Source: Aerococcus viridans (GTDB taxonomy: Bacteria; Bacillota; Bacilli; Lactobacillales; Aerococcaceae). Taken from it: a stretch of 64,000 nt of DNA. A program made the translations under genes and the position numbers. Positions 1 to 64,000 of the stretch are shown in pieces; the stretch's first letter is position 1, and each line of letters begins with the position of its first letter. Location of the stretch: contig NZ_CP014164.1 in NCBI RefSeq assembly GCF_001543285.1, positions 434,001 through 498,000 of the forward strand, in the 5' to 3' direction. A model generated the notes under the pieces. That model was not told where the DNA came from, did no database searches, and saw only the letters and a program-made list of their open reading frames with translations.

Positions 1-276
1 TCAGGACGAATCATTTGTCGTAACTGTGGCGCAACATACCACAAAGTTTTGAACAAACCAAAAGTAGACGGCGTATGCGATGTTTGCGGAAGCCATGATT
101 TCTACCAACGTGAAGACGATAAACCTGAAGTTGTTGAAAACAGATTAAAAGTTAATCAAGAACAACAACAACCAATCTTAGACTTCTATGAAGGTCAAGG
201 AAAGCTTTATCGCATTCCTGGTGATATCGGTATTGACAATGTTTACGCTGAGATCCAAAAGATTTTAGATAAATAA
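1..276 (+). CDS. adk: adenylate kinase, C-terminal part (runs in from left edge)
   Basis: This is the last 91 residues of adenylate kinase, which interconverts ATP + AMP and 2 ADP in the cytoplasm. The frame is open from base 1, so the N-terminus with the P-loop lies outside the window. The visible part holds the zinc-type LID domain, with Cys pairs CRNC and CDVC spaced as in Gram-positive zinc adenylate kinases. It then has the QREDD stretch and the C-terminal helix ending in ILDK. Position upstream of infA matches the usual spc-operon order. No map gene lies between adk and infA. Confidence 0.95.
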
Positions 277-318
277 ATTTTGTTGCTTTAAGTCGCTAAT
301 TATGGTAAGATATTCGGG

Positions 319-346
319 TTGACTGAACATTTCGTATTTCTATCCT
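319..346 (+). promoter_or_regulatory. possible promoter for infA and downstream genes
   Basis: TTGACT and TATCCT are spaced by 16 bp in the 119-bp gap between adk and infA, 50 bp upstream of the infA start. The -10 match is imperfect, so this is a candidate only; adk read-through could also supply infA. Confidence 0.4.
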
Positions 347-395
347 ACAATCAATTAGTGATTAAACGAAACAACCACCATTAGGAGGAAAAACT

Positions 396-614
396 TTGTC
401 AAAAGAAGATATGATCGAAATTGAAGGTACTGTTACTGAAACATTACCTAATGCTATGTTTAAGGTCCAATTGGAAAATGGTTATGAGGTTTTAGCGCAT
501 ATTTCAGGAAAAATGCGTGTAAACTACATTCGTATTTTGCCAGGTGACCGTGTAAAAGTTGAGATGTCTCCATATGACTTGACGAAAGGTCGTATCACCT
601 ACCGATTCAAGTAA
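396..614 (+). CDS. infA: translation initiation factor IF-1
   Basis: A 72-residue IF-1 that binds the A site of the 30S subunit during initiation. It is a single S1-like OB fold; it starts [10 protein letters not shown], carries the HISGKMR and [10 protein letters not shown] segments, and has the family's usual 72-residue length. The start is TTG at 396, set by TTAGGAGGAA seven bases upstream. It heads the run infA-rpmJ-rpsM-rpsK-rpoA-rplQ. Confidence 0.97.
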
Positions 615-645
615 TGTAGAGATATATAATCGAGGAGGTATAACT

Positions 646-759
646 GTGAAAGTAAGAGCATCTGTTAAACCAATGTGCGAACATTGTAAAGTTATTCGCC
701 GTAACGGTAAAGTTATGGTTATTTGTTCTAATCCAAAACATAAACAACGCCAAGGCTAA
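646..759 (+). CDS. rpmJ: 50S ribosomal protein L36
   Basis: A 37-residue L36 of the large ribosomal subunit. The protein has the C+ type zinc ribbon: Cys in MCEHCK and again in VICSN, then a His in PKHKQRQG. It uses a GTG start at 646 behind CGAGGAGG. It lies 31 bp after infA and 32 bp before rpsM, the normal order in Firmicutes. Confidence 0.96.
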
Positions 760-791
760 TTAAAGATAAATAAAAAGGAGGGTTTTCATAT

Positions 792-1157
792 ATGGCTCGT
801 ATAGCAGGAGTAGATATTCCACGTGAGAAACGTATCGTTATTGCCTTAACATACATCTATGGTATCGGTAAAACGACTTCTCAAAAAATCTTAGCGCAAG
901 CTGAAATTTCAGAAGATACTCGTGTACGTGACTTAACTAACGATGAGTTAGATCGTTTACGTGCAGCAGTAGATACAATTAAAGTTGAAGGCGACTTACG
1001 TCGTGAACGTGCTTTAGACATCAAACGTCTACAAGAAATCGGTTCATACCGTGGTATCCGTCACCGTCGTGGTTTACCAGTTCGTGGTCAAAACACTAAG
1101 AACAACGCACGTACGCGTAAAGGTAAAGCTGTCGCAATTCAAGGTAAGAAAAAATAA
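792..1157 (+). CDS. rpsM: 30S ribosomal protein S13
   Basis: The 121-residue S13 contacts the 50S subunit and P-site tRNA in the head of the 30S subunit. It begins [14 protein letters not shown], has the helix-two-turns-helix core (YGIGKTT), and ends in the basic tail [24 protein letters not shown] precedes the ATG. It is cotranscribed with rpsK 23 bp downstream. Confidence 0.98.
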
Positions 1158-1180
1158 TCTAAAAGGAGGTTAATTACACT

Positions 1181-1570
1181 ATGGCTAAACGTCCAGTTTC
1201 ACGCAAACGTCGTGTGAAGAAAAATGTCGAAACAGGTGTGGCGCACATCCACTCTACATTTAACAATACTATCGTTATGATTACTGATGAGCATGGTAAT
1301 GCAATTTCTTGGTCATCTGCAGGTGCTTTAGGATTTAAAGGTTCTCGTAAATCTACTCCTTACGCTGCACAAATGGCTTCAGAAACAGCTACAAAAGCTG
1401 CTATGGATCACGGTATGAAATCTGTTGAAGTTTCAGTAAAAGGCCCTGGTTCAGGTCGTGAATCAGCTATCCGTGCTTTACAAGCAGCAGGTTTAGAAGT
1501 TACTGCTATTCGCGATGTAACACCTATTCCTCATAATGGTTGCCGTCCTCCAAAACGTCGTCGTGTTTAA
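1181..1570 (+). CDS. rpsK: 30S ribosomal protein S11
   Basis: The 129-residue S11 forms part of the platform of the 30S subunit around the mRNA exit. Diagnostic segments are [11 protein letters not shown], the KGPGSGRE loop and the C-terminal [26 protein letters not shown] lies just upstream. It sits in the conserved rpsM-rpsK-rpoA order; length is normal. Confidence 0.98.
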
Positions 1571-1636
1571 TCGATTGATGAACTTGGATATGCGATGATA
1601 CATTTTCTCACGTTTTGAAAGGGGTAATTTGTCGAT

Positions 1637-2581
1637 ATGATCGAAATTGAAAAGCCAAATATTGAGACAATTGAAATTAACGACGATAGTAAATTTGGTA
1701 AATTCGTTGTAGAACCATTAGAACGCGGCTATGGAACAACCCTAGGTAATTCATTACGTCGTATCTTGTTGTCCTCACTACCAGGTACAGCTGTTACATC
1801 AATCCAAATTGACGATGTTTTGCATGAATACTCAACAGTCCCAGGTGTACGTGAAGACGTTACTGAGATTGTGTTGAACGTAAAACAATTATCATTGAAA
1901 TTGTATGACGTAGAAGAAAAACAAGTAGAAATTGACATCACAGGTCCAGCTGACGTAACAGCTGCTGATATTATTGCCGATGCTGATTTCGATGTTATGA
2001 ATCCAGACTTACATATCTGTACGCTTGCAGAAGGCGCTCGTTTCCACATGATTATGAATGTTAAAAACGGTCGTGGTTTTGTACGCTCAGAAAATAATAA
2101 AGTGGATTCAATGCCAATTGGCGAAATCCCAGTGGATTCTATCTACACACCAATTTCCAAAGTAAACTATCAAGTTGAAAATACTCGTATCGGAGAAATC
2201 AACGAATACGATAAATTAACTATGGATATTTGGACTGATGGTACAATTTCACCCGAAGAAGCATTAAGCTTAGCGGCAAAAATCATGACAGAACACTTGG
2301 AAGTATTCGTTAACTTAACAGACGAAGCTCGTCAAGTTGAAGTTATGGTCGAAAAAGAAGAAACACAAAAAGAAAAAATGCTTGAAATGACTATTGAAGA
2401 ACTAGACTTATCAGTTCGTTCATACAACTGTTTAAAACGTGCAGGCATCAATACTGTTGAAGAATTGACTAACAAATCTGAACCAGAAATGATGAAAGTA
2501 CGTAACTTAGGTCGTAAGTCTCTTGAAGAGGTTAAAAACAAGCTAGCTGCTCTTGACTTATCTTTACGTCAAGAAGATTAA
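1637..2581 (+). CDS. rpoA: DNA-directed RNA polymerase subunit alpha
   Basis: The 314-residue alpha subunit dimerises to nucleate RNA polymerase assembly. The N-terminal domain (about 1-230) has [20 protein letters not shown] and the [13 protein letters not shown] segment. A short linker leads to the C-terminal domain (about 245-310) with the helix-hairpin-helix region [14 protein letters not shown] and [11 protein letters not shown], which binds UP elements and activators. RBS GAAAGGGG precedes the ATG. It is followed 25 bp later by rplQ. Confidence 0.98.
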
Positions 2582-2606
2582 TAAATCATAAAGGAGGATA
2601 CTGACA

Positions 2607-2987
2607 ATGGGTTACCGTAAATTAGGTCGTACTAGCTCTCAACGTAAAGCTATGTTACGTGACTTAACTACTGATTTAATTATCAATGAACGTATTACTA
2701 CAACAGAAACTCGTGCGAAAGAGATCCGTCGTACAGCTGAAAAAATGATTACTTTAGGTAAACGTGGAGATTTAGCTGCTCGCCGTCAAGCGAACCAATT
2801 TGTTCGTAACGAAATCGCCGATGTTCGCGCTGAAGGTGAAGACATCGTTATCGAGTCTGCTTTACAAAAATTATTCAACGATCTTGGTCCTCGTTACGCT
2901 GAACGTCAAGGTGGATACACTCGTATCTTAAAAACTGAACCTCGTCGTGGCGATGCTGCACCAATGGTTATTCTTGAATTAGTTTAA
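2607..2987 (+). CDS. rplQ: 50S ribosomal protein L17
   Basis: L17 of the large subunit near the peptide exit tunnel, 126 residues. The N-terminus [20 protein letters not shown] and the C-terminal [24 protein letters not shown] are highly conserved. RBS AAAGGAGG is well placed. This is the last gene of the operon; two terminators follow after a structured 3' region. Confidence 0.98.
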
Positions 2988-3029
2988 TAAAAACTTTTAG
3001 TGATGTATAAAACGGAGTGTCATGATGGT

Positions 3030-3154
3030 GGTTATATCTTGTATAGCCGAGTCTAGCTCTATCTACTCCTAGCGTGATGAAGTTCGCTAGGAGTGGAATA
3101 TATCCATAAGTCTTATGAATAAATCAAGGCCAATTCATTTAGGTGAAAAATTGG
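3030..3154 (+). other. run of hairpins in the rplQ 3' region
   Basis: The 419-bp stretch between rplQ and the next start codon holds no convincing gene. It contains three stem-loops before the terminators: GGTTATA/TATAGCC at 3030-3048, a perfect 10-bp ACTCCTAGCG/CGCTAGGAGT at 3065-3094, and CCAATT/AATTGG at 3130-3154. None is followed by a T-run. Function is unknown; possibilities are 3' mRNA stabilisation or an unrecognised structured RNA. Confidence 0.4.
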
Positions 3155-3158
3155 TTCG

Positions 3159-3211
3159 GCATATGTGTTGTTTAACCAACAGGTGTTTGGTAGCATATAT
3201 GCTTTTTTATT
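3159..3211 (+). terminator. terminator 1 of the ribosomal operon
   Basis: Stem GCATATGTG/CATATATGC (9 bp, one G-U) encloses a second small CCAA/TTGG pairing. It is followed by TTTTTTATTTT. Confidence 0.65.
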
Positions 3212-3216
3212 TTCTA

Positions 3217-3250
3217 AAGTGGTTGGGGCTAGGGCTCAACCACTTTTTTG
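3217..3250 (+). terminator. terminator 2 of the ribosomal operon
   Basis: AAGTGGTTG/CAACCACTT with an 11-nt loop, followed by a T-rich tract. It lies just after the first terminator, giving a tandem stop. Confidence 0.8.
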
Positions 3251-3406
3251 GTTGTTTGGACGGTATTTGTCGGGCAAGACTTTGGGAAATTTCAAAATTA
3301 ATGTTCTCATTTTTCCATACTATCGATATAATATATGTATTATAATTGCGTAAACTGTCTCAAGCATTGGCAATTGCGTGCTTGGCAATTTAGAGAGGCG
3401 AGGGTA

Positions 3407-5317
3407 ATGAAAAAAAACTACTTTACACAGTTTGATACAATTCGATTCTTAGCAATGCTAGGTATTATTTTATACCACTATCTAACCCACCGTGTTTCAG
3501 GTGGTTTCTTAGGGGTGGACATCTTTTTGGTCCTTTCAGGTTACCTAGTGACGAGTCAGATGGAAAGTAAATACCAAGCGGGCATTGATGAAGGATCCTA
3601 TTTTAAGAAAACGTGGGGGCGTATGCGCAAGGTATGGTGGCCCATGGTCATTATTACCATGGTTGGCCTTACCTATCTACTCTTATTTAGACAGCAACTC
3701 CTAGTAAATATTGGGATTAACCTATCCACCTCCCTATTATTCGTGAATAACTGGCATCAGATTCTATCTGGGTCGTCCTATTTTGCCAATATGTTACACC
3801 CATCCTTGACCACTCATTATTGGTATATAGCTGTTTACATGCAGTTTATGGTCATTTGGCCACTATTCTTCAAGGTTAGTCGACGCTTCACCAAGACCAA
3901 ATGGCAATCCGGTTTGGTCATGCTCGCTGCCGCGCTTTTGTCAGGAATTTTGATGGCGATAATCTTCACACCTGGTGAAGACCCATCAAGAGTTTACTAC
4001 GGTACGGATACTAGATTCTTCTCTATCGCTCTTGGTGGGGCTGCTGCCCAATTGTTGGATATGGACCAGCTGGCTACTTGGTTGAAGGATCGTATTGGTC
4101 GCTTTCACCACTTTATTGTTGATGTGGTGTTGTTGGGCTTATTGGCTATACTCACTTACGGGATGCTCCACATGCTTGATGCAGCGACATTCACCTATTA
4201 TGGCGGAATGTTTGGCTTTAATTTATTAGCTGCTGTAATGATTGCCTTGTTGACTTATAAAGGCTCTTGGGTTGGTTTTCTATTGAAATTTAAACCCTTG
4301 CGGTGGTTAGGCCAACGTACATTCCATATGTATTTATGGTATTATCCAATCAATGTGCTGTTTCATATGGTACCAACCAGTCAGAATTGGTTTACCAACA
4401 GTATTTGGCCTCAAGTCATTTTAATCATCATCCTGTCTTGTTTATCTTATGCCTTGCTAGAGGAAAAAAGATGGCCGGTGCCAATTTTTAATGAAGTCCG
4501 AAATAATCAACCCGTCCGTCTATTTACCAAGGTACGTAACTTGTTTAAAGAGCCGGCACCCTGGTTGACCCGCATTTTATTCTTAGTGTTTACCTTCATA
4601 TTCCTTGGTGGTGCAAGTGCTGTTGCAATTTCTAAACCAGCAGATAATGTGACTGTAGAAGAACAGCAAGCAGCTGAGCAGGCAAAGAAGATTGAAGAAC
4701 TGAATAAACAAAGGGCTGAGCAAGAAAAACAAGCTGACGCTAGTCTTTCAACTTATAAAAAGAACTTAAGTGAGGCATCATTAGGATTTTACCAAGGTAT
4801 TCCTGATGAGCAAGCTCGCTTTGCGTATCAGCTATCTGTGACTTTCATTGGTGATTCCTTAATGGTGGGCGAATCAGAAGGTTTGTATACTTTGTATCCT
4901 AATGCAATTGTGGACGCTGCGGTTGGCCGCCAGTTATATACCTTAATTGGCTATCCAGCTAGCTTGGACGCGCAGGGTATGCTAAAAGATGTCGTTTTGG
5001 TTGACCTAGGAGCCAACGGTGGCTTTACGTCAGCTCAATTGTCTGACTTCTTAGATGAGATTGGACGGGACAAGACGATTTTTCTAGTGAATACGCATGT
5101 TGACCGCCCTTGGGCAGATGATGTCAATAAGACGTTAGCTGAAGCGGCCAGTGACGATAATGATACCATCCACTTATTGGACTGGCATGAATACTATAGT
5201 AACCACGAGGAAGCATCCACTTGGTTGAGCCAAGACGGGGTACACTTTAATCCTGAGGGTGGGCAAGTGTGGTTACAATTTGTGACAAATGGCATGTATC
5301 AAGTCTTGAAAAAATAA
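3407..5317 (+). CDS. oatA: OatA-like peptidoglycan O-acetyltransferase (AT3-SGNH)
   Basis: A 636-residue membrane protein of the AT3-SGNH fusion type. In OatA the AT3 domain passes acetyl groups across the membrane and the extracellular SGNH domain places them on C6-OH of MurNAc, giving lysozyme resistance. Residues 1-~375 carry about ten membrane segments and the AT3 signatures RFLAMLGIILYHY and VDIFLVLSGYL. After a further membrane helix and a Lys/Glu-rich linker comes the SGNH domain, with FIGDSLMVG (catalytic Ser) and DGVHFNPEG (Asp-His). The start at ATG 3407 is preferred over in-frame 3335 because GAGGCGAGGG precedes it and the N-terminus then begins MKKNYFTQFDTIR. It is monocistronic with its own terminator. 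The acceptor substrate is inferred from the family. Confidence 0.85.
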   Translation: MKKNYFTQFDTIRFLAMLGIILYHYLTHRVSGGFLGVDIFLVLSGYLVTSQMESKYQAGIDEGSYFKKTWGRMRKVWWPMVIITMVGLTYLLLFRQQLLVNIGINLSTSLLFVNNWHQILSGSSYFANMLHPSLTTHYWYIAVYMQFMVIWPLFFKVSRRFTKTKWQSGLVMLAAALLSGILMAIIFTPGEDPSRVYYGTDTRFFSIALGGAAAQLLDMDQLATWLKDRIGRFHHFIVDVVLLGLLAILTYGMLHMLDAATFTYYGGMFGFNLLAAVMIALLTYKGSWVGFLLKFKPLRWLGQRTFHMYLWYYPINVLFHMVPTSQNWFTNSIWPQVILIIILSCLSYALLEEKRWPVPIFNEVRNNQPVRLFTKVRNLFKEPAPWLTRILFLVFTFIFLGGASAVAISKPADNVTVEEQQAAEQAKKIEELNKQRAEQEKQADASLSTYKKNLSEASLGFYQGIPDEQARFAYQLSVTFIGDSLMVGESEGLYTLYPNAIVDAAVGRQLYTLIGYPASLDAQGMLKDVVLVDLGANGGFTSAQLSDFLDEIGRDKTIFLVNTHVDRPWADDVNKTLAEAASDDNDTIHLLDWHEYYSNHEEASTWLSQDGVHFNPEGGQVWLQFVTNGMYQVLKK

Positions 5318-5327
5318 TATTGAATTG

Positions 5328-5365
5328 AAAGGCAATTGCAAGATTTATATGCAATTGCCTTTTTT
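5328..5365 (+). terminator. oatA terminator
   Basis: AAAGGCAATTGCA / TGCAATTGCCTTTTT: a perfect stem of about 12 bp with a T-run ending the stem. Confidence 0.92.
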
Positions 5366-5432
5366 ACTAGGAATATTAAGGGTATAATGGCCCATATAAA
5401 AGCATAATTAAGAGGATGGAGGCAATGCGCAT

Positions 5433-5882
5433 ATGGGTGAGGATAAATTGTTGTATACGACACGGGTACATAATGATCAAGGACTTAAGGGAACGGCCTG
5501 GGTTGAAGGGGATAATGCGTTGCGGGTCCAAACGTCAAGTCCTTTGAAAGTTGATGAGCCTGGGACTAACCCAGAACAACTGATCGCCTTATCATGGGCG
5601 ACGTGCTTGAATGCGACCATCGAAATTGCTTTAAACCGACACGGTATCAAGGGTGTGGCCAGTGAAGTTGTCGTTCAAGTGGACTATAAATTAAATCAGG
5701 AAACGACCATTACTTATTTTGATTTTAAAGTAGATGTCTACCTCGATTTACCACGTGACCAGGCGGAAGCAATAGTCTATGAGGCAGAAGGACGGTGTCC
5801 GGTATCTCAAATCATCGGTGACTATGCTTATAAGGAAATGGTGATTCACACTAACGATCATGGGGATGACATAAAGGGATAA
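5433..5882 (+). CDS. OsmC/Ohr family peroxiredoxin-like protein
   Basis: A 149-residue OsmC-superfamily protein. Members reduce organic hydroperoxides through two cysteines. Both are present: Cys in SWATCLNAT and Cys in EGRCPVSQ, with a preceding NPEQLIALSW motif that is typical of the family. The ATG at 5433 follows ATGGAGGC. The C-terminal 10 residues (TNDHGDDIKG) are a hydrophilic extension. It appears monocistronic. Whether it is Ohr or another OsmC subgroup cannot be settled by eye. Confidence 0.85.
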   Translation: MGEDKLLYTTRVHNDQGLKGTAWVEGDNALRVQTSSPLKVDEPGTNPEQLIALSWATCLNATIEIALNRHGIKGVASEVVVQVDYKLNQETTITYFDFKVDVYLDLPRDQAEAIVYEAEGRCPVSQIIGDYAYKEMVIHTNDHGDDIKG

Positions 5883-5957
5883 GGTGTCTTGACATCTGAT
5901 CATTGCTTTTAATGGTGGATTTTAGTAGACTAAACTAAGTGAAAAACAAATGAAATG

Positions 5958-6073
5958 TCTTCAGGGCAGGGTGCGAGTCCCGATCGGCGGTAAAGTCCGC
6001 GAAATACCAGCTGCAATAGGTGATTGAACTAGTGGAATTCTAGTACCGACTGTTACAGTCAGGATGGAAGAAG
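5958..6073 (+). promoter_or_regulatory. FMN riboswitch (RFN element) upstream of the ECF module
   Basis: The conserved RFN blocks appear in order: TCTTCAGGGCAGGGTG, CCCGATCGGCGGTAAAGTCC, GCGA, then ACCGACTGTTACAGTCAGGATGG and the closing GAAGA that pairs with the opening TCTTC. It is followed by an intrinsic terminator (6135-6170), so FMN binding should cut transcription of ecfA1-ecfA2-ecfT. No riboflavin gene lies between riboswitch and ecfA1. Confidence 0.96.
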
Positions 6074-6134
6074 CGTATAGCAGGATGAACGAGACGGCGA
6101 AGCAAGTGGTTAGCTGGATTTGGGCTTCTTTGAC

Positions 6135-6170
6135 AAACTCTTCCAAGTAACATTGGAGGAGTTTTTTCTT
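6135..6170 (+). terminator. riboswitch expression-platform terminator
   Basis: AAACTCTTCCAA / TTGGAGGAGTTT, a 12-bp stem with one G-U pair and a 6-nt loop, followed by TTTCTT. It is placed 28 bp before the ecfA1 start, as expected for an FMN off-switch. Confidence 0.88.
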
Positions 6171-6198
6171 AAATATTTAAAGTGAGCGAGGGAACAAG

Positions 6199-7041
6199 AT
6201 GGCGAAACCGATTATTCAGGTTCAAGATTTGTCTTTTCAATATAGTCAATCAGATGAGAAGTTAGCTATAGATGGCCTATCAACGACTATCTATGAAGGT
6301 GAATGGTTAGCGATAATTGGCCATAATGGGTCGGGGAAATCAACCTTTTCAAAATTATTAGTGGGCTTATTGGAAGCCAAGTCAGGAACCATTCAGGTGG
6401 ACGATAAGGTCCTTTCTATGGAGACCTTATGGGATATCCGTAGTCAAGTGGGGCTAGTCTTTCAAAATCCAGACAACCAATTTGTTGGGGCAACGGTTGA
6501 AGATGATGTGGCTTTTGCCTTGGAAAATATGGGCATGCCAGTTGATGAGATGCATGCCCGTGTTGAGTATGCCTTGAAACGGGTTAAAATGTGGGACTAT
6601 CGCGACAAGGAGCCAGCAGCCTTATCAGGTGGTCAAAAACAACGAGTAGCTATTGCGGGTGTGATTGCTGTGGCACCGAAAATCATTATTTTAGATGAAT
6701 CGACTTCAATGTTAGATCCTGAAGGTCGTGACGAATTGATGGCAGTTGTGGCGGATATCAAACAAGATAATGCCCTGACGGTGATTTCGATTACCCATGA
6801 TTTAAACGAGGCGGCGGAAGCTGACCGGATGCTAGTCTTTAAAGAGGGGCAAATTATTAAAGAGGGTACGCCAGCTGAAATCTTTACTTACGGGAATGAG
6901 TTAACTGAGATTGGTTTGGATGTGCCTTTTTCCGAGCAACTAAAAAGCGCCCTTGCTAAACGCGGGGTGGCTGTGCCGGATGCATATTTTGATGAAGAAG
7001 GGTTGGGTGAATGGTTATGCAAATCGCATTTGAACAAGTAG
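6199..7041 (+). CDS. ecfA1: ECF transporter ATPase EcfA1
   Basis: 280-residue ABC ATPase of the energy-coupling-factor transporter. With EcfA2 and EcfT it powers vitamin uptake by exchangeable S-components. Walker [11 protein letters not shown]-loop FQNPDNQ, signature [13 protein letters not shown], Walker [14 protein letters not shown] and switch His (ITHDL) are all present. DEST in Walker B is characteristic of EcfA1. RBS GAGCGAGGG precedes ATG 6199. Its 3' end overlaps ecfA2 by 31 bp. The upstream FMN riboswitch implies flavin control. Confidence 0.95.
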
Positions 7042-7931
7042 GCTTTACTTACGGGGCGGGGACACCGTTCGCCAGTTTAGCCTTGCATGATATTAACGTG
7101 ACGATTCCAGACGGTTCATATACGGCGATTATTGGTCATACAGGGTCAGGAAAGTCTACCATTACCCAACACCTTAACGCCTTGGTACAACCCACTGTAG
7201 GCCAAGTACGGATTGGTGAGACGGTGGTGTCAGCTGACTCTAAGCCAAAAGACTTGAAGAAAATCCGCCAACGAGTAGGAATGGTCTTCCAATTTCCTGA
7301 AGGACAACTATTTGAAGAAACGGTCATTAAAGATGTAATGTTCGGGCCTATGAATTTTGGCGACGATGAAGCGACAGCCCGCGAGAAAGCTGAAGCAGCC
7401 TTAGCAGCAGTGGGGATTGCCCCGACTTTATTTGAGCGGTCACCTTTTGAGTTATCTGGTGGGCAAATGCGTCGGGTAGCCATTGCTGGGGTGATTGCCA
7501 TGAAACCGGAAGTATTGGTATTAGATGAGCCAACTGCTGGACTAGATCCAAAAGGTAGGATGGCAATGATGTCTATGTTCGACCGCTTGTACCGAGACCA
7601 AGGGTTGACGATTGTTTTAGTGACCCATCAAATGGAAGATGTGGCAACTTATGCCAACCACGTGATTGTGATGGATGGTGGGACTTGTGTGAAAGAAGGG
7701 GCACCGGCTGAAGTATTTGCAGACCCTGCTTGGTTAGCCAGCCACCAATTGGCTTTGCCGGATGCAGCTGACTTTGCTTTCGACTTACAAAATAAATTAC
7801 AACGTTCACTTTGGGACAATGAGATAGAAGTCCCCTTAACTGTCGATGCTTTGGCTGATTTGATTGTAGACCGATTAGATTTACCAACAAGCGTCAATTC
7901 GGCTGCCAACACTAAGGAAGGAGACCAATAA
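7011..7931 (+). CDS. ecfA2: ECF transporter ATPase EcfA2
   Basis: 306-residue second ATPase of the ECF module, partner of EcfA1. Walker [11 protein letters not shown]-loop [12 protein letters not shown], signature [13 protein letters not shown], Walker [14 protein letters not shown] and VTHQM are seen; FPEGQLFE is typical of EcfA2. AAGAAGGG eight bases before ATG 7011 favours this start over ATG 7017. The C-terminus is about 20 residues longer than many homologues, with a hydrophilic tail. Stop is followed 3 bp later by ecfT. Confidence 0.95.
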
Positions 7932-7934
7932 TAA

Positions 7935-8723
7935 ATGAAAGATAAATTGATTATTGGCCGGTATATTCCCGGTAATTCCTTAATGCACAAGTTAGATCCT
8001 CGTGTAAAACTAGTTGGTTTAATTGTCATGATGTTATTAGTCTTTGCAGCAACCAATTTAACAACGAACTTAATCATGATTGCAGTGGTTACGAGTTTGG
8101 TCTTTTTAACTGGGATTTCTTTAGGGATATTTTTACGTGGTTTAAAACCCATGATTGCTATTATCATTTTTACGGTAGCCCTACAAATCCTCTTTACGCA
8201 TACTGGGGACGTCCTGTGGTCATTTGGGCCACTAGCCCTAACAACTGGTGGTTTATCCAATGCGGCCTATATTTTTGTCCGCTTCCTATTGATTATTTTC
8301 CTATCGACGATTTTGACTTTGACTACTCAACCCCTGGCTATTACCGATGCCATGGAATCCTTGTTGAAGCCTGTTCGTAACATTTTGCCAGTCCATGAGA
8401 TTGCCTTGATGTTGTCGATTGCCTTGCGATTTGTTCCAACCCTACTTGAAGAAGCGGATAAGATCATGAACGCACAGCGGGCACGTGGTGTGGACTTTTC
8501 AGAAGGCAACATCCTTGAGCGGGTGAAAGCCTTTATTCCAGTCCTCATTCCCTTATTCATTTCGGCCTTTAACCGGGCTTATGACCTAGCCACTGCCATG
8601 GAAGCGCGTGGTTACAAGGGCGGTGAAGGGCGGACCAAGTACCGTCAATTGCATTGGGGCAGAATAGATACCCTTGCCAGTATCGGTCTTGCTGTTTTGA
8701 CCCTCGTCATGATTATCTTATAG
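7935..8723 (+). CDS. ecfT: ECF transporter transmembrane subunit EcfT
   Basis: 262-residue integral membrane scaffold linking the two ATPases to the S-component. It begins GRYIPGNSLMHKLDPR, the conserved EcfT start, and has about five membrane helices. It also carries the two coupling-helix Ala-Arg-Gly motifs, AQRARGVDF and AMEARGYKG, that dock on EcfA1/A2. It lies in the ecfA1-ecfA2-ecfT-truA arrangement common in Firmicutes. Confidence 0.95.
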   Translation: MKDKLIIGRYIPGNSLMHKLDPRVKLVGLIVMMLLVFAATNLTTNLIMIAVVTSLVFLTGISLGIFLRGLKPMIAIIIFTVALQILFTHTGDVLWSFGPLALTTGGLSNAAYIFVRFLLIIFLSTILTLTTQPLAITDAMESLLKPVRNILPVHEIALMLSIALRFVPTLLEEADKIMNAQRARGVDFSEGNILERVKAFIPVLIPLFISAFNRAYDLATAMEARGYKGGEGRTKYRQLHWGRIDTLASIGLAVLTLVMIIL

Positions 8724-8744
8724 CCACTAGAAGGAGGGCGCATT

Positions 8745-9602
8745 TTGCCTAGATTTAAAGTAACCTTGCAATACGACGGAACTCCCTTTGTCGGCTTCCA
8801 AGTACAACCAAATGGCCACACTGTACAAGAAGCCCTTGAAAAAGCCTTAAAGCTCATGTCAAAAGGCCATGATATTCAAGTGGTTGGGTCAGGCCGGACT
8901 GATTCAGGTGTACATGCCCTTGGCCAAGTCATTCATTTTGACTATCCAGCGGAAATTGGTGAGGAAGCGGTCTTAAGGGCAATGAATTCAATCCTTGATG
9001 ATGCTATTCGAATCACTAAGGTCGAGCGGGTGGAAGATGATTTCCACGCTCGGTTTCATACTAACGGTAAGAAGTATATTTACAAGGTAGATACGTCCAA
9101 ATTTCCGTCACCATTTACTAGACAGTATATGTACCACCATCCCTATCGGACGGACGTTACCCGAATGCAAACGGCCTTAAAGGACATTATCGGCGTCCAT
9201 GATTTTAAGTCCTTCTGTTCGACTAAAACAGATAAAACCAACTTTGTCCGGGAAATTTACCGGGCCGAGGTGACGGCTGACCCGGATGCAGAAACCTTGA
9301 CCTTTGTCTTTGAAGGGTCAGGCTTCTTGTACAATATGGTCCGGATTTTGGTGGGCACAACGCTTCAAATTGGGGACGGGTTAAGACCAGTTGATGAGAT
9401 GAAACGGTTGATCACAGCCGAAGACCGGAATGAAGCAGGACCCACAGCAGCCGCACATGGCTTATATTTAGCGGAGGTTTATTACCTAGGACCAGAAGAC
9501 CGCCGGCAGGTTTCCGAGGCTTATAGCGACTATAAAGCTGGTTTAGGGACTCCTGTGGATGCAAGTGTGGACTTAGATGTAAATTCAGATGAAGACTTTT
9601 AG
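8745..9602 (+). CDS. truA: tRNA pseudouridine(38-40) synthase TruA
   Basis: 285-residue TruA, which converts U38-U40 of tRNA anticodon arms to pseudouridine. The catalytic Asp is in GSGRTDSGVHALGQV; GSGFLYNMVRILVGT is a second family signature. The start is TTG 8745 behind AAGGAGGG. The protein is about 25-35 residues longer than usual because of an acidic C-terminal tail ending NSDEDF. It follows ecfT by 21 bp, so it falls under the same FMN-controlled transcript unless an internal promoter exists. Confidence 0.95.
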   Translation: MPRFKVTLQYDGTPFVGFQVQPNGHTVQEALEKALKLMSKGHDIQVVGSGRTDSGVHALGQVIHFDYPAEIGEEAVLRAMNSILDDAIRITKVERVEDDFHARFHTNGKKYIYKVDTSKFPSPFTRQYMYHHPYRTDVTRMQTALKDIIGVHDFKSFCSTKTDKTNFVREIYRAEVTADPDAETLTFVFEGSGFLYNMVRILVGTTLQIGDGLRPVDEMKRLITAEDRNEAGPTAAAHGLYLAEVYYLGPEDRRQVSEAYSDYKAGLGTPVDASVDLDVNSDEDF

Positions 9603-9685
9603 GGACGGTCGACAAATTTGATGATGATATTAATAAGAATAAGTTCTTCAATCTTTGGTCACAAATTTTATATAGCTTAAAATGC

Positions 9686-9731
9686 AAAAACTCGATACAA
9701 TATACATATCAAATGGTATCGAGTTTTTTAT
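9686..9731 (+). terminator. truA terminator
   Basis: AAAACTCGATAC / GTATCGAGTTTT with a 17-nt loop and a T-run (TTTTTTATTTT). Confidence 0.88.
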
Positions 9732-9759
9732 TTTGCCTTGATGTCAGAAGGAGTCCAAC

Positions 9760-10542
9760 ATGAAGAATGTAAAAATTGCTTCCTTGAAGTTCGGGGAGGA
9801 TAGACCAAAAATTATTATTCCCTTAGCCGAGGATAATGCTGTAGATATTATCAACTGTGCCAATTTCTACCGACGTCAACCAGGCGATATGGTGGAATGG
9901 CGGATTGATTACTTTGAGGATTTCGACGAGCTGGAAGAGTTGGCTGAATTGAGTAAACGGGTGAAAACCTCTATTCAAAAGCCCTTACTTGCCACCTTTA
10001 GAACCTTGAGCGAAGGCGGGGAGTCAGCTATTGGCAAGAGCCAGTATGTTGAAATGTATCGGTATTTAATCCAAGCTAAGGCTGTCGACGCTATTGATAT
10101 CGAGTTTGAGCGAGGCCAGGACATCTTAGACAACCTGATTCCTTACGCTCACAAACACCAAGTCAAAGTCATCGTTTCCTACCATGATTTTGTGAAAACC
10201 CCCTTGGAAAATGATATAGTCAAGCGCCTACAAAAGATGGGTCAGTCAGAGGCGGATATTGTGAAAATGGCCGTCATGCCCCACGATGAAGCGGATGTAT
10301 TGGCTTTGATGAATGCGACCCACCAAGCGTCCACATTAATCGACCAACCCTTGATTACCATGTCGATGGGCCGTTTAGGCAAGATTACCCGAATTGCCGG
10401 GGAAATCTTCAAATCAACGGCTAGCTTTGCCACTATAGAAGGTATGTCGTCTGCTCCTGGGCAAATGGACGTTGAAGATGTGGAAGAATGCATGAACTTG
10501 TTGAATTTACGTGCAGATGACCTGGATGATGACGATTTCTAG
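9760..10542 (+). CDS. aroD: type I 3-dehydroquinate dehydratase
   Basis: 260-residue class I dehydroquinase of the shikimate pathway, forming 3-dehydroshikimate through a Schiff base. VEWRIDYFED carries the substrate-binding Glu/Arg; VSYHDF the catalytic His; DIVKMAV the Schiff-base Lys; and the C-terminal part has the SMGRLGKITRI substrate loop. It is isolated from other aro genes here. The C-terminus ends in an acidic tail DDLDDDDF. RBS AGAAGGAG precedes ATG 9760. Confidence 0.93.
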   Translation: MKNVKIASLKFGEDRPKIIIPLAEDNAVDIINCANFYRRQPGDMVEWRIDYFEDFDELEELAELSKRVKTSIQKPLLATFRTLSEGGESAIGKSQYVEMYRYLIQAKAVDAIDIEFERGQDILDNLIPYAHKHQVKVIVSYHDFVKTPLENDIVKRLQKMGQSEADIVKMAVMPHDEADVLALMNATHQASTLIDQPLITMSMGRLGKITRIAGEIFKSTASFATIEGMSSAPGQMDVEDVEECMNLLNLRADDLDDDDF

Positions 10543-10603
10543 GATAATTTGTCTCTAGGGGTGGAGAACGGCCATTAAGTAAGGAAAATGCGCATATGAC
10601 AAG

Positions 10604-10640
10604 AGAGGATTGTAGGGTAAAACCGCAGTCCTTTTTGCTT
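10604..10640 (+). terminator. aroD terminator
   Basis: AGGATTGT/GCAGTCCT stem with G-U pairs, followed by TTTTTGCTTT. Moderate stem strength. Confidence 0.55.
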
Positions 10641-10772
10641 TCAAAAAAATTTTCATTAAAGCTTTGATTTTTGATATAATCATGTAAAACTTTACTACTA
10701 GTTTCCTTAACTATATAATATAAAGATGAATCATCAAAAAATTGAGAAATTAGTAAATATTAGGAGACTTAT

Positions 10773-11972
10773 ATGACTTTAGAATTTAAGGCAAAAATGC
10801 GTGGAAATGTCCTTGTTGGTGTGAATCCGATGGGGTTGAAGCAAGAAGTAAACAATCAAATTCAATATGTTAAAGACCAAGGGACCTTTGAAGGACCGAA
10901 GAAAGTTTTGGTATTAGGAGGCTCATCTTCTTATGGATTGGCTAGTCGGATTAACCTAGCCTTTGGTGCGGGGGCAGATACGATTTCAGTTTCCCACGGT
11001 GGGGGACCACGATCTGAGAAAAACCTTGGTAAGCCAGGTTGGTATAACAATATCTTTTTTCGGCAAGCAGCGGAAGCTGAAGGGTTAATCGCCAAAAATA
11101 TCATGGCAGATGCCTTCTCTAACGAAGCGAAGGACCAAGTGATTGACTTCATCAAGAATGAATTCGGCGGAAAAGTAGACTTTGTGGTTTATTCATTGGC
11201 TTCAGGACGCCGTACAGACCCAAATACCGGAGAAACTTACAATTCAGTGATCAAATCAATCGGCCAAGAAGTTGTGGGACCGAACGTCAACCTACAAAAA
11301 GAAACTTTCTTTGAACAGGTGCTTGAACCGGCTACAGAAGCTGAAATTGAGGACACTGTAAAGGTTATGGGTGGTGAAGACTGGCGGATGTGGATGAATG
11401 CCTTACAGGAAGCGGACGTGCTAGCTGAAGGCGTTGAGACCGTTGTTTATTCTTATTTAGGGGCTGAATTAAATGAGTCATACTACAATAAGGGAACGTT
11501 GGGTCGCGCTAAAGCGGACTGCGATAAGGCTGCAGCTTTAATAAATGAAGATTTAAAAGACATCAATGGGAAAGCAACAGTTGTTGTGGCAACCGCTGTA
11601 ACCACTAAAGCTTCATCAGTGATTCCATTCTTCCCAGTTTACTGCTTAGGTCTTTTTAAGGTCATGGAAGCGCGAGGCCAACATGAAACGCCAATTATGC
11701 ATATTGACCGGATTTTCCGCGATATGTTGTTTGGTGACCAGGCAGAATTTGACGAAGAAGGCCGTTTACGCCCAGATTCATGGGAATTAGATCCAGAAGT
11801 ACAAGCTGAAGCCAAGGTTTTAATTGAGCAAATCAACCAAGATAACTTCAATACAGATTTCACAGCTTGGGATACCTTCATGAAAGAATTCTTGAATTTA
11901 AATGGCTTTGAAGTGGATGGTTATGAAGAGAAACCAGTGACTTATGAAGCATTAGTGAATTTAAAACCCTAA
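10773..11972 (+). CDS. fabV: enoyl-ACP (trans-2-enoyl-CoA) reductase FabV
   Basis: 399-residue FabV-type NADH-dependent enoyl reductase, which completes fatty-acid elongation and is naturally tolerant of triclosan. The Rossmann motif VLVLGGSSSYGLASRI lies near residues 45-60. DFVVYSLASGRRTDPNTGE and the active-site region YSYLGAELNESYYNKGTLG, followed by RAK, match the family. The N-terminus MTLEFKAKMRGNVLVGVNP has the usual FabV start. Length is normal. It stands alone, not in a fab cluster, with RBS TTAGGAGAC. Confidence 0.92.
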   Translation: MTLEFKAKMRGNVLVGVNPMGLKQEVNNQIQYVKDQGTFEGPKKVLVLGGSSSYGLASRINLAFGAGADTISVSHGGGPRSEKNLGKPGWYNNIFFRQAAEAEGLIAKNIMADAFSNEAKDQVIDFIKNEFGGKVDFVVYSLASGRRTDPNTGETYNSVIKSIGQEVVGPNVNLQKETFFEQVLEPATEAEIEDTVKVMGGEDWRMWMNALQEADVLAEGVETVVYSYLGAELNESYYNKGTLGRAKADCDKAAALINEDLKDINGKATVVVATAVTTKASSVIPFFPVYCLGLFKVMEARGQHETPIMHIDRIFRDMLFGDQAEFDEEGRLRPDSWELDPEVQAEAKVLIEQINQDNFNTDFTAWDTFMKEFLNLNGFEVDGYEEKPVTYEALVNLKP

Positions 11973-11990
11973 ATAGCGATCACCATCAAG

Positions 11991-12028
11991 CACGATAAGG
12001 AAGACGCGTTCGACTTATCGTGTTTTTT
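11991..12028 (+). terminator. fabV terminator
   Basis: CACGATAAG / CTTATCGTG stem, 14-nt loop, TTTTTT. Confidence 0.9.
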
Positions 12029-12032
12029 GCTA

Positions 12033-12064
12033 TAAAAAGCTCAGAGAACTAAAATCCCCTGAGC
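12033..12064 (-). terminator. fda terminator (reverse strand)
   Basis: On the reverse strand GCTCAG/CTGAGC followed by TTTTTA, placed 21 bp after the fda stop and facing the fabV terminator. Confidence 0.75.
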
Positions 12065-12084
12065 ATGATGCATATTAAAATAGT

Positions 12085-12981
12085 TTATCTCTTGTTAACG
12101 GATGCTTCGTAAATGGTATCAATAGCACTGGCTAGTAAGTCATTGAATTCGTCATCTGCTTGGCTTGCTCGTAAATCGGATGCGAGGGCACGTGAGAATG
12201 ACGCGATCATGTCATGGTTTTCCGCCAATAGTTCATTGGCTTCTTCACGAGTGTAACCACCTGATAAAGCCACTACACGAACAACGTTAGGGTGGCTGGC
12301 TAGTTCACGGTAAGTATCTGGTACTGTAGGGATTGTCAGCTTCAACATGACTAAGTCATTTTCCCCTAATTGATCTAAATGTAATCGGATTTCTTCAGCT
12401 AATAATTCTTCGATGGCTGCTTTGTCTTCAGCCTTGATATTCACTTCAGGTTCAATAATCGGTACTAAACCTGCATCAATAACTTGTTTAGCGACTTCAA
12501 ACTGTTGGTCGACAACTTCTTTGATGCCGACAGGGTTAAATGCGAGAATATTAGACCGTTCCTTAGTACCGAAAATACCGCGATCATTTGCACGTGCTAA
12601 TAGGTCGTCAAGGTCTGGCATATCTTTCATTAATTGTACGCCATTAGCTTCTTCAGCAAGTCCTTTATCGATTTTAAGGAAGGGGACGATCCCTTTGTCA
12701 GCTAAGTATTCTGCGCTGTATTTACCGTCTACTTGGCGGTCCATGGTATTTTCAAATAGGATAGCGGCTAGAATTTTGTCGCTAGTAAAAGCTGGACTGG
12801 TCATAATTCGCGTCCGCATTTCATGGACTTTCGCGAACATTTCGTCTTCATTGCTGTAGGTATCTTCGGCTACACCATAGGCTAAGAGGGCTTTTGGTGT
12901 TGAACCACCTGATTGGTCTAGGGCAGCGATAAATCCAGGGGCATTTGACATGCGTTCTAATTGTGCTTGATTGATTGACAT
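12085..12981 (-). CDS. fda: class I fructose-bisphosphate aldolase
   Basis: 298-residue class I aldolase of the bacterial Fda type, cleaving fructose-1,6-bisphosphate in glycolysis through a lysine Schiff base. [42 protein letters not shown] and VMLKLTIP (Schiff-base Lys) are recognisable in order. RBS TTAAGGAGG precedes the ATG. It is a single gene on the reverse strand between convergent fabV and divergent pepF. Confidence 0.93.
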
Positions 12982-13174
12982 ATTGAAAATTCCTCCTTAA
13001 AAATTAGCGGTGGTATCATTTCGTCACTTATTATTATGAACCTATTATTTTAAAAATCCAAAGAAAGACACTTGAGAAGAAGGATAGGCAACTTATTTCT
13101 GGTAACTTTTGGGGTTTTAGTGGTAAACTTATTTAAGAAAATTACCATTAAACTAGGAAAGAAGGATATGCCGG

Positions 13175-14986
13175 ATGACAACAGAGAACACATTCCCAAC
13201 CCGCGACCAAGTAGATGTAGCAACCACTTGGGACCTCAGCCAAATTTTTGAAGATGAAGCAACTTTTGAAGCGAAATTAGTTGAATTTAAAGACCAAGGA
13301 CAAGCCTTCAAAGACAATTACGAAGGCAAATTAACGGACGCTAAAGATATCGCGGAAGCTGTTTTGGCAGCCTCTGATATCCAAGTATTGGCATCACAAT
13401 TGATGCACTATGCCTTTTTAGCGGTTGAAGCTGACCGGACCAATTCACAAGCAGTCTTGAAATTGCACAAGGTTTCTTCTGCTAGTAAAGAAGTCCAGGA
13501 AGCCATGCTCTTCTTCCAAAATGCTTTACTAGAAAAGCCGGCAGCAGAACTAGCAAAAGTGAAAGAAATTGCAGCTGAAACTGCAGACTATATTGCGGAA
13601 GTTGAGCGCCAACAACAAATCTACCTAGGCGCCAAAGTGGAAGATGTCTTATTCCAGTTCGACCAAGCCCACGAACAAAATTATGAAATCTACAACAATG
13701 CTAAATTAGCGGACTTAACCTTCCCTAATTTTGAAGTGGACGGTAAGACTTATCCATTAAGCTTCGTTTTATATGAAGATAAATACATGTTTGAAGAGGA
13801 TACGGCCGTTCGTCGCGCAGCTTTTGATGCATTTTCAAAAGAATTGGCTAAATACCAAAATACCTTTGCGACCACTTACTACGGCCATGTTTTACAAGAG
13901 AAGGCCCAAGCCAATATCCGTGGCTACGAGTCAGTGATTGACTATCTACTCTTTAGTCAAGATGTTAATCGTGACCTATATGACCGTCAAATCGATGTCA
14001 TCATGGAGAAATTGGCACCCGTTATGCGTAAATATATCAACCACGTTAAAGAAGTACGCGGCTTAGATAAAATGACTTATGCAGACTTAAAGATTGGTTT
14101 GGATCCGACTTTTTCAAAATCTGTTTCATTTGAAGAATCAGAAGCCTACGTTAAAGAAGCCACAGCTATCATGGGCGAGGACTACTTTAACGAAATCGCA
14201 CCAGCCTTCACTGACCGCTGGGTAGATTACGCCCAAAATGTGGGTAAATCAACTGGTGGATTTGCAACCATCGCTGCCGGTGTTCATCCATATATCTTAA
14301 TGAGCTGGACAGAACAATTGTCTGATGTCTATACCTTGATTCATGAATTGGGTCATGCAGGGCAAATGAGCCGATCTGAAGCCAATAACTTGTTTATTTC
14401 AAGTGAACCCAGCTTGTATGTGATTGAAGCGCCGTCAACTTTCAATGAGTTACTATTAACTGGCTACTTACAAGCCAATGGTGAAGACGGCCGTACCCAA
14501 CGCTTTGCCTTAGCCAATATGCTAACCAACACATATTTCCATAACTTCATTACACACTTGTTAGAAGCGGCCTACCAACGTGAAGTTTACCGACTAATTG
14601 ACAAGGGTGAAGCCTTCACAGCTGAAACCCTTTCTGACTTGAAAAAAGGGGTATTAGAAGCTTTCTGGGGGGATGCTGTAGAGATTAATCCGGGTGCTGA
14701 ATTAACTTGGATGCGTCAACCACATTACTACATGGGCTTATATTCTTATACTTATTCAGCAGGCTTAACGATTGCTACACAAGCCTACTTGAATATCCGT
14801 TCAGGTGAAGATGATCAAGCCATTGAAAAATGGATTAACTTCTTGAAATTGGGGCGGATTAACCCAGTTGAAGCTGCAAAAGTAGCGGGAGTGGATATTG
14901 CAAGTGGTGAACCATTAGAAAATACCATAGCCTTCTTAAACGACACAGTTGACGCTATTATTGACTATTCAGCGAAACTGGCTTAA
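13175..14986 (+). CDS. pepF: oligoendopeptidase F (M3 zinc peptidase)
   Basis: 603-residue cytoplasmic metallopeptidase that hydrolyses oligopeptides of roughly 7-17 residues. The zinc motif HELGHAGQ with the downstream Glu in SSEPSLYVIEAPSTFNE is complete. The N-terminal half is the all-helical PepF domain. Length matches PepF (about 600). No other protease gene is adjacent. Confidence 0.95.
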   Translation: MTTENTFPTRDQVDVATTWDLSQIFEDEATFEAKLVEFKDQGQAFKDNYEGKLTDAKDIAEAVLAASDIQVLASQLMHYAFLAVEADRTNSQAVLKLHKVSSASKEVQEAMLFFQNALLEKPAAELAKVKEIAAETADYIAEVERQQQIYLGAKVEDVLFQFDQAHEQNYEIYNNAKLADLTFPNFEVDGKTYPLSFVLYEDKYMFEEDTAVRRAAFDAFSKELAKYQNTFATTYYGHVLQEKAQANIRGYESVIDYLLFSQDVNRDLYDRQIDVIMEKLAPVMRKYINHVKEVRGLDKMTYADLKIGLDPTFSKSVSFEESEAYVKEATAIMGEDYFNEIAPAFTDRWVDYAQNVGKSTGGFATIAAGVHPYILMSWTEQLSDVYTLIHELGHAGQMSRSEANNLFISSEPSLYVIEAPSTFNELLLTGYLQANGEDGRTQRFALANMLTNTYFHNFITHLLEAAYQREVYRLIDKGEAFTAETLSDLKKGVLEAFWGDAVEINPGAELTWMRQPHYYMGLYSYTYSAGLTIATQAYLNIRSGEDDQAIEKWINFLKLGRINPVEAAKVAGVDIASGEPLENTIAFLNDTVDAIIDYSAKLA

Positions 14987-15036
14987 TGAAGACTAGGGAT
15001 TGCCACAAATAGATGGAGAGAAAGTTTGGTGAATAG

Positions 15037-15201
15037 ATGATTTGGGTATTTTTCGTAGCAGCTCTTTTGCTACTGATTACCAGTAATTATATGTACAAAA
15101 AAGAGCAGAAGCGTATCTACCTCGTCTTCGGTGTCCTCGCGGTTGTGCTATTAATCTTCTTTATGGCTTTCTTTGTACTTTATAATATGCAGGGGGCTTA
15201 A
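15037..15201 (+). CDS. small two-helix membrane protein, unknown function
   Basis: A 54-residue ORF with two hydrophobic segments (about residues 3-15 and 28-50) separated by a charged turn YKKEQKR. I do not recognise the family. It lies 50 bp after pepF, and is closed by a strong terminator at 15219-15256, which supports its being the last gene of a pepF transcript. The ribosome-binding site is poor: GGAG is 18 bases upstream. Confidence 0.5.
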   Translation: MIWVFFVAALLLLITSNYMYKKEQKRIYLVFGVLAVVLLIFFMAFFVLYNMQGA

Positions 15202-15218
15202 AGCTTGAATTGCTATCT

Positions 15219-15256
15219 AAGTAGAATCCTATTTTTTGGATTCTACTTTTTTATTT
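15219..15256 (+). terminator. terminator after the small membrane protein
   Basis: AAGTAGAATCC / GGATTCTACTT, a perfect 11-bp stem with an 8-nt loop, then TTTTATTT. Confidence 0.93.
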
Positions 15257-15554
15257 ATAACAAAAAGTTGGTGCAAATTATTTATGCGTCAACATGTGAA
15301 TATTTAAGCCTTTAATAGGAGAAATCTGCAACAAGGTAAAGCTCAAAGGATTCACTTTAACTTCTCGGATTGATTGAAGTGAGGGATCACTGATAATTTT
15401 GCTATCATTTTTTATTGAAAGTTTACTAGGAGTTTCATCTTAATCGCTAAAGTTGTCATATATGAAAATAAAATAATTAACGACGCTAACTAGAATACAA
15501 CAATTAGAATGTAAAAAAGAGGTTGGCGTGGGGAGCCAAGGCGTTTATATGGCC

Positions 15555-15601
15555 TTCTTGCTTTTACACAATTATATGGACTTTATCCTTGACGCTACCC
15601 A
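15555..15601. mobile_element. possible end of an IS256-type element (remnant)
   Basis: The 464 bp between this terminator and clpL contain no credible gene. TTTTACACAATTATATGG followed by CTTTATCCTTGACGCTACCC resembles the 3' non-coding end and inverted repeat of IS256-family elements, which I recognise only by general similarity. No transposase ORF remains. Treat as a weak call. Confidence 0.25.
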
Positions 15602-15641
15602 TATTACTCAATAGATTAATATCAAATGGTGAAAATCAACG

Positions 15642-15672
15642 AAAAAAGGAGATCTATCAAGCAATCTCCTTC
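15642..15672 (-). terminator. clpL terminator (reverse strand)
   Basis: Read on the reverse strand GGAGAT/ATCTCC with a 10-nt loop followed by TTTTTTC, 50 bp past the clpL stop. Confidence 0.75.
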
Positions 15673-15720
15673 CCAATAAATCTCCTCTTATATTAAGTTA
15701 TTTATGAACATTGATTTAAG

Positions 15721-17835
15721 CTAAGCTTCCGATATCACAATCTCATCATCCACTAAATCAGCCTTCAAGTTTTTGACATCTAAGTGGTCAAGGTAGAAAT
15801 CCGTTACCTTATCACGAATTTGTTGTTCAATTACTCGGCGTAACGGCCGCGCACCCATTGCTTCATCATAGCCTTGTTCCATCAGCCAATCTTTGGCCGC
15901 TTGGGTTACCTCAAGTTTGATGGATTTTTTGGCTAAAGTTTTTTGTACATCCGCTAACATCAAATCGACAATTTTACTTAAGTCTTCCTTAGTTAGATGT
16001 GAAAATTCCACGATTCCATTAAAACGGTTCAGAAATTCTGGGCGGAAAAATGGTGCTAACTTATCCATTAATGACTGATCTTGTTGCTTGTCACCACTTA
16101 ATGATTCATTACCAAAGCCAGCATTAGAAGTAGCAATAATAATCGTATTTTTGAAATTAATGACATTGCCTTGTCCATCCGTTAAGCGCCCATCATCCAT
16201 CACTTGTAACAGTAACGTTAATACTTGTGGATCAGCCTTTTCAATTTCATCTAATAATACAATAGAATATGGATTACGCCGAACCCGTTCAGTTAGAGTA
16301 TTAGCATTATCTTCATAACCTACGTATCCAGCCGAGGTACCAATTAATTTCGACACAGCTGTACGATCAGCATATTCACTCATATCTAGCCGAATAATCG
16401 CATTTTCATTTCCAAACATATCTAAGGCTAATTGCTTAGCTAATTCAGTCTTTCCTACGCCAGTTGGGCCCACAAACAGAAAACTTCCAATCGGCTGATT
16501 ACCCTCTGAAAAGCCCGCACGGTTACGCCGAATTGCTTTTGCTACCATTTCAACCGCTTCATCTTGACCGATTACCTTACTTTTCAGACGCTTATCAAGA
16601 TTTTTCAAGCGCTCAATATCATTAGCGCCCATTTCAGAAACTGGTATACCAGTTAAACGTTCAACCGATTGTGCCACATCATCAATCGTGGCAGTGATTT
16701 TTTCTTTTTGATCCGTTTCTTTAATTTTTTGCTTGGTTTCCTCGATCGACTTCTTGATATCAGCGGCTTTTGTAAAGTCCTCCGATTTAATGGCGGCCTC
16801 CTTAGCTGCCTCTAATTTTTTAAGGCGTTGATCCAATGTCTCAACATCAGTTGGCGAATTTTTAGCCGCTAAATGCGCCGCAGTCATGTCGATCAAATCG
16901 ATAGCTTTATCTGGCAAAGTGCGTTGTGGTATATATTGGATTGAATAATCCACAGCCGCCTTCAAAACATCATCTGGTAATACAACATGATGATGTTTTT
17001 CGTACAGCTCTTTAACACCTTGTAATATACGGAAAGTGTCAGCGGCCGTTGGTTCATTAATCACCACATCATTGAATCGCCGTGCCAAAGCCGCATTTTT
17101 CAAAATAGTATTGCGATATTCATCTTGAGTCGTAGCCCCGATTACACTCAGCTCGCCACGTGACAAAGCAGGTTTAATGATATCAGCCAATCCTTTGCCA
17201 CCATCTTCACCACCAGTGGCACCCGTGCCGAGAATCTGATGAATTTCATCGAAGAATAGAATAATATTACCAGCTGCTTTAACTTCCTCTACCAGCTGTT
17301 TAATATTTTCTTCAAAAGAACCGCGATATTGAGTTCCTGCTTCTAAAGACGATAAATCAATCGAATAGATTTCTTTATCTTGAATCGTTTCTGGAACTTT
17401 ACCAGCCACAATTGCTTGTGCCAGACCTTCAACGACTGCAGTTTTACCTACACCGGCATCACCGACTAAGATTGCATTATTTTTCGTTCTACGACTCAAA
17501 ATTTCTGCAGTTTCTTGAATCTCATTCTCGCGTCCAATCACTGGATCTAGTAAGCCATCACGAGCCTGTTCCGTCAAATTAGTCCCTAACTTTTCTAAAA
17601 TCCCTCCTTTTTTAACAGCCTGTTTACCATCTTTAGATACTTCTATTGTTTTATTATTTTGGGGTAGCTTACCAGTTGCTCGGTATTGAGTAAACTCATC
17701 CGGTGTTAACGATTGTCCATTAACTAAATACTGTGCACGCGCCGAATTTTGATTATCCATGCGCCGAAATAATTGATTGAAAATATCATCCATATCATTG
17801 TTGAAAAAAGGATCATTTCCGTAAAAATTTGCCAT
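15721..17835 (-). CDS. clpL: Clp ATPase ClpL
   Basis: 704-residue AAA+ disaggregase of the ClpL type, associated with heat and stress tolerance in lactic acid bacteria. It lacks the N-terminal Clp repeat domain and starts with a Met/Asn/Phe-rich segment ([13 protein letters not shown]). Two ATPase modules follow: [13 protein letters not shown] with [10 protein letters not shown], then [13 protein letters not shown] with [12 protein letters not shown] short coiled middle region (about 330-380) lies between. The C-terminal ClpB D2-small domain carries [13 protein letters not shown]. No CtsR box (GGTCAAA repeat) or CIRCE was seen upstream, so its regulation is unclear. Codon use is AT-richer than in neighbouring housekeeping genes and IS/phage debris flanks it, consistent with transfer. 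Confidence 0.92.
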
Positions 17836-18080
17836 ATTACAACACCTCCATAAAAATTCATATGTGTGACTTAGTAATCATAATATCTTTTAACTTATAA
17901 TTTAATTGTATCACAATTTTTATGTATCGCTAAGTAAAACGCCTCCATACGATTTACACTTAGAGCAATCTATAGTAAAGAAGTGTTAAGCGTATCAGAC
18001 TAAGAATTTGCTTTTTCGTGGGCTTCGTTTGCCAGAACGTCCTTTGAAACTTCGTTCAATTCATTGCCTCATTTCTTTTA

Positions 18081-18290
18081 TTATTTAGGATACGGATTAA
18101 AGCGTACTCTTTGCCAAAAAATATTGTTAATAGGAACTCGATACAGATTAGACAGCTCATTTAAAAGAGAAAATGGAATATCAGAACTATCTTTTTCATA
18201 TTTGGACAACGTTTGATAATGCACATCAGCAGCTTTAGCGGCTTCTTTGCTAGAGAATCCAACATTAACGCGCGCTGCCTTTAACGACAT
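18081..18290 (-). CDS. short XRE-family HTH regulator
   Basis: 69-residue Cro/CI-type helix-turn-helix protein. The HTH lies at residues 5-55: KAARVNVGFSSKEAAKAADV, then HYQTLSKYEKD and SLLNELSNLYRVPINNIFW. Such small regulators are common in phages and integrative elements. Its start codon abuts the decayed CI-like repressor on the other strand, so it may be a leftover of a recombination event. No clear RBS was identified. Confidence 0.6.
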   Translation of the reverse strand: MSLKAARVNVGFSSKEAAKAADVHYQTLSKYEKDSSDIPFSLLNELSNLYRVPINNIFWQRVRFNPYPK

Positions 18291-18486
18291 AGCAGATTAT
18301 TTTGGCGTATTGAAGTCTACGATTGATCCGCGGTATGGCGAGATATCGAAAAATTTAATACCTGTTGAAAAATATAGACAGATTCCTGTTTTGAGAGAAA
18401 ATTGCTTGTGGAGACCCTATATTAGCTGAAGAAATTATTTAAGAATATAGAGAAGAGATAGACGAAAACTTGCACAAAAATAACCC
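18285..18486 (+). pseudogene. decayed phage CI/LexA-like repressor fragment
   Basis: In one frame the DNA reads DIADYFGVLKSTIDPRYG ... EKYRQIPVL, the end of an XRE HTH plus linker. A +1 shift later it continues KIACGDPILAEEII, one TAA stop, then EYREEIDENLHKN. This matches the junction of the HTH domain and S24 (LexA-like) self-cleavage domain in lactococcal/streptococcal phage repressors. It has at least one frameshift and one internal stop, with both ends missing. No function is expected. Confidence 0.65.
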
Positions 18487-18531
18487 GAAAACTAACAACA
18501 CTCTTTTTTTTTGAGTGTTCAGTTTTCGGGT
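18475..18531 (-). terminator. large hairpin, terminator of the MetE-like gene
   Basis: ACCCGAAAACT/AGTTTTCGGGT plus inner AACACTC/GAGTGTT make a stem of about 18 bp with a T9 loop. On the reverse strand it is followed by TTATTTTTG, so it probably ends the 18577-19755 transcript. Confidence 0.7.
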
Positions 18532-18576
18532 AGAGATTCAACCTCTTTTGAAGGATGATAGATTTTTGATTAGGGA

Positions 18577-19755
18577 TTATTCACCAAAGTATTTGAATGC
18601 GATTGCTTGTCCTTGCTTGATTTTGTCCCATTGGTTTTTGTGGGTTAATTCGTTACCACCGTCGCATGAGGCAAAGCCACATTGGTGGGATAGGTATAAT
18701 CGATCTTTTGATACATATTTGCTAGCTTCTTCTAAGCCGTTAAGGGCGCGTTCTTCATCGTCTAAGTCAGCTGTTTTTGATGACAGTAAACCTAATACAA
18801 CTTCTACTTGGTCGTTGTCTTTAAAAGCTTCTAATGCGTCGATTGAACCAGCACGCTCGTCGTCCCACTCTAAGTAGAAACGGTCGTAACGTTGGTTTTT
18901 CAAGAAATAATGAGCAATTTTCTCATACGAACCGTCAGCTATGTGTCTAGAAGCGTAGTTACCACGACAGTTGTGGGTATATACTTTTAAACCTAATTCA
19001 TGACCGTAATCAATAATTGCATTGTTAATAGCTACATAAGCTTCTGCACTGGCTTTAGCTGCCTCAGCGTCCCAAGTACCATCTTCATTTCTGAATGGTG
19101 AGTTTGAAGCATCCTCTGCATGGATAGTCCATAAACAGTCATCTAATTGGATGATCTTGCCGCCTTCTTGCACGTATTCGTCTAAGAATTCTTTGTAGGC
19201 CTTGATTAAACCTTCTCTTAATTCATCTTGTGATTGGTATACTTGGTTATAAGTTTGCAGGTTTAAACCTAAATCAACATACATATGACCTGGTGAAGGG
19301 ATACAAACTTTCACATCAGCATCTGAATCATTTAAGGCTACTAAACGTTTGTAGTGGTCGATGAAGGGATGATTTTTACCTGATAATGGTTTGAAGATTT
19401 CAATCCCGATGTCTTTACGTGTTTCAAATGGGGTTTCGTTGTCATGGTCAACAAAGATATACCCTTGGTCAGCAATGAAACGACGTACGCCGTCAAAGCC
19501 CCAAACGAAGTCTAGATGCCATAATGATTTTGAGTATTCGCCATCTGTAATTTCTGGGAAGTCTAACTCGATTTCTTTTTTTACGATATCAGCAACTGCT
19601 TCGTCTTCTACTTTTTCATAGTTGTCGAAATCTTGGTAGAATGGATATTGAATATCGTCGCGTTCCTCGATTTGACGTTTGTAGGCTAATAAGTCTTCTG
19701 GACGTAAGAATGAACCAACTGTAAGGAATCGTTTAGAAGTTTGTGTTTGTGTCAT
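18577..19755 (-). CDS. core MetE-like methyltransferase (YxjG/YxjH type)
   Basis: 392-residue single-domain relative of cobalamin-independent methionine synthase. It contains only the C-terminal catalytic barrel. Substrate motifs ITDGEYSK and IQLDDCLW are present. Zinc ligands appear as His/Cys in YTHNCRGN and Cys in FASCDGGNEL. B. subtilis YxjG/YxjH are the nearest relatives I recognise; their methyl donor is not firmly established. The gene is divergent from a LysR gene, with a MET-box between them, supporting a role in methionine supply. RBS AAAGGAGAG precedes the ATG. Confidence 0.85.
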   Translation of the reverse strand: MTQTQTSKRFLTVGSFLRPEDLLAYKRQIEERDDIQYPFYQDFDNYEKVEDEAVADIVKKEIELDFPEITDGEYSKSLWHLDFVWGFDGVRRFIADQGYIFVDHDNETPFETRKDIGIEIFKPLSGKNHPFIDHYKRLVALNDSDADVKVCIPSPGHMYVDLGLNLQTYNQVYQSQDELREGLIKAYKEFLDEYVQEGGKIIQLDDCLWTIHAEDASNSPFRNEDGTWDAEAAKASAEAYVAINNAIIDYGHELGLKVYTHNCRGNYASRHIADGSYEKIAHYFLKNQRYDRFYLEWDDERAGSIDALEAFKDNDQVEVVLGLLSSKTADLDDEERALNGLEEASKYVSKDRLYLSHQCGFASCDGGNELTHKNQWDKIKQGQAIAFKYFGE

Positions 19756-19783
19756 AATAATGCTCTCCTTTTTCGATAAATAT

Positions 19784-20198
19784 TTTTGAACTTGTTATGA
19801 GTATATGGGTCTGGCATAATAATTACAAATAACTATTATATGTCGGTTTTCATAGTTTGAAACTATGGTAAGGAGTGAGCGTATGCGGATTGAAGATTTG
19901 CAGTATTTTATGAAGGTTGTTGAAGTGGGAAATATGACGCAGGCGGCCAAGAACTTGTTTATTGCCCAGCCGTCTTTGTCGAAAGCCATGGCCAATTTGG
20001 AGTCTGAGATGGGGGTAACCTTGTTTCAGCGGACGGCTAAGGGGACGGTTCTGACGGTGCAAGGGGAGGAATTCCTCCAGTATGCCCGGCAAGTCTTGGA
20101 GCAGATTGACTTGATGAACCACCGCTATAAGGAAGGAAGTCAGGCCAACCGGATATTTTCAGTATCTGGCCAGCATTATGCCTTTGTAGTGGATGCCT
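19784..20198 (+). repeat. duplicated lysR promoter/5' segment, copy A
   Basis: About 415 bp that are nearly identical to 24018-24432 (offset 4234). It covers the divergent promoter, MET-box and first ~105 codons of lysR. After 20198 the two copies still encode similar protein but differ at many synonymous positions. Confidence 0.9.
19851..19867. promoter_or_regulatory. MET-box operator (MtaR/CmbR type)
   Basis: CATAGTTTGAAACTATG is a perfect 17-bp palindrome matching the streptococcal MET-box TATAGTTTnAAACTATA at all but the outermost bases. On the reverse strand it lies just upstream of a TATAAT (ACATATAATAG), as expected for a LysR-type activator site for the MetE-like gene. Confidence 0.8.
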
Positions 20199-20335
20199 TC
20201 GTAAAGCTTCTTAGCGAAATGGACGCTGATCAATATGAAGCAACCCTAAAAGAAGAGTGGACCTTCGAAGTCTTGGACGACGTAGCCAATTTGAAATCAG
20301 AAATTGGTGTTATCTATGCTTCTCAATTACTCTAA
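19883..20335 (+). pseudogene. truncated LysR-type regulator (MtaR-like copy 1)
   Basis: The reading frame starts at ATG 19883 (RBS AAGGAGTGAG) and encodes a complete winged HTH (MRIEDLQYFMKVVEVGNMTQ, AQPSLSKAMANLE). It stops after about 150 residues, half the normal length. Homology to the full copy at 24117-25028 ends at ...EIGVIY (about 20316). From there the sequence belongs to an IS3-type fragment on the reverse strand. The effector-binding domain is lost, so it is probably inactive, though it could still bind DNA. Confidence 0.85.
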
Positions 20336-20454
20336 GAACAGCTGCGGCTCTTTCATCTAACGTATGCTTAGTCCCTCTTTTAGACATAAAAATGCCCCCT
20401 TTACAGTAGTAGAGAACTTTTATTATTTCTCTGTCTACTATATTGGGAGCATAG
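20317..20454 (-). mobile_element. IS3-family end remnant (start of orfA)
   Basis: On the reverse strand an ATG at 20387 opens MSKRGTKHTLDERAAAVL, then RVIEKH. This is like the start of IS3-group OrfA proteins, and it runs into the lysR sequence. Upstream is an IS-end-like sequence TGCTCCCAATATAGTAGACA. Only the terminal ~138 bp remain; no transposase core is present. Confidence 0.6.
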
Positions 20455-20494
20455 CAAATCACGCTGGAGGCTGTTGCTTTATATAATTTGCTCT

Positions 20495-21376
20495 TTATAC
20501 GCCTAAGAGTTCCGTAGTTTGAAACAATGATTTTGTTGCTTGATGAATTTGCCGAGCGGTATCGGATTGATTCATGGTATATAAATGAATGCCATCCACG
20601 CCTTGTGTGACTAAGTCGACAATCTGATCAATGGCGTAGGCAAGCCCCGCATCACGCAATGCAACAGGATTGTGTTCATATTTTTCTAAAATTGCTAAAA
20701 ATTTCTTCGGCAGTTGAGAAGAGCTGACTTTAATTAGACGTAAAGCCTGTTTACGATTTACGATAGGCATGATCCCAGCCAAAATGGGGGCATCAATCCC
20801 TGCCAGTGAGCATCCTTCTTTGAACTGATAAAATTGTTCATTGTCAAAGAAAAGCTGTGTAATCAACTGACTGCAGCCAGCTTCTACTTTTTTCCTTAGA
20901 TGCTTGATATCAGAAATCCGGTTGTCTGAATCTGGATGAATTTCAGGGTAGCAAGCACCTGAAATGTCAAAGTAGGGTGCTTGTTCCTGAATAAAAGTAA
21001 CCAAATCACTCGCATAAGAAAAATCTCTTTTAGGTGGAATTCCTTCAACAATATCGCCTCTAAGAGCTAAAACATGCCGGATTCCTAGTTTTTCAAGCTG
21101 TCCAAGGATGGTAGATACTTGTTGCTTGGATAAATAAGCTGCCGGTAAGTGTGCAATGGTAGGAATTCTCAATGTGTTTGTTACATAATCAGCAATTTTG
21201 ACGGTTGTTTCTTCAATATTAGCTTTGTTATTACTGCAAGTTACGCTAATAAAATTCGGCTGTAAATCCTGTAGTTCATTCAAGGTCTGAATCAATTTTT
21301 TTGTACCAACTTGGGTATTCGCTGGAAAAACTTCAAAAGATAGGGAAGTGCCATTTCCTCTTTGAAAATCGGTCAT
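20495..21376 (-). CDS. metF: methylenetetrahydrofolate reductase
   Basis: 293-residue MetF, reducing 5,10-methylene-THF to 5-methyl-THF, the methyl donor for MetE. Typical segments are SLSFEVFPANT (catalytic Glu), ISVTCSNN, VLALRGD, GCSQLITQLFFDNEQF and GIMPIVNRKQALRL. It follows metE by 3 bp on the same strand, so translation is probably coupled. Length is normal. Confidence 0.94.
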   Translation of the reverse strand: MTDFQRGNGTSLSFEVFPANTQVGTKKLIQTLNELQDLQPNFISVTCSNNKANIEETTVKIADYVTNTLRIPTIAHLPAAYLSKQQVSTILGQLEKLGIRHVLALRGDIVEGIPPKRDFSYASDLVTFIQEQAPYFDISGACYPEIHPDSDNRISDIKHLRKKVEAGCSQLITQLFFDNEQFYQFKEGCSLAGIDAPILAGIMPIVNRKQALRLIKVSSSQLPKKFLAILEKYEHNPVALRDAGLAYAIDQIVDLVTQGVDGIHLYTMNQSDTARQIHQATKSLFQTTELLGV

Positions 21377-21379
21377 TGC

Positions 21380-23632
21380 CTACAGCTCCTTTCGAATCGT
21401 CTTCACTGCTTGCGTCATGTTTTCCAGGCTCGCTTTTGTTTCACGTTCCCCACGAGTCTTCAAACCACAATCCGGATTAATCCAAACTTTCTCTTTTGGA
21501 ACCTTTGCTAAAATTGCTCGAATGGTTTCGGTAATTTCTTCCACTGAAGGAATTCGTGGTGAGTGGATATCATAAACACCGGGGCCAACTTGAATTTTAA
21601 AGTTTTGTTTTTGTAATTCATCTAAAATTTCCAAATTAGAACGAGACGCTTCAAAGGAAATGACATCCGCATCCATATTCTCAATCGCAGGGATAATATC
21701 GGTAAACTCGCTATAGCACATATGGGTGTGGATTTGCGTTTGGGGTTTCACTTTGCTGTGAACCAATCGAAAGGCAGGGATTGCCCAATCCAAATATTCT
21801 GAATTCCAATCACTTCTTCTTAATGGCAACTTTTCCCTCAAAGCAGCTTCATCGATTTGAATCACGCGAATACCGTTTGCTTCTAAGTCCAATACTTCTT
21901 CCTGAATCGCCAGAGCAATTTGTAAAGTAGATTCACGCAATGAAAGATCCTCTCGAGGGAATGACCAATTTAAAATGGTCACCGGACCCGTTAACATTCC
22001 TTTTACGATTTTATCTGTTTGTGACTGCGCATAAGCAGACCATTCCACCGTAATCGGTGCCGCTCTTGAAATATCTCCCCATATGATAGGCGGTTTCACA
22101 CCACGAGTGCCGTAAGATTGTACCCAGCCATTTTTACTAAATAGATAACCTTCCAAGTTTTGTCCGAAATATTCGACCATGTCGTTTCGCTCAAATTCAC
22201 CGTGAACCAAAACATCTAACCCAATTTCTTCCTGCCAAGCTAACCAATCATTCGTTCGATTTGCGATAAATTCTTTATAGTAATCTTGACTGATTTCTTT
22301 TCGTTTGAAAAGAGCACGCGTCTTTTTGACATCTTTCGTTTGTGGGAAAGAACCAATCGTTGTAGTCGGTAGTAACGGAAAATTAAAAATGTCCTTTTGC
22401 AAAGCTTCTCTTTTTGAAAAATCTGGTTTCCTTGTAAAGGCATCTTGGGACAATTGATTGATTTTTTCCCCTAGAGCAGTATTTACCGCAATTCTTTCTG
22501 ATGCAAACAAGTCTTTATTTTCAGCCAGAGCAGCGCTGCTTTCTCCATCAAGAATTTCTTTTAATTCAACGAGCTCCTGTAACTTTTCTTTAGCAAAAGA
22601 GAAATGGCGCTTGATTTCTTCAGGAAAACTTTCCTTTTCTACTGTGAATGGTACGTGGAGCAAGGAGCAAGAAGTAGACAGGACATAATTTTTCACCCTC
22701 AAACTCTCTAATAGGGCCAAGCTTTTCGAATAGTCATTTCGCCAAATGTTTTTTCCGTTAACGACTCCTGCATACAGAAATTTGTCTTCTGGAAAGGCAG
22801 TTTGAACCAACTCGATATTTTTAGTACCTTCCACAAAGTCCAAGCCGATTCCTTCTACTGCTAAGGCAGTCAATTCATGATACACGTCACGTACATCACC
22901 AAAGTAAGTTTGAATGAGGATTTTCAAGCCAGCTTTATCTGTAAGCAAGGAATCATAAAGATCTACAAATAATTTCTTTTCCGCTCCATCAACATCTTTT
23001 ACCAAAGCAGGTTCATCTAATTGAATCCATTCTGCACCGATTTCATTCAATTTGTGAAACACTTCTTGGTATCCTTTCACCAAGTCAGCGGCAAAGTCAC
23101 GAGCAGCTAATCCATCTTCAAACTCGCTTAGTTGAAGCAAAGTAAAAGGCCCAACTAAAACAGGGCGGCTATCAATTCCCAAATCCTTGGCTTCTAAGAA
23201 CTCATCAAAAATTTTGCTCGTACTAATTTGAATAGCGGTGTCTTTTTCAAATTTTGGTACAAGATAATGATAATTCGTATTGAACCATTTTTTCATCGGG
23301 AGAGCTTTAATATCGCCTTTTTCTCCTTGGTAACCATGTGCTAAAGTAAAATACTTATCTAGGGAAGATAAGTCACTTTTTTCGACTTCTTTTGGAAGAA
23401 TATTGAATAGAAATGCAGTATCCAAGGTCTGATCGTAAAAGGAAAAGTCATTACTTGGAATAGAATCAATTCCTGCTTTTTTTAATAGTGTAAAATGCTT
23501 GCGCCGGATTTCTTTTCCAATTCGGAATAATTCTTCTTCATTGATTTCGTTTCGGAAATACTTCTCCGTCGCAAATTTTAATTCACGGTTTTCGCCCAAC
23601 CTGGGGAAACCAATAATGGATGTTTGAGTCAT
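21380..23632 (-). CDS. metE: cobalamin-independent methionine synthase
   Basis: 750-residue MetE, transferring the methyl group of 5-methyl-THF-triglutamate to homocysteine. It has both barrels: an N-terminal one beginning [16 protein letters not shown], and a C-terminal catalytic one with [14 protein letters not shown]. Zinc ligands are His/Cys in THMCYSEF and Cys in NPDCGLKTR, with [11 protein letters not shown] between. The ATG at 23632 is chosen over an in-frame ATG 13 codons upstream because AAAGGAGG precedes it. With metF it forms a methionine-synthesis operon next to a MtaR-like regulator. Confidence 0.95.
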
Positions 23633-23656
23633 AGTGAATCCTCCTTTGTTGTTATC

Positions 23657-24018
23657 ACCTGAATAATTCATACCTCTAATGTCAAAGGCTGTTTTATCTA
23701 TATTGTTATATTTTCTTTATCGTTTATCATCTTCTATCCTAATTGATTAATTTTTCTGGCCCTTATAATTATTTTGAGTTTTTTCACTTTTCAAACTCAA
23801 ATTTTGGACGCACTGCTCCTTGGGCCATTTAAAAATTTTTAAAAATCTGGTTATTAAATGTACTGCCGAATCCTTTGGTTTTGCCTGAATACGGTATAAA
23901 ATTCTCGCTGATAAAGGGGTTCTTTTTCATCACCTAATGGGTGATGAAGCAGATTACTTTAAAGACTAATAAATCAATGTTAGGAAAGACTATTAGTAAA
24001 ACTATGAATTATTCAGGT
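23657..24018 (-). other. metE leader region bounded by 16-bp inverted repeat
   Basis: The 484-bp gap between metE and the second lysR has no gene. ACCTGAATAATTCATA at 23657-23672 and its exact reverse complement at 24003-24018 bound it; the right arm touches the duplicated lysR segment. Inside are a perfect 9-bp hairpin TTCATCACC/GGTGATGAA (23926-23948) and TTTGAGTTT/AAACTCAAA. I found no SAM riboswitch or T-box motif. If metE is transcribed from the promoter near 24085, its leader would be over 400 nt. Confidence 0.5.
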
Positions 24019-24432
24019 TTTGAACTTGTTATGAGTATATGGGTCTGGCATAATAATTACAAATAACTATTATATGCCGGTTTTCATAGCTTGAAACTAT
24101 GGTAAGGAGTGAGCGTATGCGGATTGAAGATTTGCAGTATTTTATGAAGGTTGTTGAAGTGGGGAATATGACGCAGGCGGCCAAGGATTTGTTTATTGCC
24201 CAGCCATCTTTGTCGAAAGCCATGGCCAATTTGGAGTCTGAGATGGGGGTAACTTTGTTTCAGCGGACGGCTAAGGGGACGATTCTGACGGTGCAGGGGG
24301 AGGAATTTCTCCAGTATGCCCGGCAAGTCTTGGAGCAGATTGACTTGATGAACCACCGCTATAAAGAAGGAAGTCAGGCCAACCGGATATTTTCAGTATC
24401 TGGCCAGCATTATGCCTTTGTAGTGGATGCTT
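24018..24432 (+). repeat. duplicated lysR promoter/5' segment, copy B
   Basis: Counterpart of 19784-20198, with only scattered substitutions. It is attached to the full-length lysR. Confidence 0.9.
24085..24101. promoter_or_regulatory. MET-box operator, copy B
   Basis: CATAGCTTGAAACTATG, one base off the perfect palindrome of copy A. It lies between lysR and the divergent metE-metF operon and could serve metE control. Confidence 0.65.
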
Positions 24433-25028
24433 TCGTGAAGTTACTAAAAGAGATGGATGCAGACCAATATGAAGCGACATTAAAAGAAGAACGAACATTT
24501 GAGGTGTTAGATGATGTTGCTAATTTTATCTCTGAGGTGGGCGTTATTTACCGGTCTAATTATAATCAGAAGGTATTAGAAGGGGCTTTTCAAGAGAAGC
24601 AACTAACTTTTACGCCATTGTTTAAAACTGCACCACATGTGTTTATTGATAAAGGTCATCCTTTAGCGAAACAAGCGACCATTAGTTTAGATGACTTAAC
24701 CGCTTATCCTCGTTTATCTTATGAACAAGGTACCCACAATTCTTTCTACTATTGGGAAGAGATTTTAGCGGATATTCCTGTCCCAAAACGGATTATTGTT
24801 TCTGACCGAGCAACTTTATTTAATTTACTCATCGGTCTAGATGGCTATACGATTTCTTCAGGGATAATCAATGATGACTTGAACAGTCCGGATATATTAG
24901 CAATTCCTCTTGAATCAGACGAGGTGATTGAACTAGGTTACCTAACCGCTAATCGTCACCAGCTGTCTTCAATAGCCAAACGCTACTTAGGCTTACTCGA
25001 GGAATCTATCCAACAATATGCTAAATAA
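24117..25028 (+). CDS. LysR-type methionine regulator (MtaR/CmbR-like)
   Basis: 303-residue LysR-family activator. The N-terminal winged HTH (about 1-60) has MTQAAKDLFIAQPSLSKAMA. A linker helix and a full effector-binding domain (about 90-300) follow. The MET-box upstream, the divergent metE-metF operon and the MetE-like gene beside the sister copy make methionine/cysteine control the likely role. Effector identity is inferred (O-acetylserine or homocysteine in relatives). RBS AAGGAGTGAG precedes ATG 24117. Confidence 0.85.
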   Translation: MRIEDLQYFMKVVEVGNMTQAAKDLFIAQPSLSKAMANLESEMGVTLFQRTAKGTILTVQGEEFLQYARQVLEQIDLMNHRYKEGSQANRIFSVSGQHYAFVVDAFVKLLKEMDADQYEATLKEERTFEVLDDVANFISEVGVIYRSNYNQKVLEGAFQEKQLTFTPLFKTAPHVFIDKGHPLAKQATISLDDLTAYPRLSYEQGTHNSFYYWEEILADIPVPKRIIVSDRATLFNLLIGLDGYTISSGIINDDLNSPDILAIPLESDEVIELGYLTANRHQLSSIAKRYLGLLEESIQQYAK

Positions 25029-25065
25029 GAAATCTATGATAAGGGATTTTTTTCGTTGAAAAAGA

Positions 25066-25095
25066 TTGACGTAGTGAATTTCAAAGTGGTACAAT
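25066..25095 (+). promoter_or_regulatory. rplM promoter
   Basis: TTGACG - 18 bp - TACAAT, 86 bp upstream of the rplM start codon. It is needed here because the usual truA-rplM linkage is broken. Confidence 0.7.
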
Positions 25096-25105
25096 ATAAG
25101 ACGGT

Positions 25106-25154
25106 ATTGTTTGCCCCATGATAGGCCCCGGAAACCAATTATGAATCGAACAAT
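25106..25154 (+). promoter_or_regulatory. possible ribosomal protein L13 leader
   Basis: The transcribed leader has a closing stem ATTGTT/AACAAT around a GC-rich core (GCCCCATGATAGGCCCCGG). Its size and position, just before rplM, suit the autoregulatory L13 leader known in Firmicutes. Covariance was not tested. Confidence 0.35.
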
Positions 25155-25180
25155 CAGACAAGATAAACGGAGGAAATATA

Positions 25181-25624
25181 ATGCGTACAACATATATGGC
25201 GAAAGCAAATGAAGTTGAACGTAACTGGGTTGTCCTAGACGCTACAGATGTTCCATTGGGACGTCTATCAACAGTTGTGGCAAGCATGTTACGTGGTAAA
25301 AATAAACCAACATTCACACCAAACGTTGACACAGGTGATCAAGTTATCATCATCAACGCTGAAAAAGTGAAATTAACTGGTAAAAAAGCAACAGACAAAA
25401 AATACTACCGTCACTCAGGTTACCCAGGTGGTATCTATGAAACAACTGCAGGTACATTACGTGATGAAAAACCAGCACGTTTAATCGAAACTTCAGTTAA
25501 AGGTATGTTACCAAAAAACCGTTTAGGTCGTGCTCAATTTACACACCTACACGTATACGCTGGTGCGGAACACCCACATGCAGCGCAACAACCTAAACAA
25601 TTAGACATTAACGAATTAATCTAA
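25181..25624 (+). CDS. rplM: 50S ribosomal protein L13
   Basis: 147-residue L13 of the large subunit. [29 protein letters not shown] and the [14 protein letters not shown] segment ([13 protein letters not shown]) are conserved. RBS ACGGAGGAA. It is cotranscribed with rpsI 14 bp downstream. Confidence 0.98.
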
Positions 25625-25638
25625 GGAGGGAAAAGCAA

Positions 25639-26031
25639 ATGGCACAAGCTCAATACATCGCAACAGGCCGTCGTAAAAACTCAACAGCCCGTGTACGCTT
25701 AGTACCTGGTACAGGTAAAATCGTTTTTAACGGTAAAGAAATGGCAGAATACCTACCATACGAATCATTATTCGTAATCGTTAAACAACCTTTAGCAGTT
25801 ACACAAACTGAAGGCCAATATGACATCTTCATCAACGTTAACGGTGGTGGATATGCTGGTCAATCAGGTGCAGCTCGTCACGGTATCTCTCGTGCATTAC
25901 TAGAAGTAGATCCTGACTTCCGTAAACCACTTAAAGATGCTGGTCTTTTAACACGTGACCCACGTATGAAAGAACGTAAGAAACCAGGTCTTAAAAAAGC
26001 GCGTAAAGCACCTCAATTCTCAAAACGTTAA
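25639..26031 (+). CDS. rpsI: 30S ribosomal protein S9
   Basis: 130-residue S9 whose C-terminal tail reaches the P-site tRNA. It has [31 protein letters not shown] and the [12 protein letters not shown] tail. RBS AAGGAGGG. Last gene of rplM-rpsI. Confidence 0.98.
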
Positions 26032-26040
26032 TTGCTGGAG

Positions 26041-26110
26041 CCGTTGCGAATTTATTCGCTTACGGATACAGTACGGGACGGAGATTTCTAAGGAAATCGA
26101 GTACCAACCC
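26041..26110 (+). other. structured 3' region of rpsI
   Basis: CCGT-GCGAA/TTCGC-ACGG at 26041-26065, then GTAC...GATTTC/GAAATC...GTAC at 26071-26104. It lies between the rpsI stop and its terminator. No gene; role unknown. Confidence 0.35.
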
Positions 26111-26121
26111 ATATATAAATC

Positions 26122-26161
26122 AAAAAGACATTTCTCACTTATGTGGGGAATGTCTTTTTTT
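26122..26161 (+). terminator. rpsI terminator
   Basis: AAAAAGACATTTCTC pairs imperfectly with GGGGAATGTCTTTTTT; the T-run continues from the stem. Confidence 0.85.
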
Positions 26162-26238
26162 AGTGTTCAATTTTACGTATTATAAACAGGTTTATGAACT
26201 ATAAAGTACACCTTATAGGTTATATCATAAAGATATAA

Positions 26239-26520
26239 ATGAAGACTTACAATATCCTTGGTAAGGTGATTCATGTGAATAGAAAAATCAATATTTTTTT
26301 AATAGTATTTCTCTTGTTAATTATTATAGCTGCGTTAGTAGTGGGTTTATTCGATTTAATTAGATATCAATCATGGATTGTTAATTCGTTGTATATATTT
26401 GGTGGTTTAGTTATTGTTATTAATTTTGGGCGTGCTATACAGCTTTTAAAAAAGTTCATTGATAAAGATAAAAGGCTATTCTTGATATTAGTTCCGTTGA
26501 TACCATTGTATTTTTCTTGA
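26239..26520 (+). CDS. small hypothetical membrane protein, possibly frameshifted
   Basis: Up to 93 residues with three hydrophobic segments. An alternative start at GTG 26275 is better supported (AAGGTG seven bases upstream), giving 81 residues. After the stop another frame continues with hydrophobic coding-like sequence (FFLIFKNLTFLVLAV ... ISNFKNKKK, stop near 26600). The present stop could therefore result from a frameshift. I do not recognise the family. Confidence 0.4.
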   Translation: MKTYNILGKVIHVNRKINIFLIVFLLLIIIAALVVGLFDLIRYQSWIVNSLYIFGGLVIVINFGRAIQLLKKFIDKDKRLFLILVPLIPLYFS

Positions 26521-26623
26521 TATTTAAAAATTTAACTTTTTTAGTTTTAGCTGTTACCCTAACAGGGCCAGTTATTTCGAATTTTAAAAATAAGAAAAAA
26601 TAAAAATTTCAAAAAAGAGTAAT

Positions 26624-26673
26624 ATGCCCCCTAAAGTAGACACTTAATAAAATAAATCTACTTTAGGAGGTAT
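26624..26673. mobile_element. IS3-like inverted-repeat remnant
   Basis: ATGCCCCCTAAAGTAGA and TCTACTTTAGGAGGTAT face each other across 16 bp (15 of 17 match). CCCCTAAAGTAGACAC-like ends are typical of IS3-group elements. No transposase is left. The surrounding 360 bp hold nothing else but a reverse terminator. Confidence 0.4.
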
Positions 26674-26732
26674 ATTATTATGTGGGAAACATCTTTTTAT
26701 TCTATCAAATTCCATTTTAAAGATGAAATCGA

Positions 26733-26768
26733 ATAAAAAAAGGTACTTGATATATTCACCAAGTACCT
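26733..26768 (-). terminator. nrd operon terminator (reverse strand)
   Basis: Reverse strand: AGGTACTTG/CAAGTACCT with a 10-nt loop followed by TTTTTTTATTC, 113 bp beyond the nrdF stop. Confidence 0.85.
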
Positions 26769-26880
26769 TCCTACAAGAGGGACTTTTTATGCTCACTTTT
26801 CCAATAGTAATTTTTCGTTTTTCCAGATACTTAGTAGCTTGCTTCTAAGTTTGAAGGGGGAATGGTATATATTTGATTGG

Positions 26881-27834
26881 TTATTCAAATATGTAATCTT
26901 CGTCTGACATTTCTTCAGCATTCCCCATAAGATAACCTGCACCTACTTGAGAAAAGAAATCATGATTAGATGTTTCAATTGAAATACCGTTCATCACAAT
27001 CGGATTGACGTCCTTCGCGAGGGCATTCTCAAAGTAGATCCCAAAGCCCATATTTTGTAGAGATTTATTAGCATTATATTTAACAAATGTCTTGATATCT
27101 TCTGCTAATCCGATTTCAGTATATAATTCTTCTGTAAATGCGAATTCTTTCTCAAGCAATTCTTCTAAGAAACTATACATCCATTGAGTGAACGCTTCTT
27201 GCTCATCTTGTGTCAGCTCTTCAAAATCTTGCCTAAATTTATAACCAAGATATGTACCATGAACCGATTCATCTCGGATGACTAATTTAATAAGTTCAGC
27301 CAAATTGGCAAGTTTATTTTGACCACGATACCACAGTGGGATAAAGAAATTACTGTAATATAAGATACCTTCTAAGAAAACACTCGCTACCTTTACTTGT
27401 ATAGGTGTACCATTTTGATATATATTATTGATTTTCTCTGCTTTAAATTGCATCATTGGATCGTTGTTCATCCAATCGTAAATTTCTTCAATATCTTTGA
27501 ATGTATTTAAGGATATTAAAATGGTCCCATAGGTTTTAGCGTGGATCGACTCCATAAACATAAAATTGCTTAGAACAGCTCGCTCTTTCTGCGTTCTTGC
27601 ATGTTTCTTTAACGCATATAGGCCTTCTTCTGATTGCAGCGTGTCTAAAAGTGCGAGGCCTCCCACTGCTTTTTTGACAATTTCTTTCTCCATAGTTGAT
27701 AATTTTTTCCATTCTAATAAGTCATTAGAAACAGGAACTCTAGTGTCCAACCAAAATTGGGCAGTGGCTTTATCCCAGACAAATTCATCTAACTCATCCT
27801 CGATAAGTTGCCAATTCATTGTTTTATGTATCAT
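26881..27834 (-). CDS. nrdF: class Ib ribonucleotide reductase beta subunit
   Basis: 317-residue R2 (NrdF) that carries the radical cofactor for making deoxynucleotides. All six metal ligands of class Ib are present: Asp in LALLDTLQ, Glu and His in FMESIHAKTY, Glu in SVFLEGILYY, and Glu and His in IRDESVHGTY. The radical Tyr is in HAKTY. The C-terminus ends SDEDYIFE, the usual NrdE-docking tail. The start at 27834 follows a better RBS (AAAGGAAAC) than the in-frame ATG five codons upstream. It is the last gene of nrdI-nrdF'-nrdF. Confidence 0.92.
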   Translation of the reverse strand: MIHKTMNWQLIEDELDEFVWDKATAQFWLDTRVPVSNDLLEWKKLSTMEKEIVKKAVGGLALLDTLQSEEGLYALKKHARTQKERAVLSNFMFMESIHAKTYGTILISLNTFKDIEEIYDWMNNDPMMQFKAEKINNIYQNGTPIQVKVASVFLEGILYYSNFFIPLWYRGQNKLANLAELIKLVIRDESVHGTYLGYKFRQDFEELTQDEQEAFTQWMYSFLEELLEKEFAFTEELYTEIGLAEDIKTFVKYNANKSLQNMGFGIYFENALAKDVNPIVMNGISIETSNHDFFSQVGAGYLMGNAEEMSDEDYIFE

Positions 27835-27941
27835 AATGTTTCCTTTCACGATTAGTAGTTATTGTCACCAAACCTGCTTATTTAATATTATCTGGTGAAC
27901 ATATCTTTTCTCTCAATTACTTTTACTCTTAGCCATATTAT

Positions 27942-28895
27942 TTAAAAAACGTAATCCGATTCGTTCATTACTTCTTCTGTATTTGTGGTATTTTTGTTAT
28001 TGTAATTATTCAGATTATGAGCGCGTAGTTCGTCTAATTGCGTATTGATCGCGGCTATATTTTCTTGATTAAAAGCATAAATCTCATTCAGACCAATACC
28101 GGCGAGAATGTGGTTTGCCTCTTGCATTACTAGGTTGAATGCGACTGTTTTACTACTTCCTATTGTATAAAAGGTATCGATTAATTGATCAGCTAGTACT
28201 ACAAAATCATCAACAATCTCCATACCCCAACTTTTAAACTGGGCTACTTGTTTTGAACTTGCTTCCTTTAACAATAGATTCACTTTATAATTTAGATAAT
28301 AACAATGTAAAGATTCATTTCGAACAATCATTTTGAGCATACTGCCGAGGTTCAAAAAGTTTCGGTCTAGCCATAATTCAAAAAGATAAGAAAGGTACGT
28401 GTAATTTAAAATGCCTTCAACACATATGGCCATGAATCTTTTTTTCAAAGGATCTGCGCTTTGGTAGGTCATATGTATTTTTTCTATATAATCCCTTACC
28501 TGAGGATTAGTATCGACCCAATCAAATGCTTTTTGAGAACCTATATCCTGATTAAATATGCTTAAAATGCGGTTATAGGCCTTTGTATGAACCATTTCAG
28601 TAAATTGAAAATTATTTATGATTGCAATCTCTTGTTGGGAACGTGCACTATCTCGAATAATTTCTCCTAATTCATTGGATTGATAGGTAGCGATATTAGT
28701 CAAAAGAATCAACAAGCGATTGAGCTGCTCTTGTTCTTGTAATTGTAAATTTGCCCATTTTGATCGATCATTTTCGATGGGGACACGTGTATCCAACCAA
28801 AAAAGTGAGGTTGCTCTTTCCCATACAACGTTGTCTAATTCATCCTCAATGACATTCCAGTTAATTGCTTTATAGTGTAAATAATTATTTAACAT
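27942..28895 (-). CDS. divergent NrdF paralogue lacking one metal ligand
   Basis: 317-residue protein aligning along its whole length with the neighbouring NrdF (FWLDTRVP ... NDxxxW). Compared without gaps, the first metal ligand Asp (LLDT) is Ala (NIAT). The other five ligands remain: Glu and His in FTEMVHTKAY, Glu in CVEGILNY, and Glu and His in VRNESLHCYY. The Tyr in TKAY is kept. It also keeps a C-terminal tail ending NESDYVF, so it should still dock on NrdE. The ATG at 28895 has RBS TAGGAGG; an earlier in-frame ATG at 28940 lacks one. It may be a regulatory or helper beta subunit. Confidence 0.88.
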   Translation of the reverse strand: MLNNYLHYKAINWNVIEDELDNVVWERATSLFWLDTRVPIENDRSKWANLQLQEQEQLNRLLILLTNIATYQSNELGEIIRDSARSQQEIAIINNFQFTEMVHTKAYNRILSIFNQDIGSQKAFDWVDTNPQVRDYIEKIHMTYQSADPLKKRFMAICVEGILNYTYLSYLFELWLDRNFLNLGSMLKMIVRNESLHCYYLNYKVNLLLKEASSKQVAQFKSWGMEIVDDFVVLADQLIDTFYTIGSSKTVAFNLVMQEANHILAGIGLNEIYAFNQENIAAINTQLDELRAHNLNNYNNKNTTNTEEVMNESDYVF

Positions 28896-28936
28896 AGTAC
28901 CTCCTAAAATATTGTTTGAAAGGGGATGATATGGTG

Positions 28937-29398
28937 TCATTTTTTATGTCCCTGGTTATGCAGTTTTTCGGCAATTCTCTCTATATCTTCTGTCGTACCT
29001 TTTAGTTCAAATTCATCCAATACGGTAAAACCAAAATCATCGGCGTATTGATAGGCTGTTAGGCAAAATTGTTTATTGAAGTTTCTGTTGCCGCTACCAA
29101 TAATTCCTAAACAATAGTCTCGGTTTTTATTGTAAGTAATCACTTGGCGCAATGGTGTTGTCAAAATTTCGATATCTCCTGTTTCAATACCATTTCCACC
29201 TTCAAGATAAGTAGGCAGAAATACAAAATAGGATTCATTGATGTCAAAAGTGAGTGGTTTTCCTAATTTGACCAAATCTTTTACATTCACATAATCTACC
29301 TTTTTTTGATATTGTTTTTGACAATACGTATCTAAATCTGCGAGAAAACTCGTGGTATTTCCACTTAAACTAATATAATAGACTTTAATTATTTGCAT
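28937..29398 (-). CDS. nrdI: NrdI flavodoxin-like protein
   Basis: 153-residue FMN protein that in class Ib systems supplies the oxidant for assembling the dimanganese-tyrosyl cofactor of NrdF. The FMN phosphate loop is SLSGNTTSF; PTYLEGGNGIETGDIEIL, then TTPLR, and GSGNRNFNKQFCLTA are NrdI signatures, of the longer (~150-residue) streptococcal type. It is the first gene of the operon, with RBS AGAGGTG and 41 bp to the next gene. Confidence 0.93.
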   Translation of the reverse strand: MQIIKVYYISLSGNTTSFLADLDTYCQKQYQKKVDYVNVKDLVKLGKPLTFDINESYFVFLPTYLEGGNGIETGDIEILTTPLRQVITYNKNRDYCLGIIGSGNRNFNKQFCLTAYQYADDFGFTVLDEFELKGTTEDIERIAEKLHNQGHKK

Positions 29399-29423
29399 GT
29401 ATCACACCTCTTTTTAATAAATA

Positions 29424-29470
29424 ACCACATATATAGTGCTTGTTTTAATTAGAAACACTATATATAGTGT
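29424..29470. promoter_or_regulatory. tandem NrdR boxes
   Basis: ACACTATATATAGTGT (29455-29470) is a perfect palindrome and a full match to the NrdR-box consensus aCaCwAtATaTwGtgt. A weaker box ACCACATATATAGTGC (29424-29439, intact right half) lies 31 bp away centre to centre, the three-turn spacing typical of NrdR pairs. They sit upstream of nrdI and could also affect the divergent FNR-like gene. Confidence 0.85.
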
Positions 29471-29544
29471 GTATTGTACATGACATATCGTTATAGAAAA
29501 TTGACGATAGTCATTTTTTTTGATTTTAGAGGAGAGAAAATTAC

Positions 29545-30210
29545 ATGAAAAATTCAGGTTGTTTATGCACCGTTCCACTCTTCGCCCCTCTTTCATTAGA
29601 TGAAAAAAATGAGATAAAGTGTTTGCTTCACCATCAGACGTTTAAAAAAGGAGAAATTATTTTTTCACCAAGTAGTGAAGAACAACTGTTGATTATACCT
29701 TTAGGGGCTATGAAAATATATCGAATTAGTAGAACTGGGAAGGAGCAATTAATTCGTATCGTAAAAGAAGGAGATTACGACGGTGAGAACTATCTCTTTG
29801 GTCTACCCAATGACTGCCTATATGGTGAAGCTGTTGAAGAAACCAGAACTTGCACTCTCTATAAATCCGACTTTAATAAAGTGATGGCACGCTATCCACA
29901 GCTCAGTTATCGATTGTTACAATTAAATGCTTGCAAAACAGTAGCTGTGGAAAAACAGTTGCAGCTTCTAGCGTTTGATCGTATAGAGGAACGGTTAGCC
30001 TTATATCTTAGCCAACTATCTATAGCAGCAAAAATGGGGGAGCTTTTTACTTTACCTATCTCTATGAGAGAGTTGGCAAACTATCTAGCTACCAGTCCTG
30101 AAACTATTTCTCGTAAATTAAGAGATTTTCAAGAAAGAAAATTGATTACTAGAAAAGGAAAGCAGATTACACTATTAGAAGAATTTTGGCTTACATTCGA
30201 TTACATATAA
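29545..30210 (+). CDS. Crp/Fnr-family regulator (FLP-like)
   Basis: 221-residue regulator with an N-terminal cyclic-nucleotide-type beta-roll (about 15-125) and a C-terminal winged HTH, whose recognition region is MRELANYLATSPETISRKLRDF. The N-terminus has closely spaced Cys (GCLCTVPLF), as in FNR-like proteins of lactic acid bacteria that sense redox through cysteines. More Cys occur at IKCLL, NDCLY and RTCTLY. RBS GAGGAGAG. Its divergence from nrdI suggests oxygen- or redox-linked control of the nrd genes, which is inference. Confidence 0.85.
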   Translation: MKNSGCLCTVPLFAPLSLDEKNEIKCLLHHQTFKKGEIIFSPSSEEQLLIIPLGAMKIYRISRTGKEQLIRIVKEGDYDGENYLFGLPNDCLYGEAVEETRTCTLYKSDFNKVMARYPQLSYRLLQLNACKTVAVEKQLQLLAFDRIEERLALYLSQLSIAAKMGELFTLPISMRELANYLATSPETISRKLRDFQERKLITRKGKQITLLEEFWLTFDYI

Positions 30211-30266
30211 AGAATTATAGACGTATAAAAATTAGTAACTAGCATTTAACGGAATAAAGGGGAGTC

Positions 30267-30380
30267 CTGTATAAAGGTGTAGATAAATATTTTGATGAAG
30301 AATATGTCTATGATTTCTAATTGAAAGCAAATAATGGCGTATTAAACAAGTTTATTAAGGAAGTATTTTCAAAAAGTTGA
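30267..30380 (+). pseudogene. short coding remnant
   Basis: In the 359-bp gap after the FNR-like gene one frame reads LYKGVDKYFDEEYVYDF, a TAA, then LKANNGVLNKFIKEVFSKS and stop. It looks coding-like but has an internal stop and no start. I do not recognise the parent protein. Confidence 0.3.
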
Positions 30381-30383
30381 ATA

Positions 30384-30412
30384 CAAAAAAAGAGCTATTA
30401 TTAGCTCTTTAA
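30384..30412 (-). terminator. terminator of the DUF805/DUF4298 pair (reverse strand)
   Basis: Reverse strand AAAGAGCTA/TAGCTCTTT with a 4-nt loop, followed by TTTTGTAT. Confidence 0.7.
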
Positions 30413-30569
30413 CGCTTCTCATACTTACAGATTTGACTATGTTTTGAATATTTTGATTATTATTTCTATTAGATGTCAATCTTTGTTCTATATTAGAGAC
30501 TTACCATCTCAACAATAATCTACAGATAAAATATTGAACCTACTTCAATTCACTAGCTATGAAGTAAGA

Positions 30570-30872
30570 CTATTTTTCTGTTAATTCATCACCAACACTT
30601 TTTAGTTTATTGGCTAAATCCATAATATCTATAACAAGGTCATAGCTGTAGTCTTCTCCTAGTACAGCTGTTGTACGAGCATCTTCAAATAAGCCTTGTT
30701 CTTTCATCTTTAAATGTTTAAACCAAGTCTCACTGCCATAGTAGTGAAGAAATAGTTTGATATTTGGTAGGTATTTTTCAAAATTTTCTAGGGAATCAGA
30801 CATGGCCTCAATTTCTTTAGAAATCTTCAAAAAATTTTCTTCCATCTCATAAAAATTATCAGTATCCTTCAT
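30570..30872 (-). CDS. DUF4298-like protein
   Basis: 100-residue acidic, largely helical protein. The segment LFLHYYGSETWFKHLKMKEQG, followed further on by AVLGEDYSYDLVIDI, resembles the DUF4298 pattern (YYgSexW ... gVLseD..ydll). Function unknown. It lies 38 bp after the DUF805-like gene on the same strand. Confidence 0.6.
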   Translation of the reverse strand: MKDTDNFYEMEENFLKISKEIEAMSDSLENFEKYLPNIKLFLHYYGSETWFKHLKMKEQGLFEDARTTAVLGEDYSYDLVIDIMDLANKLKSVGDELTEK

Positions 30873-30910
30873 GTTACCCCCAACTTTCTTAAATGATATG
30901 CATTTGATGA

Positions 30911-31141
30911 TTATTTTATTGCACTAATGGTAGTGGTAATTGTTGGGATGATTGATATGATCGTATAAACTTGGACAAAATAAGCAATAGGTTCCTCCCA
31001 AGAAGGAGGTGCAATTAAAGCAATAAAGTAGAGTATAATAATAAAAATAAGATTCTTTAAAATCCTAGATGATGCTTGGCGCCAACTTATTTTCTGTTTA
31101 AAATTAAATGTTTGTTGCCAAAAATTAATAAATGATTTCAT
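30911..31141 (-). CDS. DUF805-like membrane protein
   Basis: 76 residues from ATG 31141, beginning MKSFINFWQQTFNFKQKIS, which resembles the N-terminus of DUF805 (FWkktFdFkGR..R). Two hydrophobic segments follow (IFIIILYFIALIA and VYTIISIIPTITTTI). It is shorter than typical DUF805 proteins (~110-130). The in-frame upstream ATG at 31207 gives an unlikely extra hydrophobic leader. Function unknown. Confidence 0.5.
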   Translation of the reverse strand: MKSFINFWQQTFNFKQKISWRQASSRILKNLIFIIILYFIALIAPPSWEEPIAYFVQVYTIISIIPTITTTISAIK

Positions 31142-31291
31142 GATAAAACGCCTTTCTAAATATGAATGCATAACTAAAAAAAAGCATAAACTAAAAATAT
31201 ACAGCAAGCAATAAAATTATTTATGATCACTGATTCACAATATATTTGCATTAAAATATATAAGGAGTAGAATTATAGGTAAGGAGGGATT

Positions 31292-31729
31292 ATGATGACT
31301 GATAATAAATTTCTGACTGGTAATGTAGATAACGACAAAAAACCGTATATTATAGATGTTGAAAAAGAAACGTTAGAGAATACAAATTTTCGTACGACGA
31401 TTTGGACAGGTAACAAGTTGCAGTTGACTGTTATGGAAATTCCTGTAGGCGGTGATATTGGTTTAGAAGTACATAATGAAAGTGATCAATTTATCCGTAT
31501 CGAGCAAGGTGAGGGTCTTTGCCAGATGGGTCCTGCTGAGGACGATTTATCCTTTGAACAAAAAATTGGAGAAGATGAAGCAGTCTTTGTGCCACTAGGT
31601 TTATGGCATAATATCACCAATCGGGGGAGTGTACCGTTAAAACTGTACACCATTTATGCTAGCCCTGACCACGTACCTGGTACTGTTCATGGCACTCAAG
31701 AAGATGCTGAAAGCGATCCAAATGAATAA
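31292..31729 (+). CDS. cupin-domain protein
   Basis: 145-residue single cupin. Motif 1 is IGLEVHNESDQFIRIEQGEG (one His plus Glu/Asp); motif 2 is AVFVPLGLWHNITNRG. Such small cupins bind a metal, but the substrate is unknown. AAGGAGGG precedes two adjacent ATGs. It is monocistronic with a terminator. Confidence 0.85.
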   Translation: MMTDNKFLTGNVDNDKKPYIIDVEKETLENTNFRTTIWTGNKLQLTVMEIPVGGDIGLEVHNESDQFIRIEQGEGLCQMGPAEDDLSFEQKIGEDEAVFVPLGLWHNITNRGSVPLKLYTIYASPDHVPGTVHGTQEDAESDPNE

Positions 31730-31775
31730 AACAAACATGAAATGCAAAAAAAGTACAAACAATAGTTAAATCAAG

Positions 31776-31811
31776 AAAACCGATGACCTTAAAAGCGTTA
31801 TCGGTTTTTTT
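31776..31811 (+). terminator. cupin gene terminator
   Basis: AAAACCGATGAC / GTTATCGGTTTT with one G-U, 9-nt loop, T-run. Confidence 0.85.
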
Positions 31812-31969
31812 ATGCTAGAAACCAACAAGTACCTATATAAAATATTCTTTTCCATATTTAAATCAATGTATAGTACGGTACTTCTAAAAATTGTTGTAGG
31901 ATGAAACTAGCAATTTAATTAAATTTTCATATATAATAATATTATGCAAAAAGATAAGGAGTGTGCTAC

Positions 31970-32353
31970 ATGCCATTAGTTAGAATCGATCTTTTAGAAG
32001 GTAAGACTGCAGAATTTAAATCACAACTAGGTGAGTTAGTTTACGAATCTATGCTTGAAACAATTGGCATTCCTGAAGAGGATAAGTTCGTTATTGTGAA
32101 TGATTTAAAAGCTGAAGAACTGATATTTTCTACCAACTACCTAGATGTTGACCGTACAGAAGGTATCGTAATCATTCAAATCACGATGAATGAAGGGCGT
32201 ACAACTGAGGTGAAAAAAGCTTTATACAAGACAGTTGCTGATAAATTAAATAGCCAATTAGCTATTCGCAAAGAAGATGTCTTTATCAACTTAGTTGAAG
32301 TAAATAAAGAGAACTGGTCCTTTGGTAATGGTATTGCACAGTACGCAGAATAA
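31970..32353 (+). CDS. tautomerase-superfamily protein (Tautomerase_2 type)
   Basis: 127-residue member of the 4-OT/MIF superfamily with the catalytic N-terminal proline (MPLVRIDLLEG). The NEGRTTEVKKALY segment and the end FINLVEVNKENWSFGNGIAQ match the Tautomerase_2 family. Start at ATG 31970, with AAGGAG upstream, exposes Pro1; an in-frame start three codons earlier would bury it. Substrate unknown. Confidence 0.88.
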   Translation: MPLVRIDLLEGKTAEFKSQLGELVYESMLETIGIPEEDKFVIVNDLKAEELIFSTNYLDVDRTEGIVIIQITMNEGRTTEVKKALYKTVADKLNSQLAIRKEDVFINLVEVNKENWSFGNGIAQYAE

Positions 32354-32381
32354 ATAGCATTACTACAAGTACATAAAAGCC

Positions 32382-32424
32382 ATACCCTAGCTATCCCCAT
32401 CTTTTTTTGAGATAGCTAGGGTAT
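32382..32424 (+). terminator. strong hairpin after the tautomerase gene
   Basis: ATACCCTAGCTATC / GATAGCTAGGGTAT, a perfect 14-bp stem. The T7 run lies in the loop and not after the stem, so termination is plausible but not certain. Confidence 0.6.
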
Positions 32425-32452
32425 CTGTCATCTTAACCCAGGAGGGATTAGC

Positions 32453-32980
32453 ATGTATTACAAATCTTCTTACACCTCACCACTTGGCCAAATTGCTATC
32501 GTGAGCGACGATAAAACCATTAAAGGCGTGTGGTTTGCTGACCAAAAATACTTCGGTAGTCAATACGTCATGCAAACAATGGCAGTAGCTGAAACACCAG
32601 TAATCATGCAAGTCAAAAATTGGTTAGATGCTTATTTTGCTGGTGAGAACCCAACTCTTGACCCAAACATTTTGGACCCAGAAGTAACGCCTTACCGTAA
32701 GCAAATCCTGAACGCACTGATTAATGTCCCTTACGGCCAAACGACTAGTTATAAGGAATTAGCTGATAAAGTTGCTTTAACCACTCCTGGGAAAAGGAGT
32801 TCAGCTCGTGCAGCTGGCGGTGCTGTTGGCCACAATCCCATCTCGATTCTAATTCCATGTCACCGGGTTGTAGCCACTAACGGTGCAGTAACTGGTTATG
32901 CAGGTGGTATCGACCGCAAAATTGCCTTGCTGGCTTTGGAAGGCTTTGACCAATCCAAGCTAGGCAACCACAAAGTATAG
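32453..32980 (+). CDS. ogt: methylated-DNA-protein cysteine methyltransferase
   Basis: 175-residue suicide repair protein removing methyl groups from O6-methylguanine. The active-site motif is LIPCHRVV; ATGKS-type HTH residues (SARAAGGAVGHNP) and VTGYAGG are present. RBS CAGGAGGG. The nth-like gene follows 87 bp later, so both may act in alkylation/base repair. Confidence 0.93.
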   Translation: MYYKSSYTSPLGQIAIVSDDKTIKGVWFADQKYFGSQYVMQTMAVAETPVIMQVKNWLDAYFAGENPTLDPNILDPEVTPYRKQILNALINVPYGQTTSYKELADKVALTTPGKRSSARAAGGAVGHNPISILIPCHRVVATNGAVTGYAGGIDRKIALLALEGFDQSKLGNHKV

Positions 32981-33067
32981 GTGTGACGCGAATAGGCACC
33001 TATTCATTTTTACATAAAGATGCAAAGAAAAATATCACATAATGGCAAAATTATTTAGGATGAGATG

Positions 33068-33703
33068 ATGGATAAATTAGCTATTAGAAAATTATACGAT
33101 ACTTTACTGAAAGAAATGGGGCCACAAGGTTGGTGGCCTGCTGATTCTAAGGTGGAAATAATCCTGGGGGCTATCCTTGTTCAAAATACCAACTGGCGTA
33201 ACGTTGAAAAGTCCCTAAATAACTTGAACGCAGCTACTGACTTTTTGCCAGAAGAAATTTTAAAACTCCAACTGGAAGAATTAGAAACGTTGATTCGACC
33301 AAGTGGATTCTACCGCAACAAGGCGCGAGCAATTCAAGCCAGTTTCCAATGGTTTGATCACCACAAATGGGATTATCAAGCCATGCAGTATGCATACGGA
33401 AAACAGTTGCGAAGTGAAATCTTGAAATTACACGGGGTAGGATATGAAACAGCTGACGTATTTCGCGTTTTTATATTTGATCAACCAGCGTTTATCGCTG
33501 ATGGCTACGCTAGGCGGTTATTCAGTTGGTTGACAGGCAATTCGTACACAACCTATCAAAGCCTTTACCAAGAGATTAACTTACCGGATGACTTCACTTA
33601 TGAGGAAGCCCAGGAATTCCATGGCTTAATTGATGAGTTTGGCAAACTATACTTGGGTAAAAATGGCCAGGTGAAGGGGAATTTTTTATCCAATCACCCA
33701 TGA
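33068..33703 (+). CDS. HhH-GPD DNA glycosylase (endonuclease III-like, no FeS)
   Basis: 211-residue endonuclease III-superfamily protein. The N-terminal GWWPADSKVEIILGAILVQN and the hairpin LKLHGVGYETADVF plus conserved Asp in FIADGYARR are seen. It lacks the C-terminal four-Cys iron-sulfur cluster of Nth. At the position of the Nth catalytic Lys there is Glu (GYETA), so it may be a monofunctional base glycosylase of the MagIII type. It lies next to ogt, which fits alkylation repair. Substrate unproven. Confidence 0.8.
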   Translation: MDKLAIRKLYDTLLKEMGPQGWWPADSKVEIILGAILVQNTNWRNVEKSLNNLNAATDFLPEEILKLQLEELETLIRPSGFYRNKARAIQASFQWFDHHKWDYQAMQYAYGKQLRSEILKLHGVGYETADVFRVFIFDQPAFIADGYARRLFSWLTGNSYTTYQSLYQEINLPDDFTYEEAQEFHGLIDEFGKLYLGKNGQVKGNFLSNHP

Positions 33704-33802
33704 TAAATACTCTATAGTATATATTTTTAATTTAAAAAATACATTTGGGTTTACATTTTCTTTTTAATACCGTATGATATCACCATAAACATTCAAATAA
33801 AA

Positions 33803-33915
33803 TCTTCAGGGCAGGGTGTAATTCCCGACCGGCGGTAAAGTCCGCGACCTCCTTTAATTAGGGGCTGACTCGGTGTAATTCCGAGACCGACAGTAGAGTC
33901 TGGATGGAAGAAGAG
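33803..33915 (+). promoter_or_regulatory. FMN riboswitch of the rib operon
   Basis: Complete RFN element: TCTTCAGGGCAGGGTG, TTCCCGACCGGCGGTAAAGT, a CCGAGACCGACAGTAGAGTC block and TGGATGGAAGAAGA. Followed by a terminator and then ribD, the standard FMN feedback switch. Confidence 0.97.
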
Positions 33916-33961
33916 TAGAATCAAAATAAACGAATACTATAAGTCTATAGTTTATTTGTGT

Positions 33962-33994
33962 GCCCTAGGAATCTTATTTCTAGGGCTTTTTTTT
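33962..33994 (+). terminator. rib riboswitch terminator
   Basis: GCCCTAGGAA/TTCTAGGGC followed by TTTTTTTT, 47 bp before the ribD start. Confidence 0.92.
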
Positions 33995-34040
33995 CGTCAC
34001 TCTGACTGGATTATTTGTTGTTTAGAGAAAGGATGAGTGA

Positions 34041-35135
34041 ATGAAAGACTATATGCAAGAAGCACTTGACCTAGCCGAATTAGGACAGGGTTGGACAAGG
34101 TCTAATCCTATGGTTGGTGCAGTTATCGTAAAGAATAGCCAAATCATCGGTCGAGGCTATCATCAGCAGTATGGTGGTTTGCATGCGGAAAGAGAAGCCT
34201 TAAAGGATGCCAACGAACAAGGGCATGATGTAAAAGGGGCAACTATGTACGTCACGCTGGAACCCTGCTGTCATTTTGGTAAAACGCCGCCTTGTACGCA
34301 AGCTATTATCGAAGGGGGTATTGAAAAAGTGGTAGTTGCTGCAATTGATCCGAATCCATTAGTTGCTGGAAAAGGGATCCAGGAATTAAGAAACCACCAT
34401 ATAGAAGTGGAAACGGGTCTTTTGGCTGAAGAAAGTGAAGACCTTAACCGTAAATTCAATTATTTTATGACTCATCAACGCCCCTATGTCACCATGAAAT
34501 ACGCCATGACCCTAGATGGTCGAACAGCTGCTTACACTGGGGATTCCCAGTGGATAACGGACAAAATTGCACGAGAGCATGTGCATTACCAACGCCACAG
34601 GAACCAATCCATTATGGTTGGCATAGGGACTGTACTTGCTGATGACCCAGCCTTAACTGTTCGAATTGACGATTTTGAGGGGATTAATCCTATCCGTATT
34701 GTTTGTGATACTAGCTTGAAGCTCCCCTTAAACAGCCAATTAGTGGCGACAGCGAAGGAAACGCCCACAATTATTGCGACAATTAATCAGAACCCAGAAG
34801 ATCACCAAGCCTATCAAGCAGCCGGTTGTCAGCTATTGGTTGTGAAGGAAAAGGATAACAAAGTAGATTTACTTGATTTAATCACACAACTGGGCCAACA
34901 AGGTATTCAAAGTATTTATGTTGAAGGTGGATCAAAACTAAATGCTTCGTTACTTGAAGCTGGTTTAATCCAGGAAATTCACACTTATATTGGGCCCAAA
35001 GTAATTGGTGGTTTTGACCAGTATAGTCCTATCAGTGGTTTTGGTTTTCCACAGATGGACCAAGCACTTACAAGTAATGTTCAGGCAATCACGTCATTAG
35101 GTAAAGACCTTTTGATAGAAAGTAGGGTGGATTAA
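34041..35135 (+). CDS. ribD: bifunctional riboflavin deaminase/reductase RibD
   Basis: 364 residues. The N-terminal deaminase (1-~145) has the zinc motif HAEREAL and PCCHFGKTPPC. The C-terminal NADPH-dependent reductase (~148-360) begins RPYVTMKYAMTLDGRTAA and includes SQWITD and YVEGGSKLNASLL. It catalyses the second and third steps of riboflavin synthesis. First gene of ribD-ribE-ribBA-ribH; it abuts ribE with no gap. Confidence 0.96.
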   Translation: MKDYMQEALDLAELGQGWTRSNPMVGAVIVKNSQIIGRGYHQQYGGLHAEREALKDANEQGHDVKGATMYVTLEPCCHFGKTPPCTQAIIEGGIEKVVVAAIDPNPLVAGKGIQELRNHHIEVETGLLAEESEDLNRKFNYFMTHQRPYVTMKYAMTLDGRTAAYTGDSQWITDKIAREHVHYQRHRNQSIMVGIGTVLADDPALTVRIDDFEGINPIRIVCDTSLKLPLNSQLVATAKETPTIIATINQNPEDHQAYQAAGCQLLVVKEKDNKVDLLDLITQLGQQGIQSIYVEGGSKLNASLLEAGLIQEIHTYIGPKVIGGFDQYSPISGFGFPQMDQALTSNVQAITSLGKDLLIESRVD

Positions 35136-35738
35136 ATGTTTACAGGAATTATCGAAGATATTGGCCGTATTGAAAGTATCGAGGCCATCAACAATCATGC
35201 AGGACTTCTTTTAACCATTGCCTCAAGAAAAATAGTATCCGATGTCAATCTAGGTGACTCGATTAGTGTGAACGGCATTTGTCTTACCGTGACGAATTAC
35301 GCTGATACGAATTTCCAAGTTGAAGTGATGCCAGAAACGATTGCGAAAACGTCTTTAGAAGGAATTGCGAACAATAGCCGCGTGAATCTGGAACGGGCGA
35401 TGAAGGCAAATGCAAGATTCGGTGGTCATATTGTAAGTGGCCATATTGATGGTATTGGTAAAATCACCGCAATTGAGGCGGATGGTATCGCTAATTGGTA
35501 CACGGTTCAAACAAGTAAACCATTAATGCGCTATATCATCATGAAGGGGTCTATTGCTATCGATGGCACAAGTTTAACAGTTGCTGGCGTTGAAGGAGAT
35601 ACATTTAAAGTATCAATCATTCCTCACACCAGTGAACAAACAATTTTTTCAACCTATCAAGTAGGCACTATCGTGAATTTAGAAAATGATATTGTTGGTA
35701 AGTATATTGAGCAATTTACAGTGAAGGAGCGGGTATAG
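35136..35738 (+). CDS. ribE: riboflavin synthase alpha chain
   Basis: 200-residue enzyme joining two lumazine molecules into riboflavin. Two repeated beta-barrels each start with the family motif: MFTGIIEDIG at the N-terminus and FGGHIVSGHIDGIG about residue 95. GDSISVNGICLTV and GSIAIDGTSLTVA are the paired substrate sites. Stop and next start are contiguous. Confidence 0.96.
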   Translation: MFTGIIEDIGRIESIEAINNHAGLLLTIASRKIVSDVNLGDSISVNGICLTVTNYADTNFQVEVMPETIAKTSLEGIANNSRVNLERAMKANARFGGHIVSGHIDGIGKITAIEADGIANWYTVQTSKPLMRYIIMKGSIAIDGTSLTVAGVEGDTFKVSIIPHTSEQTIFSTYQVGTIVNLENDIVGKYIEQFTVKERV

Positions 35739-36935
35739 ATGGATTTTTCAACAATCGAAGACGCATTAGCAGCATTACAAGCAGGCCAAATCATTATGGT
35801 TTTGGATGATGAGAATAGAGAAAATGAAGGAGACTTAATTTGTGCAGCTGAGTTTGCAACAACTGAAAACATCAACTTTATGGCCACTCACGCTAAAGGG
35901 TTGATTTGTCAGCCAATGAGTCAGGAAGTAGCTAGTCGTTTGAATTTATTGCCAATGGTGAATGATAATACAGACCCACATACAACCGCATTTACGGTAT
36001 CTATTGACCATAAAGAGACAAGCACAGGTGTATCCGCAGTTGAACGCGGGTTAACCATGCGTGAAGCAGCAAATCCAAATAGCCAACCCAGCGACTTTAA
36101 CCGTCCGGGACATGTTTTCCCATTGGTAGCAAAAGAAAATGGTGTCTTGGAACGAAATGGTCATACAGAAGCAACGGTTGATTTGATGAAATTAGCTGGA
36201 CTGAATCCAGTGGGTGTTTGTGTAGAAATTATGCGCGAAGACGGTACGATGATGCGTCAAGCCGAATTGCTTGAGCAAGCAGAGAAATGGCAGATGCCAG
36301 TTATCACCATTAAAGACCTGCAAGACTACCGTAGAGCCACCGAAACCCATACCCACCACGAATCGACAGCCAAGATGCCGACCAAATTCGGCGAATTTAC
36401 CATCCATACTTTCGTTAATGACATCGATAATCAAGAACATGTAGCCCTAGTGAAAGGCGATATTTCCGGCAAAAAGAATGTCCTCACCAGACTCCACTCG
36501 GAATGTTTAACAGGGGATGTGCTAGGATCTAACCGGTGTGACTGCGGAGAGCAATTACATGAGGCCCTGCGGAAAATCAACGAAGCTGGCCAAGGTGTTT
36601 TATTATATTTAAGACAAGAGGGCCGCGGGATTGGCTTAATCAATAAAATAAAAGCTTACCAGTTACAAGAAGAAGGACTGGATACTGTAGAAGCAAACCA
36701 TGCCCTAGGATTCCCAGATGATTTAAGGGAATACCATACGGCTGCACAAATGTTGGAGGAACTGGGTGTGACATCCATTGACCTTATGACCAACAACCCA
36801 GATAAAATCGCACAATTAGAAGCATCTGGTATCCAAGTAGCGAACCGTGTGAGTATTGAAATGACTGCTAATCCGGATGATGAAAACTACTTAATCACTA
36901 AAAAAGTAAAAATGGGACACTTATTAGACTTATGA
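35739..36935 (+). CDS. ribBA: bifunctional DHBP synthase / GTP cyclohydrolase II
   Basis: 398 residues. The RibB half (1-~200) has [11 protein letters not shown] and [13 protein letters not shown]. The RibA half (~205-398) has [22 protein letters not shown] in two contiguous parts, with zinc cysteines, and [10 protein letters not shown]. It feeds both precursors of riboflavin. The IS605-type element begins at or within a few bases of its TGA stop; the C-terminus ([10 protein letters not shown]) looks normal. Confidence 0.96.
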
Positions 36936-37040
36936 ACTACAACGCCATTAAAATGGCGTGTTTCTAGGAACACTCATGACTTGTTCCACTTATTTCAAAG
37001 CAAAACAGCGGTCTAAGCTATTTAACTAAGGCCTGTTCCA
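36936..37040 (-). ncRNA. putative omega RNA (reRNA) of TnpB
   Basis: In IS605-type elements the TnpB guide RNA is made from the tnpB 3' end and right end. Here the reverse strand after the tnpB stop folds into GGAACA/TGTTCC and then ACGCCATT/AATGGCGT, ending near the element boundary. The guide would come from the flank, that is, antisense to the last codons of ribBA. Exact ends are not determinable by eye. Confidence 0.4.
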
Positions 37041-38160
37041 GGCCAATATTTAATATATTTTTAGCAGCGTTGATATCTCTATCGTGATGCATATTACACT
37101 TCATACAAGTCCAATGACGTATATTTAACGCTTTTTTACCGCTATCATATCCGCAATTAGAACATTTTTGGGATGTCTTGTACGGATTAATAGCTACAAA
37201 TGTCTTATCGTACATTTCGCACTTTGCCTCTAGGATTGTTCTAAACATCCGCCAGGATTGGCCAGCGATTGAACGGGCTAATTGATGATTTTTCATCATA
37301 TTAGTCGTCTTTAAATCCTCTAGAACGATAACGTCATAACTTTTAACCATATCGGTTGTGATTTTATGAATGTAATCCTTGCGGATATGTTTGATACGTT
37401 GATGAATACGGGCCACTTGGCGTTTGGCTTGCTGGTAGTTTTTCGCATCCACTAAATTCACACCGTTCTTTTTGGCTTGTAAACGTCTACGGGCCATTCG
37501 CTTTTCCCAATAATGTAATTGCTTCTTATAAGACAAATGTAGTCGCTGACTTTGATATTTTTGACCATCAGACGTAATAGCTAAATCACTTACACCTAAA
37601 TCGACACCGACTACATTTCCTGTTTTGGGCATTGCTTGATTATCGCTTGTGACCAAAATGGAGATATAGTAGTCGCCACTAGGTGTATATTTAACGGTGA
37701 CAGATTTTATGCGTTCATTCTCAATATGAAGCACACTTGACTTACATTTTATCCAACCTAATTTGGGTAATTTGATATACCGCTGATTATCATTAAAACG
37801 AATGTTGTTGCCACGTATGGTACTTAAATACGACTGTCTGGTGTTCTTCTTTGATTTGAATTTTGGGTATCTTGAATAAGCTTTAAAAAAACGAACAAAA
37901 GTTTCGGATAAGCGTTTAACACTACATTGAACAGCTACGCTATCAACTTCACGCAACCAGGGATATTCCTTCTTCATTTGTGGAATAAGAGAGGATAACG
38001 CATTATAAGATAGCATTTGAAGGTCGGGATTGTTTTCGTACCGCGCATTCAACATGGCCAACATTTCGTTCCAGATGAATCGGGTATGACCAAAGGTCAT
38101 ATGAATTAACTGACGCTGTTTTTCGTTAGGATAGATTTTACACTCAATTCCTTGATACAT
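37018..38160 (-). CDS. tnpB: TnpB, RNA-guided endonuclease of IS605-type element
   Basis: 380-residue TnpB. It starts MYQGIECKIYPNEKQRQLI, and the RuvC catalytic triad is intact: Asp in VVGVDLGVSD, Glu in VIVLEDLKTTNM, and Asp in HDRDINAAKNIL. The zinc finger has CSNCGYD and WTCMKC. The family uses an omega RNA to cut DNA next to a TAM and promotes element retention. Length and motifs indicate a functional protein. It is divergent from tnpA, with 100 bp between starts. Confidence 0.93.
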   Translation of the reverse strand: MYQGIECKIYPNEKQRQLIHMTFGHTRFIWNEMLAMLNARYENNPDLQMLSYNALSSLIPQMKKEYPWLREVDSVAVQCSVKRLSETFVRFFKAYSRYPKFKSKKNTRQSYLSTIRGNNIRFNDNQRYIKLPKLGWIKCKSSVLHIENERIKSVTVKYTPSGDYYISILVTSDNQAMPKTGNVVGVDLGVSDLAITSDGQKYQSQRLHLSYKKQLHYWEKRMARRRLQAKKNGVNLVDAKNYQQAKRQVARIHQRIKHIRKDYIHKITTDMVKSYDVIVLEDLKTTNMMKNHQLARSIAGQSWRMFRTILEAKCEMYDKTFVAINPYKTSQKCSNCGYDSGKKALNIRHWTCMKCNMHHDRDINAAKNILNIGLEQALVK

Positions 38161-38261
38161 GTTTTCACCCCCCTTGCATTTATAGATATATTATACCATA
38201 CCTATGATACTTGTTTATAGCGATAACAATTGCTATAATGTAGTCAAAGAGGTGTTTACAT

Positions 38262-38681
38262 ATGATAGTGAAAACAAGGACAAATGTCTATGATTTTAAT
38301 TTCCATTTGGTTTGGGTAACAAAGTATCGTAAAGAAATATTTACGACCATTGAAAAAAACGCCATGCAAGATATATTGACGCATATTTGTGATGAGCACG
38401 ATATTGTCATCCAATCGCTCCAAGTAATGCCTGACCATATCCATATGTTGATTTCGTTCAAGCCTAAACATGCCGCAAGTAGTATCGTCAAAACACTTAA
38501 AGGGAAATCTGCACGTCTATGGTTCAAAGCATATCCAGAAACAAAAGCAATGTTATGGGGTGGCCATTTATGGACACCTAGTTATTTCATGGCAACAGTA
38601 GGCAGTATGTCTAAAGAAACTGTTAAAGAATATATAGAAAATCAATTAACGGAATACAATGACGGTCGCCCTAGAACTTGA
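38262..38681 (+). CDS. tnpA: TnpA, Y1 HUH transposase (IS200/IS605)
   Basis: 139-residue single-strand transposase. HUH motif in MPDHIHMLISF; catalytic Tyr in KETVKEYIENQL. Complete length, so probably active. A hairpin TTATAGC/GCTATAA lies 40 bp upstream, and a CCATGTAAT/ATTACACGG hairpin follows the gene, typical of subterminal recognition hairpins. Copy 2 at 40890 is nearly identical. Confidence 0.93.
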   Translation: MIVKTRTNVYDFNFHLVWVTKYRKEIFTTIEKNAMQDILTHICDEHDIVIQSLQVMPDHIHMLISFKPKHAASSIVKTLKGKSARLWFKAYPETKAMLWGGHLWTPSYFMATVGSMSKETVKEYIENQLTEYNDGRPRT

Positions 38682-38750
38682 TTCATCCATGTAATGAATT
38701 ACACGGTTTTCTCAAGGGGCGACTTTAAATAAAATATGGAGGAAAATAGG

Positions 38751-39224
38751 ATGAATATTATTCAAGGAAAATTGTACAACGGAGAAGATGTTAAAATTGG
38801 GATTGTCATTGCACGATTCAATGATTTTTTAACTAAAAGCTTACTAAGTGGTTGTGAAGATGGCCTTACACGTTCAGGTGTTTTGACAGAAAATATCGAT
38901 GTTGCTTGGGTACCGGGCGCTTATGAAATCCCGCTGACGGCTGCAACGATGGCTGAAACAGGGAAATATGATGCAATCATTACACTGGGTGCTGTGATTA
39001 GAGGGGCTACAAGTCACTTTGATGTGGTTATTAACCAAGCTTCAAGCGGGGTAACTCAAGTAGGTTTAACCCATAAATTGCCTGTTATATTTGGCGTTTT
39101 AACAGTCGAAAATATCGAACAAGCTATTGAACGATCTGGTACTAAAGCAGGTAACCTTGGATTTACTTATGCAACGAATGCTATTGAAATGATTAATTTA
39201 TTCAAGGAGATTAAACAACAATAG
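38751..39224 (+). CDS. ribH: 6,7-dimethyl-8-ribityllumazine synthase
   Basis: 157-residue lumazine synthase. [27 protein letters not shown] and [12 protein letters not shown] are family hallmarks. ATG 38751 follows GGAGGAAAATAGG; an in-frame ATG at 38736 would overlap that RBS. It is separated from ribBA by the 1.8-kb IS605-type element, so its transcription from the FMN-controlled promoter is uncertain. Confidence 0.95.
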
Positions 39225-39369
39225 GTCAATAATCCATATGAAAATATCTCTAACAGCACAAGACTAGCTTTAATTTTAAATCATGGTAAGATGGATGTTG
39301 GAACAATAAAGCGCATTCAATTACTATATCTTTCTGATGATTTGCGTAAAAAGCTTAAGGAGACTTCAT

Positions 39370-40749
39370 ATGACGATTCAATTTAAACAAACATTAGCGC
39401 CAACCAAGGATAATTCTGGAAAACCTATCATCTTAAGTGACGCTACCTTCGCTCAACGTAAGGACAAAGTCCTTCAGTTAATGCGAAAATATGACTTCTC
39501 ATCATTGATGATTTACGCAGACAAGGAACACGGTAGTAATTTTGAATATTTAACTGGCTTTATTCCACGATTTGAAGAAGCTATCCAGGTAATCAACCAA
39601 GACGGGACGTCGACACTGATTTTAGGTAATGAGAACTATAATAAGACTAGTATGGCACGTACACAAAGCGAAGGCATTCTTTGTCCATTCTTCTCTTTAC
39701 CAAATCAACCTATGGATTTCACGAAAACTTTCTCTGACTATTTAAAAGATATTAAAGTAGATGATTCTAAACGAATTGGATTAGTAGACTGGAAGCTTTT
39801 GTCTAATGATATGAATAACTTCCACAACCACCATTCAGTACCAGCATTTATTGTGGATGGTGTACATGAAGTTTTCGGTTCTGACAAGGTAGTGAATGCA
39901 ACCCAACTATACATGCATCCAAAAGAGGGTGCTCGAGTAACAAACAATGCAGAGGAAATCGCTCGTTATGAATATGGAGCTTCCCTTGCTTCTGATGCTG
40001 TCCTTGAAGCAATGAACCAACTAACCATTGGTCAAAGCGAGTTAGAGGCAGGTAATCGCTTAAATCGTGATGGTCAATATCCTTCTGTTGTGACTATTGC
40101 AGCCTTTGGTAATCGCTTTAAGGGCGCTAATATTTATCCAACTGATAACACGTTAGATGATGGCGATAAAGTTGCATTAACAGTAGCCTATAAAGGTGGC
40201 TTGTCTAGTCGTTCTGGCTATGCAGTGAAAGATGAAAGTCAGCTTGCTGAACGTGATCCAGGATACTTAGAAGAAGTCGTTTACCCCTATTTCCAAGCTT
40301 ATAAATGGTGGTTAGACAATTTGAACATTGGTACAAAAGGTGGCGATTTCTACCAAGCGTTCAGTGAGTTTTATCCGCAAACTACCTATGGTTGGAACTT
40401 GTGTCCGGGACATTTAGTAGCTGACGAAGAATGGCTAAGCTCACCATTTTATAAAGACTCTGATGCAACAATTCAAAGTGGCTACATCTTCCAACTAGAC
40501 TTTATACCTTCACAAGCGAACCATAATGGTGTTTCAGCTGAATCAACGATTGCGGTTGCGGACGCAGCACTACGCGAAGAGATTAAGATTAAACAACCAG
40601 AACTTTGGTCAAGAATCTCTAAGCGGAAGGATTATCTAAAAGAAGCATTAGGTTTAGCGTTACCAGAACATTTATTACCATTAGCGAGTACTTTTGCCTA
40701 CTATAGACCATTCTTATTAGACAAAAAAACTGCTATCTACTTTGATTAA
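39370..40749 (+). CDS. M24-family (Xaa-Pro peptidase-like) protein
   Basis: 459 residues. The N-terminal creatinase-like domain (about 1-190) and the C-terminal pita-bread domain are recognisable (GYGASLASDAVLEAM-like helix, CPGHLVADEEW, SAESTIAVADAA). The Asp metal ligands expected in a GD.V..D.G....Y.SD stretch are replaced (GDKVALTVAYKGGLSSRSGY). It may be non-catalytic or use other chemistry. Start at ATG 39370 with TTAAGGAG. Own terminator. Confidence 0.7.
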   Translation: MTIQFKQTLAPTKDNSGKPIILSDATFAQRKDKVLQLMRKYDFSSLMIYADKEHGSNFEYLTGFIPRFEEAIQVINQDGTSTLILGNENYNKTSMARTQSEGILCPFFSLPNQPMDFTKTFSDYLKDIKVDDSKRIGLVDWKLLSNDMNNFHNHHSVPAFIVDGVHEVFGSDKVVNATQLYMHPKEGARVTNNAEEIARYEYGASLASDAVLEAMNQLTIGQSELEAGNRLNRDGQYPSVVTIAAFGNRFKGANIYPTDNTLDDGDKVALTVAYKGGLSSRSGYAVKDESQLAERDPGYLEEVVYPYFQAYKWWLDNLNIGTKGGDFYQAFSEFYPQTTYGWNLCPGHLVADEEWLSSPFYKDSDATIQSGYIFQLDFIPSQANHNGVSAESTIAVADAALREEIKIKQPELWSRISKRKDYLKEALGLALPEHLLPLASTFAYYRPFLLDKKTAIYFD

Positions 40750-40754
40750 AAAAA

Positions 40755-40793
40755 TTCCCCTCAAGATTGGTTGCCAAACTTGAGGGATTTTTG
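40755..40793 (+). terminator. terminator after the M24 homologue
   Basis: CCCTCAAG/CTTGAGGG stem, 13-nt loop, ATTTTTG. Confidence 0.85.
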
Positions 40794-40823
40794 TCTATTT
40801 TTAAGTGAATAATGACGGACTAT

Positions 40824-41364
40824 CCATACCTATGACTATTGTTTATAGCGATAACAATTGCTATAATGTAGTTAAAGAGGTGTTTACATGTGATTGTGAA
40901 AACAAGGACAAATGTCTATGATTTTAATTTCCATTTGGTTTGGGTAACAAAGTATCGTAAAGAAATATTTACAACCATTGAAAAACAAAACGCCATGCAA
41001 GATATATTGACGCATATTTGTGATGAACACGATATTGTCATCCAATCGCTCCAAGTAATGCCTGACCATATCCATATGTTGATTTCGTTCAACCCTAAGC
41101 ATGCCGCAAGTAGTATCGTCAAAACACTTAAAGGGAAATCTGCCCGTCTATGGTTCAAAGCATATCCAGAAACAAAAGCAATGTTATGGGGTGGCCATTT
41201 ATGGACACCTAGTTATTTCATGGCAACAGTAGGTAGTATGTCTAAAGAAACTGTTAAAGAATATATAGAAAATCAATTAACGGAATACAATGACGGTCGC
41301 CCTAGAACTTGATTCATCCATGTAATGAATTACACGGTTTTCTCAAGGGGCGACTTTAAATAAA
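40824..41364 (+). mobile_element. IS200-type element, tnpA only (copy 2)
   Basis: Matches 38196-38733 from CCATACCTATGA to GACTTTAAATAAA with few differences, but has no tnpB. It lies between the M24 homologue and the GT8 gene. Confidence 0.85.
40890..41312 (+). CDS. tnpA: TnpA, Y1 HUH transposase (copy 2)
   Basis: 140 residues, nearly identical to the 38262 copy, with one extra Gln (IEKQNAMQD) from a 3-nt indel and Lys to Asn in ISFNPKH. HUH (PDHIHML) and Tyr (KEYIENQ) are intact. The ATG of copy 1 is changed so that translation must start at GTG 40890, since the upstream ATG is followed directly by TGA. Confidence 0.92.
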   Translation: MIVKTRTNVYDFNFHLVWVTKYRKEIFTTIEKQNAMQDILTHICDEHDIVIQSLQVMPDHIHMLISFNPKHAASSIVKTLKGKSARLWFKAYPETKAMLWGGHLWTPSYFMATVGSMSKETVKEYIENQLTEYNDGRPRT

Positions 41365-41384
41365 TAAATTGGAGGGTTATGCTC

Positions 41385-42221
41385 TTGGACGAACAGATTG
41401 AATTATTATTTACCATCGATGAAGGCTATTTAAATCCCTTAAAAGTGGCATTAACATCGATTCGTCAGAATAATCCAGGCCAAGCTTTCCGCATTTGGTT
41501 GATTCACGAATCGATTGCAATGGATACGATTCGCGAATTGCAGAAGCTAACGGATTATTTACAGTTTGGTTTTGAACCGATTAAAATTGATGGCAGTCGA
41601 TGGAATAGCGCTAAAACTGAAGATAGGTACCCAAAAGAAATGTACTTCCGCTTGCTTGCGGGTGAAATATTACCTAAAGAAATGAAACGGGTGATTTATT
41701 TAGATCCAGATATTTTGGTGGTTAATCCTTTATTAGAGCTGTGGCAAACAGATTTAGAAGGCCATATGCTAGCAGCTGCTACACATGTTGGATTGACGGA
41801 CGTTTCTACCCGAGTAAACCAAGTGCGACTTGACGTTGACCATGCTTATTACAATTCTGGTGTGATGGTGATTGATTTAGATAAGGCTAGAGAAATTGTC
41901 AAATGGTCAGATATTGCGCAAATGATTGAAAAATATAATCTGTTACTCTTCTTACCTGACCAAGATATTCTCAACCATCTGTATGGTAAATATACGAAGG
42001 AAATTCCCGAAGAAATTTGGAATTATGATACGCGTAAATATATGCGGTATTTTACCAAAAGTCTTACCCAACACGATATTCACTGGGTTATGGCCAATAC
42101 CTCTATCCTGCATTTTTGTGGTGGCCCCAAACCATGGGACGATAAACATGACAACCGCTTTACCAGTCTTTACCTTAACTATCAAAACCAATTGAAGCGT
42201 ATCGAATCGGTGATTAAATAA
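41385..42221 (+). CDS. glycosyltransferase family 8 protein
   Basis: 278 residues (from TTG 41385) of GT8, retaining glycosyltransferases using UDP-sugars. The DxD motif is in VIYLDPDILVVNPL; YYNSGVMVIDLDKAR and LPDQDILNHLYG are typical, and HFCGGPKPW ends the domain. TTG 41385 is better spaced from GGAGG than ATG 41379, which lies only 3 bases after it. Acceptor unknown; relatives glycosylate lipids or cell-wall polymers. The solo IS200 copy lies directly upstream and may have separated it from its promoter. Confidence 0.87.
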   Translation: MDEQIELLFTIDEGYLNPLKVALTSIRQNNPGQAFRIWLIHESIAMDTIRELQKLTDYLQFGFEPIKIDGSRWNSAKTEDRYPKEMYFRLLAGEILPKEMKRVIYLDPDILVVNPLLELWQTDLEGHMLAAATHVGLTDVSTRVNQVRLDVDHAYYNSGVMVIDLDKAREIVKWSDIAQMIEKYNLLLFLPDQDILNHLYGKYTKEIPEEIWNYDTRKYMRYFTKSLTQHDIHWVMANTSILHFCGGPKPWDDKHDNRFTSLYLNYQNQLKRIESVIK

Positions 42222-42311
42222 TTTAAAATAAGTAATTTTCATTACCTATGGTGGTTAAATTCTTATTTATTATCGTCAAATCAGGCTTATACACTTTGGT
42301 ATCCAATAAAA

Positions 42312-42360
42312 AATCCCCAGAAGTAAGCGTATGTCTGCGTACTTCTGGGGATTCTTTTTT
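42312..42360. terminator. bidirectional terminator between GT8 and ABC permease genes
   Basis: AATCCCCAGAAGTA / TACTTCTGGGGATT, a 14-bp perfect stem with T-runs on both outer sides; serves the converging genes. Confidence 0.92.
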
Positions 42361-42379
42361 TATAGGATAAATAATCCAA

Positions 42380-45300
42380 TTAATCGACTGATTTTAATGC
42401 TTCTAGCATATCTACGTGTTGTAGACGTTTATAAATGATATAGGCGAGAACGGCTGTAATTGATCCGATAATAACAGCTGGAACAATAAAGCTTGTCGCT
42501 GCTAGTGCAGGGTTAAACATTACATCAGCAGGTGGAACGATTCGAATAATATATTGGTGGAGCAGTTCACCAATACCGAAACCTACTAGTATACCTAGGG
42601 CAGTTAAAACAATCGTTTCACGGTAAATATATAAGGTAACTTCATTATCAAAGAAACCAAGCACTTTGATAGTGGATAATTCACGCATCCGTTCAGAAAC
42701 ATTAATATTCGTTAGGTTATATAGGATAACGATACCTAGTAAACCAGCAACAACAATTAGAACAGTCATGATTTTATCCAATGAATGAACAATTGTATCG
42801 ATTTGATTCATTAGGGTAGTGTTTTGTACTACACCGGCAACACCGTCTAATTCAATGAATTTTGCAGCTTGATTTTCTGTGTTGTTAATTGAATCATCTT
42901 TTAAGTTGACTAGATAAGCATTAGATTGGTAATCCTCACCGTAAATTGATTCATAAACTTGTGGACTAGCGAAGACAAAGTGACCAATATACATTTCTGT
43001 AATTCCTGATACTTTCATTTCACGGTCTTTACCGTTCGTATCTTGAAGTGTAATTGTATCACCCACTTCAGCGTCTACTAGGGTAGCTAGTCGTTCAGAA
43101 ATTACTACACCATCATCAGGTAAGTTTAGCGTTTCATCAGAACCACGTTCAGTTAATTGAATATAGTCTGAAAATTCATCTAAGTTTTCTGGGGAAATTA
43201 AAGTGATATCTTGTGTATCGTTTTGTTTTCCACCGACAGTTGTTAGCTCTTGATATGCTACTTCACCGAATTGATCAATGTCTTGAGAAGATAAAGTATC
43301 CTTAATCTCATCATTTTGTTGATCAGAGACATAGTCATTTTCTGCTACAATCATATCGTAATGGATTAATTCACCAAATTGACGTTGGTTAATTTCACCG
43401 ATAGATGATTGTACGCTAAGCCCTGAGAATAATAAGGCAGTAGCGCCGGCAACACCAAAGATTGTCATTAGCATCCGTTGTTTATAACGGAAAATGTTTC
43501 TTGCTGTTACTTTGTGGGTGAAGGACATCCGGTTCCAAATTGGTGTAATTCGTTCTAATAAAATCTTAGATCCAGCACTAGGTGCTTTTGGTAAAAGCAG
43601 TTGCGCAGGTTGTTCTTGTAATTCTCTCTTCGCTACTAAGTAGGCTGGTAAAACAGCCGCTAATAAGGCTAAAAGAATGGCAACCAAGGAAATTGCCCAA
43701 TGGAAGTGTAATTCAATGGGTGGCAAGGTATAGCTTGCACTATAAGCATTGTAAACAATATAAGGGAGTAGGGTGTGTCCTAAGATAATCCCTAAAATAG
43801 TACCAGATAAGCTGGCGGTTAAACCGTAGAAAGTAAATTTCTTAATAACGTCTTGGTCATCATAACCTAGGGCTTTCAAGGTACCTGATTTAGTCCGTTC
43901 TTCGTCTACAAAGCGTGTCATGGTAGTAAAGGTAACGAGTGCAGCAATGAAGTATAAGAAGATTGGGAAGATATTTGCTAGGGAATCTACAATATTTGAA
44001 ATGGTACTGTAGATTTTATACCCCTCGCTACCTGGAATCTCCCGACGACTATTTACGGAATAAGTTGGTAAGGATAAATTATCCACCATTTCTTGTGCTT
44101 CGGCTAGTTCATCTTCTTTGTCTGCTATCTCATCTTCAGCATCCGCTTTAGTTTTAGCGAATTCAGCGGCTTTATCTTCGTATTCTGCCTGACCCTCAGC
44201 AAGACTTTCTTTGGCATCTGCAATTTGGGCTTCAGCATCCGCAGATTCAGTTGCTAATTGGTATTCTGCTTGGGCTAATTCCGCTTCTTTATCAGCTAAT
44301 TCCGCTTTTGCTGCGGCTAACTTATCTACATTCGCTTGGTATTCCGCTGATTTTTTATCTAATGTCTCTACACCAGCAGTCCATTGTGCTAGACCCTCAT
44401 AGTAAGTATTTAAACCGTCATTATAAGATTGGATACCGGCATTGTATTTGGATAAGCCATCTTGGTATGCCGCTTCTTTTTCTTGTAAGAGGGCTTCATT
44501 CTCGCTTAAGCTAGCAGTTGCTGCTTCAATTTGAGCTTTACCATCATCAATTTTGGCTTGATTGCTAGATAATGCTGCGTTACCATCACTTAATTGTTTG
44601 TTAGCAGTATCTAATTGTGCTTTAGCACTGTTTAATTGTACTTGGCCAGCATTTAGTTGACTTTTAGCACTTTCTAATGCTGATTTCTGTTGATCTAACT
44701 CAGCTTGACTAGCCTCTATTTTTGCCATTCCAGGAGTATAGGTTGAATTCATAAAGGATTCATATTCACTTTGGCTAGCATCTAATTTTTCTTGTAGGTC
44801 AGCAATTTGTGCTTGTAGCTCAGCAGTATCAGCTTCATTTAAATCGCCTGCATCTAGTTTATTTTGTAGACTAGTGATTTGTTTTGTTAAAGCTTGGATA
44901 CCCTTTTCATAATTTGCTTTTCCATTTGCCAATTCTTGATTGTTTTGATCAAGTTGATTTTGTGCGTTTGCTACTTGACTGGCTTTTGCTTCATAGTCAG
45001 CTTGTTTTTCCTCTAAAGCATTTAAGTTTTTCGTATATTCACTATATTTGTTATCATACTCAGCTTGTTTGTTATTGAGCGTTTCTTTGCCTTTGGCGAT
45101 TTCTGCCTCGGCACTATTTATTTGGGCTTTCTTTTCAGCTAATTGACTATAGCCATTAGCAATCGCCGTTTGCCCTTGATCTAATTGGCTTCTTGCGGCA
45201 GTTAACTGACTTTGGCTATCATTTAACTGTTTCTTTACTTGGCTTAATTTAGCTTTACCATCTTGTAGTTGGTGCCACTTTTCGTCCAATGTAGCTTGCC

Positions 45301-46333
45301 CATTAGCTAATTGCGCTTTAGCAGCATCTAATTGTGCTTGACTATCATCAATTGTAGCATGGGCATTCGCAATTTGATTAGCACCATCATTAATTTGTGC
45401 AGTGGCGTCAGCTACTTTAGTGTCTAATTGATTTTGTGCATCTTCAATTTCAGCTTGCCCATCAATTAATTGTTGTTTGGCATCATCTAGTTGTGCTTGT
45501 CCATCTGCCAATTTCTTCTTGGCATCATCAATTTGTTTTTGGCCATCATCAATTTCCGATTGATAATCATTTTTAATTGTTTCAAGACGATTTTCTGGTT
45601 GGTTTGCTAAGGCAGTATCTAAATCATCTTTGTGGACTTGAAGTCTTTCAGTGTAAGTGTCTGAGTAAGGATCGACATCAATTAAATCATCGAATCGTAG
45701 TCGAGCTAGCATGTAGACATCTGAATCAAACGCAGATTCAGGTACAATCGCGTAACCCTTTAAGGCGCCAGTTCCGGCTGTAGAAGCACCTCGGTTTAGA
45801 TTGGATAAAATTTCACCAGAATAAATAAAACCAACAATTTCATAGGTGTCTTCTTTTAGAACGGTATCACCAGAGGCATCTGCCTGTTCTGACAGGTAAA
45901 TTTTATCACCTATTTGATATTGATCATCAAAGCTTGCATCTATCGCTATTTCATTACTTGCTTTAGGTAATTGACCTTCCACTAATTCATAATCAGAGAT
46001 ATCTTCTCCCATTGAGAATACGCGAATAGCCGTATGGCTATCGTCAATAGTGACATCTTTTAAATAGCCATATTCAATATCTGCCAAGCCCGAGGTTTTA
46101 TCTAAGATCTCAACATCATCATCATCAATCCCCATTGAACCAATTACAGTAATATCTGAAACGTTTAACTCGTCAAAATAATGTTTACCAGTTGCTCGCA
46201 TATTTGGTCCAGTGACTTTTAAACCAATTAAGGCAAAAGAACCTATCAACATTAACCCCATGATAGAGAAAAATCTACCCTTTGATTTAATGATTGATTT
46301 TCGAATATCCTTCCATAACATTTTCTTTTTCAT
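42380..46333 (-). CDS. FtsX-type ABC permease with giant coiled-coil domain
   Basis: 1317 residues. An N-terminal helix (GRFFSIMGLMLIGSFALIGL) is followed by an extracellular MacB-PCD-like domain (to ~245). A long coiled coil (about 255-755) is rich in Ala/Gln/Leu/Asp with motifs such as DGQAQLDDAK. Then come a three-helix FtsX domain, a second extracellular domain (~940-1190) and a final three-helix FtsX domain with GILVGFGIGELLHQYI. This suits mechanotransmission-type or export systems acting on cell-envelope or peptide substrates. It is paired with the ATPase gene 13 bp upstream. Substrate unknown. Confidence 0.88.
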   Translation of the reverse strand: MKKKMLWKDIRKSIIKSKGRFFSIMGLMLIGSFALIGLKVTGPNMRATGKHYFDELNVSDITVIGSMGIDDDDVEILDKTSGLADIEYGYLKDVTIDDSHTAIRVFSMGEDISDYELVEGQLPKASNEIAIDASFDDQYQIGDKIYLSEQADASGDTVLKEDTYEIVGFIYSGEILSNLNRGASTAGTGALKGYAIVPESAFDSDVYMLARLRFDDLIDVDPYSDTYTERLQVHKDDLDTALANQPENRLETIKNDYQSEIDDGQKQIDDAKKKLADGQAQLDDAKQQLIDGQAEIEDAQNQLDTKVADATAQINDGANQIANAHATIDDSQAQLDAAKAQLANGQATLDEKWHQLQDGKAKLSQVKKQLNDSQSQLTAARSQLDQGQTAIANGYSQLAEKKAQINSAEAEIAKGKETLNNKQAEYDNKYSEYTKNLNALEEKQADYEAKASQVANAQNQLDQNNQELANGKANYEKGIQALTKQITSLQNKLDAGDLNEADTAELQAQIADLQEKLDASQSEYESFMNSTYTPGMAKIEASQAELDQQKSALESAKSQLNAGQVQLNSAKAQLDTANKQLSDGNAALSSNQAKIDDGKAQIEAATASLSENEALLQEKEAAYQDGLSKYNAGIQSYNDGLNTYYEGLAQWTAGVETLDKKSAEYQANVDKLAAAKAELADKEAELAQAEYQLATESADAEAQIADAKESLAEGQAEYEDKAAEFAKTKADAEDEIADKEDELAEAQEMVDNLSLPTYSVNSRREIPGSEGYKIYSTISNIVDSLANIFPIFLYFIAALVTFTTMTRFVDEERTKSGTLKALGYDDQDVIKKFTFYGLTASLSGTILGIILGHTLLPYIVYNAYSASYTLPPIELHFHWAISLVAILLALLAAVLPAYLVAKRELQEQPAQLLLPKAPSAGSKILLERITPIWNRMSFTHKVTARNIFRYKQRMLMTIFGVAGATALLFSGLSVQSSIGEINQRQFGELIHYDMIVAENDYVSDQQNDEIKDTLSSQDIDQFGEVAYQELTTVGGKQNDTQDITLISPENLDEFSDYIQLTERGSDETLNLPDDGVVISERLATLVDAEVGDTITLQDTNGKDREMKVSGITEMYIGHFVFASPQVYESIYGEDYQSNAYLVNLKDDSINNTENQAAKFIELDGVAGVVQNTTLMNQIDTIVHSLDKIMTVLIVVAGLLGIVILYNLTNINVSERMRELSTIKVLGFFDNEVTLYIYRETIVLTALGILVGFGIGELLHQYIIRIVPPADVMFNPALAATSFIVPAVIIGSITAVLAYIIYKRLQHVDMLEALKSVD

Positions 46334-46346
46334 GTTTATTTGTCAC

Positions 46347-47048
46347 CTACCATTCGATATCTGAGATATTTTCAGGTGCATCGTTTACTTCAATGGATTC
46401 CACTGTAGCGTTACGCATGTGAATAACTCTATCAGCAATAGGTGCAATGGCTGCATTATGTGTCACAATAACTACAGTGGCACCGTTCTTGCGACTCATA
46501 TCTTGTAAAATTTGTAAGACTTGTTTACCTGTTTCAAAGTCTAAAGCACCTGTTGGCTCATCACATAGTAAGATTTTTGGTTTTTTAGCAACCGCTCTAG
46601 CGATCGAAACGCGTTGTTGCTCACCACCGGATAATTGTGCAGGGAAGTTATTGATACGCTCACCTAAACCTACACCCTCTAATACCTCGATAGGATCACT
46701 CGCATCTTTAACTATTTCAGAAGCCAACTCTACATTCTCCTTAGAAGTCAAGTTAGGCACTAAATTATAAAATTGAAATACGAAACCGACATCCTCTCGG
46801 CGGTATTTAGTTAATTGCTTTTTGTTGTAAGAAGAGATGTCATTGCCATCAATGATGACCTGACCTTCATCATTTGTGTCCATTCCACCAAGAATATTTA
46901 ACATTGTAGACTTTCCGGCACCGGATGACCCTAAAATAATGGCTAATTCACCTTTTTCAATTGAAAAATTCACATCATTATTCGCAGTGATGACATTCTC
47001 ACCCATTTTATAATGTTTAGAACTATTAATAACCTCTATGTAACTCAT
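46347..47048 (-). CDS. ABC transporter ATPase (MacB/LolD type)
   Basis: 233 residues from ATG 47048. Walker A LGSSGAGKSTMLNILGG, Q-loop FVFQFYNLVPNLT, signature LSGGEQQRVSIARA, Walker B ILLCDEPTGALD, and switch His VTHN. This is the MacB/LolD/FtsE class that partners FtsX permeases, here the downstream 1317-residue protein. AAGGAAGG places the start at 47048 and not at the upstream in-frame ATGs. Confidence 0.92.
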   Translation of the reverse strand: MSYIEVINSSKHYKMGENVITANNDVNFSIEKGELAIILGSSGAGKSTMLNILGGMDTNDEGQVIIDGNDISSYNKKQLTKYRREDVGFVFQFYNLVPNLTSKENVELASEIVKDASDPIEVLEGVGLGERINNFPAQLSGGEQQRVSIARAVAKKPKILLCDEPTGALDFETGKQVLQILQDMSRKNGATVVIVTHNAAIAPIADRVIHMRNATVESIEVNDAPENISDIEW

Positions 47049-47079
47049 TTTCATTTCCTTCCTTATAAATATAAAATGA

Positions 47080-47099
47080 TTGTCCAAGTAAATGGACAA
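47080..47099. promoter_or_regulatory. inverted-repeat operator, probable TetR site
   Basis: TTGTCCA-6 nt-TGGACAA, perfect 7-bp arms, 32 bp upstream of the ATPase start, between it and the divergent TetR gene. A related half site TTGTGCA lies near 47134. Confidence 0.65.
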
Positions 47100-47227
47100 C
47101 GTGTTGATTTATTTACTTGAAGAGTATATAATGATTGTGCAAGAGATTCAATAAACAAAATACAAAAAAGTGTTGATTTTATAACGAAAATTGTCAATTA
47201 ATTTATTCAAAGAAAGTAGGATAATCA

Positions 47228-47812
47228 ATGAGCCGGAAGATGGAAACAAAAGAAAGAATAAAAGCAGCCTTTATTGATTTAGTACATGAAAAGGGATTTG
47301 AAGCGATGACAGTGAGTGATATTGCCAGAAGATGTGCCATCAATCGTGGAACCTTTTATCTGCATTATGTAGACAAGTATGACTTAATGAATAAGTTAGA
47401 AGAAGAAGTGATGTTTGACCTAGAGGCGATTATTTTAAAGGATTCGGGTCAAAAAGAAGACGAAGAATCTTTAGAATTGATTCCTTATGATGAAATTTTA
47501 GAAGCCTTAGTTTATGTTAAAGGTGAGTTTGACTTTGTAAAAGCGATTGCCAGCCCAGGTGGGGATCCCAATTTCATGCAAACCTTAAAGTCTATTATTG
47601 GACAACTGATTGATATAAAGGTGAAGCAGTCTAATCGAGTTAAGTTTGAGAAACTAGACGTTCCTGAAGACTATGCGATTGAAATCTTACTATCATCAAT
47701 TGTGGGGATTATGACTTTGTGGATCAAAAAAGATGGAAAAGAGTCACCGGAAGAAATTGCGCATATGATTACCAAAGCAAAACTATTGTCGCCATATGAA
47801 TTGTTGTTATAG
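47228..47812 (+). CDS. TetR-family repressor
   Basis: 194-residue regulator with the N-terminal HTH: KERIKAAFIDLVHEKGFEAM, then TVSDIARRCAINRGTFYLHY. The C-terminal domain (TetR_C type with HMITKAKLLSPYELLL end) binds an unknown ligand. It is divergent from the ABC exporter, with a palindrome between them, so local repression is likely. Confidence 0.9.
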   Translation: MSRKMETKERIKAAFIDLVHEKGFEAMTVSDIARRCAINRGTFYLHYVDKYDLMNKLEEEVMFDLEAIILKDSGQKEDEESLELIPYDEILEALVYVKGEFDFVKAIASPGGDPNFMQTLKSIIGQLIDIKVKQSNRVKFEKLDVPEDYAIEILLSSIVGIMTLWIKKDGKESPEEIAHMITKAKLLSPYELLL

Positions 47813-47875
47813 ATAGATATTTGGAAAAATGGGCGGCCATTTATTGGTTAAATTGTTTGGAAGAAAAAAGTATCA

Positions 47876-47916
47876 AAAATAAAGTCAGTGAACCATAATA
47901 AATGTTCTCACTGACT
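47876..47916 (-). terminator. terminator for the truncated hydrolase (reverse strand)
   Basis: AGTCAGTGA/TCACTGACT, 16-nt loop, with TTTATTTTTG on the reverse side. It could also stop tetR transcription. Confidence 0.65.
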
Positions 47917-47928
47917 CTATAGTCGTAA

Positions 47929-48297
47929 TTAATGGATATGTTGACTAAAGAAATTAAGTTGATCAAGGTTACATTTTCTAGCAATAGATGATTTTTGATC
48001 GATGTGAAATACATGATTTAGTTCAGAACCATCAGGGTTTCGATAGATTTTAAAGTAGACTTCATTCCCTTTAGAAATTAAAAATTGGCCAAACTGGATA
48101 CCACTTTCTTTCAAGAAATCATGGCTTGAAGTCATGACAAAAGCGGGCGGAAAATTTGAGGTGATATATTGTTCAACGGGTAACTGAGCTTTCAATTGAT
48201 CAGACATTTTTCTATCAAGGTAATAAGGGAAATCATCAGCTGAACCGATATTATTGCCGATGTAATAGGCACCACAACTTAGACCAACAGCGTTAAA
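47929..48297 (-). pseudogene. alpha/beta-hydrolase (esterase) C-terminal fragment
   Basis: About 122 residues matching the end of an alpha/beta-hydrolase_3 type esterase. GLSCGAYYIGNNIG is followed by PPAFVMTSSHDFLKESG with the catalytic Asp, and later NHVFHI with the His. The N-terminal part with the HGG and GxSxG nucleophile is gone. The frame runs directly into IS200 tnpA sequence at 48298, so the gene is disrupted. Confidence 0.75.
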
Positions 48298-48474
48298 GGG
48301 GTGGCCATTTATGGACACCTAGTTATTTCATGGCAACAGTAGGCAGTATGTCTAAAGAAACGGTCAAAAAGTATATAGAAAATCGATTAACGGAATACAA
48401 TGACGGTCGCCCTAGAACTTGATTCATCCATGTAATGAATTACACGGTTTTCTCAAGGGGCGACTTTAAATAAA
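48298..48474 (+). mobile_element. IS200 tnpA 3'-end remnant (copy 3)
   Basis: Matches the last 40 codons of tnpA (GGHLWTPSYFMATVGSMSKE, including the catalytic Tyr), the CCATGTAAT hairpin and the right end GGGGCGACTTTAAATAAA. The 5' two thirds are missing at the junction with the hydrolase fragment. Confidence 0.88.
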
Positions 48475-48493
48475 AATGTTATAGATCTAACAC

Positions 48494-48540
48494 AACCACC
48501 AACGACTTAGTGCATACTAGCTTGTTGGTGGTTTTTATTT
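48494..48540 (+). terminator. forward terminator
   Basis: AACCACCAAC / GTTGGTGGTT, 20-nt loop, TTTATTTTG. It may have belonged to a gene lost at the IS remnant. Confidence 0.75.
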
Positions 48541-48552
48541 TGCCATAACCAA

Positions 48553-48597
48553 TAAAAATAAGCCGTGATTCCCGGGGTAGTGGGTTTCACGGCTTTT
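48553..48597 (-). terminator. terminator of the DUF1232 gene (reverse strand)
   Basis: AAGCCGTGA/TCACGGCTT stem; on the reverse strand followed by ATTTTTATT. Confidence 0.75.
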
Positions 48598-48615
48598 AGG
48601 GGTAGGTATTTTAAT

Positions 48616-48915
48616 CTAGTTGATCACTTTGTTTGGATCAAAGTCGGTGTGTGTATTGGCTGTTTGCGTAGCCTGTTTTTCGTTGTAGTTATCTAATAAG
48701 GACATGGCAATCGTCGTCAAGACACCAATTACAGCTGCATCATCCACAAATCCCAAAGGACCGAAGATATCTGGTAAGACATCAGCTGGGAAGACGGTAT
48801 AAGCGAGTGCTAATCCAGTAATCGCCTTGATGTAGGTAGGTGTTTCCTTATTAAATAAGGCTTTGGCGAACTTGCTCAAGGTCATTTTTGATGTTTGTTT
48901 CATTGCGCACATCAT
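48616..48915 (-). CDS. DUF1232 (YkvA-like) membrane protein
   Basis: 99 residues with the DUF1232 core: KAITGLALAYTVFPADVLPD, then GPLGFVDDAAVIGVL, which forms a hydrophobic hairpin. Role unknown; YkvA homologues are small membrane-associated proteins. GGAGAAAGG precedes ATGATG at 48915. Monocistronic. Confidence 0.85.
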   Translation of the reverse strand: MMCAMKQTSKMTLSKFAKALFNKETPTYIKAITGLALAYTVFPADVLPDIFGPLGFVDDAAVIGVLTTIAMSLLDNYNEKQATQTANTHTDFDPNKVIN

Positions 48916-48977
48916 CCTTTCTCCTGTCTATATATTAATGGGAAAAAGGGGTAGATGTATCCGTCCTAAGACCTAAT

Positions 48978-49475
48978 TTAGGCACTTAACTTCGTTAAAT
49001 CTAGGAACATAATTTGCATGTCTACATAACGACCGTCTTTCACTTGGAAACCGCCTGGAATCGTACCCACAATTTCAAAGCCAAATTTCTCGTAAGTATG
49101 GATAGCAGCCTTGTTTTCGGCCACAACCGCATTAAACTGAATTCCTCTAAAACCGCGTGCTTTAGCCGTTTCAATGGATTTTGCTACCAAGTCATTGATT
49201 AAACCTTGACCCCGGAAGGCTTTATTCACTGCGTAAGTCCCGTTGGCTACGTGACTTGCCCGACCTTCATTATTTGCTTTAATTAGGTAGTAGCCAGCAA
49301 TCTGATCATCTACCAACAAGACGTTAACTTGGTCATAAGCAGCCAGTTTCTTCTCAAAGGCGGCGCTTGAATAGAGGTCTAAACCAGGGAAGGCGACACC
49401 GTCCACCAAAATATCGTTCCATATTTCTCTAAGAACTTCCGTGTCGACTTGTGTGTAATTTTTAAAAGTTTCCAT
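48978..49475 (-). CDS. GNAT-family N-acetyltransferase
   Basis: 165-residue acetyltransferase. The acetyl-CoA site is in VNKAFRGQGLINDLVAKSIE, with a typical beta-bulge and the end HTYEKFGFEIVGTIPGGF. The substrate is not predictable. GGAGGCC precedes the ATG at 49475. Confidence 0.88.
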   Translation of the reverse strand: METFKNYTQVDTEVLREIWNDILVDGVAFPGLDLYSSAAFEKKLAAYDQVNVLLVDDQIAGYYLIKANNEGRASHVANGTYAVNKAFRGQGLINDLVAKSIETAKARGFRGIQFNAVVAENKAAIHTYEKFGFEIVGTIPGGFQVKDGRYVDMQIMFLDLTKLSA

Positions 49476-49712
49476 ACTTTTAGGCCTCCTATGAATTTGT
49501 ATCGCATTCCCTTATTATACCCATACCAATCATATGCTTACAATAGTCCGTAAAAAATAGCATTCTTTAGAAAGACGATATGCCATCTATGGTTATGGTA
49601 GGTAAAGCATAAGACCGAAGGCTTAACTTTTTTAACTATTGTTCAAAAGTACCTCAAATTGAAAGGGTTGACATTCCTTTAAAAGATTGTTTGAATAGAG
49701 TTAATTCATAGA

Positions 49713-49788
49713 GACATTTGGGGTGCTGTGACAGCTGAGAATATACCCATGGAACCTGATACAGTTAATACTGGCGAAGGAAAATGTA
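49713..49788 (+). promoter_or_regulatory. TPP riboswitch (THI box)
   Basis: ACATTTGGGGTGCTGTGACA, GCTGAGAATATACCC, GGAACCTGATACAGTTAATA and CTGGCGAAGGAAAATGT form the conserved TPP aptamer with closing pairs ACATTT/AAATGT-like. It is followed by a terminator and the thiMED operon. Confidence 0.96.
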
Positions 49789-49856
49789 GTAAATATTGTC
49801 AAAAATATGATTCATTTGGCTTTTTGCCTTGCTATCATTCATTTGGACGACTATTT

Positions 49857-49897
49857 CCCCCTTTTGTCGAATACTGACAGGAAAGGGGGCTTTTTTG
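49857..49897 (+). terminator. TPP riboswitch terminator
   Basis: CCCCCTTT/AAAGGGGG stem with inner GTC/GAC, followed by TTTTTTG; 87 bp before thiM. Confidence 0.88.
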
Positions 49898-49983
49898 TTT
49901 TCCAAAAGATAACTAGATAATTGAACACCGATGATATTTCACCATAATGATTTAAAAGATGCGATATTGAAAGGATTTAAAAG

Positions 49984-50823
49984 ATGACAATCGATTTATA
50001 TACATTAAAAGCTTTACCAACTTACGATAACCCCTTCCCATTAGCTAAAAGTCCGCTAATCCAGTGCTTGACCAATACTGTGACGGTGGAATCAGTGGCC
50101 AACGCCTTACTATATGTGGGGGCGGCACCAGTCATGGCAGACCAGGCGGATGAGATGGAAGTTTTCTTCAACCAAAACGACGGGGCCTTGATCAATATTG
50201 GGAGTTTATCGCCTGAAAAAATCCGCAACATTTTATTGGCTGCTAGAACAGCTGACGAAACAGACACGCCTTTCGTGCTGGATTTAGTAGGGGTTTCAGC
50301 CAGTCCCTTGCGTAACGACTTAGCCCAAGAAATCAGTGCATCCACACCCGATGTCATCAAGGGAAACTTATCTGAAATGCGGACCTTCTGTGGTTTAGGA
50401 TCAACAGGACGAGGCGTTGATGCAGGGGCCGATGATCAAAGCGAGGCAGCCTTAGTAGAACTAGGCCAAGCCATGCAAGAATGGGTGTCAGACCATGCCG
50501 GCACAACGCTACTAGCAACGGGACCAGTAGACGTGGTCGCTGACGCATCAGGCATTTACTACTTGAAAAATGGCGTAGACAATCTTGGTCGCTTTACTGG
50601 GACAGGAGACATTGTCGGTGCCTTGACCACAGCCTTATTAGGAGCAGGTCAACCCGTCCTAGACGCGGTGATTTTAGCAGTATCTTACTTCAATTTATGT
50701 GGTGAAAAAGCAGACGCAACAACAAGAGGCCTAGCCGATTTTAGACAAGCAACATTGAATAACCTATCCCTATTGTTACAAGACGATGAATGGTTAACAG
50801 GTATCAAGGGAGGCCAACTATAA
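49984..50823 (+). CDS. thiM: hydroxyethylthiazole kinase
   Basis: 279-residue kinase of the thiazole salvage branch. It has SPLIQCLTNTVTVESVANALL (two parts of one motif), VLDLVGVSASPLR, DVIKGNLSEM and the active-site anion hole GRFTGTGDIVGAL. First gene of thiM-thiE-thiD under the TPP riboswitch; the stop overlaps the thiE start by one base. Confidence 0.95.
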   Translation: MTIDLYTLKALPTYDNPFPLAKSPLIQCLTNTVTVESVANALLYVGAAPVMADQADEMEVFFNQNDGALINIGSLSPEKIRNILLAARTADETDTPFVLDLVGVSASPLRNDLAQEISASTPDVIKGNLSEMRTFCGLGSTGRGVDAGADDQSEAALVELGQAMQEWVSDHAGTTLLATGPVDVVADASGIYYLKNGVDNLGRFTGTGDIVGALTTALLGAGQPVLDAVILAVSYFNLCGEKADATTRGLADFRQATLNNLSLLLQDDEWLTGIKGGQL

Positions 50824-51449
50824 TGGATTACAGTTTATACCTAGTCACAGCGGGTTTTGATTACCAAGAAGACGCCTTTTTACAAGTGGTTGAAGACGCG
50901 GTCAAGGCGGGGGTTACTTTGGTTCAATTCCGGGACAAAACGGCAACCAGCCGCGATGCTTACGCCTTAGCCCAAAAATTGAAAGCCATCACTGACCGAT
51001 ATGATGTGCCTTTGATCATCAACGACCGAGTGGACTTAGCGCTAGCGGTGGACGCAGCGGGTGTCCATATTGGCGACGACGAATTGCCGGTTGACGTGGT
51101 TCGGAAACTCATCGGGCCAGACAAAATTTTAGGGGTCTCAACCAAAACCTTAGCGCGGGCAGAAGAAGCCTACCAACAAGGGGCGGACTATTTGGGTGTC
51201 GGGGCCATCTTCCCAACAACCACTAAGGATTCTAGCCTAGTGACAGTAGAAACTTTACAGACGATCACCAGCCAAGTAGCCATCCCTGTTGTCGCAATTG
51301 GCGGCATCCACCTGGACAATATCAAAACATTATCCGGAAGTGGGATTGCGGGCATTTCGGTGGTTTCTGAAATTATGTTGGCAGATTCGGTGACACAACG
51401 CGTAAGGGACTTAAAAGCTGAAGTAGCAGATATGTTGGAGGTGGACTAA
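50823..51449 (+). CDS. thiE: thiamine-phosphate synthase
   Basis: 208-residue barrel enzyme that couples HMP-PP and thiazole phosphate. Key segments are TLVQFRDK, LIINDRVDLALAVDAAGVHI, ADYLGVGAIFPTTTK and VAIGGIHLDNI. ATG 50823 is set by GGGAGG in the end of thiM. An in-frame upstream ATG at 50790 lies inside thiM. Confidence 0.96.
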   Translation: MDYSLYLVTAGFDYQEDAFLQVVEDAVKAGVTLVQFRDKTATSRDAYALAQKLKAITDRYDVPLIINDRVDLALAVDAAGVHIGDDELPVDVVRKLIGPDKILGVSTKTLARAEEAYQQGADYLGVGAIFPTTTKDSSLVTVETLQTITSQVAIPVVAIGGIHLDNIKTLSGSGIAGISVVSEIMLADSVTQRVRDLKAEVADMLEVD

Positions 51450-52274
51450 ATGGTAAATTCAACACCACAAGTAGTGACAATCGCTGGGTCTGACTCAGGT
51501 GGGGGTGCAGGCATTCAAGCCGACTTGAAAACTTTCCAAGCTCGCAAAGCCTTTGGTATGTCGATTGTGGTCGCCTTGACTGCCCAAAACACCCTAGGCG
51601 TCCAATCGGCCTTACCGGTACCCTTGGACTTTATCGATGCACAATTTGCCTCATTGAAAGCGGACTTCAAAATCGGCGCTGTCAAAACAGGCATGTTATT
51701 TAACGGGGCTTATGTAGAGAATGTGGTTAAAAATCTGAAAGAGGTAGACTTTGGACCTTTAATCGTTGACCCAGTCATGGTGGCTAAGGGTGGTCATCAA
51801 TTGTTGGACCAAGACGCCGTAGACGCCATTCGAAATAAATTACTCCCTCTTGCGACCTTAGTCACACCAAATATTCCAGAAGCAGAAATCATCGCTGACA
51901 TGACCATCGAATCAGAAGCGGATATGTTGGCGGCGGGACTGAAGATACAAAGATACGGGGCTAAAAACGTGATTGTCAAAGGGGGCCATTCAAAAGCAGA
52001 ACGGGCCAGAGACTTAGTTCTCTTTGAAAACGGGGAACAATTATGGCTGTCTAGTCCACGGGTCAATACAGAAAACACCCATGGGACTGGGGATACCTTG
52101 TCAGCCGCAATCGCAGCCGAATTGGCTAAAGGAACTGACTTGAAGGACGCCATCATTATCGGTAAGCAATTTATCCAGGGTGCCATCGCAGACGGAATCG
52201 ACGTCGGCCATGGACACGGACCAACCAACCACTGGGCAGACTTGTCAGAGGATGTAGTCGTTGAAAGTGAATAA
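51450..52274 (+). CDS. thiD: hydroxymethylpyrimidine (phosphate) kinase
   Basis: 274-residue ribokinase-like enzyme making HMP-PP. TIAGSDSGGGAGIQADLKTF, VDPVMVAKGG, TPNIPEAEII and NTHGTGDTLSAAIAAELAKG are all present. It starts directly after the thiE stop with RBS GGAGG. With thiM and thiE it completes HMP/thiazole salvage. No de novo thiC/thiG genes are in the window. Confidence 0.95.
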   Translation: MVNSTPQVVTIAGSDSGGGAGIQADLKTFQARKAFGMSIVVALTAQNTLGVQSALPVPLDFIDAQFASLKADFKIGAVKTGMLFNGAYVENVVKNLKEVDFGPLIVDPVMVAKGGHQLLDQDAVDAIRNKLLPLATLVTPNIPEAEIIADMTIESEADMLAAGLKIQRYGAKNVIVKGGHSKAERARDLVLFENGEQLWLSSPRVNTENTHGTGDTLSAAIAAELAKGTDLKDAIIIGKQFIQGAIADGIDVGHGHGPTNHWADLSEDVVVESE

Positions 52275-52285
52275 AAAATAAGAAA

Positions 52286-52347
52286 AAGGACCTAGACTAG
52301 GGACGAAAATGCAAACGCACCGTTCAAATCTGGGTCCTTATTTATTT
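52286..52347 (+). terminator. thi operon terminator
   Basis: AAGGACCTAGA pairs with TCTGGGTCCTT (one wobble/mismatch) over a long loop, followed by ATTTATTT. Confidence 0.55.
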
Positions 52348-52516
52348 AAAGTCACCCCTTACTAAATGTGATTTTTATCCTGATTTTAGGGCTCCTTTTC
52401 TTCCCAGGGTAGCTTTTTCTCACTTTTTTATCATTATCCTTTAATTAAGTGTTGCAATCTTGACCTTTTTAGTATAAATTAAAAATATATTAGAAAACGA
52501 AAGAGGCATCTCATTA

Positions 52517-52579
52517 TGTTAAGTACAACACAAAATAATAAGCATATTGTCATTATTATTATTGATTCTAGGACTTAGG
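52517..52579 (+). CDS. Ile-rich leader peptide (attenuator)
   Basis: A 20-codon ORF, MLSTTQNNKHIVIIIIDSRT, with AAAGAGG upstream. It holds five Ile codons and one Val within six residues (IVIIII), the hallmark of ribosome-stalling leader peptides in branched-chain amino acid operons. It precedes a terminator (52639-52668) and a LivJ-type binding-protein gene. Within the leader RNA, TAGGAC (52569-52574) can pair with GTCCTA (52606-52611). ATGGGA (52630-52635) can pair with TCCCAT (52644-52649), which would block the terminator stem. The exact switching order is inference. Confidence 0.7.
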
Positions 52580-52638
52580 GAATTCGGCAGCAGCCAATTT
52601 CATATGTCCTATTTGTGTTGAAACACTAGATGGGACGT

Positions 52639-52668
52639 AAGCTTCCCATTTAGGGAGGCTTTTTTTAT
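52639..52668 (+). terminator. attenuator terminator before the LivJ-like gene
   Basis: AAGCTTCCC/GGGAGGCTT (9 bp, one G-U), 5-nt loop, then TTTTTT. It lies 82 bp before the gene start with no stop of an ordinary gene upstream, so it must be an attenuator. Confidence 0.85.
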
Positions 52669-52750
52669 TGGTATAAGCAAATTTTTAGTCTACTTGATAA
52701 AGGTTTGTATTGTTGGTATTTATTGGTTGGGTTTGTTTTAGGAGGAAAAT

Positions 52751-53929
52751 ATGAATTTGAAGAAATTTGGTTTAACATTATTATCTGCAGCTACTTTAGC
52801 TGCTTGTGGTTCAGTTACACAAACAGCTAACAGCTCTTCTTCTGCGGGATCAGAAGATTCTGATGCGATTAACATCGGTGGGGACTTTGGTTTAACTGGA
52901 TCAGCATCTGCTTACGGTTCTTACATCAATGATGGCGCTACACTTGCTTTTAAGGAAATTAATGAAGCCGGTGGTATTGACGGTAAAGAAATCAATTATG
53001 TAGTGACGGATAATAAGTCAAATGTTCAAGAGTCTGCCAATGAAGCTACTCGTCTGTTAGCAGAAGAAAACTTGTCCGTATTACTAGCGTCAGATATCGC
53101 AGCGTCAACAGAAGCAGCGATTCAACCAGCTGAAAACGCACAAGTTCCAATGATTATTCCTTCAGCAACCGTTGATGATTTAACATTGGATTCACAAGGA
53201 AATGTATTTGACTATGTGTTCCAAATTGCCTTCCAAATTTCTAACCAAACAGAAGCACTAGGTCGTTTTGCGGACGAGAAGGGTTGGAGCACGGCTGCCG
53301 TTTTACAAGATAACTCATCGGATTATGGTCAAAACTTAGCTTCTCAATTTGAGGAGGACTACTCAGGTGATGTTGTCATCAAAGAGTCATTCTTATCAGG
53401 AGACACTGACTTCAGCTCAATCCTAAACAACGTTAAAGCCCAAAATCCAGACGTATTATTCATCGCTGGTTACTACCCTGAAGGTGGGGCCATCGTGAAA
53501 CAAGCCCGTGAAATGGGCATCGACGCTGCAATCTTAGGGCCAAACGGATTAGGTAACGATGAATTTATTAACCTAGCTGGCGCAGAAAACGTTACTGACT
53601 TCTACTATGCAACCATCTTTGTAACAGGAGAATACGGTTCAGACGCAGCCAACGAATTCGCAGAGAGATACCGTGCAGAATTTGACACAGAGCCAGACTT
53701 GTTCTCAGCGGGTGGTTATGACGCAGCCCGCTTAGCAGCTGACGCCATTGACCGTGCCGGTTCAACAGACCCACAAGCCATCCGCGACGCCCTAGAAGAA
53801 ACCCAAGACTTTGAAGGGGTAACAGGAAACATCTCATTCGATGAAGACCACAGCCCAGTAATGGACTCATTCGTAGTAGGCTACACAGAAGGTGAAATCT
53901 CATCAGTAGAAGCCGTAACAGCTGAATAA
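52751..53929 (+). CDS. branched-chain amino acid ABC transporter binding lipoprotein (LivJ-like)
   Basis: 392 residues. A lipoprotein signal with lipobox TLAACGS, a Ser-rich linker, then a type I periplasmic-binding fold: GGDFGLTGSASAYGSYINDG, LASDIAASTEAAI, VLQDNSSDYGQNLA, LFIAGYYPEGGAIVKQAREM and DLFSAGGYDAARLAADAI. This is the LivJ/Leu-Ile-Val-binding family. It is not followed by livHMGF genes in the window, so permease partners must be elsewhere. The Ile-rich leader supports Ile/Leu/Val as ligand. RBS TTAGGAGG. Confidence 0.9.
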   Translation: MNLKKFGLTLLSAATLAACGSVTQTANSSSSAGSEDSDAINIGGDFGLTGSASAYGSYINDGATLAFKEINEAGGIDGKEINYVVTDNKSNVQESANEATRLLAEENLSVLLASDIAASTEAAIQPAENAQVPMIIPSATVDDLTLDSQGNVFDYVFQIAFQISNQTEALGRFADEKGWSTAAVLQDNSSDYGQNLASQFEEDYSGDVVIKESFLSGDTDFSSILNNVKAQNPDVLFIAGYYPEGGAIVKQAREMGIDAAILGPNGLGNDEFINLAGAENVTDFYYATIFVTGEYGSDAANEFAERYRAEFDTEPDLFSAGGYDAARLAADAIDRAGSTDPQAIRDALEETQDFEGVTGNISFDEDHSPVMDSFVVGYTEGEISSVEAVTAE

Positions 53930-53988
53930 GCCCTACTTTTTTGACAAAGGTTAACAAGGCCAAGTTGGGTCAATCAATATTAGTAGAA

Positions 53989-54021
53989 GAGTCGCGATGT
54001 TCATATCGTGGCTCTTTTTTT
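53989..54021 (+). terminator. terminator after the LivJ-like gene
   Basis: GAGTCGCGAT / ATCGTGGCTC (two wobble pairs), then TTTTTTT. Confidence 0.8.
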
Positions 54022-54216
54022 GAGTACAGCTAATATCTAATATTTCAAGTTAATTCTACACATAGCTTCTGAGACCTTTTCACGGTATGCGAAACTCGAT
54101 TGATTCTCATAGGATGATAGGATCAAGTAGCGTATAATATATAATGGATCAACAAATCAAATTGAAAATGTATAATGTGAATGTATATTGTATATAGAAA
54201 GAAAGTGTAGGACGTC

Positions 54217-55374
54217 TTGATAGAAGAAAATAAATATTATATCTATGCAGATCGGATTATCTTAGCGGATGAAGTAGTAGAAAAAGCTTATTTAGAGGTT
54301 CATGACGGTAAGTTTGGCTATGCAACTTTAGAGAAACCCCTAAAAGGTGAGGTTAAAGATTACACGGGCTATACGGTGGCGGCTGGTTTAGTGGATACCC
54401 ATATTCATGGTTTTCACGGGGCAGATGTGATGGATGATGATTTTGAGGCGGTTCAGACTATGTCTAAAGGTCTGCCATCAACAGGTGTGACAGCCTTTTT
54501 GCCAACAACCTTAACTTCTTCTGCTGACTTATTGACATCAGTTGCTGGTAAAATTGGTGACCACTACGAGGAAGCTGAGGGGGCGAAAATCCTAGGCATC
54601 TTCTTTGAAGGACCCTGGTTCACGGAAGAGCACAAGGGGGCACAAAACCCAGCCTACATGGGCGATCCTGACTTGGGTCAATTTGAAATCTGGCAGTCAG
54701 CGGCTAAAGGTTTGATCAATAAAATTGCCCTAGCGCCAGAACGGCAAACGGCCAAAGCTTTCACAGAAACTATCACGAAAGAAGGTGTACGAGTAGCCCT
54801 AGCACACTCTTCTGCTACCTATGAAGAAGCGACTGCAGTTGTAGATGCGGGTGCTAACATTTTCATCCATACTTATAACGGCATGTCTGGTTTACACCAC
54901 CGCAATCCTGGAATGGTTGGGGCAGCGATGGCAACGGATGATACCTATGCGGAAGTAATTTGTGACGGGAAACATATCCATCCAGGTGCAACCAAAGCCT
55001 TGGTGAAAGCCAAAGGCTGGGACAAAACGGTCTTAATTACAGATGCTATGTCAGCGGCAGGCATGCCGGATGGCACCTACCAATTGGGTGAATTCCCGGT
55101 TATTGTCAGAGATGGTGAAGCGCGACTGGCGTCAGGTAATTTAGCCGGGTCAGTTTTGACCTTGATTCAAGCGGTTAAGAATGTGGTTGAATGGGGCGTT
55201 GTTGACAGTGAACATGCCCTGCGGATGGCGTCACAAGTGCCAGCAGCCTCTGTTGGTTTAGAAGACCAAGTTGGCGTAATTGCACCTGGCCGTGCGGCAG
55301 ACTTTATTGTGGTTGATGCTGATATAAACCTAAAAGAAACTTACCTAAACGGTGTTTCTGTATTTCAAGCCTAA
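54217..55374 (+). CDS. nagA: N-acetylglucosamine-6-phosphate deacetylase
   Basis: 385-residue amidohydrolase that deacetylates GlcNAc-6-P in amino-sugar catabolism and cell-wall recycling. Metal and substrate motifs: DTHIHGFHG, FEGPWF, ALAHSSATYEEA, HTYNGMSGLHHRNPGMVGA and LITDAMSAAGMPDG. Translation starts at TTG 54217; the RBS (GTAGGACG) is weak. It is monocistronic; no nagB in the window. Confidence 0.93.
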   Translation: MIEENKYYIYADRIILADEVVEKAYLEVHDGKFGYATLEKPLKGEVKDYTGYTVAAGLVDTHIHGFHGADVMDDDFEAVQTMSKGLPSTGVTAFLPTTLTSSADLLTSVAGKIGDHYEEAEGAKILGIFFEGPWFTEEHKGAQNPAYMGDPDLGQFEIWQSAAKGLINKIALAPERQTAKAFTETITKEGVRVALAHSSATYEEATAVVDAGANIFIHTYNGMSGLHHRNPGMVGAAMATDDTYAEVICDGKHIHPGATKALVKAKGWDKTVLITDAMSAAGMPDGTYQLGEFPVIVRDGEARLASGNLAGSVLTLIQAVKNVVEWGVVDSEHALRMASQVPAASVGLEDQVGVIAPGRAADFIVVDADINLKETYLNGVSVFQA

Positions 55375-55433
55375 ATAATAGATTTAAAAATGAGTTTGTG
55401 CAGTGGAACGATTTTCTGCGAACCTCCAATTTT

Positions 55434-55478
55434 TGCACCAAGCTAGTTGACATGAGTCGGCTGGTTTGGTGCTTTTTT
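55434..55478 (+). terminator. nagA terminator
   Basis: GCACCAA/TTGGTGC with partly paired inner loop, followed by TTTTTTG. Confidence 0.8.
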
Positions 55479-55531
55479 GTTTGTAAAAAGGCAAAACTCT
55501 TGCAAACCTATCTAGTCAACTCTTAATAACA

Positions 55532-55762
55532 TGTAACATTTTGTAACATAACTTGTCACAATTGTGAGCAAATTCGCCTTTTGACTAGAACAATTGGTAA
55601 AATTTTTCAACCTTTCAAAAGCTTGGTTTTATCGTGAAAACGAATGAAAATGAGAGTTCGATGATAAAAATGTGCTTGCACATAAATTTTTTTCAATCTA
55701 TAATCTAGTCATCAGTTAAGAAATCTTACACTTATGACAATGAATGTTAAGTAATGTAACAT
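55532..55762 (+). other. upstream region of the amidohydrolase operon with repeated TGTAACAT
   Basis: The 440-bp gap before the M20 genes holds no gene after the nagA terminator. TGTAACAT occurs at 55532, 55542 and 55755; the first two are 10 bp apart, on the same helical face. These may be sites for an unidentified regulator of the downstream operon. Confidence 0.3.
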
Positions 55763-55814
55763 ATAACGTCATAACAGTATAGATAATCAGACAAGAAAAT
55801 TAGGGGTGGAGAAG

Positions 55815-57041
55815 ATGAACCAAGAATCCAATCATCATACTTTGAATTATCAAGCGTATGCCAGTGAAACATTCGAACATTTACACCGTCATCCAGAAAT
55901 ATCTTTTCATGAATACCAGACCAGAAAGTTTATACGCCAAGAACTAGAAAATTTTGGCTATACCGATATTGAAACAGATGTTGGTGGCGGTGGGGTGATC
56001 GCCAGACTTAAAGGTGACAAGCCAGGTCCGACTATTGCCTTTCGGGCCGACATGGATGCCTTACAAATTCAAGAAGAAACTGATTTACCCTATAAATCAG
56101 AAATTGACGGGGTCATGCATGCTTGTGGTCACGATGCCCACACGACAATTTTGCTGACGGCTGCCCAGTACTTGATTCAATTAAAAGAAGAAATTGCTGG
56201 AACATTGGTATTCCTTTTCCAACATGCGGAAGAAGTGAAACCAGGTGGTGCCAAGTCCATTATGGCATCCGGCGCCCTAGACGATGTGGATAAGATCTTC
56301 GGCCTTCATGTGTCAGGCGAAAAAGCCTTTGATGGCACCATCTCTTACCACGAAGGGTTTGCGACCGCCAATTCAGATACCTTCGCCATCGAAGTCCACG
56401 GGAAAGGTGGTCACGCAGCCACTCCCCACCAAAATGTAGATGCGACTTTAACAGCTGCGTACTTAATCCAGCAATTACAGTCCATTGTCTCCCGCCATAA
56501 AAACCCTATGGATCCTGGTGTTGTGACAATTGGGAACTTCCATGCTGGGAACGGGGTGGCCAATGTCATGGCCAACGTTGCTAGCTTAAATGGGACGATT
56601 CGGACTTATAATCCTGACTTACGTGCCCTTGCAAAAAAAGATTTATTCTCCCTATCTGAAGATATTGCGGCAGCCCACGGTGCTTCAGTTAAGATAGATT
56701 TCATTGATGGCTATCCAGCCCTCTACAACCATCCAACGGAAACGCAAACAGTAGTTGATATCTTTAAAGAAAGATTTGGCCAAGACATGGTCAATGAAAA
56801 GCCAGCTAGTATGGGTGGGGAAGATTTCGCCTACTACGTCCAAAAAATCCCGGGACTTTTCTATTTTATTCCAGCGGGTGCCCGTCCTGACGGCGAGAAT
56901 TACCCCCATCACCATCCAAAATTTGAAATTGACCAAAGATGTCTCATGTTGGGATTAGAAACCATCTTAACTATTGTCAATCATTATGTCATCGAAAGTG
57001 AGGTTGAAGCCTATGTTGAAAGCAGATATAGCGAGTACTAG
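55815..57041 (+). CDS. M20 amidohydrolase 1 (N-acyl amino acid hydrolase type)
   Basis: 408-residue cytosolic M20D-type metalloenzyme. Dinuclear-site residues: Cys/His in MHACGHDAHTT, Glu pair in FQHAEEVKPGG, His in FGLHVSG, and C-terminal His in YPHHHPKFEID. The dimerisation domain sits at about 185-300 (HGKGGHAATPHQNVD). Such enzymes deacylate N-acyl amino acids or peptides. ATG 55815 follows GGGGTGGAG. First gene of an operon with a peptide transporter. Confidence 0.9.
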   Translation: MNQESNHHTLNYQAYASETFEHLHRHPEISFHEYQTRKFIRQELENFGYTDIETDVGGGGVIARLKGDKPGPTIAFRADMDALQIQEETDLPYKSEIDGVMHACGHDAHTTILLTAAQYLIQLKEEIAGTLVFLFQHAEEVKPGGAKSIMASGALDDVDKIFGLHVSGEKAFDGTISYHEGFATANSDTFAIEVHGKGGHAATPHQNVDATLTAAYLIQQLQSIVSRHKNPMDPGVVTIGNFHAGNGVANVMANVASLNGTIRTYNPDLRALAKKDLFSLSEDIAAAHGASVKIDFIDGYPALYNHPTETQTVVDIFKERFGQDMVNEKPASMGGEDFAYYVQKIPGLFYFIPAGARPDGENYPHHHPKFEIDQRCLMLGLETILTIVNHYVIESEVEAYVESRYSEY

Positions 57042-58299
57042 TAGAATCGAAAGTGAAGTCAGCCAAGCCACGGCAGCCCTTTTGGCCAAATGGTTAAAAC
57101 ATGCAGCGTCTATTGAATCAGACGTTGTCCAAGTCCGACGCCATTTACACCAAAACCCTGAATTATCTTTTGAGGAGGTAGCAACAGCCAATTTCGTTTA
57201 TATGGAATTGTTGTCAGCCAAAATCTTTGATATCGACCGGAATGTGGGTGACGGCTACGGAATTGTCGCACGGGTTCATGGGGCTAAACCGGGTCCAACC
57301 ATTGCCTTAAGGGCAGACATGGACGCCTTACCCATTAGGGAAGAAACAGATTTACCCTTTGCGTCGGAAAATACAGGTGTCATGCATGCTTGCGGCCATG
57401 ATATTCATACCGCAACACTTTTAGGAGTGGCTCAAGTCATCCAAGCCCACCGCGATGAATTTGCGGGCACGGTCGTCTTCATCTTCCAACACGCTGAAGA
57501 GAAGAAACCTGGCGGGGCTAAAGCCATTGTAGATGCTGGTTACTTGGCGGGTGTGGATGCAGTATTTGGTCTCCATATTGACCCTTCAAAAGAGGCCGGC
57601 ACTGTCGGTTATTCACTGGGTTATGGGTCAGCTGCTTCAGATGCCTTTGAAATCAAAATTCAAGGTCGGGGCGGTCACGCATCATCTCCACATACAGCTA
57701 TTGATTCGGTGGTGATTGCTGCTGAAACGATCGCTAACCTACAAACTTTAGTATCCCGGGTGTCCAATCCCATTGAACCGTTAGTGGTGACTGTTGCGGG
57801 GGTAGACGCTGGTATGGGCGCGCCAAATATTATTGCCGATACAGCGACTCTTGTCGGTACAGTCCGGTCCTCTTCGCCAGAAGGTCGGGCCACAATCAAG
57901 GACCAATTCATTCAAATCGCTGAGATGACAGCAGCCATGCATGGTGGATCAGCCAGTGTGGATTATGAAGAGGGTTATCCAGCCATTCAAAACACCGCAA
58001 GCATCGTGACTGACTTAGTGGCCGCCATCGACTACTCAGCCGTTTTCACAGAGGTTATCGAAAATACGGCTGCAACAGGCGCTATGATGAACGGTGAAGA
58101 CTTTGCTTACTACCTTGAAGATACACCAGGGGCCTTCTTCACTGTCGGTTGTGACTTCCTGGAAAAGGACAAGCAAGGTCAAGCTAGCTATCCTTTACAT
58201 AACAGTAAATTCGTCGCCAATGAAGCTTGTATCCTAAACGCTATGTCGCTATTTCTGGTTATTTTAAGTCAATATTTAAAGGTGGTGCCTCATGATTAA
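57013..58299 (+). CDS. M20 amidohydrolase 2
   Basis: 428-residue paralogue of the preceding protein with the same sites: MHACGHDIHTATLL, FQHAEEKKPGG, FGLHIDP and PLHNSKFVAN. The ATG at 57013 is chosen because it gives a short overlap (29 bp) with gene 1; an in-frame ATG at 56974 is possible. Its end overlaps the permease start by 8 bp (ATGATTAA), so expression is coupled to the transporter. Substrate unknown, probably an imported N-acyl peptide or amino acid. Confidence 0.9.
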   Translation: MLKADIASTSRIESEVSQATAALLAKWLKHAASIESDVVQVRRHLHQNPELSFEEVATANFVYMELLSAKIFDIDRNVGDGYGIVARVHGAKPGPTIALRADMDALPIREETDLPFASENTGVMHACGHDIHTATLLGVAQVIQAHRDEFAGTVVFIFQHAEEKKPGGAKAIVDAGYLAGVDAVFGLHIDPSKEAGTVGYSLGYGSAASDAFEIKIQGRGGHASSPHTAIDSVVIAAETIANLQTLVSRVSNPIEPLVVTVAGVDAGMGAPNIIADTATLVGTVRSSSPEGRATIKDQFIQIAEMTAAMHGGSASVDYEEGYPAIQNTASIVTDLVAAIDYSAVFTEVIENTAATGAMMNGEDFAYYLEDTPGAFFTVGCDFLEKDKQGQASYPLHNSKFVANEACILNAMSLFLVILSQYLKVVPHD

Positions 58300-59242
58300 A
58301 TACCTCAGCAAACGATTACTACTAATTGTGCCAGTCTTGTTGATTATCTCCATTTTAGCCTTCGCCATGATTCAAATGGCGCCAGGTGACATTGCCGATT
58401 TATACCAATCACCGGATGCCACCCCTGAACAAATAGAAATGATTCGGGAAAACTTAGGGTTAAACGATTCAATTGTGGTCCAATATTGGCGGTGGTTAAG
58501 CAACCTATTTACAGGCGACTTAGGTTTCTCATTTAGAACGAGAACAGCCGTTACAGGTTTAATCGGTGAAGCGCTCTTACCAACTTTACAGTTGATGTTT
58601 GGGACCTTGATTGTTGCCTATATTGTGGCTATTCCATTAGGGATTTATGCAGCTAACCATAAAAATACCTGGATTGACCACTTATTGACGACTTTTTCTT
58701 TTGCCGGTGTGTCTATGCCTAATTTCTTCTTAGGGATGCTATTGATTTATTTCTTTTCTGTGGAATTAGGTTGGTTACCCATTGGTGGGATGGAAAACTT
58801 GTCCGGAGATATGACTTTCTGGCAGGCTCTTTCTTACTATGTATTACCTACTTTAGTATTGGGAGCGTCGTATTGTGCCAACATGACCCGGTATGTCCGG
58901 TCAACCGTTATTGGGATTAACGAACAAAACTATATGCGGACAGCAGTTGCTAAAGGGCTAAAAGAAGAGGAAATGATCAAGCGTCATACCTTGCCAAATG
59001 CCCTAGTGCCGATTTTAACCGTTATTGGGTCTGATATTCCCCGTTTAATCGGTGGGGCAGTCGTAACGGAACAAGTATTCCGCTGGCCAGGGATTGGGTC
59101 ATTGATGATGGCGTCTATTAATGCACGGGACTATCCAGTCATTATGACTATTACCTTGATATCAGCCTTTGCCGTATTAGCATGTAACTTATTAGTAGAT
59201 GTATCCTACGCTTACGTCGATCCACGTATTCGTTACGAATAA
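58292..59242 (+). CDS. peptide ABC transporter permease (DppB/OppB type)
   Basis: 316 residues with six membrane helices. It has the N-terminal KRLLLIVPVLLIISILAF, the GDLGFSFRTRTAV segment and the cytoplasmic EAA-like loop (RTAVAKGLKEEEMIKRHTLPNAL). It forms the channel with the DppC-type partner downstream. Confidence 0.93.
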   Translation: MIKYLSKRLLLIVPVLLIISILAFAMIQMAPGDIADLYQSPDATPEQIEMIRENLGLNDSIVVQYWRWLSNLFTGDLGFSFRTRTAVTGLIGEALLPTLQLMFGTLIVAYIVAIPLGIYAANHKNTWIDHLLTTFSFAGVSMPNFFLGMLLIYFFSVELGWLPIGGMENLSGDMTFWQALSYYVLPTLVLGASYCANMTRYVRSTVIGINEQNYMRTAVAKGLKEEEMIKRHTLPNALVPILTVIGSDIPRLIGGAVVTEQVFRWPGIGSLMMASINARDYPVIMTITLISAFAVLACNLLVDVSYAYVDPRIRYE

Positions 59243-59250
59243 ACATGACA

Positions 59251-59299
59251 GTGCGAGAAGACACCGAGATGATTCCTTTCTTGGCGTCGGCTCTTACAC
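59251..59299 (+). other. intercistronic hairpin between the two permease genes
   Basis: GTG-GAG-GAC-CCGAGA pairs with TCTTGG-GTC-CTC-CAC across small bulges, about 15 pairs. No T-run follows. It may stabilise or separate the upstream mRNA segment. Confidence 0.4.
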
Positions 59300-59327
59300 C
59301 TTAACAGGAATTTAGGAGGGGAAAGAG

Positions 59328-60272
59328 ATGGCTGAAGACCACTTATTTAAAGCGACTTATGCGAGTCCAAAAGATTTTATGGATCAACATATGCTTGCTC
59401 ATGAGACACAAAAAACAGATACAAGCATCAAGCAAACTGGCTACTGGACTATTATTTGGCAAAGGTTTGCCCGCAACAAGGCGGCTGTATTTGGTCTAAT
59501 TTGTTTTACCATTTTATTAGGCGCAACAATGTTTGCAGGGGTAATCGCCCCCTTTAATCCAGATGAAATTGTAGGTGGGTTTCTAGAAGCACCAACTGCT
59601 ACTCACTGGCTAGGAACAGATGAAATTGGCCGAGATGTATTCTCTCGTTTACTTTATGGTGGCCAAGTCTCTATGTTTGTTGGGATTGTGTCGGTGCTGA
59701 TTTATGCAACTATTGGGACTAGCTTAGGTTTATTAGCTGGATTTCTAGGCGGTGTTTGGGACTTTTTAATTATGCGTTTAACTGAAGTGATTATGTCCTT
59801 CCCTTATTTCTTAGTAGTCCTAGTTGCAGTTGGAATCCTTGGACCATCTATTTGGAACGTGACGATCGTGATCGGTTTATTTGGTTGGGCACCGCTTTGT
59901 CGAATAGTCCGGGCAGAAGTGATGAAACTAAAAGGTGCTGATTATATTCAAGCAGCCGTTGCTTCCGGTTATTCAACAAGCAACATTGTCTTTAAGCAAA
60001 TCGTTCCAAATATTTTGTCACCAATTTTAGTCAATATGACTTTTGGGATTTCAACTTCTATTATCACAGAAGCTTCGCTTTCCTTCCTAGGTGTAGGGGT
60101 TGTACCACCTACTGCCTCATGGGGGAATTTGTTGACTGCAGCTCAGTCCCTATCGGTATTAACCATGCAATCTTGGCGGTGGATACCAGTTGGATTGGCC
60201 GTATTCTTAGCCGTTTTATCCATCAACTTTATTGGTGAAGGCTTACGTAGCGCAGTTGAAGGTGAGATATAA
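59328..60272 (+). CDS. peptide ABC transporter permease (DppC/OppC type)
   Basis: 314 residues. The N-terminal OppC_N segment (WQRFARNKAAVFGLICFTIL) precedes five further helices. HWLGTDEIGRDVFSRLLYGG and the EAA loop AAVASGYSTSNIVFKQIVPN are diagnostic. RBS GGAGGGG. It ends 20 bp before the binding-protein gene. Confidence 0.94.
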   Translation: MAEDHLFKATYASPKDFMDQHMLAHETQKTDTSIKQTGYWTIIWQRFARNKAAVFGLICFTILLGATMFAGVIAPFNPDEIVGGFLEAPTATHWLGTDEIGRDVFSRLLYGGQVSMFVGIVSVLIYATIGTSLGLLAGFLGGVWDFLIMRLTEVIMSFPYFLVVLVAVGILGPSIWNVTIVIGLFGWAPLCRIVRAEVMKLKGADYIQAAVASGYSTSNIVFKQIVPNILSPILVNMTFGISTSIITEASLSFLGVGVVPPTASWGNLLTAAQSLSVLTMQSWRWIPVGLAVFLAVLSINFIGEGLRSAVEGEI

Positions 60273-60292
60273 GACTGGGAGGAGGGAAAACC

Positions 60293-61921
60293 ATGAAAAT
60301 AAAACGATTATCACTAGTTATCGCAACAGCGACCGCCTTATTACTTGCGGCCTGCGGGACAGCCAATGATAGTTCAGTGGGTCTAACGACTGAAGTCCAA
60401 GCCCAAGAAACAAGCGCTACCGACAATACCCTTGATATTGGGACAACTAACACCATTTCCGGGTTTAACGTTTTTAACACCACAGACGTTGCCGGCCAAT
60501 GGATTCAACGGTTCATGTACCCATCGTTACTAGACCAACCTGAAGCAGGCGTGTTTGAACCCAATGTCGCTTCAATGACCACAGAAGACAATTTAGTTTA
60601 TACCATCACCATAAAAGATGACGTTGTTTGGTCAGACGGGACACCTTTTACAGCGGATGATGTGGCTTATAATTTCAATGTCATCGCCAATCCAAATGTT
60701 GAAACCTCTAACTCAGCCAATCTGAAGTCTATCGAAGGGTTGGATGATGCTGGTAAATTAGCGGAAGGGACTGAAACCATTTCCGGTGTTCAAGTCATTG
60801 ATGACAAGACCTTAACCATTACCTTGAAAACACCCACTGACCCAGCTTACGTTTATGAAAACATTGGCTTTAAGATTATGATTGCCCCTAAGCATGTTGT
60901 AGAAAAAGAAGATATCTATAACCTGGGTTCTTCTGAATTTGCCACAAATCCGACTGTTTTTGCTGGTCCTTATAAATTCGTGAAATATGAGTCAGGATCT
61001 TACGTCAAGATGGTGGCCAATGAAAGCTACCACAAAGGCAAGCCAACTATTGAAAATGCCATCGTTCATATTATGGATTCAACCGGTATGGTGATTGCCC
61101 TTCAAGCAGGTGAATTAGACATGACTGCTGGTGGTGGGATTGCTTTGATTCCAATTTCAGATATCAAATTCCTTGAACAGAATGAGGACATCTATGTCGA
61201 ATCTAACTACGGGACTTCAGTTCAGTTTATGTATATCAACAATGAAAAATTCGATAACGTCACTTTCAGACAGGCGCTTTTAGCAGCCATTGACCGTGAC
61301 CGGATGGCAGACGGCTTATTGCAAGGGGAAGGGGAAGTTATTCCAACTACCTATACCTCAATTTCAGCCTATAAAGACCCGGACTTAGACCCAGTGGCCT
61401 ATGACCCAGATCGTGCTAAAGAATTGCTAGCAGAATCAGGGTTTGATACTAGTCAGACCATTAAATTGGCCGTTCCAACAGGAAATGTTACCCGGATGAA
61501 TGCCGCCAACTTGATTGAGCAAGACTTAGAAGCCATTGGACTAGATGTTGTCCAAACATCAGCCGACTTTACCACCCACGCGGCCAATGTGACAGCAGGC
61601 GACTACGACCTAGCTATGATGGGGTTAGCCTTAAACGTTGACCCAGACCAAGGCTCTTACTGGTCATCATCAGGGTCAAATCAAGTCAACATCAACGACC
61701 CAGAGCTTGATCAATTAATCAACAAAGGGGCATCACAAACCAACTTTGAAGACCGTTACGAAACCTACAAGGCCATCCAAGCCCGTTTCCAAGAACAAGC
61801 TTACCTAGTGCCACTGTATTCTGATTACCAATTCACCATTCAAACCACCGACCTGAATGGTGGTATCCAGCCATTCTGGTTTGGATCCCTAACAGATATT
61901 CAAGAATGGACCTTCAACTAG
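60293..61921 (+). CDS. peptide-binding lipoprotein (SBP family 5)
   Basis: 542-residue solute-binding protein. Lipobox LLLAACGT near residue 20, then the SBP_5 fold: TIKDDVVWSDGTPFTADDVAYNF (one motif in two parts), NNEKFDNVTFRQALLAAIDRD, and a C-terminal lobe. It captures di- or oligopeptides for the adjacent permeases. Its stop lies 23 bp before the start of the ATPase gene. Confidence 0.93.
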   Translation: MKIKRLSLVIATATALLLAACGTANDSSVGLTTEVQAQETSATDNTLDIGTTNTISGFNVFNTTDVAGQWIQRFMYPSLLDQPEAGVFEPNVASMTTEDNLVYTITIKDDVVWSDGTPFTADDVAYNFNVIANPNVETSNSANLKSIEGLDDAGKLAEGTETISGVQVIDDKTLTITLKTPTDPAYVYENIGFKIMIAPKHVVEKEDIYNLGSSEFATNPTVFAGPYKFVKYESGSYVKMVANESYHKGKPTIENAIVHIMDSTGMVIALQAGELDMTAGGGIALIPISDIKFLEQNEDIYVESNYGTSVQFMYINNEKFDNVTFRQALLAAIDRDRMADGLLQGEGEVIPTTYTSISAYKDPDLDPVAYDPDRAKELLAESGFDTSQTIKLAVPTGNVTRMNAANLIEQDLEAIGLDVVQTSADFTTHAANVTAGDYDLAMMGLALNVDPDQGSYWSSSGSNQVNINDPELDQLINKGASQTNFEDRYETYKAIQARFQEQAYLVPLYSDYQFTIQTTDLNGGIQPFWFGSLTDIQEWTFN

Positions 61922-61944
61922 GCCACAGAAAGGATTTGATCGAC

Positions 61945-63129
61945 ATGCGCAACGACAAGATACTCGAAGTTAAAAACCTCAAAATTTCCTTTAAAACCCT
62001 AAACGGTGTTCTACCAGCTATCCGCGACGTATCCTTCTCCTTAAAAAAAGGGGAGACACTGGCGATTGTTGGCGAGTCTGGATCAGGGAAGTCTGTATCC
62101 ACCAAAGCGATTACCGGTTTGCTGGGTAAGAACGTGACCAATATTGAAGGTGGCGAAATCCTTTTTAAAGGCCAAGACCTTTTAAAAGCTGGTAAGTCCG
62201 ACCTAACCAAGATTAGAGGGTCTGAAATTGCCATGATTTTCCAAGACCCAATGACCTCACTTAACCCAGTAATGACAGTGGGCATGCAAATTGCCGAAGC
62301 CGTGATGGCCCATACCAAAGTCGATAAGAAGATGGCCATGCGCCGAGCCATCGACCTCATGGATAAGGTGGAAATTAAAGACCCAGAAACAAAGGCCTAC
62401 CACTATCCCCACCAATTTTCAGGTGGGATGCGCCAACGGATCATGATTGCCATGGCCCTTGCTTGTAAACCAAAAATCTTAATCGCGGATGAACCAACGA
62501 CAGCACTAGATGTGTCTGTTCAAGCCCGCATTATTGAATTGATCAACCAATTAAAAGATGAATTCGACACCTCAGTTATCTTTATTACCCATGATTTGGG
62601 CGTCGTGGCCAATGTGGCCGACCGAGTAGCTGTCATGTATGCAGGCCGAGTTGTTGAAACAGGGACTACTAATGAAATTTTCTACCACCCACAACATCCT
62701 TATACATGGGGCTTACTTGAAGCGACCCCAACCTTGTCGACAGAAGATGATAACTTGTATACCATTCCAGGTAACCCACCCAATATGGCCAAGCTGGCAG
62801 CGGGGGACCCTTTTGCCCCACGGAATCCTTATGCATTAGATATTGATTTTGTAAAAGATCCACCTATGTTCAAGGTCTCAGAAACCCATCAGGCAGCAAC
62901 CTGGTTACTAGATGAACGAGCACCAGAAGTGACTTTACCAGTAGGTATTCAAGCGCGTTATGTGGTCTACCAAAGTATTTTAGACCGGGCTGAGGCTGAA
63001 AAAACGCTAGATGACCAAGTAGATATTAGTTCAGCTTACGGACTTGCAGCCTTTGAAAATGCCGACCCAACAAGCGGGCCCTATCTATATGAAGCATTAG
63101 CCGAAACTGTACCAACTTATGAAAGTTAG
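61945..63129 (+). CDS. peptide ABC transporter ATPase (DppD/OppD type)
   Basis: 394 residues. Walker [16 protein letters not shown]-loop [11 protein letters not shown], signature [14 protein letters not shown], Walker [14 protein letters not shown] and ITHDLG. The C-terminal oligopeptide/dipeptide transporter extension follows, but is longer than usual (about 120 residues after HPYTWGLL) and lacks the usual Cys-rich iron-sulfur motif. ATG 61945 with GAAAGGA is preferred over an in-frame ATG inside the SBP gene. Confidence 0.93.
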
Positions 63130-63140
63130 GAGGGGATTTG

Positions 63141-64000
63141 ATGACAGATATTGTGTCAGTTAACCATGTGAAAAAGGTCTACGCTGAGGGGCGGGCGGAA
63201 GAAGTGATCGCCGTAAACGACGTGACCTTTACCATTAAGGCAGGGGAAACCTTTGGCTTAGTAGGTGAGTCAGGGTCCGGTAAGTCGACAACAGGGAAAC
63301 TCTTGATGAAATTAGAAGACCTGAGTGATGGTGAAATCAATTTTTTAGGTCAAGATATTGCCCAAATTAAAGGACGCCGTGACCTATTAGCCTTTAGAAA
63401 AGACATCCAAATGATCTTCCAAGATCCCTTTGCCTCTTTAAATCCTCGGATGACAGTGGGAGAAATTATTGGTGGGCCAATGCGGGTCCATGGTTTGGTC
63501 AAAACAAAGCAAGAACAAGAAGCTGCTGTGGCCGAATTAATGGCTCAAGTTGGCTTAGACCCACTTTATGCTAATCGGTACCCACGGGAATTTTCAGGGG
63601 GGCAATGCCAGCGGGTTGGGATTGCTAGAGCGCTAGCCCTAAGACCAAAATTAATCATAGCGGATGAAGCTATTTCAGCCCTTGATGTGTCCATTCAAGC
63701 CCAAATCGTTAACTTGTTGAAGGAATTGAAAATCACCAATGATTTAACCTATTTATTCATTACCCATGATTTGTCTATGGTCAAATATATTTCTGACCGG
63801 ATTGGTGTCATGTGCCAAGGGCGCTTGGTTGAAATCGGTACGGCTGATGAAATCTATAACAACCCCTTGCATGACTATACCAAGTCCTTGTTATCGGCGA
63901 TTCCCACAGCGGATCCAGAGTCAGAAAAAGTTCGTCAACGACTTCACTTTGACGGATTAGCTTATAGTGAGGATCAATGGGCGGATTGTAGCCTAGTTGA
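63141..64000 (+). CDS. peptide ABC transporter ATPase (DppF/OppF type), cut by right edge
   Basis: 286 codons are visible, starting ATG 63141 behind TTAGGAGGGG. Walker [16 protein letters not shown]-loop FQDPFASLNPRM, signature FSGGQCQRVGIARAL and Walker B LIIADEAISALDV are present. The signature has Cys where Arg is usual (SGGQRQRV). The frame remains open at the window end. It pairs with the DppD-type ATPase. Confidence 0.93.
   Translation, partial: MTDIVSVNHVKKVYAEGRAEEVIAVNDVTFTIKAGETFGLVGESGSGKSTTGKLLMKLEDLSDGEINFLGQDIAQIKGRRDLLAFRKDIQMIFQDPFASLNPRMTVGEIIGGPMRVHGLVKTKQEQEAAVAELMAQVGLDPLYANRYPREFSGGQCQRVGIARALALRPKLIIADEAISALDVSIQAQIVNLLKELKITNDLTYLFITHDLSMVKYISDRIGVMCQGRLVEIGTADEIYNNPLHDYTKSLLSAIPTADPESEKVRQRLHFDGLAYSEDQWADCSLV

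Follow-up and report, generated by a model that had tools for sequence, protein, structure and literature searches.

A two-beta class Ib ribonucleotide reductase operon in Aerococcus viridans, apparently acquired horizontally, with a candidate beta-prime chain

What could a ribonucleotide reductase (RNR) locus do that encodes the activase NrdI and two different NrdF-like proteins, and no NrdE? The window, the whole stretch of 64,000 nucleotides of Aerococcus viridans DNA that we analyzed, raises this question, and a preliminary description made from its letters had proposed the gene order nrdI, two NrdF-like genes and a terminator, which family matches, residues and a terminal repeat bear out. 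On the minus strand, nrdI (28937..29398; 153 aa) encodes the flavodoxin-like activase of class Ib RNR (NF002714, 198.7 bits against a cut-off of 190; PF07972, E 3e-33). It is followed by nrdF' (27942..28895, minus strand; PF00268, E 1.5e-39), which encodes a NrdF paralog and whose reading frame is open to 28940; its likeliest start is the ATG at 28895, with AGGAGGT ahead of it, giving a product of 317 aa, a length common among its relatives. The last gene, nrdF (26881..27849, minus strand; likeliest start the ATG at 27834), encodes a canonical class Ib beta chain (PF00268, E 1.7e-75; TIGR04171, 418 bits, cut-off 355) in which the six metal ligands, Tyr105, the Trp and the C-terminal Tyr are all present (WDEHYEDEHY), as in class Ib NrdF. 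A probable operon terminator on the same strand (26740..26769) was read by eye as an inverted repeat (26740-26749/26760-26769) with a T-run, the latter appearing as an A-run at the low-coordinate side of the plus strand; it is absent from the list of the terminator scan because its loop of 10 exceeds the limit of the scan. Divergent from nrdI, on the plus strand, lies the gene of a Crp/Fnr-type regulator (29545..30210; PF13545, PF00027), the FNR-like regulator that the operon had been said to face. With class Ib NrdHIEF operons the locus shares NrdI, a NrdF with all ligands and a pair of NrdR boxes; it differs in the additional NrdF' and the missing nrdE.

A PF02867 search of the whole genome found no nrdE at the locus and two matches elsewhere, and no nrdE remnant was found in the nrdI–nrdF' spacer. 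The genome also holds two other nrdI–nrdE–nrdF sets, with only two nrdE genes in total, so the locus lacks the class Ib arrangement of nrdE with nrdF and nrdI, and the earlier expectation that NrdE is encoded elsewhere, for which a genome search had been suggested, is confirmed. The cluster is not, however, a split beta module by nature, as had been supposed: among the loci of this type that were read, nrdE lies between nrdI and nrdF' in 30 of 32, and nrdE is likewise present in the nrd genes of the Lactococcus lactis plasmid pGdh442 (L135), an operon of the same type. The nrdE-less form (2 of the 32 loci, and one lineage only among those read) is therefore a derived variant. A single nrdH query picked up no nrdH in the tandem operons, a short protein that is easily missed.

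Comparison with relatives by blastn delimits a horizontally acquired insert at 26162..30588, a segment absent from three genomes (G006, G012 and G014) and replaced by 196 bp in G012. We read the locus as a class Ib RNR operon of a two-beta type that arrived by horizontal transfer. Among 395 genomes sampled across the order, at least 14 contain the nrdF'–nrdF tandem, according to a PF00268 count followed up in the 16 genomes from outside the genus that gave two or three matches; an order-wide search at E up to 1e-90 recovered 7 of 395 and missed the Lactobacillus/Enterococcus NrdF' clade. Seen in so few of the genomes, the tandem is accessory. Viral contigs scanned with NrdF' alone yielded no relative. 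Phage records gave 100 matches at 1e-20, all below 60% identity, and no close NrdF' was among the 20 of these 100 that were listed, which were Enterococcus phage class Ia/Ib-type betas at 32-33% identity.

The roles of the NrdF residues discussed here and of NrdI are established for the family, and residues are numbered as in E. coli NrdF. In the NrdF' of the window, D67 is replaced by Ala and D191 by Asn. The protein still has five of the six ligands and Tyr105; without the full set, and with a TIGR04171 score of 165 bits against the cut-off of 355, it falls outside class Ib NrdF. Both aspartates are missing from NrdF' in all 31 tandem operons (20 clusters at 90% NrdF' identity), all of which retain Trp31 and the C-terminal Tyr. 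A protein search gave the same picture: none of the 65 covered members has D67 and none of 66 has D191, while E98, E158, E192 and H195 were retained in 66/66 and Tyr105 in 64/66. Among the operon copies these four residues are all retained in 21 of 31, E192 and H195 being lost in 10, and position 105 varies (Y 23, C 3, F 2, V 2, I 1), so a radical site here is not needed in every member. His101 is also lost in many members. NrdF' is the more divergent chain (mean identity 0.41, compared with 0.75 for NrdF), and the region preceding the tail, highly conserved in NrdF, is not conserved in NrdF'. An AlphaFold model of the window's NrdF' has a mean pLDDT of 86, with Streptococcus sanguinis NrdF (4n83) as the best solved match. 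The residues left in place may form a mononuclear or otherwise unusual metal site. Assignment of NrdF' to class Ie was rejected on residues: D67, often H101, and D191 are changed rather than the three glutamates, and E98, E158 and E192 are all Glu in the window's copy instead of V/P/K or Q/S/K. At control loci of two congeners (L105, L106), the same read-out returned the class Ie signature V, P, K at these positions.

Is the degenerate chain maintained, and with which partner? In all 31 operons nrdF' is an open frame, and the first beta gene to follow it in the same orientation is an nrdF with all ten checked residues. In the tree, a single branch (98/96) sets the 23 NrdF' rows apart, and another (99/99) does so for the 18 partner NrdF rows; the NrdF rows were chosen by phmmer. 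This grouping favors one origin of NrdF', short of proof, because the NrdF' branches are long, so that false joining is possible, and the root is a midpoint root only. Pairwise identities of NrdF' correlate with those of NrdF, NrdE and NrdI (r 0.95 each), as expected from inheritance of the whole operon, since NrdE and NrdI correlate as well (r 0.96). The dN/dS of NrdF' was 0.09-0.24 in 12 of 13 usable pairs, all from other operons; 18 pairs were tried, and five were left out for saturated dS of NrdF or of both genes. These ratios indicate that NrdF' is mostly under purifying selection, and with the open frames they dispose of the idea that NrdF' homologs are all pseudogenes. NrdF' thus matches an Rnr4-like protein in being a paralog of a competent beta that has lost metal ligands and is under selection, the selection being seen in other operons and not in the window's copy.

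We propose, with a probability of roughly 60%, that the locus is best explained as an acquired two-beta class Ib operon in which NrdF' serves as an Rnr4-like beta-prime pairing with NrdF. NrdF would be the normal Mn-loading chain, activated by NrdI to the tyrosyl radical. NrdF' retains Trp31, the overall fold and the C-terminal tail for docking on NrdE; given the loss of the first-sphere ligand Asp67, often of His101, and of Asp191, which links metal 1 to Trp31, it most likely can neither generate nor relay a radical by the usual route. On these residues, the module most likely combines one radical-making beta with one beta that cannot make a radical. The preliminary description had seen a dedicated radical-cofactor module; this fits the intact NrdF and NrdI and does not fit NrdF', which lacks metal ligands. 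By analogy with Rnr4 and Rnr2 in yeast, NrdF' and NrdF most likely pair as a beta-beta-prime dimer, in which NrdF' would support NrdF structurally or as a chaperone of its assembly. Beta heteromers are known from yeast (Y2Y4) and Plasmodium (R2/R4); like the pair described here, they combine a competent beta with a paralog without key radical or metal residues (PMC3824934, in excerpt). Unlike the present pair, they belong to eukaryotic class Ia; here the enzyme would be class Ib, encoded in an operon with nrdI and often on plasmids, and the heteromer is our proposal. The apicomplexan R2 and R4 genes lie in tandem in one genus only (PMC3824934, in excerpt). The conserved breakage of the NrdF' metal site suggests a bacterial counterpart of yeast's RNR with two different beta chains. 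Against the beta-prime reading count the ligands that NrdF' keeps, its low conservation beside NrdF, the possibly relaxed constraint in the lineage of the window's copy and the accessory occurrence of the tandem. More tentatively, and at somewhat less than even odds, lactic acid bacteria and their plasmids would carry an obligate alpha2-beta-beta-prime class Ib RNR, in which a catalytically dead NrdF' is needed for assembling or positioning NrdF with its Mn-tyrosyl radical, with an Fnr-type regulator switching the system by oxygen or redox state, and the Aerococcus/Enterococcus faecium form would be an activase and beta pair that recruits the host NrdE.

It is conceivable, if improbable, that NrdF' instead generates a radical itself and represents a new subclass of beta, whose site, metal-free or mononuclear, NrdI would activate in the manner of class Ie. 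Like class Ie proteins (VPK, QSK), NrdF' is a NrdF-like protein with lost ligands adjoining nrdI, and class Ie demonstrates ligand loss without loss of function (PMC11846895, in excerpt); the near-invariance of the remaining glutamates, H195 and Tyr105 in the protein search would also fit. Yet the positions changed are not those of class Ie, as the V, P, K of the control loci illustrates, 8 of 31 operons have V, C, I or F in place of Tyr105, 10 of 31 lack E192 and H195, and an intact nrdF, a further difference from class Ie, is the next beta gene in every one.

For the beta-prime reading, loss of the operon's own nrdE means that the NrdF'/NrdF pair of this copy would need chromosomal NrdE; by its gene content, the Aerococcus module is one that either must borrow that NrdE or is decaying. 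A module that is selected as a dedicated split beta unit, using NrdE encoded elsewhere, is compatible with the beta-prime reading and would concern this copy only; we consider it quite possible, though short of an even chance. The two nrdE genes elsewhere, an nrdHIEF operon with an NrdR pair of equal spacing, and the precedent of nrdIF stretches without nrdE in class Ie, 104 of them among QSK genomes (PMC11846895, in excerpt), speak for it, set against the rarity of the form and its single lineage. The same nrdE-less junction is present in E. faecium plasmids at 97.6% DNA identity, so the loss is not confined to this strain, as had been considered. In the one E. faecium copy read in detail, nrdF' is truncated by an IS30. 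This truncation, and the absence of a gene that 30 tandem operons keep, would suit a decaying remnant that lost nrdE on a mobile element and whose nrdF' and nrdF are drifting, as would pN/pS values between the window and the broken copy of 0.81 for the NrdF' N-terminus and 0.99 for the regulator, each from very few changes, by which constraint may be relaxed in the Aerococcus/E. faecium lineage. Because the E. faecium copy is itself broken, however, its changes say little about the Aerococcus copy, which retains all four ORFs, the Fnr-type site and the main NrdR box undamaged; nrdI gave a pN/pS of 0.21 in the same comparison, and near-identical NrdF' (98%, 46 member sequences) and NrdF (99%, 34) occur elsewhere, known from proteins alone. 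We regard decay as rather unlikely.

How might the operon be controlled? NrdR box 1 (29455..29470), ACACTATATATAGTGT, is a perfect 16/16 palindrome and the genome's only exact copy; box 2 (29424..29439), 31 bp away, is degenerate (12/16). The pair that had been read from the sequence is thus present at the spacing of the NrdR regulon, about 31 bp, with a weak second box, and the same 31 bp separate the two boxes at the nrdHIEF operon of the genome. At up to three mismatches the box occurs at 7 places versus 15 for a control, not above the control, and the evidence for NrdR therefore rests on the exact copy and the pairing. Boxes of at least 13/16, 31-32 bp apart, also occur in L013, L017, L134, L139, L186 and L189; the remaining loci scanned have one box each, or none (L183). 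Between nrdI and the regulator lies a conserved Fnr-type palindrome (29501..29514), TTGACGATAGTCAT, matching TTGAC-N4-GTCAA at 9/10. Such a palindrome alone is not rare, with 9 sites within the 64-kb window; of the 16 promoter regions of clade A, however, 15 have a site of at least 9/10, and 14 show one whose distance from a -10-like hexamer is constant. The putative -10 hexamer of the nrdI promoter, TACAAT (29473..29478, minus strand), would put the site at about -41.5.

With the cysteine positions of L. casei Flp as reference, the regulator's Cys6 and Cys103 occupy columns that all 9 aligned sequences, the window's included, conserve. With its Crp/Fnr fold and two cysteines, a number usual for Gram-positive FNR-like proteins (PMC5039431, in excerpt), the regulator qualifies as FNR-like (Flp), and by this analogy its DNA binding may depend on oxygen or redox state. 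Probably the divergent Fnr-type regulator, with its site at about -41.5, activates the operon and NrdR represses it.

The beta chains of bacterial RNRs are usually depicted as homodimers. Half-of-sites reactivity has been discussed for class I enzymes (PMC8463856, in excerpt). If our reading is correct, bacteria would supply a naturally occurring pair with the site missing from one chain, in which half-sites radical transfer could be tested cleanly. The same pair could show what a beta without a radical contributes, a kind of chain known until now from yeast and Plasmodium, and plasmids of lactic acid bacteria from food and the clinic would carry a regulated RNR as cargo. In the open-access literature, as far as its text was accessible, we found no account of bacteria in which NrdF is paired with a degenerate copy. 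Plasmid pGdh442 is listed with NrdE, NrdF and NrdI, a second, degenerate beta going unmentioned in the available portion of the text (PMC3019208), and a plasmid gene table places nrdF and nrdF2 side by side, their residues uncommented in the part available (PMC6662855). In operons of this type, NrdF' is annotated simply as another beta subunit.

Our analysis of class Ib ribonucleotide reductase (RNR) operons revealed a degenerate NrdF paralogue, NrdF', that is conserved across those with two beta genes in tandem. Among 32 distinct loci carrying nrdI and nrdF' (the repeats L021, L023 and L144–L149 were left out, two of them confirmed as repeats by sequence), the gene order is nrdI-nrdE-nrdF'-nrdF in 30. 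The two nrdE-less loci are the one in the window and L141, on an Enterococcus faecium plasmid, where an IS30 transposase gene interrupts nrdF'. Each of the 31 operons with a complete nrdF' has an nrdF with intact ligands as its next same-strand beta gene, at −3 to 271 bp in 27 and at 859–936 bp in four, one of which (L136) carries a thiol peroxidase gene in between. These operons are not independent: clustering their F' proteins at 90% identity leaves 20 clusters. In Streptococcus henryi, nrdE is split over two overlapping frames (locus L013, 4827–6984), and nrdF' and nrdF are intact. Searches of an open-access library yielded no account of a conserved degenerate NrdF'.

A protein search with NrdF', limited to relatives with shared short words, returned 66 members at 36–98% identity, and residues were scored in E. 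coli NrdF numbering. The metal ligand D67 is replaced by Ser, Ala or Thr in all 65 members covering it, D191 of the radical path by Asn in all 66, and H101 by Asn in 59 and Ala in one, with His in six; the window protein has His there. The ligands E98, E158, E192 and H195 are retained in 66/66, and the radical site, position 105, holds Tyr in 64 members and Phe in two. No F' among the 31 operons has D67 or D191, every one has Trp31 and the C-terminal Tyr, and 17 have His at position 101. Reading the operons added another F' clade, faster-evolving and from Lactobacillaceae and Enterococcaceae (10/31 operons: L138, L139, L143 and L183–L189). All ten of its members additionally lack the metal-site residues E192 and H195; E98 is Lys in five, E158 is altered in two, and position 105 varies among C, V, I, F and Y. 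The predicted fold of NrdF' is that of an ordinary NrdF (mean pLDDT 86), with S. sanguinis Mn-NrdF as the best solved match. As a control, all ten residues are retained in 27 of 29 other NrdF rows, the two exceptions showing the class Ie V/P/K pattern. A class Ie identity was rejected for NrdF' itself, because its residue pattern differs. V/P/K at the three Glu ligands, known from A. urinae NrdF (PMC8463856, PMC11846895), also occurs in class Ie NrdF of two genomes of the same genus (loci L105 and L106; genomes G001 and G011).

Both beta genes appear in the tree as separate groups, F' (23 rows, on long branches) on one side of a branch (98/96) and partner F (18 rows) likewise (99/99). Over 30 operons, the mean pairwise identity of F' (0.41) is lower than that of F (0.75), E (0.76) or I (0.56). 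The F' identities correlate with those of F, E and I (r 0.95 each), and the latter correlate among themselves (0.90–0.96); the correlations therefore reflect inheritance as a block, not contact. Of 18 operon pairs tried, dS was usable for both genes in 13, giving dN/dS of 0.00–0.10 for F and, for F', 0.09–0.24 in 12 and 0.80 in one (dS 0.01).

How widespread is the tandem pair? Among 395 genomes of the order, the window genome has four PF00268 matches and at least 13 others have three, among the matches listed; all 13 hold the tandem pair, nrdF' first, a count to be taken as a lower bound. Follow-up of three genomes with two PF00268 matches, all from outside the genus, showed no tandem pair. 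A scan of 76 genomes of the family gave an NrdF'-level match in the window genome only (E 1.6e-147; next best 2.4e-88). Plasmid records gave 276 protein matches at 1e-20, ordinary NrdF genes included, from Lactiplantibacillus (114), Enterococcus (35), Lactococcus (31), Latilactobacillus (30), Pediococcus (15) and others; ten plasmid loci were read in detail.

In the window, nrdI (29398–28937), nrdF' (28895–27942, its frame open up to 28940) and nrdF (27849–26881) lie on the minus strand. Beyond nrdF comes an inverted repeat accompanied by a T-run (26769–26740, minus, read by eye), and a divergent Crp/Fnr-type regulator gene (from 29545, plus) faces the cluster. Upstream of nrdI are a perfect NrdR box (29455–29470), a 16-mer occurring once genome-wide, and a weak one 31 bp from it. 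This gene content confirms what the preliminary description had observed, including the lack of a local nrdE. Two nrdE copies lie elsewhere in the single-contig genome (2.2 Mb, 99.96% complete), in an nrdHIEF and an nrdIEF operon. A protein encoded nearby has named relatives in A. urinaeequi (87%) and A. viridans (83%), and the genome appears to belong to an Aerococcus close to these two species. The segment 26162–30588 is an insert relative to three congeners, with 196 bp in its place in G012. Fourteen E. faecium plasmid records, one of them read in detail, match 28557–30214 at 97.6% DNA identity, spanning the regulator, nrdI, the identical junction without nrdE and the first part of nrdF'. 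Since both copies share this junction, nrdE was missing before they parted, and its loss is therefore not private to this strain. Near-identical proteins exist elsewhere for F' (98%, a cluster of 46 member sequences) and F (99%, 34). Within the insert, an inverted repeat adjoining the nrd genes (26636–26690, CCTAAAGTAGA...TCTACTTTAGG) resembles an insertion-sequence remnant. In congeners G006 and G014, an insertion of different DNA, about 6 kb long, sits at the rpsI 3' end (window 25982–26164; loci L180 and L182), and the rpsI end is duplicated beyond it, a pattern resembling use of rpsI as an integration site; two short copies of this end (98% and 82%) lie elsewhere in the window genome. The start of a LysR-type gene upstream of rplM is partly duplicated about 4 kb away (19866–20316 versus 24100–24550; 90%, 451 bp).

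What might NrdF' contribute? The tandem-beta operon is most economically read as a class Ib RNR in which one dedicated beta chain makes no radical. By analogy, the NrdF'/NrdF pair would work like yeast Rnr2/Rnr4, an alpha2-beta-beta-prime arrangement in which Y4 lacks key residues and is perhaps a chaperone (PMC3824934); a strict counterpart would form a heterodimer with NrdF and be required for its assembly. The proposal that the window cluster is a split beta module borrowing its NrdE is partly supported: nrdE is present elsewhere in the genome, but 30 of the 32 loci carry it between nrdI and nrdF'. The module would be complete only if chromosomal NrdE is usable, for which the 104 nrdIF stretches without nrdE among class Ie QSK genomes (PMC11846895) offer a precedent. 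A serious rival is that the window module is a decaying remnant. When the window is compared with L141, the F' start has a pN/pS of 0.81, the regulator one of 0.99 and nrdI one of 0.21, each based on 3–5 synonymous changes; these values fit relaxed constraint in the nrdE-less lineage, or mere drift in an E. faecium copy that was already broken.

A divergent regulator gene of this Crp/Fnr type is present in 15/15 complete operons of the Streptococcus/Enterococcus/Lactococcus/Aerococcus clade. Across their promoter regions and that of L141 (16 in all, some borders set by hand), a TTGAC-N4-GTCAA palindrome matching at 9/10 or better occurs in 15, L140 being the exception (7/10). A −10-like hexamer starts 29.5 bp from the palindrome centre in 14 regions and 27.5 bp in the other two, which are near copies. 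The main NrdR box comes just behind the −10-like hexamer. Palindromes of 9/10 strength are common by chance (9 within the window), so the evidence for an Fnr-type site is the fixed position. This spacing would place the putative site at about −41.5, where class II sites for Crp/Fnr activators usually lie. NrdR boxes at both the window operon and nrdHIEF would permit their co-expression.
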